Below, one piece after another: positions 1-39,297 of a stretch of DNA of 39,297 nucleotides. Position 1 is the first letter of the stretch. Every line of letters begins with the position of its first letter. The notes under the pieces were generated by a model. The model saw nothing but the letters and a program-made list of their open reading frames with translations, was not told the DNA's origin and did not search any database. Both the position numbers and the translations under genes were made by a program. The stretch comes from an uncultured Lachnospiraceae bacterium (GTDB taxonomy: Bacteria > Bacillota > Clostridia > Lachnospirales > Lachnospiraceae), in the NCBI GenBank assembly GCA_902788645.1, contig CADAKW010000007.1:1-39297 (forward strand), in the 5' to 3' direction.

Positions 1-3000
1 GCTAAACCCGGAGACACTGCCCTTTGTTTTGGCTTCCTCACTCAACTCCTTTGCATAGGAAGAATCATCCATTTCCATGGCCAGTCCGGCTGCAAACATA
101 CGGAAGCCGCTGACAAATGCTTTCATTTCCTTGCTGATGGTATCTGCCACACCGGCATCATAGTTGTTGATCAGATTTTCCGGTTTGATCAGGTTGTCAA
201 TCTTGTTCGCAAGACTTTTATCAAAAATCTGTACGCCGTATACGCCGTTGTTCCCCTGATGGTCCACAAAGGCATCGACATATGCGCTGTCTGTGGTATA
301 CGTATAACCTGCCTTATAGTCGTAACTCTTCATGGTCTTGAAGCTTGAGAGACTGGATGCACTGCCCTGTGCAAATACCAGAGACTCATAGCAGAAATAT
401 TTTGAGATCGTGGACATCTCAACTACCTTGTCATTTTTGAACTGTACCTCCAGCAGATTGGAATAGTCCTCCGAAGGATTGTACATGTAGCTCTCGATAC
501 CGACCCCCAGAGGCGATGTTCCTTTGATAAACGGCTCATGGTTTCCGAAGACCTCTGCAACCTGTGCCTTCGTCATACCAAGGGAAACAGAGAACTTACC
601 TACGGTCAGTGTGTTGTCCGCTGCCCCTGTGGGCATGGTGGTACTTGATACATATTTATTCTCTGACGGCGGAGTCGTCGGTTTTGTTGTTGCAGTGGCC
701 GTCGGTTTCACAGACGGAGTCTGCGTTGCAGTTGTAGTGCTCGTCGGTTTTACGGCCGGCGTCTGCGTCGCTGTGGCAGTAGCCGTCGGTTTTACGGTCG
801 GCGTCTGCGTCGCTGTGGCAGTAGCCGTCGGTTTTACGGTCGGCGTCTGCGTTGCTGTTGTAGTAGCCGTTGGCTTCACAGTTGCTGTGGCTGTCGGCTT
901 TGTTGTGGATGTCGGTTTTGCCGTAGCGGTTGGTTCTACAGTAGTAGTGGCAGTCGGTTTTACCGTAGCGGTTGCACTCGGCTCCGGATCTGCACTTGCT
1001 TCCCATACTGCTGCGTATTTTTTATTGCCTGTGCTGCCCTTGGTAAGGACAACATTCTTCTGTGGCTCTGTTCCGTTATTGCCGATCCAGCCCACAAAGG
1101 TATATCCGCTTTTTACCGGTGTCAGCAGTGTAATATCTGCACTTTCGATATTGTACGTGCTAACCGGGGTGAGACTGCCCCAGCTTCCTCCGTCCAGATC
1201 ATATTCAATCTGGTATTGTGTCTCTTTCCAGACAGCCTGATACTTTTTATTGCCGGTATTGCCTGTCTGTATCGTGATGGAGGTCTGTGGAGTATTTCCA
1301 TTGTCACCGATCCAGCCCTCAAAGGTATATCCCTTTCTGGAAGGAATCTTATTGTTGTAATATGACTCTTCGATCGTGTATGTTTTGTCCGGTACCTGTC
1401 CCTGAACAAATACACCGCCATTGAGCTCATATGTAATGTCGTATGGGACTGCCTCCCAGGATGCCGTCAGCGTAAGATCCTCCGCAGGCATTTTTTCCTC
1501 TGTGACGATAGGAAGACCATCCTCCTTCACCCAGCTTTTGCAGGCATATCCTGCTTTGCCGATACCGTCCGGTGATACAAGAGGCTGGCCGTAAAGGATC
1601 TGCTCCTGCACACTCGTCTGCTGGTCCTTGCTTCCACCGTTCAGATTCCAGGTGAGAGTATAGCTTTTGCGGGCGTAATAAAAGCGCGCCACTGTATTCT
1701 GACCCTTTTTAACAGATACCTGCTCATTTTTGGTATCATCCGGTTCAAACCCAGATTGGGGATAGTCAGACGCTGTAACAATAGCATCTGACATGGCACT
1801 GATCCCTTCCTGCACTCTAGTCGGCGTGTCCGAATAGGTGCCATCCAGATTCTGAAGATAATATTCTGCTGTATATACGGTACTCTGGCTGGAATACTCC
1901 CACTCGATCATGAGGCTTGTGGTCTTGGTGACCGCCAGATCAAAGTCATATAACTGCGGTTCGCTGTCTGTCAGCTCATCTGCATACCAGTACCATCCCT
2001 TGAAGGAATAACTGTCTTTGCCCGGTATAAAGTCAGGCTCGGACGCCTTCTGTCCTTTCAATACGATCTGCTTGTTGAGGTTGCGCAACAATGCACCATT
2101 CTCATCATTGAAGCTGACGGTATAATAATCAATATATGCTTTCTTGAGATGAACACCGTCAACCGTAACGTCAACCCCTGTGTCATCTGTGGTCTCTCCG
2201 TCAAAAGAGTAGATATCATATGTTCCCGCAGTGACCTCCATGCCGTCCTCAAAATAATCAGCCTGCTGCTTTTTGAGGTAATACTCGGATGGTCCCTCCC
2301 ATGAATCCATATCAACGGCATTGCCATCCTTACGAACGATCACCTGTACCTCTGACTTCTCCTCTGCAGGCTCCTCTGTGGCCTCGATGGGATCCGGTTC
2401 CTCTGTCTCTACGATGATCGGCTCTCTGGAGGCAGATACCTCCGGTGTCTGTGAGGCAGCCGGCGTCCCGGATACCTCCGGACTGTTTTCCGGCGTGGTA
2501 CCGGCAGATGCTGACGGAGTCACACCTGCACTGGCAGATGGCTCCACATCATCGGAGGATGTCGGCTCTGCGCTGACAGATGGCTTTACATCACCGGAGG
2601 ATGTCGGCTCTGCGCTGGCAGACGGTTCCACGTCTGCGGATGATGTCGGCAATGGTGACACGTCTGTGCTGCTGTCCGGCATGTCAGATACCCCCGGCTT
2701 ACCTGAGGTGCCCGGCTTTGCACTTCCGGAAGGAGCCACCGTACCGCTTGTCTTTGGTGTAAGCGTTGCCGGTGCATTGCCTGTCGGCGCAGGTGTAACC
2801 GGTATCACGATCGAAGTATCTGCAGATGGCTGTGTATCAGCCGCTGCCCGGACTGTAACACTGCACTTGAGCAGTCTGCCTCCCACCTTGGCCTTGATCA
2901 CTGTCTTGCCCGGCTTTTTGCCCTTTACTTTTCCTTTTTTATTTACTGTCGCGATCTTTTTCTTACTGCTGGACCACTTTACCTTCTTCTTTCCCGCATT

Positions 3001-3168
3001 TTTGACACGAAGTTTCAAGGTCTTTCCCACTCGGACCGTCGCCTTTTTGCGGTTCAGCTTTGGCTTTTTGGCCGCTGTCACGGATACCGGCATCCCGGTA
3101 CCGGTGACAACCATCGCAAATGTCATGGCCCAGGCTGCCGCCTTCAATACCTTCTTATTTCTCCTCAT
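1..3168 (-). CDS. Large secreted multidomain surface protein with CAP-associated domain, 3' end outside window
   Basis: Reading leftwards from ATG at 3168, 1056 codons stay open to the window edge, so the C-terminus is missing. Residues 1-33 form a signal peptide (basic start, hydrophobic core, cleavage near VTAA-KKP). Next comes a Lys-rich Big2-like domain (about 35-105, with KVKWSSSKKKIATVNKKG), then a Ser/Pro/Glu linker (110-280). About 330-640 holds InlB/MucBP-type repeats of the kind YxVxFNxxNGxxL...FKGW and YTLTWNLNGG. A Thr/Pro/Ala linker built on KPTATAT and TQTPTVKP follows (about 720-830). The last 200 visible residues (SLGMTKAQVAEVFG..., a VEM..KYFCY segment) resemble the CAP-associated N-terminal domain, so a CAP/SCP domain may follow outside the window. 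The SD is GAGGTG just upstream of the ATG. The protein is probably anchored or secreted; ligand and role are unknown. Codon-by-codon reading of the first 420 bases found no stop. Confidence 0.85.
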   Translation of the reverse strand, partial: MRRNKKVLKAAAWAMTFAMVVTGTGMPVSVTAAKKPKLNRKKATVRVGKTLKLRVKNAGKKKVKWSSSKKKIATVNKKGKVKGKKPGKTVIKAKVGGRLLKCSVTVRAAADTQPSADTSIVIPVTPAPTGNAPATLTPKTSGTVAPSGSAKPGTSGKPGVSDMPDSSTDVSPLPTSSADVEPSASAEPTSSGDVKPSVSAEPTSSDDVEPSASAGVTPSASAGTTPENSPEVSGTPAASQTPEVSASREPIIVETEEPDPIEATEEPAEEKSEVQVIVRKDGNAVDMDSWEGPSEYYLKKQQADYFEDGMEVTAGTYDIYSFDGETTDDTGVDVTVDGVHLKKAYIDYYTVSFNDENGALLRNLNKQIVLKGQKASEPDFIPGKDSYSFKGWYWYADELTDSEPQLYDFDLAVTKTTSLMIEWEYSSQSTVYTAEYYLQNLDGTYSDTPTRVQEGISAMSDAIVTASDYPQSGFEPDDTKNEQVSVKKGQNTVARFYYARKSYTLTWNLNGGSKDQQTSVQEQILYGQPLVSPDGIGKAGYACKSWVKEDGLPIVTEEKMPAEDLTLTASWEAVPYDITYELNGGVFVQGQVPDKTYTIEESYYNNKIPSRKGYTFEGWIGDNGNTPQTSITIQTGNTGNKKYQAVWKETQYQIEYDLDGGSWGSLTPVSTYNIESADITLLTPVKSGYTFVGWIGNNGTEPQKNVVLTKGSTGNKKYAAVWEASADPEPSATATVKPTATTTVEPTATAKPTSTTKPTATATVKPTATTTATQTPTVKPTATATATQTPTVKPTATATATQTPAVKPTSTTTATQTPSVKPTATATTKPTTPPSENKYVSSTTMPTGAADNTLTVGKFSVSLGMTKAQVAEVFGNHEPFIKGTSPLGVGIESYMYNPSEDYSNLLEVQFKNDKVVEMSTISKYFCYESLVFAQGSASSLSSFKTMKSYDYKAGYTYTTDSAYVDAFVDHQGNNGVYGVQIFDKSLANKIDNLIKPENLINNYDAGVADTISKEMKAFVSGFRMFAAGLAMEMDDSSYAKELSEEAKTKGSVSGFS

Positions 3169-3200
3169 TTTTACACCTCATTTTCTAATCATTCTCCCTT

Positions 3201-3218
3201 AACGAAAATCTTTTCGTA
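3201..3218. promoter_or_regulatory. Palindrome in the 5' leader of the surface-protein gene
   Basis: ACGAAAA and TTTTCGT flank a 2-base centre (3202-3217), a perfect 7-bp dyad about 15 bases after the predicted transcription start. It could be an operator or a small RNA hairpin. No regulator is assigned. Confidence 0.35.
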
Positions 3219-3237
3219 ACAATTTGCAGATAAATAC

Positions 3238-3266
3238 ATAATATAGTATATGAGCATATTTTTCAA
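3238..3266 (-). promoter_or_regulatory. SigmaA-type promoter of the surface-protein gene
   Basis: On the minus strand TTGAAA (3261-3266) and TATTAT (3238-3243) are separated by 17 bases. The predicted start is near 3231, about 60 bases before the ATG at 3168. Read by eye only. Confidence 0.55.
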
Positions 3267-3330
3267 TCTTTTTAGAATTTTTGCATAATTTTTATAAAAT
3301 ACGCCATACTATTTCATGCAACAATCACAA

Positions 3331-3357
3331 CATGTCTTGAGAAATTCTCCTGACATG
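3331..3357. promoter_or_regulatory. 27-bp imperfect dyad covering the -35 box (candidate operator)
   Basis: The arms CATGTC (3331-3336) and GACATG (3352-3357) plus inner GAGAA/TTCTC around a central A make 11 of 13 positions symmetric. The dyad spans the -35 hexamer and most of the spacer of the promoter at 3337-3365, where a repressor could block polymerase. No regulator gene lies beside it. Confidence 0.45.
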
Positions 3358-3365
3358 GTTATTAT
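3337..3365 (+). promoter_or_regulatory. SigmaA-type promoter of the Asn/Ser-rich small gene
   Basis: TTGAGA (3337-3342) and TATTAT (3360-3365) are separated by 17 bases. Transcription would start near 3372, giving a very short leader with the SD AAAAGAGG directly after it. Confidence 0.6.
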
Positions 3366-3387
3366 CATTTAGAAAAGAGGTATAATT

Positions 3388-3576
3388 ATGGCAAAAAATT
3401 CATCAAATTCGACAAATGCTGACAACAGCTACAATTCTTCAAAAAACAGCAGCAATTCATCCAACACATCAAAGAATGCAAACAACTCCTCTAATGCATC
3501 AAACAAGACAAAGAACAGCAGCAAGAATTCTTCCAAGAACAGCTACAACTCTTCTGACGAGACAGACTGCTACTAA
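3388..3576 (+). CDS. Asn/Ser-rich low-complexity small protein
   Basis: This is a 62-residue protein made almost entirely of Asn, Ser, Lys and Thr, with repeated units such as KNSSN and a less repetitive end, SDETDCY. It has no hydrophobic segment, signal peptide or recognisable domain, and one Cys next to the C-terminus. It is likely real: the SD AAAAGAGG sits 7 bases before the ATG, a good promoter with an overlapping dyad precedes it, and a GC hairpin follows the stop. The composition suggests a disordered, soluble, hydrophilic peptide. A spore-associated or stress role is possible but nothing in the sequence proves it. The rhodanese gene starts 57 bases after its stop and could share the transcript. 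Confidence 0.65.
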   Translation: MAKNSSNSTNADNSYNSSKNSSNSSNTSKNANNSSNASNKTKNSSKNSSKNSYNSSDETDCY

Positions 3577-3585
3577 ATATCACCC

Positions 3586-3600
3586 GGGGCTTTCAGCCCC
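3586..3600 (+). terminator. GC stem-loop after the small gene, no T tract
   Basis: GGGGCT and AGCCCC pair around a 3-base loop. The following bases (ATTACATAATC) are not a T run, so this is at best a partial terminator or a processing and stability hairpin. Read-through into the rhodanese gene is plausible. Confidence 0.35.
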
Positions 3601-3633
3601 ATTACATAATCAAGGAATCAGGGGGAACGTCCC

Positions 3634-3963
3634 ATGAAGTATCAGGTGATATCAGAAAAAACGTTATCCGGTTATCTGCAGACATCGGATCTGCTTCTGG
3701 TAGATCTGCGCAGCCGGAAGGATTATGAAAAAAGCCATATTGCCGGCGCCGTCCGGATGGACTGGGAATCAGCCATCGATGACTTTCCGGGACTTCTGGC
3801 GGATTATGAAAAGACCCACGGCGTCCCACCCGCCCATCTTGTGCTGTACTGCGACTCGGGACATATCAGTCTCATCACAGCGCGGGATCTGGCCGTCAGG
3901 GGATATGCTGTCATGAGCCTGAATGGCGGTTTTCACCGCTGGCATGGTGTGACCGTTTCTTGA
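3634..3963 (+). CDS. Single-domain rhodanese-like sulfurtransferase
   Basis: This 109-residue protein is the size of a stand-alone rhodanese domain. It shows the CH2A-type segment LLLVDLRSRKDYEKSHIAGA (about 20-39), an active-site loop CDSGHIS with the catalytic Cys at 73, and the terminal LNGGFHRWHG motif. Such proteins carry a persulfide on the loop Cys and move sulfur to cyanide, thiols or protein partners in the cytoplasm; the physiological acceptor cannot be inferred here. There is no signal peptide. The SD GGGGGA lies 7-8 bases before the ATG. The permease gene begins 44 bases downstream with its own SD, so the two may be co-transcribed. Confidence 0.85.
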   Translation: MKYQVISEKTLSGYLQTSDLLLVDLRSRKDYEKSHIAGAVRMDWESAIDDFPGLLADYEKTHGVPPAHLVLYCDSGHISLITARDLAVRGYAVMSLNGGFHRWHGVTVS

Positions 3964-4007
3964 AAATCTTTCCTCCTTCTGCTAAAATCAGGACGGAGGA
4001 AAATACA

Positions 4008-4958
4008 ATGGATAGTTTTATTTTTAGTATAAATGCAACCGTACCGATTTTTGCCATGATGATCCTTGGCAATATATTTAAACGGATCGGCATCATTGAT
4101 GATCACTTTGCCTCTGTGGCAAACCGCTTTGTTTTTAAGGTCTGCCTGCCATGCCTGGTATTTCTGGATCTGGCAGACACGGATATCCGTCATCATCTTA
4201 ACGGTAAATACGTAGGGTTCTGTTTTGTGGCAACTCTGTTTTCTATTTTGTCCATCTGGATCCTGGCAAAGCTTCTGCTTAAGGATAAACATTCTGTGGG
4301 AGCATTTGTTCAGGGTTCTTACCGGAGCAGTGCCGCAATACTCGGCGTCGCCTTTATCCAGAATATCTACGGCACCTCAGGAATGGCTCCGCTGATGATC
4401 ATCGGCTCGGTTCCCCTTTATAATATCTTTGCGGTGATCTTGCTGACCTTCGAGAGCGATCATGACAGTGCGGATTCTTCTTCCGGCATCCGCAAGGCCT
4501 TTGTCAATATTCTCAAAAATCCTATTATCATCGGTATTTTTGCCGGGCTGGCTGCTTCTTATATCAATCTGCAGCTGCCGGGTATTGTAAATAAATCGAT
4601 CAATAACCTTGCCATTATGACCTCCCCTCTGGCATTGCTCTCTATCGGAGCAAGCTTCGAGGGACGTAAGGCACTGGCAAAGTTAAAGCCTACCTTTGCT
4701 GCTTCTTTCATGAAGCTTCTGGGCTGGGCTGCAATCTTTATCCCACTGGCGGTCATAATGGGCTTCCGGGACCAGGAGCTGATCGCACTGTTGATCATGC
4801 TTGCCTCTCCGTGCACTCCTGCCGCCTATATTATGGCAAAAAATATGGATGGTGACGACATACTGGCTTCCAGTATCGTTGTCGCCACCACCCTGCTATC
4901 TTCTGTTACCCTGACTTTCTGGATCTTCCTACTCCGCATGATGAACTACATCAGCTGA
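4008..4958 (+). CDS. AEC-family (auxin efflux carrier-like) permease
   Basis: The product is a 316-residue, very hydrophobic protein with about ten membrane segments in the two five-helix halves typical of the AEC family. The N-terminus is TVPIFAMMILGNIFKRIGII, and the second half contains PLALLSIGASFEG and MLASPCTPAAYIMAKN, regions usual in YwkB/MleP-type carriers. Family members move small carboxylates (malate, malonate) or related anions; the substrate is not predictable here. I chose the ATG at 4008 because GGAGGA ends 8 bases upstream; an open frame extends back to 3960 but has no SD. The stop lies 11 bases from the convergent DHHW gene. Confidence 0.85.
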   Translation: MDSFIFSINATVPIFAMMILGNIFKRIGIIDDHFASVANRFVFKVCLPCLVFLDLADTDIRHHLNGKYVGFCFVATLFSILSIWILAKLLLKDKHSVGAFVQGSYRSSAAILGVAFIQNIYGTSGMAPLMIIGSVPLYNIFAVILLTFESDHDSADSSSGIRKAFVNILKNPIIIGIFAGLAASYINLQLPGIVNKSINNLAIMTSPLALLSIGASFEGRKALAKLKPTFAASFMKLLGWAAIFIPLAVIMGFRDQELIALLIMLASPCTPAAYIMAKNMDGDDILASSIVVATTLLSSVTLTFWIFLLRMMNYIS

Positions 4959-4969
4959 TCCGGTCCGGT

Positions 4970-6130
4970 CTATTTCATCAGCTTATTCAGCTGGTCGGCC
5001 TGGGCAAAGCTGCTCATCTCATAAAGCACCAGCACCTCATCTGCGGGATTTTCTTCCAGATATTTCTTTACAGAGCTCTTAAAATAACGCAGATCGATCA
5101 TCCGGATCTGTGCATAATCTTTCATCAAAAACGGGATCATACTGTTGGCAAAGGAATCCTTAAACACCAGAAGAGATCTGTCACTTTCCGGATTCTTTAC
5201 CTTAATGTCTACCTCTCCGTAATTGCCTCCAAAATAAACGGCATATTTATCCTTCTGATCCTTCTTAGTCATATCATATACGTCCTCAAGCTTATTGCCG
5301 TCACAGATAATCTCTGCCTCCGGCAGCTTCTTCGGGATCTCCATATGATCCGGCACGGCATCCTGATCCAGTGCCTTAGAATAGAGGGTCCCATAAAAGG
5401 AATCACTGATCCCCTGTATCCCAAAGGATCCGTAGGATGCAGCTTTCCTCCCCATGCTCTCACAATACGCCCTGTACCCCACATATGCTCCATACTGGGT
5501 CCAATGATGATCTGTCCGGTAATATATCCGGGTCTCCTCCTGAGCTTTTCCTCCGGAAGCAGTCCCCTGACCGGCCTTTCGCGCCTTCGTAAGCTCCTGC
5601 CGGATATCTATCAGCTCTGCCCCTTGCAGTGTCTCCTCTGCCGTTTTGTACAGAGACGCAGAATCATACAGAGATGCATGTGCCGGCAGCTTGTCCTTCA
5701 ATATACTGCCCGGCGGCGGTACCAGCATCACAAAAACCTTTGCCCCCTGACTCAGAGATGCCATCCGGTTTACAAAACGCAGATTCTGGAAATAATCGGT
5801 GCGCGATATATCCTGATTCATGATCTTTTCAAAATAATAATGATCCCTGCCCAGATAAACGCCGCCAATATCCTTCATTCCCATAAGCTTTTTCAGCCTT
5901 GTTGACATCCCGGTCCACCCATCCCTTCCCGGAAACTGGTCATTGAAAGCAGAGGTGATCTCCTCCTGCGCCTCACCACTCATGACATTCTGCATATTGA
6001 CAGTGGGAAACCGGGTCAGATAGCGGTTCTCATTGTCAGAATATTCTGTATGTCCCTGGATCGTCATGATCAAGCCTGCCGCCAGCACTGCCGTAAAGGC
6101 AGCGACAGCCAGTAATTCTTTCTTTGCCAT
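4970..6130 (-). CDS. DHHW-family protein, AlgX/AlgJ-like partner of the MBOAT protein
   Basis: This is a 386-residue protein with an N-terminal signal anchor (about 5-24) and an extracellular domain. The DHHW motif (207-210, in RTDHHWTQYGAY) and KDSFANSMIPF (324-334) are the hallmarks of the DHHW family, related to SGNH-type AlgJ/AlgX proteins that work with MBOAT acyltransferases. It probably takes acyl groups exported by the MBOAT protein and places them on a polymer outside the cell. The ATG at 6130 is preceded by AGGAGAG at good spacing; start codons at 6157-6160 overlap the end of the MBOAT gene and have no better SD. It is the last gene of the four-gene unit. A second DHHW protein is encoded two genes upstream. 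Confidence 0.85.
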   Translation of the reverse strand: MAKKELLAVAAFTAVLAAGLIMTIQGHTEYSDNENRYLTRFPTVNMQNVMSGEAQEEITSAFNDQFPGRDGWTGMSTRLKKLMGMKDIGGVYLGRDHYYFEKIMNQDISRTDYFQNLRFVNRMASLSQGAKVFVMLVPPPGSILKDKLPAHASLYDSASLYKTAEETLQGAELIDIRQELTKARKAGQGTASGGKAQEETRIYYRTDHHWTQYGAYVGYRAYCESMGRKAASYGSFGIQGISDSFYGTLYSKALDQDAVPDHMEIPKKLPEAEIICDGNKLEDVYDMTKKDQKDKYAVYFGGNYGEVDIKVKNPESDRSLLVFKDSFANSMIPFLMKDYAQIRMIDLRYFKSSVKKYLEENPADEVLVLYEMSSFAQADQLNKLMK

Positions 6131-6156
6131 TACTCTCTCCTGTCCTGTACACGCCA

Positions 6157-7602
6157 TCAAAAACGGAAATATAAAAACGGATTATAACTGCCGCTCACCA
6201 GCAGTGCCGTACTTGCCGTAAGAAGCACTGCAAGCCATACCAGCCGGAGCAGAAATACGATACGTTCTCCCCGTGCCGGAGCCGCTCCTCCCAGCTGTCT
6301 CCTGATGCATTCACACAACTTTTCTCCCAGCCTGCGGGGAAGTTCCAGACTTCCAAGAAGCAACACCACCAAAAGCAGACCGTAGCTGCTCCAGTAATAT
6401 AACGAAATGCTGTTTCCCGCCACAGTATCTACGCCAAACATAGTTCCAATATAGGTTGACAACACTTTCATATCATCACAAGCAAAAACAGCCCAGCCCA
6501 GTATGATAAAGAACATCGCATAAAGATGGCGGAATACCCGCGGCCATCTTTTCATTTCCTTTAAAAGGAACAGCTTTTCCACCAGCAGAAGCACGAAAAA
6601 ATAAAGTCCCCAGAGGATAAAATTCCATCCGGCTCCATGCCACAGACCGGTCAGAAACCATACCACCAGCAGGTTAAATATCTGACGGAGCATGCCCTTA
6701 CGATTGCCTCCCAGAGGTATATAAACATATTCCCGGAACCAGGTTCCCAATGTGATGTGCCATCTGCGCCAGAACTCTGTAATGCTCTGGGACAGATATG
6801 GATAATTGAAATTTTCCGGAAAACGCAGTCCAAATAATTGGCCAAGCCCGATCGCCATATCGGAATATCCGGAAAAATCAAAATATATCTGAAAGGTATA
6901 TGCGATCGCCCCAAGCCACGCTGCTGCCATACTCATATCCCCATGCTGCAGCACAGAGAGCTGGTCCCACAGGGCTCCGATCTGATTGGCAAGGAGTACC
7001 TTTTTGGCAAGTCCTGTGATAAACCGCTGCACTCCATAGAAACGGTCATCCCAGCTTCCCCTATGGTCCCTGATCTGATCCTGTATATCACTGTAACGCA
7101 CGATAGGTCCTGCAATAAGCTGCGGGAAAAGACAGACATACATACCAAAATCAATAATATTGTGCTGTACCTGTACCTGCCGTCGGTACACATCAATAGT
7201 ATAGGACAGCGTCTGAAAGGTATAAAAGGAGATCCCTATAGGAAGCGCCAGCTTCAGAAGCTGCGCGGGTTTCCCCGTCAGCTCTCCCACACTCTGCAGT
7301 ACAAAATCGGTATACTTAAAGAAACACAGGATACCAATATTGACCACAACAGACAAAACAAGTACCCACTTGCGATACTGCTGCTTTCCCTTATGATCCA
7401 GATATTCCATCAATAATCCGTTGCAAAAATCAAAGACTGTGGAAAACAGCATAATGACAATATACCGCGGTTCTCCCCATGCATAGAAAAATAAACTTGC
7501 AATGAACAAAAAGAAATTGCGGTATTTTGCCGGACAGATCGCATACACGATCAGCACAGCCGGCAAAAATCCGCAAAGAAATACCATACTGCTAAAAACC
7601 AT
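6157..7602 (-). CDS. MBOAT-family membrane O-acyltransferase (AlgI/DltB/PatA type)
   Basis: A 481-residue multi-pass membrane protein. MBOAT hallmarks are visible: FDFSGYSDMAIGLGQLFG (241-258), RRWHITLGTWFREYVYIPLGG (279-299) and LTGLWHGAGWNFILWG (317-332). His322 is the expected catalytic histidine and His282 the second conserved one. MBOAT proteins of this class pass acyl groups, often acetyl, across the membrane to modify alginate, peptidoglycan, teichoic acid or exopolysaccharide. The flanking DHHW proteins and lack of dltA/dltC neighbours favour polysaccharide acetylation over D-alanylation; that is inference. The SD AAGGGG lies before the ATG, and only 16 bases separate it from the lipoprotein gene upstream. 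Confidence 0.92.
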   Translation of the reverse strand: MVFSSMVFLCGFLPAVLIVYAICPAKYRNFFLFIASLFFYAWGEPRYIVIMLFSTVFDFCNGLLMEYLDHKGKQQYRKWVLVLSVVVNIGILCFFKYTDFVLQSVGELTGKPAQLLKLALPIGISFYTFQTLSYTIDVYRRQVQVQHNIIDFGMYVCLFPQLIAGPIVRYSDIQDQIRDHRGSWDDRFYGVQRFITGLAKKVLLANQIGALWDQLSVLQHGDMSMAAAWLGAIAYTFQIYFDFSGYSDMAIGLGQLFGLRFPENFNYPYLSQSITEFWRRWHITLGTWFREYVYIPLGGNRKGMLRQIFNLLVVWFLTGLWHGAGWNFILWGLYFFVLLLVEKLFLLKEMKRWPRVFRHLYAMFFIILGWAVFACDDMKVLSTYIGTMFGVDTVAGNSISLYYWSSYGLLLVVLLLGSLELPRRLGEKLCECIRRQLGGAAPARGERIVFLLRLVWLAVLLTASTALLVSGSYNPFLYFRF

Positions 7603-7618
7603 TTTTTACCCCTTATCG

Positions 7619-8740
7619 TTATTTGATCTGTGCGATCTTTCCAATGAGATATGCGTTACGTGTCATGGAAATATTATTGATAAAGATCACATCCTGTGCT
7701 TTATGCTGCTTCGCCAGATCAGATATGCTGCCCTTCCAGTAACGATAATCGATCACATATATCTTCTCATAATGATCCGCCAGATACGGAACAAAAGCGT
7801 TGCCGTAGGATTCCTTTACGACCACGCAGCTGGAGCCATCCTTGCGCTTTTTGTTGTGAATGACCGTGTATGGATTATCCCCCGCCAGAAATGCACAATA
7901 TTTTAACTGCATACTGTATTTCCTGCCATTGGCGATCACAGCAGAGGTATACCTGCCACCGTTCTGGTCATGATATGTCATGGTGATCCCCGCATTGTCT
8001 ACAGGAAAATATGCCTTCACCTTATCCTTGCGAAGCGCTTTGTTATGATCCGTATCCAGATAAAAGGAACCTAAAAAGCTGCCAAAATCCTGCTGTTTGT
8101 ACTCTGAAAGCTCATGGCTCTGAAGCCCCTTTGCCTCGCAGAACTGACGATATGCATAATATGCCCCCTTGTCGGTCCAGTGATGATCTGTGCGGAAATA
8201 GATATACTCCTTCCGGTGGCTCATCAATGTATCATACAGAGAGACCGTCTTTACCTGACGATTCATTTTCCGGTATATAGAGCGGATTGATTTCTTTTGA
8301 TCCGATGAATTGACCTTGGATGTCTTGTTGTCCGGAAATGTGATCCCGACACTGGTAGGCACCACGATATCGTAGACATCCGCTTTTCCCTTCAGCCTGG
8401 ATGCTACGTGATTGACTACGGATGCATAATTTTGTGCAGCACTGTCCACATAATTGTACAGCTCATATGCACTGTCTCCGATCTTTACTGTGCCTCCATA
8501 GCTCTCAACTCTGGCCTTGGAAGTGATCCTGTCGTAAGATTTGGGCGACACAGACGCCGGAGACCCGGTTTCTTTTTCCTCTGCCTCCGCAGACGCCGCC
8601 GGCTTCTTGCTTTCTCCGACCGTAATCTCTTTCACCGTATCGGAAGATCCCGTCTCCTCTGTGGTTTTATTCCGGCCACATGCCGATATACTGATGATAC
8701 ACCCCACCGTCACCATAAAAAGTGCAAAACCTTTTTTCAT
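7619..8740 (-). CDS. DHHW-family lipoprotein
   Basis: The 373-residue product has a lipoprotein signal peptide ending ISISAC, with Cys21 as lipidation site, then a Ser/Ala/Glu linker (25-70) and a DHHW-type domain. The motif FRTDHHWTDKGAYYAYRQFC has DHHW at 185-188, and the KESYGNAFVPYL block (309-320) corresponds to KDSFANS in the second DHHW protein. It should sit on the outer face of the membrane and act with the MBOAT enzyme on the same polymer. Two DHHW proteins, one lipidated and one membrane-anchored, suggest division of labour such as acyl relay and final transfer, which is inference. The ATG at 8740 is chosen because GGAGGAAT precedes it; an earlier in-frame start at 8761 lacks an SD. 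Confidence 0.87.
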   Translation of the reverse strand: MKKGFALFMVTVGCIISISACGRNKTTEETGSSDTVKEITVGESKKPAASAEAEEKETGSPASVSPKSYDRITSKARVESYGGTVKIGDSAYELYNYVDSAAQNYASVVNHVASRLKGKADVYDIVVPTSVGITFPDNKTSKVNSSDQKKSIRSIYRKMNRQVKTVSLYDTLMSHRKEYIYFRTDHHWTDKGAYYAYRQFCEAKGLQSHELSEYKQQDFGSFLGSFYLDTDHNKALRKDKVKAYFPVDNAGITMTYHDQNGGRYTSAVIANGRKYSMQLKYCAFLAGDNPYTVIHNKKRKDGSSCVVVKESYGNAFVPYLADHYEKIYVIDYRYWKGSISDLAKQHKAQDVIFINNISMTRNAYLIGKIAQIK

Positions 8741-8770
8741 CTTATTCCTCCACCGCAACACACTGGTATT

Positions 8771-9349
8771 TTATTTTTTCCCTTTTAACTGCTCTCTGAT
8801 CACGCTGCCTGCCGTATCCTTGTCTCCTGATACACATGCCACAATATACTTTCCGCTCTGAAGGATCACGGCATCATCAATCTTTTTGGCCTCCTTGGGC
8901 AGATAATCCTGAAAAGACTGCTGCATATCTGTCAGATGCTTCTGTACATTTTCAATCTCCTGATCCATCCGGTCTCCGTCTTTTACAGTAACGATCAGCA
9001 GTTCATCTGCACTTGTGCCTTCTCCCATATACAGATCTGTTTTGGTGTCCTCCGAAGATACTGTTATCATACTTTGCGCAACAGAGTCGTCCATCTTCTC
9101 CAGCTTTGTATCAAAATCTACCTTCTCGATCACTGTCCGGGCAAATACCTTCGTATCCAATGCCGCCGTCTCCGTGTTCTCCTTGTCCTTCCCGTCGTCC
9201 CCGGAGGTAAAGCTGCGATCCTCTATATCTGCTGACACCACCGTGCCGGCACTGATCTCCATCCGAAATGCCCAGAACGAAACAGCCAGCATCAGCACGC
9301 CACATACCAGCAGGATCATAAGCTGTTTCTTCTCTTTATTTACAACCAT
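8771..9349 (-). CDS. DUF4358-family membrane-anchored extracellular protein
   Basis: A 192-residue protein with one N-terminal membrane segment (about 9-27), a charged linker (40-62) and a C-terminal domain with DELLIVTVKDGD, a helical stretch QSFQDYLPKEAKKIDDAV and GKYIVACVSGDKD. This pattern is known from DUF4358 proteins, whose function is not established and which often sit beside MBOAT/DHHW genes in Lachnospiraceae-type genomes. It is the first gene of the unit, 30 bases before the DHHW lipoprotein gene, with SD GAGGG and the promoter at 9405-9434. A role as accessory or scaffold of the acylation machinery is inferred from position only. Confidence 0.75.
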   Translation of the reverse strand: MVVNKEKKQLMILLVCGVLMLAVSFWAFRMEISAGTVVSADIEDRSFTSGDDGKDKENTETAALDTKVFARTVIEKVDFDTKLEKMDDSVAQSMITVSSEDTKTDLYMGEGTSADELLIVTVKDGDRMDQEIENVQKHLTDMQQSFQDYLPKEAKKIDDAVILQSGKYIVACVSGDKDTAGSVIREQLKGKK

Positions 9350-9374
9350 TGGTAACCCTCATTTCAATGTTCTC

Positions 9375-9390
9375 ATTTGTACTTACAAAT
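9375..9390. promoter_or_regulatory. Perfect 7-bp palindrome just after the transcription start (candidate operator)
   Basis: ATTTGTA and TACAAAT flank a 2-base centre. It lies at about +8 to +24 relative to the predicted start of the acylation unit, a usual place for a repressor site. As RNA it would be only a weak AT hairpin, so a DNA-level role is more likely. Confidence 0.4.
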
Positions 9391-9404
9391 AAAGCACCAA
9401 TATG

Positions 9405-9434
9405 ATTATATATTCGTCATTTCCTATAAGTCAA
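9405..9434 (-). promoter_or_regulatory. SigmaA-type promoter of the DUF4358-DHHW-MBOAT-DHHW unit
   Basis: On the minus strand TTGACT (9429-9434) and TATAAT (9405-9410) are separated by 18 bases. The start would fall near 9398, about 50 bases before the DUF4358 ATG. Confidence 0.65.
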
Positions 9435-9502
9435 TACATTTTATCTTTTTTGCACAATTCCCCTGATACCATGATGCGGATCAGCCATTGCCGCCCTTGT
9501 CT

Positions 9503-10462
9503 TTATAAAGCTCCCAGACGTTTCAGCGCCTCCTGTGGGATCGTGGTATGACAGGCAATATTTAATATACTTTCCGTCTCATGGGCTGCATTATAATACC
9601 ACATGGCGGCTTCCTGATATTCACTGCATGCCTCGTAATATGCACCAAGCTCACAGCACAGCTCCGCACAGCCTCCCATGGCAGTCCCCTTGAGACTGTA
9701 TGTCATAAAATGATGCACGTCCCCCCTGAGCCGGTAGATATGCGCCAGCACGCAAACCGCCTCCATAACCTCCGCTTCGCTGCGGGACTGCTGCTCTGCG
9801 GACTCCAGAAAGGTTTCCTCTGCCGCCAGAAAATCCCGATCCTCCCCGGCAATAAAAAGCTCCATGGCGTACATATGATGCAGCTTTGGAGACAGAGCGA
9901 TCCCCTGACCGTGAAGCCTCCGCAGGGCAGCCAGATCTCTGGAGCCATGCCGGCTCTGGGGCCGGTGAAGGATCTCAATCTCACTGTCAAATACAACCGG
10001 ATCAAGACGCAGTGTTTCATGAATAGGATCGATCCATGTAAACTCTCTCTGTCTGCGGTAAAGCTTCGGGCGAAGCTCCTTCTCAAAATTCCCTGTTGTA
10101 TTGTAATCCCCCAGATCATTACAGTAATACATCTGCACGATCTCTACCTCCGGCAAAAGCACCTCCTTGAGCTGCTGCAGCTTCCTGTGATTGTCCGGGT
10201 CCACAAGCTCATCGGCATCTGCAGTATAAATATATTCCATAACAGCCTTTGAGGCCGCAAAGTTTCTGGCAGCCGAAAAATCATCGATCCACGTAAAATC
10301 GTATATCTTGTCTGTATAGCGGGACGCAATCTCTTTGGTCCTGTCCGTAGAGCCCGTATCCACAATAATGATCTCGTCCATAAGATCAGCCAGGGAATCA
10401 AGACAGCGCGCCAGCACCTTTTCTTCGTTCTTTACGATCATACATAAGCTGAATGTGGTCAT
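9503..10462 (-). CDS. GT2-family glycosyltransferase with TPR-like C-terminus
   Basis: A 319-residue cytoplasmic protein. The GT-A fold of family 2 is evident from MIVKNEEKVLARCLDSL at the N-terminus, the nucleotide-sugar motif VDTGSTDRTKEIA (34-46), and a metal-binding DAD at 82-84 in TADADELV. The conserved HETLR segment follows, and the C-terminal 130 residues are helical and resemble tetratricopeptide repeats (YAMELFIAGEDRD, LAHIYRLRGDVHHF, GAYYEACSEYQEAAMWYY). This arrangement occurs in SunS-like and other TPR-containing GT2 enzymes; acceptor and sugar donor are not predictable. The SD GGAAGG precedes the ATG. The gene follows azlD by 15 bases and is probably the last gene of that transcript; no clear T-tract terminator follows. 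Confidence 0.85.
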   Translation of the reverse strand: MTTFSLCMIVKNEEKVLARCLDSLADLMDEIIIVDTGSTDRTKEIASRYTDKIYDFTWIDDFSAARNFAASKAVMEYIYTADADELVDPDNHRKLQQLKEVLLPEVEIVQMYYCNDLGDYNTTGNFEKELRPKLYRRQREFTWIDPIHETLRLDPVVFDSEIEILHRPQSRHGSRDLAALRRLHGQGIALSPKLHHMYAMELFIAGEDRDFLAAEETFLESAEQQSRSEAEVMEAVCVLAHIYRLRGDVHHFMTYSLKGTAMGGCAELCCELGAYYEACSEYQEAAMWYYNAAHETESILNIACHTTIPQEALKRLGAL

Positions 10463-10477
10463 TCCCGCCCTTCCTTT

Positions 10478-10795
10478 CTACAAAAGCACCCGGAGCAGCT
10501 CCACCAAAAATGCAGCCGCACACGCTCCTACCGCCACCTGCAAAAGTCCTTTTCTGCGATACGCCAGAATCAGCGCCACAACAGTTCCTGCCGTCCCGGA
10601 AGCCATAGAGCCCGTAGATGTAAAGATTGCCGGAAACGTCATCGCCCCCAGCACCGCATAAGGCACGTAGAATAAAAAGGAACGGATAAATTGATTTTCC
10701 AGCTTCCCTCTGCAAAGTACAAAGGGAATCATACGGATCAGGTAAGTAACCCCTGCACAAATGAACAAATATATAAAGAATTTCATCGTCTGCAT
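10478..10795 (-). CDS. azlD: AzlD-type small subunit of a branched-chain amino acid exporter
   Basis: The product is 105 residues with four hydrophobic segments. The N-terminal YLIRMIPFVLCRG and central FLFYVPYAVLGAMTFPAIF are characteristic of AzlD/YgaH proteins. AzlD pairs with AzlC in the inner membrane to export branched-chain amino acids or their analogues. azlC lies upstream in the same direction, though the 97-base gap is longer than usual for this pair. The SD AGGAAAGG is 15 bases before the ATG at 10795, somewhat far; a second Met three codons on is a possible start. Confidence 0.85.
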   Translation of the reverse strand: MQTMKFFIYLFICAGVTYLIRMIPFVLCRGKLENQFIRSFLFYVPYAVLGAMTFPAIFTSTGSMASGTAGTVVALILAYRRKGLLQVAVGACAAAFLVELLRVLL

Positions 10796-10892
10796 ATTGA
10801 TATAACCAAACCTTTCCTAAGCCCTGCCGTTTTCATACCGCAGGCACATCATATACGAACCGGCCCGCCCATCACACCAAAATGGTACAGGG

Positions 10893-11582
10893 CTATTCCT
10901 CAATGGGATGCAGCCACGCTCCCAGCGCTGACGCTGCAACGGCACAGATAATGATCACAAATCCGGAAGACACCTGCTTTAAAAACGGGATCCAGCGGAA
11001 ACAACAGCTCATAGCCACCGCTGCCAGTATGACCTTCAGACAGGCGCTGTCCTCCCTCGCCTGTGGGATAATGATCGCCAAAAACATACCATAGATGGCA
11101 ATGCCAAGGGCATCACTGACCATAGGCGGCAATACGCCTCCCAACAGCGCACCAAACAATGTGCCCGCCTGCCAGCCCACAAAAGGAATACTGATCAATC
11201 CATATAAATAATACTTTCCCACCTCTCCGCTGCGGCTTGATGCCACACCAAAGATCTCATCGGTAATGCCGTAGCTTATGGCAAAACGATGGGGTAACGT
11301 CATGGAATTGTCCAGCTTCTGGGACAATGAAAGGGACATCAGGGCATAGCGCAGATTTATAATGAACTCCGTCAGCGCCATCTCCATATAAGCTCCACCG
11401 GCTGCCATAATATCCAATCCGGCAAACTGGCCGGCCGAGGTCAGATTGGTCACAGAGATCAGCAATGCCTGCCACCAGGTCATCCCCACAGATACCGCCA
11501 TCAGGCCAAAGGTAAAACTTACCGGTACATATCCCATAGCAATGGGGATGCCATCCCGCATCCCCCGTTTAAAATCATCCAT
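10893..11582 (-). CDS. azlC: AzlC-type large subunit of a branched-chain amino acid exporter
   Basis: A 229-residue membrane protein with the AzlC signature: a start GMRDGIPIAMGYVPVSFTFG, then NLTSAGQFAGLDIMAAGG and YALMSLSLSQKLD, ITDEIFGVASSR and five or more hydrophobic segments. Together with AzlD it exports branched-chain amino acids. The SD AGGAGAAAG lies before the ATG. The 3' half of a 6-bp RNA hairpin (11593-11610) contains the AGGA of this SD, so translation could be damped by structure. The gene follows ydcF by 47 bases and precedes azlD. Confidence 0.9.
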   Translation of the reverse strand: MDDFKRGMRDGIPIAMGYVPVSFTFGLMAVSVGMTWWQALLISVTNLTSAGQFAGLDIMAAGGAYMEMALTEFIINLRYALMSLSLSQKLDNSMTLPHRFAISYGITDEIFGVASSRSGEVGKYYLYGLISIPFVGWQAGTLFGALLGGVLPPMVSDALGIAIYGMFLAIIIPQAREDSACLKVILAAVAMSCCFRWIPFLKQVSSGFVIIICAVAASALGAWLHPIEE

Positions 11583-11592
11583 CGTATCTTTC

Positions 11593-11610
11593 TCCTGCCC
11601 CTTTGCAGGA
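11593..11610 (-). promoter_or_regulatory. Hairpin that sequesters the azlC ribosome binding site
   Basis: In the mRNA TCCTGC pairs with GCAGGA across a 6-base loop, and the AGGA of the SD is inside the 3' arm. The stem is short (6 bp) but GC-containing. Whether it regulates or merely tunes expression is unknown. Confidence 0.35.
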
Positions 11611-11629
11611 CTCCTATTCTATATTGTAT

Positions 11630-12394
11630 CTATATCTGCCCGCACAGCTTGTACTTGATCACCGCAAAGGCTTCTCTCACATACATATTGGGTACTGTAT
11701 ACCATTTTATCACAGAACCAAGCCCCTGTACATGTGTCATCCCCTTTTTCTGTGCGATCTTCACGGCACGGTAAATATGAAACCGGTTACTGACCAGCAC
11801 AACCTTCGCTTTTGGTGACGACAGCTTTTTCAGACTGTATTCCAGATTCTGATCGGTATTGACCGAACGGTCCTCTGGGATCAGGCGCTCCCTTGATATC
11901 CCGCGTTTTACCAGATAATCACACATTGCCTGCGCCTCACTGATATCCTCTCCGGGACCCCGGCCTCCAGACAACACTGCCCTTGTATCCGGATTCTCCT
12001 GCAGATAATCATATGCCTTTTCCAGACGCTTTTCCAGATTGTACGATGGTCTCCTGCCGATGACTCTGGCTCCCAGCACGATCGCATAATCCGCTCCCTG
12101 ATCCGGCTGACTTCTGCCATATCCTATAATAACGCCCTCTGTCACCAGAAATATCACAACAAACAGTCCTGCCACCGCCATAATACACAGACGCAGCTTC
12201 TCCGGCATGTGATACCCCTGACGCTGCAGGAAAAACAACAATCCGTCACATGCCAGCAGTCCCGCTCCCGCAAGCAGCCAGAACCATGTAAACCTGTTGG
12301 TGGTATCTACCGCTGTAATATACAGCACAAAATAGCCAATGCATAAAGCTGCCAGAATCAGTAGTCCTATCATCACTGCTTTTTTCCTCTTCAT
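11630..12394 (-). CDS. ydcF: YdcF/SanA-type (DUF218) membrane protein
   Basis: A 254-residue protein with three N-terminal membrane helices (about 5-28, 35-55, 68-92) followed by a DUF218 domain: DYAIVLGARVIG, LSGGRGPGEDISEAQAM (conserved Gly-rich and Glu residues), VNTDQNLEYSL and VVLVSNRFHIYRA. DUF218 proteins (ElyC, SanA, YdcF) are linked to envelope polymer and lipid-carrier homeostasis, but the reaction is not settled. An open frame runs upstream to 12802, but that part is antiphase to the PBP gene; the ATG at 12394 has AGAGGAAGTG 8 bases upstream, so it is the real start. It follows the PBP gene by 34 bases, consistent with an envelope role. Confidence 0.85.
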   Translation of the reverse strand: MKRKKAVMIGLLILAALCIGYFVLYITAVDTTNRFTWFWLLAGAGLLACDGLLFFLQRQGYHMPEKLRLCIMAVAGLFVVIFLVTEGVIIGYGRSQPDQGADYAIVLGARVIGRRPSYNLEKRLEKAYDYLQENPDTRAVLSGGRGPGEDISEAQAMCDYLVKRGISRERLIPEDRSVNTDQNLEYSLKKLSSPKAKVVLVSNRFHIYRAVKIAQKKGMTHVQGLGSVIKWYTVPNMYVREAFAVIKYKLCGQI

Positions 12395-12428
12395 ACCGGT
12401 CACTTCCTCTTGTATCCACAGGTTCGGA

Positions 12429-14966
12429 TTACTCTCCCGTGACATCCTCCACCGTTGTCTCCTGCCCCACATCATCATAATTGGTGTCATCCTGAGCAGG
12501 CTTCTGCGGCTTTGCAGTCGCTGCAGTGGTGTTATCACCGCTATTGTCCCCCTGACTGTCATCCGGTGTAGTCTGATCGGTGCCATTATCTCCCTGCGGT
12601 TTATCTGTCTTAACCGGCTCTGTATCTGTATCCTCCGTCTCCGTCTTGGTAGCATCCGGATCAACGGTTTCCTTTGGTTCCTTTGTTGCCTTGGCACTCT
12701 CTGTGGTTGTGGTATAGTCCTTGCTGTCCCCGTCAGAGCTTCCGGTGTCATATACAAAGTCCGCATACTCCAGACCGCTATGGATATCCTCCATAAACTC
12801 ATGCCAGATGTACAGAGGATATGTGCTTCCGTACAGATTGCTTACAGCCCTCGGATTGTCGTAACCAACCCAGACAGCTGTAGAATAATACGGTGTATAT
12901 CCACAGAACCAGCCATCCTTTTTATCACTGGTAGTACCGGTCTTGCCGGCACATGCCATATTACTGAGCTGCTTGCCTGCTGCCGTACCACGCACCAGTA
13001 CTCCTTTCAGGATATCTGTCATGGCTTCTGCAGCCTCCGGCTTATATACCTGCTTCTGTTTTGTAAGTTTATTCATATTGACGATCACATTGCCGTCATA
13101 ATCCGTAATCTTCTTGATACAGGTTGGATTACGGAATTTGCCGTTGTTGACAAGGGTGGCATATGCCGATGCCATCTCCACCGTGCTGGCACCGTTGGTG
13201 AGACCACCGAGGGATGCCGCCGGTACATAATCGCTGTCCACGATCTTGGAAAAGTTCATTTTCTTGACATAGCTTAAGCCCACTGCCGGTGTCAGCTCCT
13301 CAAAGATCCTCCATGCAACGACGTTCTTAGACTTCTCCACTGCGGTACGCAGCGGGATCTTGCCAAGATAACGGCCGTCTGCGTTTCGCGGACCGTCTTT
13401 AAAATACGTATCGTCTACGATGCTGTTGGCAGTATATCCATGCTCCAGCGCCGGTGTATAGACTGCGATCGGCTTAAAACAGCTTCCCGGCTGGCGATAA
13501 CTCTGGAATCCACGGTTAATGGTGTAGCCGCTTGTGGATTTCTGCTTGCGTCCGCCAACGATCGCAACGACTTTTCCTGTCTTGTTATTGATACAGGTGG
13601 CTGCTCCCTGCATAGCATAAACGCCCTTTGTCTTCTCCGTAAAGCCCGCCAGCTGGTCATTGACCGCTTTCTGAAGCTTCGCCTGTATCTTTTTATTCAG
13701 GGATGTATATATATTGTATCCGGCCGAATGAAGCAGCTTATAACACTCCTCATAGGAATCCTTATACTCCGTATCATAGCTGGCGCGGTCGGCATCCGAT
13801 GAAAACTCGTACCGGAACTCAAAGCCCTGCTTCTGCATCAATGCCTTGGTCGCACAGCTCACTGCATAGGTCGTGAGATAATTCTGATTCTTGATCTCCT
13901 TTGCCGGTTTCATCACAATATCAGAATAATATGCATCGCTGTACTCTGCTGCCGAGATAAATTTCTGGGACAGCATCTGATCGAGAATACGGTTTTTACG
14001 CTTGACCGTATTGTCAAAATGCTCCAGCGGATCGTAGCTCTGAGGACGGTTTGGAATAGAACATACAAATGCCACCTCTGCCAGATTCAGATCCGATGCA
14101 GACTTACTGAAATAACCGCGGCTGGCTGCCTCGATACCATAATAGCCGTTTGCAAAAAATACATTGTTGATATAAAACTCCAGGATCTGGTCCTTGGAAT
14201 ATTTCTTCTCCATCTCCGTAGCCACAAAAATCTCCTTGACCTTACGGGAGTAGGATTTATCCGTATACGGCAGATAATCCGTAAAAATATTACGGGCAAG
14301 CTGCTGTGTAATGGTGCTGGCACCTCTGGTGGCATCCTGTCCTCTCAGTTTGTTGAGAAACAAAGTGACTCCCGCGCTGACCAGTGCCTTTGGATCATAA
14401 CCGGCATGCTTGTAAAAATCACGGTCCTCGGTAACCACAAACGCATCCTTCACATACTGTGGGATCTTGTCAAAGGTCAGGTAATAGGAATCATGATCTC
14501 CCTTGAGCTTTGCCAGAACCTTTCCGTTGGAATCATAAATAAAGCTTGCCTCAGAAGACTTAAAGGTATCCTCGGTGGATGCCTGAACCATCTTTCTTGC
14601 CTCTGACTGCCATTTCAGCAGCGTGTTGCCATACTTAAAATAAAACAATCCAACGACTGCCAGAATTGCCAGCAGGATCAGCAAAAATAATATCTTAAAG
14701 AACAAACGAAGCTTTGGATGCTTCTTTTTGCGTTTTGCCTTTCGTCCTTTGCCCGTCTGTGCTGCAGAGACCGGTCTCTTTGCAGACGGATTTGATGCAC
14801 TCTTTCCGGAAGCTGTACCGTAGGAGGCAGCACTTCTGCCCGCGCCTGTGCTTCTCGTTCCATAGGAAGTGGTGCTTCTGCCTGCACCCGCGCTTCTTGT
14901 ACCATAGGAAGATGTGCTTCTTCTTGCAGAGTTTCCTGATGCTCTGCCTCTTTCTGAATAATTCAT
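12429..14966 (-). CDS. Class A penicillin-binding protein (PBP1a-type transglycosylase/transpeptidase)
   Basis: An 845-residue bifunctional peptidoglycan synthase. The N-terminal cytoplasmic tail (1-85) carries a Ser/Gly/Arg/Tyr-rich tandem repeat (SYGTRSxGAGRS) and a Lys/Arg patch; the membrane helix is 88-110. The GT51 domain has EDRDFYKH (catalytic Glu180) and GASTITQQLARN (215-226). The transpeptidase domain has SCFK (Ser495, Lys498), SKN (546-548) and KTGT (675-678). The C-terminal 100 residues are an acidic Thr/Asp/Pro-rich extracellular tail. It polymerises lipid II and cross-links stems at the outer membrane face. The ATG at 14966 is preferred over 14999: AAAGG lies 13 bases upstream and the family tail begins there. 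It is the first gene of a five-gene run ending with the GT2 gene. Confidence 0.95.
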   Translation of the reverse strand: MNYSERGRASGNSARRSTSSYGTRSAGAGRSTTSYGTRSTGAGRSAASYGTASGKSASNPSAKRPVSAAQTGKGRKAKRKKKHPKLRLFFKILFLLILLAILAVVGLFYFKYGNTLLKWQSEARKMVQASTEDTFKSSEASFIYDSNGKVLAKLKGDHDSYYLTFDKIPQYVKDAFVVTEDRDFYKHAGYDPKALVSAGVTLFLNKLRGQDATRGASTITQQLARNIFTDYLPYTDKSYSRKVKEIFVATEMEKKYSKDQILEFYINNVFFANGYYGIEAASRGYFSKSASDLNLAEVAFVCSIPNRPQSYDPLEHFDNTVKRKNRILDQMLSQKFISAAEYSDAYYSDIVMKPAKEIKNQNYLTTYAVSCATKALMQKQGFEFRYEFSSDADRASYDTEYKDSYEECYKLLHSAGYNIYTSLNKKIQAKLQKAVNDQLAGFTEKTKGVYAMQGAATCINNKTGKVVAIVGGRKQKSTSGYTINRGFQSYRQPGSCFKPIAVYTPALEHGYTANSIVDDTYFKDGPRNADGRYLGKIPLRTAVEKSKNVVAWRIFEELTPAVGLSYVKKMNFSKIVDSDYVPAASLGGLTNGASTVEMASAYATLVNNGKFRNPTCIKKITDYDGNVIVNMNKLTKQKQVYKPEAAEAMTDILKGVLVRGTAAGKQLSNMACAGKTGTTSDKKDGWFCGYTPYYSTAVWVGYDNPRAVSNLYGSTYPLYIWHEFMEDIHSGLEYADFVYDTGSSDGDSKDYTTTTESAKATKEPKETVDPDATKTETEDTDTEPVKTDKPQGDNGTDQTTPDDSQGDNSGDNTTAATAKPQKPAQDDTNYDDVGQETTVEDVTGE

Positions 14967-15024
14967 ACTTTTATCACGCCTTTCTAATGTGGTTATCATA
15001 GCATATTTCTTTCAAAATTGCACC

Positions 15025-15053
15025 ATTATACCGTCGTTTTCATAAATTCATAA
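15025..15053 (-). promoter_or_regulatory. Probable promoter of the PBP gene
   Basis: A perfect TATAAT (15025-15030, minus strand) lies about 60 bases before the ATG. The -35 region at 17-base spacing is TTATGA, a weak match. Confidence 0.45.
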
Positions 15054-15123
15054 GATTCTTGTCATATTTATTTCTTAAATAATTAAGAAATACAGATTAT
15101 TTCCCCCAATTTTTATTCCCGCT

Positions 15124-15151
15124 GTATATTTTTCGGCAATCGGGCAAAAAT
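15124..15151 (+). promoter_or_regulatory. SigmaF/sigmaG-like forespore promoter of spoIIR
   Basis: GTATA (15124-15128) and GGCAAAAAT (15143-15151) match the forespore pattern GYATA and GGnnAnAnT, with 14 bases between. It lies 60 bases upstream of the spoIIR start. In Bacillus, spoIIR is a sigmaF gene, which agrees with this reading. Confidence 0.6.
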
Positions 15152-15211
15152 CTTCATATCGATCAACAAAATGTTTCGCGGACATACATAAAAACGGAAA
15201 GGAATATAAAT

Positions 15212-15976
15212 ATGTATCGTATATCAAACAATTCAAAAAATAACAAAAAGGTACGCTGGGTCCTTTTGGAACAGCTGCCAACAATATTGTCCCCCAAAAT
15301 ACTCATTTTGATCTTCCTGTACGCCATGGCTTTTACACTGCTGCTATTGGGACTGCGGATCCTGCATTGCGAAACCTCCCTGTCCCGCAGCGTTTCCTCT
15401 GTTACATCAACTGCAGGCCCTGATACCGTTCTGACCGGACACCGGGAATCTCCCGAAAAAATCCAGGAAAATATTGCCTCTCAGGTGATCCGTCTCCATG
15501 TTATTGCCAACAGCGACACAAAGAGGGATCAGGCATTAAAGCTCAAGGTGCGCAATGCTATCATCAATAGCCTCCGGAACAGCCTGAACAATACATCCTC
15601 CGTGCGGGATGCCAGAAATCAGATCTTATCCCAGATTCCCGCCGTAGAGCAGAAGGCACAGGAAACGATCTGCCGGGAGGGCTTTTCCTATCCGGTCAGT
15701 GTCACCCTCGGAAACCAGTATTTCCCCGTAAAGGATTATGGCGACCTGCGTTTCCCGGCAGGTAATTATGAAGCCCTGTGCGTGCGCATTGGTGCCGCCT
15801 CCGGCCACAACTGGTGGTGCGTGCTCTTTCCAAGTCTCTGCTTCGTGGATGAAACCCATGCCGTAGTCCCGGCAGATTCCAGAAAAAAGCTGCAGCGCTC
15901 CCTTTCCCCGGAGGAATATGAATCACTGGAAATCCATTCTGCAGCCTGCGACTGGATCCGTGATAAGCTGGATTAA
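15212..15976 (+). CDS. spoIIR: Stage II sporulation protein R
   Basis: A 254-residue protein with one N-terminal membrane segment (about 29-50) and the SpoIIR core: IASQVIRLHVIANSDTKRDQ (about 88-107), LKLKVRNAI, VSVTLGNQYFPVKDYGDLRFPAGNYEALCVRIG, then NWWCVLFPSLCFVDE. SpoIIR is made in the forespore, exported to the intermembrane space and triggers SpoIIGA to process pro-sigmaE in the mother cell, so its presence marks an endospore former. The SD AAAGGAAT lies before the ATG and a sigmaF-like promoter lies upstream. An 11-bp hairpin follows at 16041-16068. It is transcribed divergently from the PBP gene. Confidence 0.93.
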   Translation: MYRISNNSKNNKKVRWVLLEQLPTILSPKILILIFLYAMAFTLLLLGLRILHCETSLSRSVSSVTSTAGPDTVLTGHRESPEKIQENIASQVIRLHVIANSDTKRDQALKLKVRNAIINSLRNSLNNTSSVRDARNQILSQIPAVEQKAQETICREGFSYPVSVTLGNQYFPVKDYGDLRFPAGNYEALCVRIGAASGHNWWCVLFPSLCFVDETHAVVPADSRKKLQRSLSPEEYESLEIHSAACDWIRDKLD

Positions 15977-16040
15977 CTCCTTCCGGGAGCTGTTTTTCAT
16001 CCGCCCGGCTGGACATTCTCTCCCACATCCCGTACAATAA

Positions 16041-16068
16041 CAAGGGCAAAACCAGCGTTTTGCCCTTG
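16041..16068 (+). terminator. Stem-loop downstream of spoIIR
   Basis: CAAGGGCAAAA pairs perfectly with TTTTGCCCTTG around a 6-base loop. It is followed by ATTTGCTCT, a weak T tract. The symmetric A/T edges would allow function in both directions. Confidence 0.6.
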
Positions 16069-16173
16069 ATTTGCTCTACATCACGAGCATTTTCCTATGC
16101 ACTAACAAGGGAAAAATTTCGCTATTGTACCCGGGGTCTAAAACCTGCGGGACGGGAAAGGATACCTGTCATT

Positions 16174-16614
16174 ATGAATGAAAATGTACTGATCTCTATT
16201 GTCGGCCGCCATCTGACGGATGACGAGGAAAACACCATCGAAACAAAGCAGTCGGGAAAATATGCGTTTTTTCAGGGAAAGCATATTATCCGGTACGAGG
16301 AATATCCGGATCTCGAGGATAACACCGACACCCCTCCGGCAGCAGTTCCCTGTATGCTGAAAATTGATCCGGATAATGTCATATTAAGTAAAAAAGGAGC
16401 TGCACCGGTAAAAATGCATTTTTCACCTGGTACAGCTCATAAAACGCTTTATCAGACCCCGCTCGGAGCGCTGCCTCTCAGTATCGACACTTCCGATCTG
16501 AAGGTCACCGAAGAGGATGGGGTGATCTCTGTAGATCTGTCATACCGGCTCCACATGAATGGCAGTCCCATCAGTGAATGCAGCATGTCCATATCTATCG
16601 TAGAAACATCGTAA
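16174..16614 (+). CDS. DUF1934 family protein (YwiB-like)
   Basis: A 146-residue cytoplasmic beta-rich protein. It has the family layout: start VLISIVGRHLTD, then EENTIETKQSGKYAFFQGKH, YEEYPD, a middle strand pattern with LSKKGA and MHFSPGTAHKTLYQTPLG, and a final ISVDLSYRLHMNGSPISECSMSISI. DUF1934 proteins adopt a calycin-like barrel in solved examples; the ligand is unknown. The ATG at 16174 is chosen for the SD GGAAAGGAT; a longer frame back to 16060 runs through the hairpin region and lacks homology. Its stop codon directly abuts the stop of the convergent membrane-protein gene. Confidence 0.8.
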   Translation: MNENVLISIVGRHLTDDEENTIETKQSGKYAFFQGKHIIRYEEYPDLEDNTDTPPAAVPCMLKIDPDNVILSKKGAAPVKMHFSPGTAHKTLYQTPLGALPLSIDTSDLKVTEEDGVISVDLSYRLHMNGSPISECSMSISIVETS

Positions 16615-17145
16615 TTACTTCTTTTTGGTTTTGTCAACCTCAGCCTGGGCTTTGGCCTGCATGCTGGACAGCTTGTCCTGCATCTTTGCACGGAAGGAAC
16701 GCTTTTTGGTTGGTGCTTCCAGCGTAGAACGAAGTCCATGCACTTCCAAAATATAAATACCGCTTACTCTTGCCTTAACAGACTTCTTTACCGGAATCTG
16801 CTCAAAGATCTTCTCGTCGCACATCAGAGACATGATCTGATTTCCAATCTTTGCCTTAACGATCGGTACTTTCTGACCGCGGAAACGCTTCGGTGTCTGA
16901 TCGATCACCAGCTGCGGAAGTCCGGAATCCTTTAGCTTCATTTTCTTTTTGTCAATAACAAGAAAAGAAGCATTCTGTGCTGCTGCCTGAAGCTGCTTCT
17001 GAGACTCCTCCTGACGTGTCTGCAGTTTTTTGCCGTAAATGCTCAGTGCAACGAGACCTGCAACCAGCGCAATAATAACGATAATTGTAACAACTAGCCA
17101 TGCCTTTACTGCAAATAACGGCATGAACATCATCCATTCATTCAT
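16615..17145 (-). CDS. Uncharacterised single-pass membrane protein
   Basis: The 176-residue product has one N-terminal membrane helix (about 14-38), a Gln/Glu/Lys-rich short coiled stretch (40-55), a compact beta-like domain (58-145, with FLVIDKKKMKLKDSG, KVPIVKAKIG and YILEVHGLRSTLE) and a very basic Lys-rich tail (146-176). I do not recognise a named family. The topology puts the domain in the cytoplasm if the basic side stays inside. The SD is AGG close to the ATG at 17145. It follows plsC by 71 bases in the same direction and converges on the DUF1934 gene with no intergenic DNA. Confidence 0.75.
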   Translation of the reverse strand: MNEWMMFMPLFAVKAWLVVTIIVIIALVAGLVALSIYGKKLQTRQEESQKQLQAAAQNASFLVIDKKKMKLKDSGLPQLVIDQTPKRFRGQKVPIVKAKIGNQIMSLMCDEKIFEQIPVKKSVKARVSGIYILEVHGLRSTLEAPTKKRSFRAKMQDKLSSMQAKAQAEVDKTKKK

Positions 17146-17216
17146 ATTACCTAACCAAACCTTTCTTCAAACTGTTCATAAGAATACCACATTTTCACCG
17201 AGTTGAAAATACCTAA

Positions 17217-17945
17217 CTACAACTCTGCGGCATTTTTCTTCACAGTTTCTCCGATAATCTCCCGTACCTTTTCCGCCACATGCTTTTTCTCTGTCTTTTC
17301 CAGATCGTCCATATAGATCGGCTTGCAGTATTCTACAATTACATGAGTGCTGTGGATCCACGGAAAATGATTTTCAAAGGCTTCATCCGTATTGTTCAGA
17401 GCCACCGGCACAATAGGACGATGGGATTTCTCTGCCAGCTTAAAGCTTGCCTGCTTAAACTCCAGCAGCTCATCTCCGTGGTTTCTCGTTCCCTCCGGAG
17501 CAATAAATACGGAATGACCGGACTTTAACAGCTCAATTCCCTCGAGGATCGTCTGGAGACCTTTTTTGATGTCGTTACGGTCCAAAAACAGACATTTCAT
17601 ATACTTCATCCAGCGTGTGATCAGCGGAATATGTGCCAGATCGTCCTTTGACACAAATGCCATAGGCATCGGACCTGTGGTATATCCCACCAGAATATCA
17701 AAATAACTTCTGTGATTAAAGGCGTACATTGCCGATTCATTCTGAAGAATATTCTCCTGTCCCTTCACCGTCACTTCCACGCCTGAGATAAACAGAATAT
17801 CCTTAAATGCCCTGCGGATCAGAGTCTGCGCATATCTCGGCTTCATGTCCGGATTGATCTTTCCAATGATCCAGCCCACAAACCAGGCCGGTATACTAAA
17901 AACATAATAAAGTATCAGATAAATTACTATAATGACTGTTCTCAT
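17217..17945 (-). CDS. plsC: PlsC-type 1-acylglycerol-3-phosphate O-acyltransferase
   Basis: A 242-residue protein with an N-terminal membrane segment (about 3-28) and the acyltransferase motifs NHRSYFD (HX4D, His78 and Asp83), the FLDRND block (120-125), FIAPEGTR (147-154) and IVPVALNNTD. It transfers an acyl group to lysophosphatidic acid to form phosphatidate at the cytoplasmic membrane face. The start at 17945 is preferred because GGAGAATTGC precedes it; an ATG 4 codons earlier sits on that SD. It follows the carboxypeptidase gene by 24 bases, so the two share a transcript. Assignment to PlsC is by motif; other lysolipid acyltransferases of the family are possible. Confidence 0.9.
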   Translation of the reverse strand: MRTVIIVIYLILYYVFSIPAWFVGWIIGKINPDMKPRYAQTLIRRAFKDILFISGVEVTVKGQENILQNESAMYAFNHRSYFDILVGYTTGPMPMAFVSKDDLAHIPLITRWMKYMKCLFLDRNDIKKGLQTILEGIELLKSGHSVFIAPEGTRNHGDELLEFKQASFKLAEKSHRPIVPVALNNTDEAFENHFPWIHSTHVIVEYCKPIYMDDLEKTEKKHVAEKVREIIGETVKKNAAEL

Positions 17946-17969
17946 GCAATTCTCCATTCTTATGCTGTA

Positions 17970-19154
17970 TTAGTTCGTTCCCAGTCCCACACTCTCATCG
18001 GTATTCTGCTGTAACGTATCCTCTGTGGTTGTCTCAACACCCTCCTGTCCGGTGGTCTCATCCGGTGTAGACGGTGTTCCTGCATCGTCTGTGGGATCTG
18101 CTGCCGGAGTCTGTGCCGCCGGTTTTTTCGTCGGTTTCGGCGTTGGCTTCCCGGTTGGCTTTGCTGCCGGCTTTTTCACAGGTTTCTTGGTCGGCTTTGG
18201 TGTCGGTTTTTGTGTAACAGCAGGTTTCTTTGTCTCTGTCACCTGCTTCACCGAACTGATCTTGTGATCAGGCTTTGGTGTCGGTGCCGCTGTCATAACC
18301 GGCTCATCCTTATCATCCTCTGCCACATCCCGGATCTTGCCCTCCGGTTCTTTGATCTGCTGATCTACAGTTGTAGTCTTGTAATATTCCTCCAGCGTCA
18401 TATCATTTTTGTAAAGATAAGTCGCCAACTTTCTTCCAACATAACGGATGTGCCATGGTTCATAGGAATATCCCGTGATCTTTGTCTTATCCTTTGGATA
18501 ACGTATGATAAATCCGTAATTATGGCAGTTCTTTGCCAGCCACTTTCCATCGGAAGTGTTGCCAAAGCTCTCCTCCAGAGCACAGCCTACTGCCTCGCTG
18601 GACACATCAATGGTAAGTCCCGTCTGATGTTCACTGCTGCCCGGCTTGGCGGAAACCAGATCTGTCGCCGATCTGCCTCGGCTGCTGACATTTCTGTCAT
18701 AAATCTCCTTCTGTCGCGCATAAGAACGGTATCCGGACACGGCTTTGAGGATAACATCCTTCTTCTCTGCAGCCGCAAAAAGCTTTTCCAGAGCATCTGC
18801 TGTCACCTGACGCACATAGCTTTTCTCGTAAGTCCCGTAAAAACTAAATCTCACATTGGGTACCACCAGATCTGCCGGAATATAGTCCGCACTCATACGG
18901 TACTGCCTGTTTACCAGAACCGTAATGCTGTCCTCTTTGGTATCCACCTTGATCAATTTCGCTTTTTTCTGTTTTGATGTCTTCTTCACACCGGAGTCCT
19001 CCCGATCCTGATCCTCTCCGGTATAATATTCATATCCGGTATCCGAAGTGTCTGTCTCCCCCTCGGATCCCGCTTTTATATTCCCCAGCTGATGCGATAA
19101 TAATCCCGCAAAAACTGTAACTAATGCAATAAATACAACTACCGCACGTTTCAT
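17970..19154 (-). CDS. VanY-type D-alanyl-D-alanine carboxypeptidase (peptidase M15B) with Lys/Pro/Thr tail
   Basis: A 394-residue exported zinc peptidase. It has a signal anchor (1-22), a Glu/Asp/Lys linker (30-68) and an M15B domain with SGYRSYARQKEIYDRN (140-155), SSEHQTGLTIDV (His176, Asp183 as zinc ligands) and EPWHIRYVG (Glu232, His235). After the domain (about 265 on) comes a long tail rich in PTPKPTKKP repeats and then Thr/Glu/Asp-rich sequence, resembling a cell-wall-binding or wall-spanning tail. It trims the terminal D-Ala from stem peptides. No vanHAX neighbours are present, so this is housekeeping wall trimming rather than glycopeptide resistance. The ATG at 19154 has GGGGAG 8 bases upstream. 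Its 200-base leader is highly structured. Confidence 0.92.
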   Translation of the reverse strand: MKRAVVVFIALVTVFAGLLSHQLGNIKAGSEGETDTSDTGYEYYTGEDQDREDSGVKKTSKQKKAKLIKVDTKEDSITVLVNRQYRMSADYIPADLVVPNVRFSFYGTYEKSYVRQVTADALEKLFAAAEKKDVILKAVSGYRSYARQKEIYDRNVSSRGRSATDLVSAKPGSSEHQTGLTIDVSSEAVGCALEESFGNTSDGKWLAKNCHNYGFIIRYPKDKTKITGYSYEPWHIRYVGRKLATYLYKNDMTLEEYYKTTTVDQQIKEPEGKIRDVAEDDKDEPVMTAAPTPKPDHKISSVKQVTETKKPAVTQKPTPKPTKKPVKKPAAKPTGKPTPKPTKKPAAQTPAADPTDDAGTPSTPDETTGQEGVETTTEDTLQQNTDESVGLGTN

Positions 19155-19203
19155 TTGTATTCTCCCCCGTTTGTATGTTAAGGCAAAATGCTGCTTTTGC
19201 CAC

Positions 19204-19362
19204 TTTAGAAGTATTGAAAAACGCACTTTGGGCGTTTTTTATGTGAAACCTTAGTACTTCTTAACAGCTTAGAAGTATTGAAAAAACGCACTTTGGGCGT
19301 TTTTTTATATAAAGCATAGTACTTCTTAGCGGCATAACATGCCGCCTTAGAAGTACTCTTTA
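19204..19362 (-). promoter_or_regulatory. Structured 5' leader with tandem hairpin/terminator units before the carboxypeptidase gene
   Basis: In mRNA order: hairpin H1 (19318-19357, near-perfect 40-base palindrome with AGTACTTCT arms), terminator-like T1 (19281-19305, AAAAAACGC/GCGTTTTTT), hairpin H2 (19253-19278, AATACTTCTAA/TTAAGAAGTACT), T2 (19217-19240, copy of T1), and a last copy of the TACTTCTAA arm (19205-19215). Units 2 and 3 are direct repeats 64 bases apart. Each AGAAGTACT arm could pair with the arm before or after it, the second choice enclosing a terminator. This suggests an attenuation device but could also be an inserted repeat element. Confidence 0.55.
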
Positions 19363-19363
19363 T

Positions 19364-19392
19364 ATTATCCCATATCTTGTTTTTATTTTCAA
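19364..19392 (-). promoter_or_regulatory. SigmaA-type promoter of the carboxypeptidase transcript
   Basis: On the minus strand TTGAAA (19387-19392) and GATAAT (19364-19369) are separated by 17 bases. The start near 19357 would coincide with the first base of hairpin H1, leaving about 200 nt of leader before the ATG. Confidence 0.55.
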
Positions 19393-19414
19393 GAGAATGT
19401 ACCATATCTTGTTT
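19370..19414. repeat. Direct repeat of CCATATCTTGTTT
   Basis: A 13-base sequence occurs at 19370-19382 and again at 19402-19414, spaced 32 bases. One copy fills the promoter spacer of the carboxypeptidase gene, the other lies just upstream of the -35 box. It may be a regulator site. Confidence 0.4.
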
Positions 19415-19444
19415 AAAAAAAAACTTAATTTTTTCTTAACGCAG

Positions 19445-19492
19445 GCAAACGGACAGAATGTACTCCATACGGTGTACTTTCTGTCCGTTTGC
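19445..19492. repeat. Long inverted repeat upstream of ispE
   Basis: GCAAACGGACAGAATGTAC (19445-19463) is matched by its complement at 19474-19492 with a single mismatch; the spacer is 10 bases. No T tract follows on either strand. A TACAAT -10 box at 19511-19516 (ispE direction) puts the right arm at the -35 position, so it may act as DNA operator. It may also be a small insertion relic. Confidence 0.5.
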
Positions 19493-19584
19493 TGTTATAC
19501 TTAACATAATTACAATACAGGAAACAATGGCTTCTTACATATCATTCCGGGCCTTGTTCCCATCACCGAAAGGAGTATCTGTTT

Positions 19585-20466
19585 ATGAGTGATTCACTGA
19601 CAATAAAAGCACCCGCAAAGATCAACCTGTCTCTGGACGTAACCGGCCGCCGCGAAAACGGCTACCATGATCTTCGCATGATCATGCAGACCATTGATCT
19701 GTACGACGAGCTGACCATCCGTAAAACCGCAGAACCGGGTATTCACTTTTCTATGAACAAGGAGCTGCCGGACCATATCCCACCGGAGAAAAATCTGGTC
19801 TGGAAAGCAGCAAAGCTTCTCCAGAAGCGATGCAATATCACAGACGGACTTGATATTTATCTGGAAAAGAATATTCCCGCTGCCGCCGGACTTGCCGGCG
19901 GAAGTTCTGACTGCGCCGCCACACTGCTTGGCGTCAATGAGCTTTGCGAGCTGGGACTGACTCTTGGAGAGCTCTGTGATATCGGCGTTACGCTGGGTGC
20001 TGATGTACCGTTCTGTCTCCAGAAGGGCACAATGCTTTCTGAGGGAATCGGCGAGATCCTTACAAGACTGCCGGATCTTTCCCCTCTCTGGACCCTTCTG
20101 ATCAAGCCGGACATCTCCGTAAGCACCGGTTATGTCTATACCCATCTGAAGCTTGATGAGATCACAGACCGACCGGATACCGAGCAGCTCATCGAGTGCA
20201 TCCGCCGCCACGACGATGCGTCTCTTGCCCGCCGGTTATCCAATGTTCTGGAAAGTGTCACCATTCCGGAATACCCTGTATTAGAGGAGTTGAAGCAGTT
20301 TCTGAAAGACAACGGTGCTATCGGCTCTCTCATGAGCGGAAGCGGTCCTACGACATACGGTCTCTATCAGGACGAGATCCTTGCCCGTATGGCATTAAAA
20401 AAAGCACAGGAACAATATCCTGATTACGATATCATCCTGTGCCGTACACGTCTGCCGGAGGAGTAG
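19585..20466 (+). CDS. ispE: 4-diphosphocytidyl-2-C-methyl-D-erythritol kinase
   Basis: A 293-residue GHMP kinase. Lys12 in APAKINLSLDV is the expected substrate-site lysine, the phosphate loop PAAAGLAGGSSDCAATL is at 98-114, GADVPFCL follows at about 138, and GSLMSGSGPTTYGL near 250 is the third GHMP motif. IspE phosphorylates CDP-methylerythritol in the non-mevalonate isoprenoid pathway in the cytoplasm, feeding undecaprenyl carrier synthesis. The SD AAAGGAG lies 9 bases before the ATG. It is monocistronic here: it diverges from the carboxypeptidase transcript and has a terminator at 20538-20578. Confidence 0.95.
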   Translation: MSDSLTIKAPAKINLSLDVTGRRENGYHDLRMIMQTIDLYDELTIRKTAEPGIHFSMNKELPDHIPPEKNLVWKAAKLLQKRCNITDGLDIYLEKNIPAAAGLAGGSSDCAATLLGVNELCELGLTLGELCDIGVTLGADVPFCLQKGTMLSEGIGEILTRLPDLSPLWTLLIKPDISVSTGYVYTHLKLDEITDRPDTEQLIECIRRHDDASLARRLSNVLESVTIPEYPVLEELKQFLKDNGAIGSLMSGSGPTTYGLYQDEILARMALKKAQEQYPDYDIILCRTRLPEE

Positions 20467-20537
20467 TCCGTATTATCCGCAGCCGGTTACAGGCGCCCCC
20501 GCCTCCGACCGGCTGTCTTCACAAAGACAAAACCGCA

Positions 20538-20578
20538 AGACGGGACACCGCATATAATCCGCAGTGCCCCGTCTTTTT
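20538..20578 (+). terminator. Terminator of ispE
   Basis: A stem with AAGACGGG pairs with CCCGTCTT, with further pairing inside and two mismatches, followed by TTTTTAT. It lies between two converging genes; the reverse direction has a poorer T run. Confidence 0.7.
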
Positions 20579-20615
20579 ATGTAGTGCTGTCCTAAGACAT
20601 TCGTTTCAAAATGAA

Positions 20616-21239
20616 TCAGCTGAGATAGTTGGAATAATCCTCTGCTGTTGTCACACCGTTTTTCCAGTCGTCCATCTTCTTGCGGGCGGCATCCATGGTA
20701 TCCTGACACAGCTGCGGAAGATCCTCTCCCCATGCCTTTGTTGCCTGCTTGTATCCCTTTTCCATTGCCTCCAGCATTGTGTCTGCCTTGCTGGTGTCTC
20801 CGCCGGAAAGTGCGATCGCCATGCTCACCAGACGATCAGAGGTCTGATTTACTCCCCAGTATCCGTCCTCTGAGATAGACTGCTTTGCCTCATCGATGGT
20901 CTGCTGGTCAACCTTGCCTGCGATTTCACGAAATGTTGCTGCCAGATTTGTGCCTGTAGCCAGATCAAACTTCTCTGCCTGCTTGCCTAAAAGCTTCTGT
21001 ACCAGGCTGTTCATGCTGTCGAGACGGCTCTGCTGATCTGCTTTCAGCTTTGCGATCACATTGTCTCTGTTATAGATCTGATTGGCACTGTCCTTCTTGG
21101 TCTCATTACTTTTCTCGTATACAACTCCGTCATCCTTGACCTGCTTTTCTGTTGTCTCTGCCGCCTTTGATGTTTTCTCTGTCTCTGCGGTCTTTACTGC
21201 TGTATATCCGTTTACTCCGTTGATTGATGATACACTCAT
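20616..21239 (-). CDS. Uncharacterised soluble protein, DUF5610-like C-terminus
   Basis: The 207-residue product has no signal peptide or membrane segment. The first 60 residues are Thr/Lys/Glu-rich and look disordered. The C-terminal 140 are helical, with RDNVIAKLKADQQSRLDSM, QSISEDGYWGVNQTSDRLVSMAI, LSGGDTSKADTMLEAMEKGY and WGEDLPQLCQDTMDAARKKM. The pattern of the last 80 residues (SDRLVxxAxxLSGGD ... GxxQA...WG..LP) recalls DUF5610 proteins of Gram-negative bacteria, whose function is unknown. I could not test this. The ATG at 21239 is chosen because GGAGGTTCGAG precedes it; the frame open to 21287 has no SD. No flagellar genes lie nearby. Confidence 0.7.
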   Translation of the reverse strand: MSVSSINGVNGYTAVKTAETEKTSKAAETTEKQVKDDGVVYEKSNETKKDSANQIYNRDNVIAKLKADQQSRLDSMNSLVQKLLGKQAEKFDLATGTNLAATFREIAGKVDQQTIDEAKQSISEDGYWGVNQTSDRLVSMAIALSGGDTSKADTMLEAMEKGYKQATKAWGEDLPQLCQDTMDAARKKMDDWKNGVTTAEDYSNYLS

Positions 21240-21356
21240 GTTCTCGAACCTCCTTTTTCTGATTGCGAACATAATTGTTATTGACACATTTAGTTTTCTA
21301 TTAAAAATATCGACCGTTTGAACGGGATCCTTTATAGGTAAATGATTTTTTCATGC

Positions 21357-21383
21357 ACATTTTTCTATGTTTTTCATAAAATA
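21357..21383 (+). promoter_or_regulatory. SigmaK-like promoter ahead of the Pro-rich gene
   Basis: AC (21357-21358) and CATAAAATA (21375-21383) match the late mother-cell pattern AC-N16-CATAnnnTA exactly in spacing. The region is AT-rich, so a chance match is possible. No TTGACA-like -35 is present for this -10. Confidence 0.4.
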
Positions 21384-21425
21384 ATCTGAAGTTTCAATGT
21401 GGCTGCGCCGGAAAGGAGAAGCTCT

Positions 21426-21983
21426 ATGTCGCTCTGCAGGATGATTGCCCGGAAAACCCAGTGTAACTTCCGGTTAAATCGAAAAGTAGTACATCTCAAG
21501 CATTGCTGGGATGATGTGAGTTCCACGCTGGATACGATCTGCGGCTCTAAACATAAGCCGGCGCCCCCGCCAAAACCGCCGAAGCCAAAGCCGGCTCCCT
21601 GTCCGCCTCCCTGTTTTCCGTGTTGTCCGTTCTGTCCGCCGCCAAAGCCACCGGGACCTCCAAGACCGCAGCCGGGACCTCCTTCCGGACCACTGCCCTG
21701 TCCACGGCCAAAGCCTCCAAGGCCTCAGCCTTGTCCACCGCCAAAACCGCCGGGACCGATACCTCCGGGATCTCAGCCTTGTCCTCCTCAAAAGCCGCTG
21801 GGACCGATACCTCCGGGACCTCAGCCTTGTCCTCCCAAAAAGCCGCCGGGACCGATACCTCCGGGACCTCAGCCCTGTCCTCCTCAAAAGCCACCGGGGC
21901 CAAAACCTTCAGGACCACCGTGCCCCCGTCCACGGCCCATGCGCGGTCCTTTTTTCCCGCCGTTTCCGCCGTTTCGATTTTAG
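21426..21983 (+). CDS. Proline/cysteine-rich repeat protein, candidate spore-surface protein
   Basis: A 185-residue protein. The first 42 residues look like a normal folded or helical leader (MSLCRMIARKTQCNFRLNRK, HLKHCWDDV). The rest is about half Pro with Lys, Gly, Gln and regularly spaced Cys. Four copies of a 16-17-residue unit of the type PPGPQPCPPQKPPGPI lie at about 108-165. The SD AAAGGAGAAG precedes the ATG at 21426 and a sigmaK-like promoter lies upstream. Repeats keep other frames on both strands open, but only this frame has an SD and a non-repetitive start. Cys in a Pro-rich rod fits disulfide cross-linked coat or exosporium material; that is inference. It converges on the MATE gene. 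Confidence 0.65.
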   Translation: MSLCRMIARKTQCNFRLNRKVVHLKHCWDDVSSTLDTICGSKHKPAPPPKPPKPKPAPCPPPCFPCCPFCPPPKPPGPPRPQPGPPSGPLPCPRPKPPRPQPCPPPKPPGPIPPGSQPCPPQKPLGPIPPGPQPCPPKKPPGPIPPGPQPCPPQKPPGPKPSGPPCPRPRPMRGPFFPPFPPFRF

Positions 21984-22046
21984 GAGGGCATGCCGCAGCC
22001 GGCCGGATCCGCTTCCGGTTCTGTATGCAGGGACAGCACCGGACAC

Positions 22047-23402
22047 TCAGGCCTTTTGGGTAAACCGGAAATCCGCTCCGACATTTTTCAGACAGATCAG
22101 GCAGGTTGGCAGGATATAAATACATGCGGAAACCCATGCGGTCTGATCACCAAAACAGATTGCCGTGTAACCATAGACCGGCACAAAGATCAGGCTGACC
22201 ACGATCCTTGCCACCATCTCTGTGACACCGGAAAATACGGCTCTTCCGGAATATCCCAGTCCCTGCGTGGTCATACGGCAGGTATTCAGGATACCAAGGC
22301 TCCAGAAGAAAAAGCCCTGACAGAACAGATACTGCGCTGCCGCATTCAGTACTTCAACTTCCTTCCCGCTGATAAAAATCTTACACAACGGCCGTCCAAA
22401 GAATATCAGCATAATGCCGGCGCACAGACCGTAACCCACAGCCACTGCCATTCCCTGCAAAAGACCTTTGACGATACGCTTCTTTTTGCCCGCTCCCAGA
22501 TTCTGGCTGCAAAAGACGGACACACCGGTAGCGATCGCATCAAAGGGACACATAAAGAACTGCTTCAGACGCAGTGCCGCTGTAAATGCCGAAACATATA
22601 CAACGCTGTCGAGACTGTTATTGGCATACTGCATCACCATGCTTCCAATGGCCGTAATGGAATACTGGAGCCCCATGGGTACTCCCATAGTGGTCATAAT
22701 GCGTACGCCACGGCTGTGAAGCCTGCAGTCAGCCTTAGAAAGTCTCAAAAGCGGCACTTTGGACCAGATATAAATGCAGCAAAGGATCCCGCTGATCGCC
22801 TGTGCCGTGATGGTTGCCGCTGCCGCTCCGGCGCAGCCCCAGTGGAACACCAGAATACAGACCAGATCCAGTATAATGTTTAACACCGTGGAAATCGCCA
22901 GAAAAACAAACGGTGTCCTGCTGTCGCCCACTGACCGCAGGATACTGGACATCAGATTATACAACAGGGTAAAGGGAATGCCCAGAAAGAGAATGATCAG
23001 ATAATTATATGCTCCCTGATAAATCTTGTCCGGGGTAGACAGCATATGCAGGATCTGCGGACAGAAAAATGCACATACCGCCGTCAATACCACCGCAAAG
23101 ACTCCCGTCAGAAACATTGCATGAAAAATGTGATTTCTCATTTCCGGCAGATTTCCTGCCCCAAAGCTTTTGGCAATGGGTACACCAAAACCACATGCGA
23201 TACCGATACAAAATCCCAACACCAGAAACTGGACACTGCTTGATGCGCCTACACTCGCCAGAGCATTGGCTCCCAGTGCTCTCCCGACAATTGCCGCATC
23301 AATAATATTATACGTCTGCTGCAGTATATTTCCCACCAGAAGGGGTACTGCAAATCCCATTATCAAAGGCAACGGTCTGCCTTCCGTCATTTTCTTTGCC
23401 AT
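22047..23402 (-). CDS. MATE-family multidrug/cation antiporter
   Basis: A 451-residue protein with twelve hydrophobic segments and the MATE start region PLPLIMGFAVPLLVGNILQQTYNIIDAAIVGRALGANALASVG. Mid-protein RSVGDSRTPFVFLAIS and the second-half GVPMGLQYSITAIGSMVMQYANN are also typical of the NorM/DinF branch common in Clostridia. It exchanges H+ or Na+ for organic cations or drugs; the substrate is unknown. The ATG at 23402 is preferred because AGGAAG is just upstream; earlier codons to 23432 are a TTG-start extension without an SD. A terminator at 23442-23487 separates it from rplL, so it may be expressed from read-through or its own promoter. Confidence 0.9.
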   Translation of the reverse strand: MAKKMTEGRPLPLIMGFAVPLLVGNILQQTYNIIDAAIVGRALGANALASVGASSSVQFLVLGFCIGIACGFGVPIAKSFGAGNLPEMRNHIFHAMFLTGVFAVVLTAVCAFFCPQILHMLSTPDKIYQGAYNYLIILFLGIPFTLLYNLMSSILRSVGDSRTPFVFLAISTVLNIILDLVCILVFHWGCAGAAAATITAQAISGILCCIYIWSKVPLLRLSKADCRLHSRGVRIMTTMGVPMGLQYSITAIGSMVMQYANNSLDSVVYVSAFTAALRLKQFFMCPFDAIATGVSVFCSQNLGAGKKKRIVKGLLQGMAVAVGYGLCAGIMLIFFGRPLCKIFISGKEVEVLNAAAQYLFCQGFFFWSLGILNTCRMTTQGLGYSGRAVFSGVTEMVARIVVSLIFVPVYGYTAICFGDQTAWVSACIYILPTCLICLKNVGADFRFTQKA

Positions 23403-23441
23403 AACTTCCTCACTCCACTTTTCATTTGGCAATGTTTACAA

Positions 23442-23487
23442 GCAAACAAAAGCTGACAGAAATCTCATCTCTGAAATCTCTGCCAGC
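23442..23487 (-). terminator. Terminator after rplL
   Basis: On the minus strand a 15-bp stem of GCTGGCAGAGATTTC with GAGATTTCTGTCAGC (three G-U pairs) and a 6-base loop is followed by TTTTGTTTGC. Confidence 0.75.
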
Positions 23488-23529
23488 ATATTTTCACGAC
23501 ATAATATGTCGTTGGTATTTAAGGTTAAA

Positions 23530-23895
23530 TTATTTAAGAGTAACCTTAGCACCCTCAGCCTCGAGCTTCTCTTTGATCTCGTTAGCCTCGTCCTTAGAAG
23601 CACCCTCTTTAAGAACCTTAGGAGCGCCATCTACAACTTCCTTAGCTTCCTTAAGTCCAAGACCAGTTACCTCACGAACAACCTTGATAACCTTAACCTT
23701 GTTTGCACCAACTTCTGTAAGCTCAACATCGAACTCGTCCTTCTCTGCTGCGCCTGCTGCATCTCCGCCTGCTGCTGCTACAACAACGCCTGCTGCTGCA
23801 GATACACCAAACTCTTCCTCACATGCCTTAACTAAATCGTTCAGCTCTAACACTGTCATGCCCTTGATAGCATCAATAAATTCCTGTGTAGTCAT
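23530..23895 (-). CDS. rplL: Ribosomal protein L7/L12
   Basis: A 121-residue protein with the classic layout: N-terminal dimerisation helices ([26 protein letters not shown]), an Ala/Gly hinge (about 33-50), and the C-terminal factor-binding domain with [21 protein letters not shown] and [18 protein letters not shown]. It forms the ribosomal stalk with L10 and recruits translation GTPases. GGAGGTTATAGAA precedes the ATG. It follows rplJ by 51 bases and ends in a strong terminator; rpoB does not follow directly, a MATE gene does. Confidence 0.97.
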
Positions 23896-23946
23896 TTCTA
23901 TAACCTCCGTATTATTTTCTTTTCGTTTTTGTTTTCTTAATGATAA

Positions 23947-24447
23947 TTATGCCTCTGCTGCACCTTCGCCCTGCTCTGCGATCTGATTAAGCACACGAGC
24001 AAGATTGGTAATAGGTGACTGCAAAGAACCAAGCAGCTTGGAAATAAGCTCCTCTCTTGAAGGAATGCTTGCCAGTGACTTAACACCGTCAACATCATAG
24101 AATGTTCCCTCAACGACAGCTCCCTTGAATTCCAAAGCCTCAGCCTCTTTCGCTACGTTATTGAGAACGCGGATAGGTGCTGTTGCATCTTCCTTAGAAA
24201 TTGCGATAGCAGATGGTCCATCTAAAAGATCATCCAGCTGTGCGAAATCAGTACCCTCGAATGCACGCTTCATGAGTGTATTCTTGTATACCTTGTACTC
24301 GCATCCTGCCTCTCTCAATCCCTTACGAAGTTTTGTGTCCTGTTCTACAGTCAGTCCACGATAATCAACGAGAACTACTGTAGTAGCACCATCGATCTTC
24401 GCCTTGATTTCATCAACGATTGGCTGTTTTAATTCAACCTTTGCCAT
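23947..24447 (-). CDS. rplJ: Ribosomal protein L10
   Basis: A 166-residue protein with the L10 pattern: TTVVLVDYRGLTVEQDTKLRKGLREAGCEYKVYKNTLMKRAF at about 21-62, LLDGPSAIAISKED, and a C-terminal helix (LARVLNQIAEQGEGAAEA) that binds L7/L12 dimers. It is the base of the ribosomal stalk. The start has AAAGGAGATATCTT upstream. Expression is expected to be controlled by the L10-leader RNA directly upstream, where L10(L12)4 binds its own message and a terminator follows. Confidence 0.97.
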   Translation of the reverse strand: MAKVELKQPIVDEIKAKIDGATTVVLVDYRGLTVEQDTKLRKGLREAGCEYKVYKNTLMKRAFEGTDFAQLDDLLDGPSAIAISKEDATAPIRVLNNVAKEAEALEFKGAVVEGTFYDVDGVKSLASIPSREELISKLLGSLQSPITNLARVLNQIAEQGEGAAEA

Positions 24448-24504
24448 AAGATATCTCCTTTCCTGGGCAGTCCCATATTTTTTCCTGCCTGGGAAGTCTT
24501 ACTT

Positions 24505-24645
24505 CAAAATAAGAAAACCTCCCTGCGTAAACACAGAGAGGTGAAATCATCAAAATAATTACATCCTTCCTCGGTAGGCGGTGTCCTTACGCCGATCTAT
24601 CGGCACCTACTGTCTACGGCAGTATGGCTTGCTTCACAAACCAAA
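24505..24645 (-). ncRNA. L10 leader (rplJL autoregulatory mRNA element) with attenuator
   Basis: The transcript before rplJ contains the known L10-leader features: GACAGTAGGTGCC near 24605-24618, a hairpin GCCGAT/ATCGGC (24591-24604) and the conserved ACCGCCTACCGAGG segment (24570-24584). An 11-bp terminator stem follows (24517-24542, two G-U pairs) with the run TTTTCTTATTTT. L10 complex binding should favour termination. Confidence 0.85.
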
Positions 24646-24649
24646 AAAT

Positions 24650-24678
24650 ATTTTAGCACATTTCAAAATATAAGTCAA
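24650..24678 (-). promoter_or_regulatory. SigmaA promoter of rplJL
   Basis: TTGACT (24673-24678, minus strand) and TAAAAT (24650-24655) are separated by 17 bases, directly upstream of the L10 leader. Confidence 0.75.
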
Positions 24679-24745
24679 CACCCATTTTTCTAATATTTCC
24701 TCTTGCAATCCTGCCTAATATTATATTTCTACCATACAATTTGCC

Positions 24746-25543
24746 CTAATATTTCCACAAATTCTTGATCTGCGGCACCACCTGTGACAGCTTCCATACT
24801 TTTTCACTGTTTTTGCGGCTGTTGGGATCATTGATAATCACCTGCTGGTCATCTTTCATTCCCGACAGAACCAGAAAATGTCCTGCTGTGGTAAAATCTC
24901 CCGGCCGCATGGCACAAATGATCACATGCCCCTCCTGAAGGGTCCGCCGGATCACCTCCTCATCGCAGGACATTTCTGTCCCGCTAAGTCCCAGCAGTGC
25001 CGCCCCGTCTGTCATCAAAGACCATGCCGAGCCTTGTCCTTTTACATAAAATCCATTCTTTTGCGCCAGTTTTGCCACCTTCCATGGGTTCCATTTGTCA
25101 TTCTGAAAGGTATGACATGCCACCATCGCAAGACAGGTGGGACCACACCCCGTCAATGCCATAAAATCATTGCCGTATTTCCGGTATCCCCATCGTTCAT
25201 CCCACTGCAGAAACAATGGCACACCACTTTCCTGATTGCCCCCCAGATCAGAGGAGGTCAGACGAATCTTCTGTGCTTTTCCTGCCTGTTTGGGATAATC
25301 CTTCACAAACTGTCTCGTCTCCGGATTCTTTTTGGCCAGTTCGATCAACTGCTCCGGGTATTGTCCTTCTTTATCTTTCCAGAAATCATCCTGTCCCAGA
25401 GACGACAGACTCTGACGAAACTGATCTATGCTCCGGGATATATTCCCCATATAATAATTTGTCGTCAAAAAACGTACCCCCACCAGAACCAAAATGATTC
25501 CCAGGAGCCATTTTCTTTTTCTTCTCCTGTACTGTCTTTTCAT
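24746..25543 (-). CDS. Membrane-anchored C39-like cysteine peptidase
   Basis: A 265-residue protein with a very basic start and one membrane anchor (about 11-30), a helical linker (35-95), and a papain-like Peptidase_C39_2 domain: VPLFLQWDERWGYRKYG, TGCGPTCLAM (catalytic Cys133), GHFLVLSG (His222) and INDPNS (Asp239). Such stand-alone proteins face the outside. Targets are usually unknown: peptidoglycan peptides, leader peptides or surface proteins. No ABC exporter domain or bacteriocin gene is adjacent, so bacteriocin processing is not supported. GGGAGATG lies 9 bases before the ATG. It diverges from the signal peptidase gene. Confidence 0.85.
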   Translation of the reverse strand: MKRQYRRRKRKWLLGIILVLVGVRFLTTNYYMGNISRSIDQFRQSLSSLGQDDFWKDKEGQYPEQLIELAKKNPETRQFVKDYPKQAGKAQKIRLTSSDLGGNQESGVPLFLQWDERWGYRKYGNDFMALTGCGPTCLAMVACHTFQNDKWNPWKVAKLAQKNGFYVKGQGSAWSLMTDGAALLGLSGTEMSCDEEVIRRTLQEGHVIICAMRPGDFTTAGHFLVLSGMKDDQQVIINDPNSRKNSEKVWKLSQVVPQIKNLWKY

Positions 25544-25730
25544 TTTATATCATCTCCCATTTTTTCTTGAGTTACTTATAAGTTTAATGGGAGATATCTG
25601 GGAATGCTTATGATTTTTCTAAACGATTTCTAATATTTCTCTGAACTTTGAGCTGGAACCTCGGTCTTATTTTACATTGCAGAAGGGATGTGATAAGATG
25701 AATGCACTACCAATGAAAGGATTGTACAAT

Positions 25731-26450
25731 ATGAACGAATCAGATAGCATTTCCGAAGAGAATACGTCCACTCCGGAAACAGACAATAAAAACAAAAAAG
25801 AGAAGCGTTTTTCTCTTGCAGATACTCTTCAGTTTATTTTCCTGCTTGCAGTGATCGCCCTGATCATTTTTATCCGGCAGATGCCCCTCTTTACCGTGGA
25901 CGGCCACAGCATGGATCATACTTATGCCCATGGGGATCTGCTGGTTGGAGACAAAAATGCCGAGATCCATTCGGAGGATATCCTGATCATATACAGCGAC
26001 GTCCTGTCAGAGCATATCGTCAAGCGGTGTATCGGTCTCCCCGGCGATAAGGTTAAGATCAAGGACAATATCGTGTATGTAAACGGTAAGCAGTTAAAGG
26101 AGGATTATATTGCGGAGCCTATGGTCACAGATGATATGTCTGTCACCCTCGGCGATGATGAATACTTTGTGATGGGGGATAACCGGAATAACTCCACAGA
26201 CAGCCGCGAGATTGGCCCTATTCCAAAGGACAAGATCGAGGCAAAGGTTACCCACAACCTTACTAAAGAATATCATATCACTACCGTTCACCTAAAATGG
26301 TTTAAACGCATCGTTATCATCGGCGCAGCATGCTACATCATCCTGACGATCCTGGGAAGCTTCCTTGTCCCTTTATTTCACCGCAGCGATGAGAAACACG
26401 ATGGCACAGCAGATAATGAAGATGACAGCGAAAATACAGACAATATCTAG
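25731..26450 (+). CDS. lepB: Signal peptidase I with an extra C-terminal membrane segment
   Basis: A 239-residue protein. An acidic/Lys cytoplasmic tail (1-30), a membrane helix (about 33-52) and the catalytic domain follow in order: DGHSMDHT (nucleophile Ser60), VKRCIGLPGD (general base Lys98) and MGDNRNNSTDSR (148-159). It cleaves signal peptides on the outer membrane face. Unusually, a second hydrophobic helix (193-215) and an acidic tail (DNEDDSENTDNI) follow the domain, returning the C-terminus to the cytoplasm. The start at 25731 has AAAGGA 9 bases upstream; 25698 with AAGGGA is an alternative giving 11 more residues. Confidence 0.9.
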   Translation: MNESDSISEENTSTPETDNKNKKEKRFSLADTLQFIFLLAVIALIIFIRQMPLFTVDGHSMDHTYAHGDLLVGDKNAEIHSEDILIIYSDVLSEHIVKRCIGLPGDKVKIKDNIVYVNGKQLKEDYIAEPMVTDDMSVTLGDDEYFVMGDNRNNSTDSREIGPIPKDKIEAKVTHNLTKEYHITTVHLKWFKRIVIIGAACYIILTILGSFLVPLFHRSDEKHDGTADNEDDSENTDNI

Positions 26451-26553
26451 TCCACCCGGCATATCACGGCAGAGACGGCAAACACCTGTACCAACAGGCA
26501 GATGACAAGAATAAAAGATTACAAAAGCCGAAACAGATAAGCAAAAATAAAGT

Positions 26554-26618
26554 AAAACCGGCACAGACATTACGATACGATCAAAGTATCTGGTGTCTGT
26601 GCCGGTTTTATTTTATGA
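26554..26618. terminator. Bidirectional terminator between lepB and serS
   Basis: AAAACCGGCACAGACA (26554-26569) pairs perfectly with 26594-26609 (16 bp); an inner GATAC/GTATC extends the fold. T-rich sequence follows in both directions: ATTTTATG to the right, and T-rich ACTTTATTTTTGC on the minus strand. Confidence 0.85.
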
Positions 26619-26631
26619 TTGTCTGTTATTT

Positions 26632-27921
26632 TTATTTCTTTTCTCTGATGGCATCCATTCCGCCCATATATGGTCTCAGTGCTTCCGGAATCCTTACACT
26701 GCCGTCCTCCTGCAGATTATTCTCCAGGAATGCAATGAGCATACGAGGCGGTGCAACTACGGTGTTATTCAGGGTATGTGCAAAATATTTATTGCCGTCC
26801 TCACCCTTCACACGGATCTTTAAGCGGCGTGCCTGTGCATCTCCAAGATTGGAACAGCTTCCAACCTCGAAGTATTTCTTCTGACGTGGAGACCATGCCT
26901 CAACATCGATAGACTTCACCTTGAGATCTGCCAGATCTCCGGAGCAGCACTCCAGTGTACGAACCGGGATATCCAGTGTACGGAACAGATCTACAGTATT
27001 CTGCCAGAGTTTGTCAAACCACGCCTTGCTCTCCTCCGGCTTGCAGACAACGATCATCTCCTGCTTTTCGAACTGGTGGATACGGTAAACGCCACGCTCC
27101 TCGATACCATGTGCTCCCTTTTCCTTACGGAAGCACGGAGAATAGCTTGTGAGGGTACGCGGAAGTGACTTCTCCTCAAGGATCGTATCAATAAATTTAC
27201 CGATCATAGAATGCTCACTGGTACCGATCAGATAAAGATCCTCGCCCTCGATCTTGTACATCATGGCATCCATCTCAGCAAAACTCATAACACCTGTTAC
27301 CACATTGCTTCGGATCATAAATGGAGGTACACAGTAAGTAAATCCACGGTCGATCATGAAATCTCTCGCATAGGAGATCACTGCAGAATGAAGTCTTGCA
27401 ATATCTCCCATCAGATAATAGAATCCGTTTCCTGCCACCTTACCTGCTGCATCCAGATCAATACCATCAAAACGCTCCATGATCTCTGTATGATAAGGCA
27501 CCTCGAAATCAGGAACGACCGGATCACCAAACTTTTCAATCTCGACATTTTCACTGTCATCCTTACCGATCGGCACACTTGGATCGATAATGTTTGGAAT
27601 GACCATCATGATCTTCCGGATCTTCTCCGCAAGCTCCGGCTCCTTTGCCTGCAGCTCCTCCAGACGAGGGGCGATCTCGGCAACCTCTGCCTTTCTCTGC
27701 TCTGCCTCATCTTTTTTGCCCTGAGCCATCAGACCACCGATCTCCTTGGAGATCTTTTTGCGGCGGGCACGAAGTTCATCAGCCTCCTGCTGTATCTTTC
27801 TTGCCTCAGCATCCAGAGCAATCACCTCATCCACCAACGGAAGCTTCTCATCCTGGAACTTATTTTTGATGTTCTGTTTTACGATGTCAGGATTTTCTCT
27901 GACAAATTTCAAGTCTAACAT
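26632..27921 (-). CDS. serS: Seryl-tRNA synthetase
   Basis: A 429-residue class II synthetase. It begins MLDLKFVRENPDIVKQNIKNK with the long antiparallel coiled arm (about 30-105) that clamps tRNA-Ser. GTSEHSMIGKFID leads to motif 2, FRKEKGAHGIEERGVYRIHQFEK, and motif 3 lies near RMLIAFLENNLQEDGSVRIPEALRPYMGG. It charges tRNA-Ser and also Sec tRNA where present. AAAGGAGAAAAGAC precedes the ATG. Unlike many Clostridia copies, no T-box leader is visible: the stop of the PAS-GGDEF-EAL gene is only 19 bases upstream, implying co-transcription. Confidence 0.96.
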   Translation of the reverse strand: MLDLKFVRENPDIVKQNIKNKFQDEKLPLVDEVIALDAEARKIQQEADELRARRKKISKEIGGLMAQGKKDEAEQRKAEVAEIAPRLEELQAKEPELAEKIRKIMMVIPNIIDPSVPIGKDDSENVEIEKFGDPVVPDFEVPYHTEIMERFDGIDLDAAGKVAGNGFYYLMGDIARLHSAVISYARDFMIDRGFTYCVPPFMIRSNVVTGVMSFAEMDAMMYKIEGEDLYLIGTSEHSMIGKFIDTILEEKSLPRTLTSYSPCFRKEKGAHGIEERGVYRIHQFEKQEMIVVCKPEESKAWFDKLWQNTVDLFRTLDIPVRTLECCSGDLADLKVKSIDVEAWSPRQKKYFEVGSCSNLGDAQARRLKIRVKGEDGNKYFAHTLNNTVVAPPRMLIAFLENNLQEDGSVRIPEALRPYMGGMDAIREKK

Positions 27922-27940
27922 GTCTTTTCTCCTTTATGAT

Positions 27941-30490
27941 TTATTCGCTCAAAAAGCATTTTTCAAATACAACATTTTTCATGGCACCATAATATATGAC
28001 ACCCTCAAATACATCGCATCCAATCTTTTTTGCATACTCCTCCTGAAGTCTGGTATGAATACCTCCACAGGTAACGGTGAGTCCCATCTCCTTTGCCATC
28101 TCCACGGTCTTGCAGAAGATCACGGTATCCTTTTCATTGATCATGTGCTCACTGAAATATTCTCCATGGAACTTAATGCCTGTCACAGGCAGACGACGCA
28201 TGGAATTGACTGCAGTATGATCTGCTCCAAACCGGCTGATCACTACCTGATATCCCAGATTGGTCAGATTGCGTATCGCCACCTCAAATGCCGTTGTGGC
28301 ATCCGCAAAGAAACGCTCCGGAATCTCAAATATGAAATCCGCCGGCTCAAGTTTATTCTGCTCCACAACGATATTGTGTATACGCTCCACAGCATGTCTT
28401 GTGGATAACTGACTTGCCGTCATTTCCAGCGAAACCGGAATGACCTTGTTACCCTTTGCCTTCCATGCACCGATATTGTCTGCCACCTCCTGCAGCAGAT
28501 AAAAGCTGAACTCCTCCAGCTGGGATCCCCGCTCCATCAGATGCATGATCTGTGTATACTCAAAATACTGACCGTCCTTCATGAGAATCCTCGGAATCGC
28601 TTTACAGCCGATAACGTGCTCCTTATCTCCCTTGATCCTTGGAAGATAGCTGATCTCTACGTTGTGATCATCCATCGCCCGCCGGATCTGTCCAACGATC
28701 TCATCCTCCCTGGAAAGCTGCTCATCCATATCCTCTGTATAGATCGCATAGTGATTACCACGAAGTCCCTTGATGCTTCTCCTGGCCAGATCAGCCTTCT
28801 CCAGCATCTCCAGAAGCTCCTGATCCTCCTGCTGGATCAGATATACACCTACCGTCGAGCCAAAGTCAATATTGTCCTCCTCCGCCTCAACCTCCTGTTG
28901 ATGGCGTACCACGGCAGACATGGCATTGACCAGCTCCTTGTGGGTGTCATACTGGAAAAGCACTACAAAGTAATCCCCATCTACTCTCGCACACATTCCG
29001 TCCTTTGTCAAATGATTTAACAGAACATCGGAAAATGCCTTGAGGATACGGTTGCTTACATAAAAGCCATAATGATGGCTAAAGCTCTGAAATTCATTGA
29101 TATCTGCGCAGATCAGTGCATAATGGGAATCCTCTCTGCGGGATGCCAGAATCTTCTCCGCTTTCCGCAAGAAAGAAGCATACGGAAGAAGTCCCGTAAT
29201 GGTATCCTCCGTCTTGGCTCTGGCTGACGCTGCGATCTTTTTGAGCTTTCCTGCCAGCTGGGTGATCTCCAGCTCGGAATTTTTGACCTGCTCTGCCTTC
29301 ACCGCACTCTGCTCACTGTCCGAAAGAAGCCTCGTCAGGCCATAAACAACGGTTCCTCCGTCTTTTTTCTTTTCGGTACAGGTATTGATCTGCACTTTAT
29401 GATATGCGCCATTGCGGTTGACCACACGAAATTCGTCTACATATTCTCCGATATGATCCTCCCAATACTCCCGCATTTTTATGAACTTGTCCACATCCTC
29501 CGGGTGAATGATGGCACGGATATTGTCATCGGTAAACTGCCCCTCCAGGATCGTCTCCGGAGAGTAGGTCTCCCCCAGATCTCCATCCCGCCGGAGCACA
29601 TGCTGCTCCAGATCATATGTCCAGATCGTTTCCTGAAGCATCCTTGTCACCACGTTGGAACGGTGATTATTGTCCGCCAGCTCCGATTCCGCCTGCTTTC
29701 TGGCTGTAATATCCACGATTACGCAAAGATAAACCGGCTGTCCGTTGTCATTATCAATCTGCGTTCCGTTGATATAGGACCAGCGGATCTCCCCGCTCTT
29801 GGCCATAATGCGATACTCCATCGCCAGAGGTCCTCTGTTCTCAATAGCCTGACGGATGGTTCTTGTAACCATATCCAGATCCTCCGGATACACAAGCTCT
29901 GACGTATCATTATGAAACTCCATGCTGTACTCCGACCGGCTATATCCCGCCAGCCTGAAAAATCCGTCATTGGCATAAAGGATCTTGAAATCGTTCAACC
30001 GTACCTTAAGCACACCTCCCGGTATACTGTTGGCGATCAGATCCAACTCTCTTTTGGCATTGTAGACATCCTGCAGATGCCGTTTGGATCCTGATATATC
30101 CAGACAGGAGCAATAATAGATCATGCTCCCCGGCTTTGCCTCTCTCTTGGCAGTAAACGAGATCCATATAATGGAATCATCCCGGCGCTTTGCCCGAAAC
30201 TCCAGATGTATGCTGCCCCCCATGCTGACCTGACGCGCCATCAGCGCCTTCATCCTCTGCTTTTCCTCCAGCAGGGCAGGACCCATGACTCTGTTTTCAA
30301 AACATTCCTGAAACTCCTTCGGGGTATACTGAAACATCTTATAAAATCCATCATTGGCATACATGATCTCCGGCTCAGCCTGCATCTTTGTGATCATCAT
30401 GCCACATTCCGACATCCCCGCCAGTCTGGCAAACTGTTCCTTATGCATTTCAAAACCATTCTCTGCTATATTCTCTGTAATCCTCTCCAT
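27941..30490 (-). CDS. PAS-PAS-PAS-GGDEF-EAL protein with degenerate GGDEF and EAL motifs
   Basis: An 849-residue cytoplasmic protein without membrane helices. Three PAS-like domains lie at about 20-135, 148-262 and 282-388 (YANDGFYKMF, YANDGFFRLAGY, IIHPEDVDKF). A GGDEF-like domain (about 428-585) has DGDYF at 504-508 instead of GGDEF. An EAL-like domain (about 597-845) has KAI (630-632) for EAL, SRFGADHTAV for DDFGxGxS, KFHGEYF for KxDxxFV and TCGGIHT for AEGVET. Neither cyclase nor phosphodiesterase activity is likely; a binding or scaffold role is plausible. The ATG at 30490 has AAGGGGG 8 bases upstream. It sits between galK (34-base gap) and serS (19 bases). Confidence 0.9.
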   Translation of the reverse strand: MERITENIAENGFEMHKEQFARLAGMSECGMMITKMQAEPEIMYANDGFYKMFQYTPKEFQECFENRVMGPALLEEKQRMKALMARQVSMGGSIHLEFRAKRRDDSIIWISFTAKREAKPGSMIYYCSCLDISGSKRHLQDVYNAKRELDLIANSIPGGVLKVRLNDFKILYANDGFFRLAGYSRSEYSMEFHNDTSELVYPEDLDMVTRTIRQAIENRGPLAMEYRIMAKSGEIRWSYINGTQIDNDNGQPVYLCVIVDITARKQAESELADNNHRSNVVTRMLQETIWTYDLEQHVLRRDGDLGETYSPETILEGQFTDDNIRAIIHPEDVDKFIKMREYWEDHIGEYVDEFRVVNRNGAYHKVQINTCTEKKKDGGTVVYGLTRLLSDSEQSAVKAEQVKNSELEITQLAGKLKKIAASARAKTEDTITGLLPYASFLRKAEKILASRREDSHYALICADINEFQSFSHHYGFYVSNRILKAFSDVLLNHLTKDGMCARVDGDYFVVLFQYDTHKELVNAMSAVVRHQQEVEAEEDNIDFGSTVGVYLIQQEDQELLEMLEKADLARRSIKGLRGNHYAIYTEDMDEQLSREDEIVGQIRRAMDDHNVEISYLPRIKGDKEHVIGCKAIPRILMKDGQYFEYTQIMHLMERGSQLEEFSFYLLQEVADNIGAWKAKGNKVIPVSLEMTASQLSTRHAVERIHNIVVEQNKLEPADFIFEIPERFFADATTAFEVAIRNLTNLGYQVVISRFGADHTAVNSMRRLPVTGIKFHGEYFSEHMINEKDTVIFCKTVEMAKEMGLTVTCGGIHTRLQEEYAKKIGCDVFEGVIYYGAMKNVVFEKCFLSE

Positions 30491-30524
30491 ACCACACACC
30501 CCCTTCGTATCCTATCTCTTTTCT

Positions 30525-31688
30525 CTAAAGCTTTACCGGGCCGTCTCCTACCTCTACTACGTAAAAATCCGCTTTGTAACCCATCGCTTTCTTGTACGAT
30601 CTGCCGACCTGCCGAATGAAATACTCCACGGCATCATCCTTCACAATACTTACGGTACAGCCGCCAAAGCCGGCTCCTGTCATACGGGAACCCAGAACGC
30701 CTTTCACCTTCCACGCCGACTCCACCAGCGTATCCAGCTCTTTTCCCGTCACCTCATAATCATCTCTGAGAGAGATATGGGACTCATTCATCAGCTTTCC
30801 AAACAGGTTGAGATCATTGGTCTTCAACGCTTCAACCGCCTTTACCGTACGCTGATTCTCATATACTGCATGCTTTGCGCGCTTCCGGCGTACCGGATCC
30901 TTCACGGCTCCCTTGACCTTTTCAAACTGTTCCTCCGTCAGAGCACCCAGACTGTCCACCGGGATTTCCCTTTTGATCTCCTCCAACGCTTTCTCACACT
31001 CTGCACGCCGCTCATTATACTTGGAATCTCCCAAGCCCCGCTTTTTGTTGCTGCAGGAGATCACGATCCTGGCTCCCTCAAGCCGGATGGGCGCATACTC
31101 ATAAGAAAGATCTGCCGTATCCAGAAAAATGGCATGATCCCTCCGCCCCATGGCAATCGCAAACTGATCCATAATGCCGCAATTGACACCGTTGAACCGG
31201 TTCTCGGAAAACTGTCCGATCAGCGCCAGCTCCTGATTAGATATCCCCAGATCAAACAGATCATTGAGCATATATCCGGTCAGGACCTCGATGGACGCAG
31301 AGGACGAAAGCCCGGAACCATTGGGAATATTGCCATACAGCATCAGATCAACACCACAGGGAAGCTCATAACCCTTCTCCTCCAAAGCCCACATCACTCC
31401 CTTGGGGTAATTGGTCCATCCGGCATTCCTACGGGGTTTCAGATCATCGAGACCGGACTCGATCACAGGAAGATGTTCGAAATTCATAGAATAGAAACGA
31501 AGCTTGCGATCATTTCTCTTTCGTACGGCACCGTATGTACCGATCGTCAACGCACAGGGAAAGACATGTCCGCCATTGTAATCCGTATGTTCACCGATCA
31601 GATTCACACGACCCGGCGCAAAGTAGACACCGATTTCGCCACCCGCACCGTATAGCTCTTGAAATCTCTTGTAAATCCTATCCTTCAT
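30525..31688 (-). CDS. galK: Galactokinase
   Basis: A 387-residue GHMP kinase. The galactokinase signature GRVNLIGEHTDYNGG (26-40) is present, then the ATP loop PNGSGLSSSASIEVLTG (about 126-142) and the third motif SRMTGAGFGGCTVSIV near the C-terminus. The product phosphorylates alpha-D-galactose at C1 as the first Leloir step. galT and galE are not adjacent. GGAGGAACCGAGC precedes the ATG at 31688. A sigmaA-type promoter at 31720-31748 carries a palindrome over its start. It is the first gene of a galK, PAS-GGDEF-EAL, serS unit. Confidence 0.95.
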   Translation of the reverse strand: MKDRIYKRFQELYGAGGEIGVYFAPGRVNLIGEHTDYNGGHVFPCALTIGTYGAVRKRNDRKLRFYSMNFEHLPVIESGLDDLKPRRNAGWTNYPKGVMWALEEKGYELPCGVDLMLYGNIPNGSGLSSSASIEVLTGYMLNDLFDLGISNQELALIGQFSENRFNGVNCGIMDQFAIAMGRRDHAIFLDTADLSYEYAPIRLEGARIVISCSNKKRGLGDSKYNERRAECEKALEEIKREIPVDSLGALTEEQFEKVKGAVKDPVRRKRAKHAVYENQRTVKAVEALKTNDLNLFGKLMNESHISLRDDYEVTGKELDTLVESAWKVKGVLGSRMTGAGFGGCTVSIVKDDAVEYFIRQVGRSYKKAMGYKADFYVVEVGDGPVKL

Positions 31689-31708
31689 GCTCGGTTCCTC
31701 CGTCTTTT

Positions 31709-31721
31709 ATGTAAATTACAT
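31709..31721. promoter_or_regulatory. 13-bp palindrome over the galK transcription start (candidate operator)
   Basis: ATGTAA and TTACAT flank one base; the site touches the -10 box and covers the expected +1. Its core TGTA...TACA resembles that of the palindrome at 9375-9390. Confidence 0.4.
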
Positions 31722-31748
31722 TATATACTATTCACAGGCGGAAAACAA
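31720..31748 (-). promoter_or_regulatory. SigmaA promoter of the galK unit
   Basis: TTGTTT (31743-31748, minus strand) and TATAAT (31720-31725) are separated by 17 bases. The start would be near 31713, about 25 bases before the ATG. Confidence 0.6.
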
Positions 31749-31778
31749 GAAGGAGGGTACTTCCCTTCCTCTCTTTTT
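31742..31778 (-). terminator. Probable terminator of the phosphatase gene
   Basis: AGGAAGGG pairs with CCCTCCTT with one mismatch and one G-U around a 5-base loop, followed by CTTGTTTTCC on the minus strand. The stem is imperfect, and its T tract overlaps the galK -35 box. Confidence 0.45.
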
Positions 31779-31782
31779 ACCG

Positions 31783-32247
31783 TTAAAGCTCACCCTTTTG
31801 CCGTAAATACGCAAGAAATCCCTCACAGCCCTCCAGCACATCATCATAGGTTGCATCAAAATTGCCGGTATACCACGGATCTGCAATATCCCGCCCGGAA
31901 CCGGCAAAAGATAAAAATTTACAGACTTTCCCCTCCGGATCGCCATGCAGCATGCGGTGCAAATACTTCATATTGAGCTCATCCATTCCAATGATGTAGT
32001 CAAAGTCGTCATAATCCGCAAAGGAAATCTGCTTCGCCCGGTGGGGTACCAGAGGGATCCCCACCTCTCTGAGCTTATTCACGGTTCCTCTGTGAGGGGG
32101 ATTACCGATTTCCTCTGTACTGGTGGCAAAGCTGTCGATCACAAACTGATCCTCCAGTCCAAGCTCCTTTACCTTGTATGTGAATACGCTCTCACTCAGG
32201 GTCGATCTGCAGATATTTCCCCAGCATACAAATGCTACTCTTATCAT
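31783..32247 (-). CDS. Low-molecular-weight protein tyrosine phosphatase
   Basis: A 154-residue protein. The P-loop VCWGNICRS gives nucleophile Cys8 and Arg14 in the CX5R signature; the general acid Asp lies in ADPWYTGNFDATYDDV near 122-137. HRAKQISFADYDDFDYIIGMD is a further LMW-PTP segment. In Firmicutes such enzymes reverse tyrosine phosphorylation of capsule kinases or dephosphorylate arginine phosphate; no kinase is near, so the target is open. AAGGAG lies 10 bases before the ATG, and a promoter is at 32313-32340. Monocistronic. Confidence 0.93.
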   Translation of the reverse strand: MIRVAFVCWGNICRSTLSESVFTYKVKELGLEDQFVIDSFATSTEEIGNPPHRGTVNKLREVGIPLVPHRAKQISFADYDDFDYIIGMDELNMKYLHRMLHGDPEGKVCKFLSFAGSGRDIADPWYTGNFDATYDDVLEGCEGFLAYLRQKGEL

Positions 32248-32312
32248 ATCTCGGTCTCCTTTGCTCCATAAAAACGCAAGGCACCTTCGATACCTTACGT
32301 ACTATTTTTTCT

Positions 32313-32340
32313 ATTATACAGAGATTACAGAAAAATTCAA
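32313..32340 (-). promoter_or_regulatory. SigmaA promoter of the phosphatase gene
   Basis: TTGAAT (32335-32340, minus strand) and TATAAT (32313-32318) are separated by 16 bases. Confidence 0.6.
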
Positions 32341-32344
32341 ATAT

Positions 32345-32378
32345 TACCACAAAAGGGAAAAGAGGGCACTAGCCCTCT
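32345..32378 (-). terminator. Strong terminator at the left edge of the accessory segment
   Basis: AGAGGGC pairs with GCCCTCT around a 4-base loop (32361-32378) and is followed on the minus strand by TTTCCCTTTTG. It directly follows the remnant at 32378-32854. Confidence 0.75.
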
Positions 32379-32854
32379 CATGCCCCTCTGCGCTTTGCGA
32401 TCCGGCCTTCTCCTCCCCGGGAGCCGTTCATCTCCGGATGATGCTGTTTGATCTTCTTCCTTTCATGCTCCCGCCTGGTCTTTGAAGATGTTCTGTTCCC
32501 TCCTCGCCAAGACTCCTTTAATAATCGTCTTAGCAATAAACACGGATTTTTTCTATTTTCATCTTTATATGAGAGACATTCCAAAAAAGCACCTTGTTCA
32601 TATTCATTCAATTCCTCAAATTTGCAAATAATTTTGATTTATAATGTAGTATCTTCTTTGTAAAAATCTTCCTGCTCCATTCTATACCAGTTCATGTCTG
32701 TAGTTCCAAGAACTAGCTTTATTGCATCCATGATTGCTGATTTTCCAGAATCATTTTCCCCAACAAGAACGTTTAAGCCCTTTTTGAAAGTAATATTATG
32801 CTCATTTCCGTCAAAACATATAAAATTCTTTATTTGCAACAGTGAAAGATACAT
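32378..32854 (-). pseudogene. Remnant of an OLD-like ATPase gene: N-terminus with in-frame stop, fused to unrelated sequence
   Basis: From ATG 32854 (SD GAGGAAT) 71 codons encode MYLSLLQIKNFICFDGNE and a Walker A, LVGENDSGKSAIMDAIK, as in OLD-family ATP-dependent endonucleases. A TAA at 32639-32641 ends the frame, yet the same frame continues with a sensible sequence (IKIICKFEELNEYEQGAFLE) to about 32520, so the stop looks like a nonsense mutation. Beyond about 32510 the DNA becomes GC-rich and the frame reads a basic Arg/Lys/Gly-rich stretch to a stop at 32378, probably sequence from a different gene. The rest of the ATPase and its TOPRIM domain are missing. Confidence 0.7.
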
Positions 32855-32921
32855 ATTCCTCAACTATCCTTTCTTTTGTTATCCAATTACAACTTATCTT
32901 CGTTTTATAATTTCACAGCAC

Positions 32922-33330
32922 TTACAGCACTTTCCAGTACCCTGCCTTTTTTGAACCAACCCTCTCTATATAACCATTGTCTCTTAAAAATGCCATATTA
33001 TTTTCCACTGCTGTCTCACTCACACCTAATATGTTATGAAGCTCTGCAGTTGTAATGTTCGGGTTATCCCTCATTTCTGAAATGATTTTTTGCCTTCTGG
33101 AATTTAATGGTTTTTTATCCCCAACCTTTTTCCCAACTTTATTCCCAACCTTATTTATTCTCTCAAATGGAATCGTTACAACAATCGAATTCTCTCTAAA
33201 TGAAAATGCATCTTTCCCGTACATTTCCGTAATCTTAGGGACTCCTCGACCTGATTTCTCACTTATATGCAGTTGAAGAAATATCTCTGACAATTTTTCG
33301 TTTACCGGAATTGATTCTCCTAAGAAAAAT
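32922..33330 (-). pseudogene. C-terminal remnant of an AlbA_2/HATPase-type ATP-binding transcriptional regulator
   Basis: The frame has no start of its own. From about 33330 it reads GFFLGESIPVNEKLSEIF, then LHISEKSGRGVPKITEMYGK, the end of the HATPase_c_4-type region found in RecG-like AlbA_2 proteins. A Lys/Gly/Val-rich linker (KVGNKVGKKVGDKK) and a winged-helix domain (SRRQKIISEMRDNPNITTAELHNILGVSETAVENN) follow, ending YWKVL. The N-terminal AlbA_2 and most of the ATP-binding region are absent. A 123-codon frame from a TTG at 33293 could be expressed as a stand-alone winged-helix protein, but no SD supports that. AT-rich like its neighbours. Confidence 0.7.
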
Positions 33331-33420
33331 CCCTCCTTTTTTCTTAATATCGTGCAAAAAAAGACGTATGAAAGCGAACACTTTTTTGCCAGTCACTCTC
33401 TAGCAACTACATTTTCATGA

Positions 33421-33454
33421 CACAAAAGGCACCTACATTCCTGCAAGCGCCTTT
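33421..33454 (-). terminator. Terminator of the ATPase/TOPRIM-like module
   Basis: AAAGGCGC pairs with GTGCCTTT (one G-U) around a loop of about 14 bases, followed by TTGTGTC on the minus strand. It lies 18 bases past the stop of the second gene. Confidence 0.55.
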
Positions 33455-33471
33455 CATAATTTCAATTATTC

Positions 33472-33990
33472 TTATCGCAACAAATCCAGCAAGGTATATT
33501 CACCTTTTTGAACTTTTGACATTTCATGATATTTCTTTATTGCAGCCACAAGAACCGTCGGATTGCTAAAGTAGCGTTTCACAAAATCATAGGACTTTAC
33601 CTCTGGCATCTTCAAATCTTCTTTGCAGAAACTACTGGGTTTCTTCCCTGATTTCTTGAATTCTTTATACTTATTCTCATTGAAGATGATTAGCATCTCT
33701 ATTTCCGGTGCAGTAATGACATTAATCACATCCACCTTTCCCGCATACGCCTTACTAAGCTTAAAGTTCTCACGTCTGGAATCAAGTATTCTGACAACAG
33801 AAATTTTATCCATGAATCCTTTTCTCAAATATTTTTCTTCAAATTTCTTGCCTTCCCGACAACGGATTACTTCTTCCTCAAGCATCTCTTCTCTGTTGAA
33901 AATCAAAAGACCATGATCCAGAAGTATATCCATGATGGCATTTTCAGCCGAGCCTTCGCAAATGCATGCTTTATATTTTGCTAATTCCAT
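33472..33990 (-). CDS. Small TOPRIM-like protein, partner of the AAA ATPase (RloB/AbiLii-like, tentative)
   Basis: A 172-residue soluble protein. CICEGSAENAIMDILLDHGLLIF (9-31) reads as the first TOPRIM motif with Glu12-Gly13 and Glu16; VVRILDSRREN (65-75) would be the acidic second motif with Asp70; VINVITAPEIEMLIIF (88-103) follows with Glu96 and Glu98. These positions suit a metal-dependent nuclease fold like RloB or the TOPRIM partner of PARIS and Gabija systems, but the resemblance is short and unproven. The ATG at 33990 has AGGAGG 5 bases upstream; the ATPase stop overlaps the SD region, so translation is coupled. AT-rich relative to core genes. Confidence 0.65.
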   Translation of the reverse strand: MELAKYKACICEGSAENAIMDILLDHGLLIFNREEMLEEEVIRCREGKKFEEKYLRKGFMDKISVVRILDSRRENFKLSKAYAGKVDVINVITAPEIEMLIIFNENKYKEFKKSGKKPSSFCKEDLKMPEVKSYDFVKRYFSNPTVLVAAIKKYHEMSKVQKGEYTLLDLLR

Positions 33991-33999
33991 GAGCACCTC

Positions 34000-35154
34000 C
34001 TATTCCAAGGAGGCAGCTATACTCTTCTTTAGTTGCATATATGCCTCGTATGTCGGAGTTGTGCCTTCAAGAAAACCGCTCTGATATGCATCGCTCTTCT
34101 TGATATCATTTCTTTTGAGTATATTGGTTAGATTCTCTACTGTGATACCATTACAATTTCTGGTGATATATATACTATCATTGCGATCATATTCATCAAG
34201 CAATTCCGGATAATGGGTAGAGAAGATAAACGTTCCACCATTTTTATTCAACCTGCTGTCCATAAAGAATCGCATCAGCGTTGTAACGATTTCTTTATTA
34301 AAATGGTTCTCGACTTCATCTACAACAATGTACCCACCACTCTGTAATATTTCCTGCGCCAGAGTAAAAGTAATCATTCCTTTTACTGTACCTGATGAAA
34401 GATAGTTATTCAGCTCCACCGGATTATTAAGAAGAATTTCCTCTTTCCCCTTAAATTTCAGATGAATCAGTGTCTTATTGTCATTTTCATCAAAATGCAG
34501 CCTCTCAATTGTCGGATCCAGAAAAGTAATAACTTCAACCGGAATCTCTTCCAAAAGCGGAAGAACATTTTCATTTGTATACTTTAAAAGATTTACAATG
34601 TGCATATGCTCCTTCATCTTTTTATTCCTGGCAATCATGATGCTTACATCATCCGACAGAAAATCCTCTCGGCCACTTCTGACTATTAATGGCTCTCTGC
34701 TTTCAAAATCAAGCATTGCTTTACGTGTAATCACCTCTGCCACGCCTTTTGTCCACAAAGATTCTGAAACAATGCTGTAACTTATTCCTTCTGACTTACT
34801 CTTCTGAGAAGTAATAATTGTTTCTAATCGACAAATTTCATTTGTTTTTTCAGAAAAGAAATATATATTCCATTTAGCTTCTTTTGCATCTCCCAAAATA
34901 TCCCTGGTTTCAATGTGGTTAATTGGCTCATTATTGATTAGTTCTAAAGCAAGCAGAATAACCCTCAGGACGGAAGTCTTTCCAGATGCATTGATACCTA
35001 TGAACCCAGTTGCTGAATTCAAATAAATATTAGAAAATAATGGATACAGAATATTCTTTTGTTCTTCTGTGATTCTCTGCTGTGCATAAAAGGTCAAATC
35101 CAGTTTTTCCTTGAATAGCGGTAATCCTTCCGCTGTAATACGAAGAAGTTTCAT
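34000..35154 (-). CDS. AAA/ABC-type ATPase of a putative two-gene defence module (AAA_21/RloA/AbiLi-like)
   Basis: A 384-residue cytoplasmic protein. Walker A is GINASGKTS (53-61), an ABC-signature-like LSSGTVKG lies at 252-259, Walker B is YIVVDEVEN (275-283, catalytic Glu280), and the H-loop is FSTHYPE (311-317, His314). The central helical insertion between Walker A and the signature is typical of AAA_15/AAA_21 proteins in RloAB, AbiL, PARIS and some retron systems. It probably senses infection or DNA structure and controls the TOPRIM-like partner encoded directly downstream. GGAGGCATTC precedes the ATG at 35154; a TTG 4 codons earlier overlaps that SD. A strong promoter lies upstream. No premature stops, so it appears functional, unlike its neighbours. 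Confidence 0.8.
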   Translation of the reverse strand: MKLLRITAEGLPLFKEKLDLTFYAQQRITEEQKNILYPLFSNIYLNSATGFIGINASGKTSVLRVILLALELINNEPINHIETRDILGDAKEAKWNIYFFSEKTNEICRLETIITSQKSKSEGISYSIVSESLWTKGVAEVITRKAMLDFESREPLIVRSGREDFLSDDVSIMIARNKKMKEHMHIVNLLKYTNENVLPLLEEIPVEVITFLDPTIERLHFDENDNKTLIHLKFKGKEEILLNNPVELNNYLSSGTVKGMITFTLAQEILQSGGYIVVDEVENHFNKEIVTTLMRFFMDSRLNKNGGTFIFSTHYPELLDEYDRNDSIYITRNCNGITVENLTNILKRNDIKKSDAYQSGFLEGTTPTYEAYMQLKKSIAASLE

Positions 35155-35180
35155 GAATGCCTCCAAATTTATTAACGCGC

Positions 35181-35258
35181 TTTTCGTTTTTATTTTAGAC
35201 TTAACAATAGTATATCACTTCGATTTCATTTTATCAACGGAATTTTCGTTTTTATTTT
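35181..35258. repeat. Two identical 16-bp direct repeats flanking the module promoter
   Basis: TTTTCGTTTTTATTTT occurs at 35181-35196 and 35243-35258, 62 bases apart. One copy lies just upstream of the -35 box, the other at about +6 to +21, bracketing the promoter like operator half-pairs for a looping or dimeric regulator. Confidence 0.6.
35209..35237 (-). promoter_or_regulatory. Strong sigmaA promoter of the ATPase/TOPRIM-like module
   Basis: TTGATA (35232-35237, minus strand) and TATACT (35209-35214) are separated by 17 bases; start near 35202, leader about 48 bases. Confidence 0.7.
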
Positions 35259-35277
35259 TTATAAAAAACTTTCCCCG

Positions 35278-36254
35278 CTACCGATGCATTGCAATCTCAA
35301 TACCATCCATATACTGCCCCAATGACATATTAAACCCCTGATAGTCCACGTTCTGAAACTCCTCTGTCATCCCCGCCACATTAACATCAACCGCTTCCTG
35401 CTGCAGGGCTTCTCTGACACACGGACATTGATCATCCCTCCCACCGGCGTAAACTTCACTGCATTACTGATAAGATTCAGCAGAACCTGATTTAGGCGAA
35501 GCTTGTCCGTAATAATGTCCTCATGCATCACATCCTGAGTATCAATATACAGATCCAGCTGCTTTGCGGAAATATTCCCCTGAATGATCGTTCGCAGATC
35601 ATGAAGAATGTCCGGAATATGTACCTCTGTCTCCTCGATCTTTACGCTGCCGCTCTCGATCCGGCTCATATCCAGCACATCATTGATCAGGCTCAGCAAA
35701 TGGGTACTGGAAATATTGATCTTATTGAGATAATCCTGCACCAGCTCCTGATTGTCAATATGCGTCGCCGCCAATGCCGTATATCCGATGATGGCATTCA
35801 TCGGCGTACGGATGTCATGGGACATATTACTTAGAAATGTCGTCTTTGCTTTATTGGCGTGTTCTGCTGCCGCGAGGGCGTTGCGAAGTGCCTCCTCGGA
35901 CTTGCGGTGTCTGTCCGTGATATTCCATGCATACTCAACAAAAACCTCTCTGCCCTCCCAGACTGTTTTTCTGGTTTTTACGGCAAAAACCTCCTGACCG
36001 TTGTCCACCTCAGTCTCAAAACATTCTCCCTCACCAAGGTGCTTCAACGGGCAAAACGGACATTGCTCTGTAAGCCCCATCATATATTCATAGCAATGCT
36101 TCCCCTGATAGGGCTGATCCAAATGACCGGTATATTTTCTGGCCGGTTCATTGGCATATATCATCGTCAGAGTTTCTGCATCACTCACCTGGATCATCTC
36201 ATTGGAGTCATTCAGAATCTGCTCCAACATACGTGTGTTATTTTCCAAAGTCAT
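35278..36254 (-). pseudogene. Truncated PAS histidine kinase, broken in the ATPase domain
   Basis: The 295-codon frame (36254-35367) encodes a PAS domain (about 10-115, with a QCPFCPLKHL Cys pair), a HisKA domain FLSNMSHDIRTPMNAIIGY (phospho-acceptor His146) and the N-box NQVLLNLISNAVKFTP (255-270). Soon after (residue 281) the sequence stops matching any kinase: the G1, F and G2 boxes are absent and the frame ends at 35367. In another frame the DNA stays open from about 35430 to a TAG at 35278, giving 50 residues ending MSLGQYMDGIEIAMHR that may belong to another gene's end. A deletion or insertion at the island border best explains this. It lacks ATP-binding capacity. Confidence 0.75.
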
Positions 36255-36302
36255 ATTTTTCTCACTTTCTATTGATTATGGTATGAATATTTTCTTATTA
36301 CC

Positions 36303-37590
36303 TTATCCCCTGAGCAGCTTCTCCACTTCCTCTCTGGCATCCAAAAAAATCTCTGTCAGTTCCGGATCAAAATCACTACCGGCGCCTTTTGCAATAATAT
36401 CAAAGCATTGATCTACCGGCATAGCATCCCGATAACATCTCTTTTGTGAAACCGCATCAAACACATCGGCAATCGCCATGACTCTGGCGTGAAGCGGAAT
36501 CTCTTCTCCCGCCAGTCTATCCGGATAACCTTTTCCGTTGTATTTCTCATGATGATATCTCGCCACTTCATATGCAATCTGCTGAAATTCCGGATTGTCC
36601 AGATTATTAAACGTATTTTGTATGATCTCACCACCTCTGGCCGCATGCTCTTTCATAATGGCATACTCCTCGTCCGTGAGCTTTCCGGGTTTTTGCAGAA
36701 TATGATCCGGCGTTGCGATCTTTCCAATATCATGAAGTGGTGCTGCATTGCTGACATTGATCAGATAATCCCGGTTTACTATGTCCCGGTAACGCTTATC
36801 TCTCCGCATTTTGTGAAGCATCAGATTGACATAAGCCCTTGTCCTTTTTAATATGACCACCGGTATTGTTGTCCCTATTTTCCACCAGAGTCGCAAAACC
36901 CTCGATCATCCGCTCATTATGAATCGTCAGCTTTCGGATGGCAGGATTTTCAAAATCCACATAAATCCCTAAAACAAGAATTGTCGGAAAAATAGCAGTC
37001 AGCAAAACTTCCGGAAAAACAATCTGAACCACAAGAATGGTTCCACAGATTACAATAAAGGACAACGTCCCCAACAATTTATCCTTTGGCAGAAATTTAT
37101 GACGTACGGTTACAAGCCAAAAAATCGCTCCATAATAAAGAATCACGGTTGCATAACATACGTACACAGAAAAGCCCATGGAATAATTCGTCGTCTGACC
37201 ATGAAGATACGACAACTGTCCCATCCCCACAACGGTCAGCACCAGAGAAATAATCTCCGGCAGACAAAAAAGAAGCTTCATTTTATTATTATTTTTGTGA
37301 AATCCAACCGTCTGATCATACATATACATCGCTGTCACAAGGATCGTGAGATCCATAAAAACAAAAAACAGCAAATGCGCCAGGTCGTTCCAAAAAGCAG
37401 GGACAACATCCTGATGATTTACCGTCCATGACGTTACCCCATCAAAGATGACAGCCCAGGGAGCCGTAACCATCAGAGCATCAAAATAACGATTACGGAC
37501 GAGCTTTTCGCCTAATGTTGCCTTCACATATGTCACGACAATATAAAGAATCACTAAAAGACATCCGATTTGTAATTTTATGTAAATCAT
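36303..37590 (-). pseudogene. Membrane HD-GYP phosphodiesterase gene with a one-base frameshift
   Basis: The first frame (37590-36796, SD AGAGGAAATAAAT) gives an N-terminal membrane domain of seven or eight helices, then GFATLVENRDNNTGGHIK, the usual HD-GYP entry. The second frame (from about 36896) continues RTRAYVNLMLHKMRRDK, HDIGKIATPDHIL, HAARGGE and HHEKYNGKGYPD, so the HD and GYP residues are intact. The switch falls in a run of five A bases (36845-36849), where one A too many breaks the frame. The joined product would be about 425 residues and would hydrolyse c-di-GMP or related cyclic dinucleotides. Either it is a recent pseudogene or the base is an assembly error. Confidence 0.8.
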
Positions 37591-37640
37591 ATTTATTTCC
37601 TCTGTTTTGCACGATTAAATATTCCACTTATATTTTATTA

Positions 37641-37681
37641 CAACAAAACGGCATCCGCAACCGATAAATTGCGAATGCCGT
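37641..37681 (-). terminator. Terminator of the carbohydrate-binding protein gene
   Basis: A 13-bp stem ACGGCATTCGCAA with TTGCGGATGCCGT (one G-U pair) is followed by TTTGTTGTAAT on the minus strand. Confidence 0.75.
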
Positions 37682-37746
37682 CTATTTATCACTATACTAT
37701 GGCAAAATTGTTGGTTTTTTCGTTTATTACAAAAAGGTCATTTTAA

Positions 37747-39297
37747 TTACTTTAATACAATATCGCTGATCACCGGTGCGCCGCTTCCGCCGCCAACACC
37801 ACAATTCAGGGTAATGGTCTTTCCGGCAGTCCAGTTACCGTCCCAGCCCGGATTACTTACACGGTAACGGTTATTTCCGAGGCCCTTGCACTCGCCGCTC
37901 CACATAGATGTGATCTCGCGGTCCAGAGTAAACTCAACGGTCCAGCCGTTTGTAAAGCTTACACCGGAATTATTTGTCAGAGTGATCTGTGCAATTCCGC
38001 CGCTGCCCCAATCGCTGGTGAGCTTCACACTTCCTGTTACCTTGCCGTCATCAGCCGGTTCTGTGGTTGGCGCTACAGTCGGTGCAACGGTTGGCTCCAC
38101 GGTCGGTTCTGTGGTTGGCGCTACTGTCGGTGCCTGAGTTGGTGCTACTGTCGGCTCTACCGTTGGTGCTACAGTTGGTGCCTGGGTTGGTGCAACTGTC
38201 GGCTCTACCGTCGGTGCCACAGTTGGTTCTACAGTAGGCTCCGGTGTCTCACTGCCATTTCCTGCAATGGAAAGCTTCACGATCTTTCCGCCGTTCCATA
38301 CAGACAGGCAGAGATATGTCACATTAGAGTTATCCTTAATGTTCATGGTTGCTTTCAGCTCTTTGACCGTATATGTTCTGGTGATCTCCTCTGTCGCATT
38401 GCTTGCGGCTGAATAATTATCACCGTTCTGCCACTGATTATCTACCGATGCTCCCCAGCCGAGAATACCCCAGTTTCCATGAGATGGATCGGTACATGTG
38501 TAGACAACTGTTACAATATCATCATCTGCCGCATCCATCAGCCATGATGCATCGTTTGTTGCATAAGTGGATGTCAGATTGGAGGCAATGATCTTTTCTC
38601 CTGTGATCACTGGTGTCTCCGTTGGTTTTACGGTTGGTGCAACGGTCGGCTCTGCCGTCGGTGCTTCTGTTGGCTTCGCAGTTGGTGCCTTTGTTGGCTC
38701 TGCTGTCGGTGCAACTGTTGGTGCCTTTGTCGGCTCTACCGTCGGTGCAGCTGTTGGTTTTACAGTCGGCGCAACGGTCGGCTCTACTGTTGGTGCGACG
38801 GTTGGCTCTGTTACATTTCCATCAATTCCTGATACTTCGAAGTTCATCTTGACGGTATTCATTGTCTGATAATTTACATTATTAAAGTATGCCTTATAAT
38901 TTGAATTTTCTACAGTCACATTATTGATGTGGGTATTTGCCCATACATTAATAAATGAGAAGTTAAAGATCGGACAAATCAGACCATCATCGGATGCCTT
39001 CTGAGATACATCATAGGTAAAGGTATCATTCTTCATGGTGTATTCCTGTCCGTTGATCTCGAAGGATTTTACCTTCACGGTTGCCTTATTAAATACAGAA
39101 GCCTCATCATCTGCCACATTGATATCCTTAATATAGAGAGATCCAATGTTCTGCAGCTGGCTCTTGGTTGCCTCCAGAGACAGCGAGAAATCTCCGCCGC
39201 CGGAATAAATATCAACATACTCATCACTGATCACAGACTGCCAGCTTGCAGTCTCCAGCAGATACAATTTGGCACGTACATATTCTGCCTTTGGCAC
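37747..39297 (-). CDS. Secreted carbohydrate-binding protein with C-terminal CBM2-like module, 5' part outside window
   Basis: 516 residues are visible; the true start lies beyond the right edge (a GTG at 39297 is only the edge codon). Residues 1-155 form a beta-sandwich-like domain (FSLSLEATKSQLQNIGSLYIKD, KVKSFEINGQEYTM). A Pro/Thr/Ala/Val linker of the APTVEPT type spans about 160-230. A second beta domain (about 230-345, WGILGWGASVDNQWQNG, ITRTYTVKELKATM) and another PT linker (350-415) follow. Residues 419-516 have a CBM2-type pattern with surface tryptophans in NGWTVEF, SMWSG and NPGWDGNWT. A catalytic domain, for example a glycoside hydrolase, may lie upstream. Target glycan, possibly cellulose or xylan, is inferred from CBM2. 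Confidence 0.85.
   Translation of the reverse strand: MPKAEYVRAKLYLLETASWQSVISDEYVDIYSGGGDFSLSLEATKSQLQNIGSLYIKDINVADDEASVFNKATVKVKSFEINGQEYTMKNDTFTYDVSQKASDDGLICPIFNFSFINVWANTHINNVTVENSNYKAYFNNVNYQTMNTVKMNFEVSGIDGNVTEPTVAPTVEPTVAPTVKPTAAPTVEPTKAPTVAPTAEPTKAPTAKPTEAPTAEPTVAPTVKPTETPVITGEKIIASNLTSTYATNDASWLMDAADDDIVTVVYTCTDPSHGNWGILGWGASVDNQWQNGDNYSAASNATEEITRTYTVKELKATMNIKDNSNVTYLCLSVWNGGKIVKLSIAGNGSETPEPTVEPTVAPTVEPTVAPTQAPTVAPTVEPTVAPTQAPTVAPTTEPTVEPTVAPTVAPTTEPADDGKVTGSVKLTSDWGSGGIAQITLTNNSGVSFTNGWTVEFTLDREITSMWSGECKGLGNNRYRVSNPGWDGNWTAGKTITLNCGVGGGSGAPVISDIVLK

Follow-up and report, generated by a model that had tools for sequence, protein, structure and literature searches.

A double operator, conserved at the promoter of a two-gene ATPase and TOPRIM-like pair, is the new observation of this work. 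The pair lies in the window, the whole stretch of 39,297 nucleotides analysed here from an uncultured Lachnospiraceae bacterium, where the centres of the two operator-like palindromes (O1 and O2) are 62 bp apart. We incline, with moderate confidence, to the view that the pair is a mobile, self-regulating defence module of the abortive-infection kind. The features of the locus are as follows.

33421–33458, minus strand: terminator-like hairpin 3′ of the partner gene
33475–33990, minus strand: partner gene, 172 aa, TOPRIM-like by its invariant residues, its model and the nearest solved folds
33996–34000, minus strand: GGAGG ribosome site of the partner gene, in contact with the stop codon of the ATPase gene
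34000–34002, minus strand: ATPase stop codon, TAG
34003–35154, minus strand: ATPase gene, 384 aa, from the ORF call, the AAA_21 and AbiLi matches and the head fold
35160–35164, minus strand: GGAGG ribosome site of the ATPase gene
35170–35192: operator-like palindrome O2, TAAAAACGAAAAGCGCGTTAATA, 12/12, between the −10 hexamer and the ribosome site
35209–35214, minus strand: −10 hexamer TATACT with TG upstream, conserved
35232–35237, minus strand: −35 hexamer TTGATA, kept in 44 relatives
35232–35254: operator-like palindrome O1, TAAAAACGAAAATTCCGTTGATA, 12/12, overlapping the −35 hexamer

The first-pass annotation had described two coupled genes of 384 and 172 residues with a near-consensus promoter and a terminator, and all of these were recovered. 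Both open reading frames lie on the minus strand with 9 nt between them, and the partner has its own GGAGG. The hairpin was not picked up by a pattern scan, yet it folds at z = −4.4. Although promoter-like matches are no commoner in the region than chance, the promoter (TTGATA-17-TATACT with TG) was judged real because of its conservation in the 44 relatives. The two conserved palindromes around it had gone unmentioned.

The promoter alignment of 44 non-redundant relatives gave the palindrome pattern TAnnAACR-N7-YGTTnnTA, with 12 constrained positions per site and variable intervening sequence. A score of at least 10/12 is reached in 66 of 68 relatives, and 55 score 12/12, whereas one of 39 control promoters of same-family RloA/AbiLi-type ATPases reaches 10, as do 6% of shuffles. 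The two sites are spaced by 61–63 bp in 55 of 59 relatives. Seven distant relatives (24–34% ATPase identity), which stood outside the derivation of the pattern from closer ones, all score 10–12/12. The arms of both sites are altered in step in one relative, L010 (AAC to TAC and GTT to GTA), and a related palindrome is found in Bifidobacterium. Scoring inverted repeats sequence by sequence did not separate the relatives from shuffles in DNA this rich in A+T; the site model with fixed spacing did. Reading the palindromes as RNA hairpins is ruled out for O1, which overlaps the −35 hexamer and stays untranscribed; O2 is placed between the start point and the ribosome site.

The protein encoded by the first gene is an ATPase of the SMC/Rad50-head type. 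The motifs expected of it had been named earlier (Gly53–Thr60, Glu280 and His314), and the residues are correct: Walker A is GINASGKT (residues 53–60), followed by D279-E280 and H314, all invariant in relatives with the exception of S57 of Walker A. A profile search matched AAA_21 at 1.8e-13. The best PADLOC match is AbiLi at 5.5e-29, which is better than AriA and far weaker than the 1e-88 of a typical RloA protein against the same profile. The predicted model (pLDDT 87.6) resembles Rad50, SMC, PtuA, AriA and OLD heads in structure comparison. Judged from these matches, the ATPase is a distant relative of the AbiLi/RloA ATPases.

The partner matched no family in Pfam, NCBIfam or PADLOC and none of the sequences of solved structures. 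Residues E12, G13, E16, D70, T93, P95, E96 and E98 are invariant in its relatives, giving the layout E12-G13...E16 / D70 / T93-P95-E96-x-E98. The TOPRIM-like acids noted before (Glu12, Asp70 and Glu96) are thus all present and invariant, as is E98, but the classical DxD lacks its second aspartate: that position is R72, and a conserved acid stands at D+4. The structure was predicted at pLDDT 92.8, from an input set without the plasmid relatives. Foldseek alone gave no significant match for this model, while the six best VIA-align rows are PH0156, four Toprim domains of OLD proteins and GajA, with Z from 7.9 down to 5.3 across 129–156 residues; scores up to 7.9 are in a range that common folds also reach, and receiver domains rank next at 5.1 or less. 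A TOPRIM fold had been proposed for the partner, and structure prediction places it nearest the OLD/GajA TOPRIM domains. The metal ligands of OLD are E400/E404/D455/D457/T506/E508 (PMC6755086). The partner's E12, E16, D70, T93, E96 and E98 follow the order of E400, E404, D455, T506 and E508, although the set E, E(+4), DxD, TxE is incomplete because the second D of DxD is replaced. Given the nearest folds and the ligand order, and despite the missing aspartate, the partner is likely a Toprim-type metal nuclease, a prediction based on modest structural scores and motif order. A Ligilactobacillus homologue of the partner (L095:5983-6525) is annotated as "N-6 DNA methylase", apparently in error.

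The nearest known system is RloAB/AbiL, defined as an AbiLi ATPase with an AbiLii RloB-type TOPRIM (Pfam AAA_21 and PF13707). Like the pair in the window, it has two genes with the ATPase first and the TOPRIM-like partner second, and a similar layout of three motifs. The pair might accordingly be an ordinary diverged RloAB/AbiL, its palindromes a local regulatory detail without wider meaning; the AbiLi match and the shared gene order speak for this, as does the resemblance of the EGxxE / D / P-x-x-E order to the EGxxTE / DxD / NPxFE of RloB. Among 30 relatives of the partner, one reaches RloB at 0.011, below the cut-off, and none reaches AbiLii; of 50 viral rows, the one with the best TM (0.42) is a phage RloB-like model, a weak likeness. 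Set against this, the partner itself matches neither the RloB (PF13707) nor the AbiLii profile at E up to 1, and profile-profile comparison with 18 RloB proteins (hhalign) gave a probability of 1–2%, which is not significant. The motifs of the partner read E-x3-E, D-x3-E/D and P-E-x-E, its first motif is spaced +4 rather than the +5 of RloB, the DxD is missing, and the double operator is missing from RloA-type promoters. We therefore regard membership as doubtful. The same genome also contains a true RloAB/AbiL pair (G000 contig 32, 12016–13353), whose promoter is among the controls. The pair had been placed near RloAB and AbiL and left unassigned, and this position holds, with an ATPase related to AbiLi and a partner that fails the RloB and AbiLii profiles: it is probably a variant beside RloAB/AbiL, not a member, that works like one.

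Other systems are further away. PARIS also has a separate ABC-type ATPase and Toprim effector, and AriA chains are matched by the ATPase model, but the ATPase is nearer AbiLi than AriA. No AriB-type effector was detected in the pair, AriB being absent among the structures listed for the partner model and PADLOC giving no match of the partner at all. The double operator is a further feature of the window pair, from an operator comparison that covered RloA-type promoters. With Gabija and OLD the pair shares an SMC-type ATPase beside a Toprim-like part, the partner's model coming nearest to the OLD and GajA Toprim domains, and the spacing of E12/E16 is that of OLD E400/E404; it differs in its two chains, in the lack of a GajB helicase and of DxD, and in a cassette that ends at the pair. 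Septu and retrons differ in that the cassette is the pair only, with no HNH match and no reverse transcriptase.

Neither protein has a helix-turn-helix or other known DNA-binding domain that we could find, and there is no regulator gene within the cassette. The putative operator might be bound by a regulator from outside the pair, a host or mobile-element factor that governs the pair and phage loci alike. The site core is kept even where protein identity is down to about 25%, and phages without the pair carry sites, both in keeping with such a factor. A regulon is not seen, however: the 2.4-Mb genome has no exact match besides O1 and O2, and its near-matches are no more numerous than those of the control. 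Double sites occur in 10 of the 299 family genomes, eight at the pair and only two away from it (one in a prophage and one at a contig end), and the reversed-pattern control gave zero in the same 299 genomes. The sites also accompany the pair where it occurs in Spirochaetes, in a Succinivibrionaceae bacterium and on a Ligilactobacillus plasmid. An outside regulator is hence rather unlikely. With no regulator encoded in the cassette, and with the sites following it from phylum to phylum, autoregulation by the proteins of the pair is the likeliest reading of the sequence; which of the two proteins would bind is a guess. Conserved operator-like palindromes at the pair's own promoter are also a point of likeness to autoregulated toxin-antitoxin-like modules. 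AbiE is a two-gene abortive-infection module in which a product acts on inverted repeats to repress the promoter it is made from. The AbiE proteins are unrelated to those of the pair, in which no DNA-binding antitoxin domain is visible. In the literature searched, no work on autoregulation of such ATPase-TOPRIM pairs was found.

The distribution of the pair is patchy (about 8% of family genomes). Of the 299 family genomes, 26 have the partner, 24 the ATPase and 21 both; the three ATPase-only and five partner-only genomes all hold fragments, stop-bearing frames or contig-end hits. Every intact ATPase relative is accompanied by the partner, so no partnerless intact ATPase stands against the pairing suggested earlier. 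The order of ATPase then partner also holds at 68 other loci, wherever both genes are visible; these loci come from named genomes, the majority Lachnospiraceae, with Gemmiger, Oscillibacter, Spirochaetes and a Succinivibrionaceae bacterium as well. Distant copies are found on Ligilactobacillus and Bifidobacterium plasmids; on two Bifidobacterium megaplasmids (L096 and L097) they follow an ATP-grasp gene and precede DUF3841 and DNA-methyltransferase genes. DNA homology between the window and all relatives is confined to about 33425/33484–35254/35268 and never includes the flanks. Because homology ends at the pair's edges in every relative, the pair is, on this comparison, a stand-alone 1.8-kb cassette that has moved many times. 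The dN/dS values of 0.03–0.08 in both genes indicate strong purifying selection.

The genes around the pair had been described as truncated or interrupted by stops, with the pair as the only intact unit. Damage was found in the last three of the following features and in a 123-aa winged-helix remnant in the pair's flanks.

31783–32247: apparently intact gene of 154 aa
32639–32863: 74-aa fragment of an OLD/AAA-type ATPase with Walker A
35367–36254: histidine-kinase gene with most of the ATPase domain missing
36303–37590: HD-GYP gene split between two frames

"Only intact unit" was nevertheless too strong, given the 154-aa gene and the long open genes further off. The fragment at 32639–32863 is a second, dead defence-like gene beside the pair. 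The gene at 37747–39297, which reaches the end of the window, encodes a protein that combines PT-rich disordered repeats with a cellulose-binding domain (CBM_2). The selective maintenance of the pair that had been proposed is borne out by the dN/dS values and the strict pairing.

A stand-alone cassette with an autoregulated-looking promoter, intact amid decayed flanks and with copies on plasmids, would also suit a toxin-antitoxin module that serves plasmid or island addiction instead of phage defence. But the copies are spread over many genera, mostly off known plasmids, and many are truncated, which strict addiction would punish; we consider this reading quite unlikely, and it is in any case compatible with defence and not exclusive of it. 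That the partner is an inactive or non-catalytic TOPRIM fold, the pair serving DNA repair or other house-keeping, would fit the missing second DxD acid and the Rad50/SMC-like ATPase fold, but is very unlikely in view of the patchy distribution, the mobility and the invariance of the remaining metal-ligand positions.

Returning to a self-regulating defence module, the ATPase would act as both sensor and restrainer, and the TOPRIM-like partner as a metal-dependent nuclease effector (E12/E16, D70 and E96/E98). As long as the cell is at rest, the ATPase, either by itself or together with the partner, would sit on the two palindromes about six helical turns apart and keep expression low; infection would disturb the complex, freeing the effector and relieving repression. 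The predicted operator binder, the nuclease activity, its neutralisation and the role in defence are inferred from the pairing, the selection, the folds, the operator and precedents. AAA proteins neutralise Toprim toxins related to AbiL/AbiLii (PMC10440598), and in PARIS the AriA ATPase senses phage triggers while the AriB Toprim is a tRNase (PMC12409363). No published experiment on this ATPase-partner family was found.

Double sites are also present on phages. Searching IMG/VR for the double-site pattern at a spacing of 60–64 bp returned 13 stretches, all at 61–63 bp, with the pair in three and not in ten (L303, L444, L445 with its near-copy L451, L446 with L453, L447, L450, L452 and L454), the latter representing about eight independent phages. 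No double site was found in IMG/VR at control spacings of 50–54 or 65–69 bp, nor when the pattern was scrambled and the true spacing retained. The 70–74 bp control gave three, all at exactly 72 bp and all homologous to L447. In this group of related phages (L447:3540-3624 at 62 bp; L455:9832-9926, L456:7123-7217 and L457:9870-9964 at 72 bp) both sites are kept with shifted spacing, and one site lies within the first part of an exonuclease gene. That the spacing changes by one helical turn while neither site is lost speaks for an element that is functional and depends on helical phase. Among the matches listed for single sites in viral contigs, most are chance occurrences.

The genes near the phage double sites encode a phage exonuclease, single-strand annealing, terminase and tail functions; the sites of L450 are inside coding sequence, which makes a weaker case. 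The G227 prophage has three sites in 62-bp steps (L195:1807-1953; G227 contig 23, 3306–3452), and this array fills a 280-bp gap that separates the tape-measure gene from the tail-chaperone gene ahead of it. Named Lachnospiraceae phages that share these tail genes carry accessory genes at this position, and which genes these are varies. No match among named phages was found for the array regions of L446 and L447. A different ATPase and TOPRIM-like pair directly adjoins the double operator of module type in L445 (7176–9194). In G086 contig 46 a double operator lies at the contig end (L469:69-153), with no recognisable −10, beside an AbiEii-like nucleotidyltransferase gene, and is possibly a dead cassette.

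Read by eye, −35/−10 signals between the phage sites are absent except in L445/L451, and the palindromes outside these two are equal to or better than the module's own, so that remnant promoters are an unlikely reading beyond L445/L451 and G086 contig 46. At L445/L451, where a ribosome-site-like tail is kept, and at G086 contig 46, a remnant promoter is possible. We tentatively propose that the phage arrays, with two or three sites at 62–63 or 72 bp and neither promoter nor genes, may be decoys that titrate or capture the ATPase-TOPRIM complex as a counter-defence. Alternatively, the arrays may put phage genes under the control of the module's repressor, or be what is left of lost cassettes. 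No work on operator decoys against such pairs was found in the literature searched.

ATPase-TOPRIM pairs recur in bacterial immunity, and little is known about what holds them in check. For the pair in the window, the element that probably controls it can be read from the sequence; it is conserved across phyla and short enough for a direct test. If the phage sites are indeed decoys, phages would disarm an immune system by DNA alone, and these sites would supply a search pattern for further cases.
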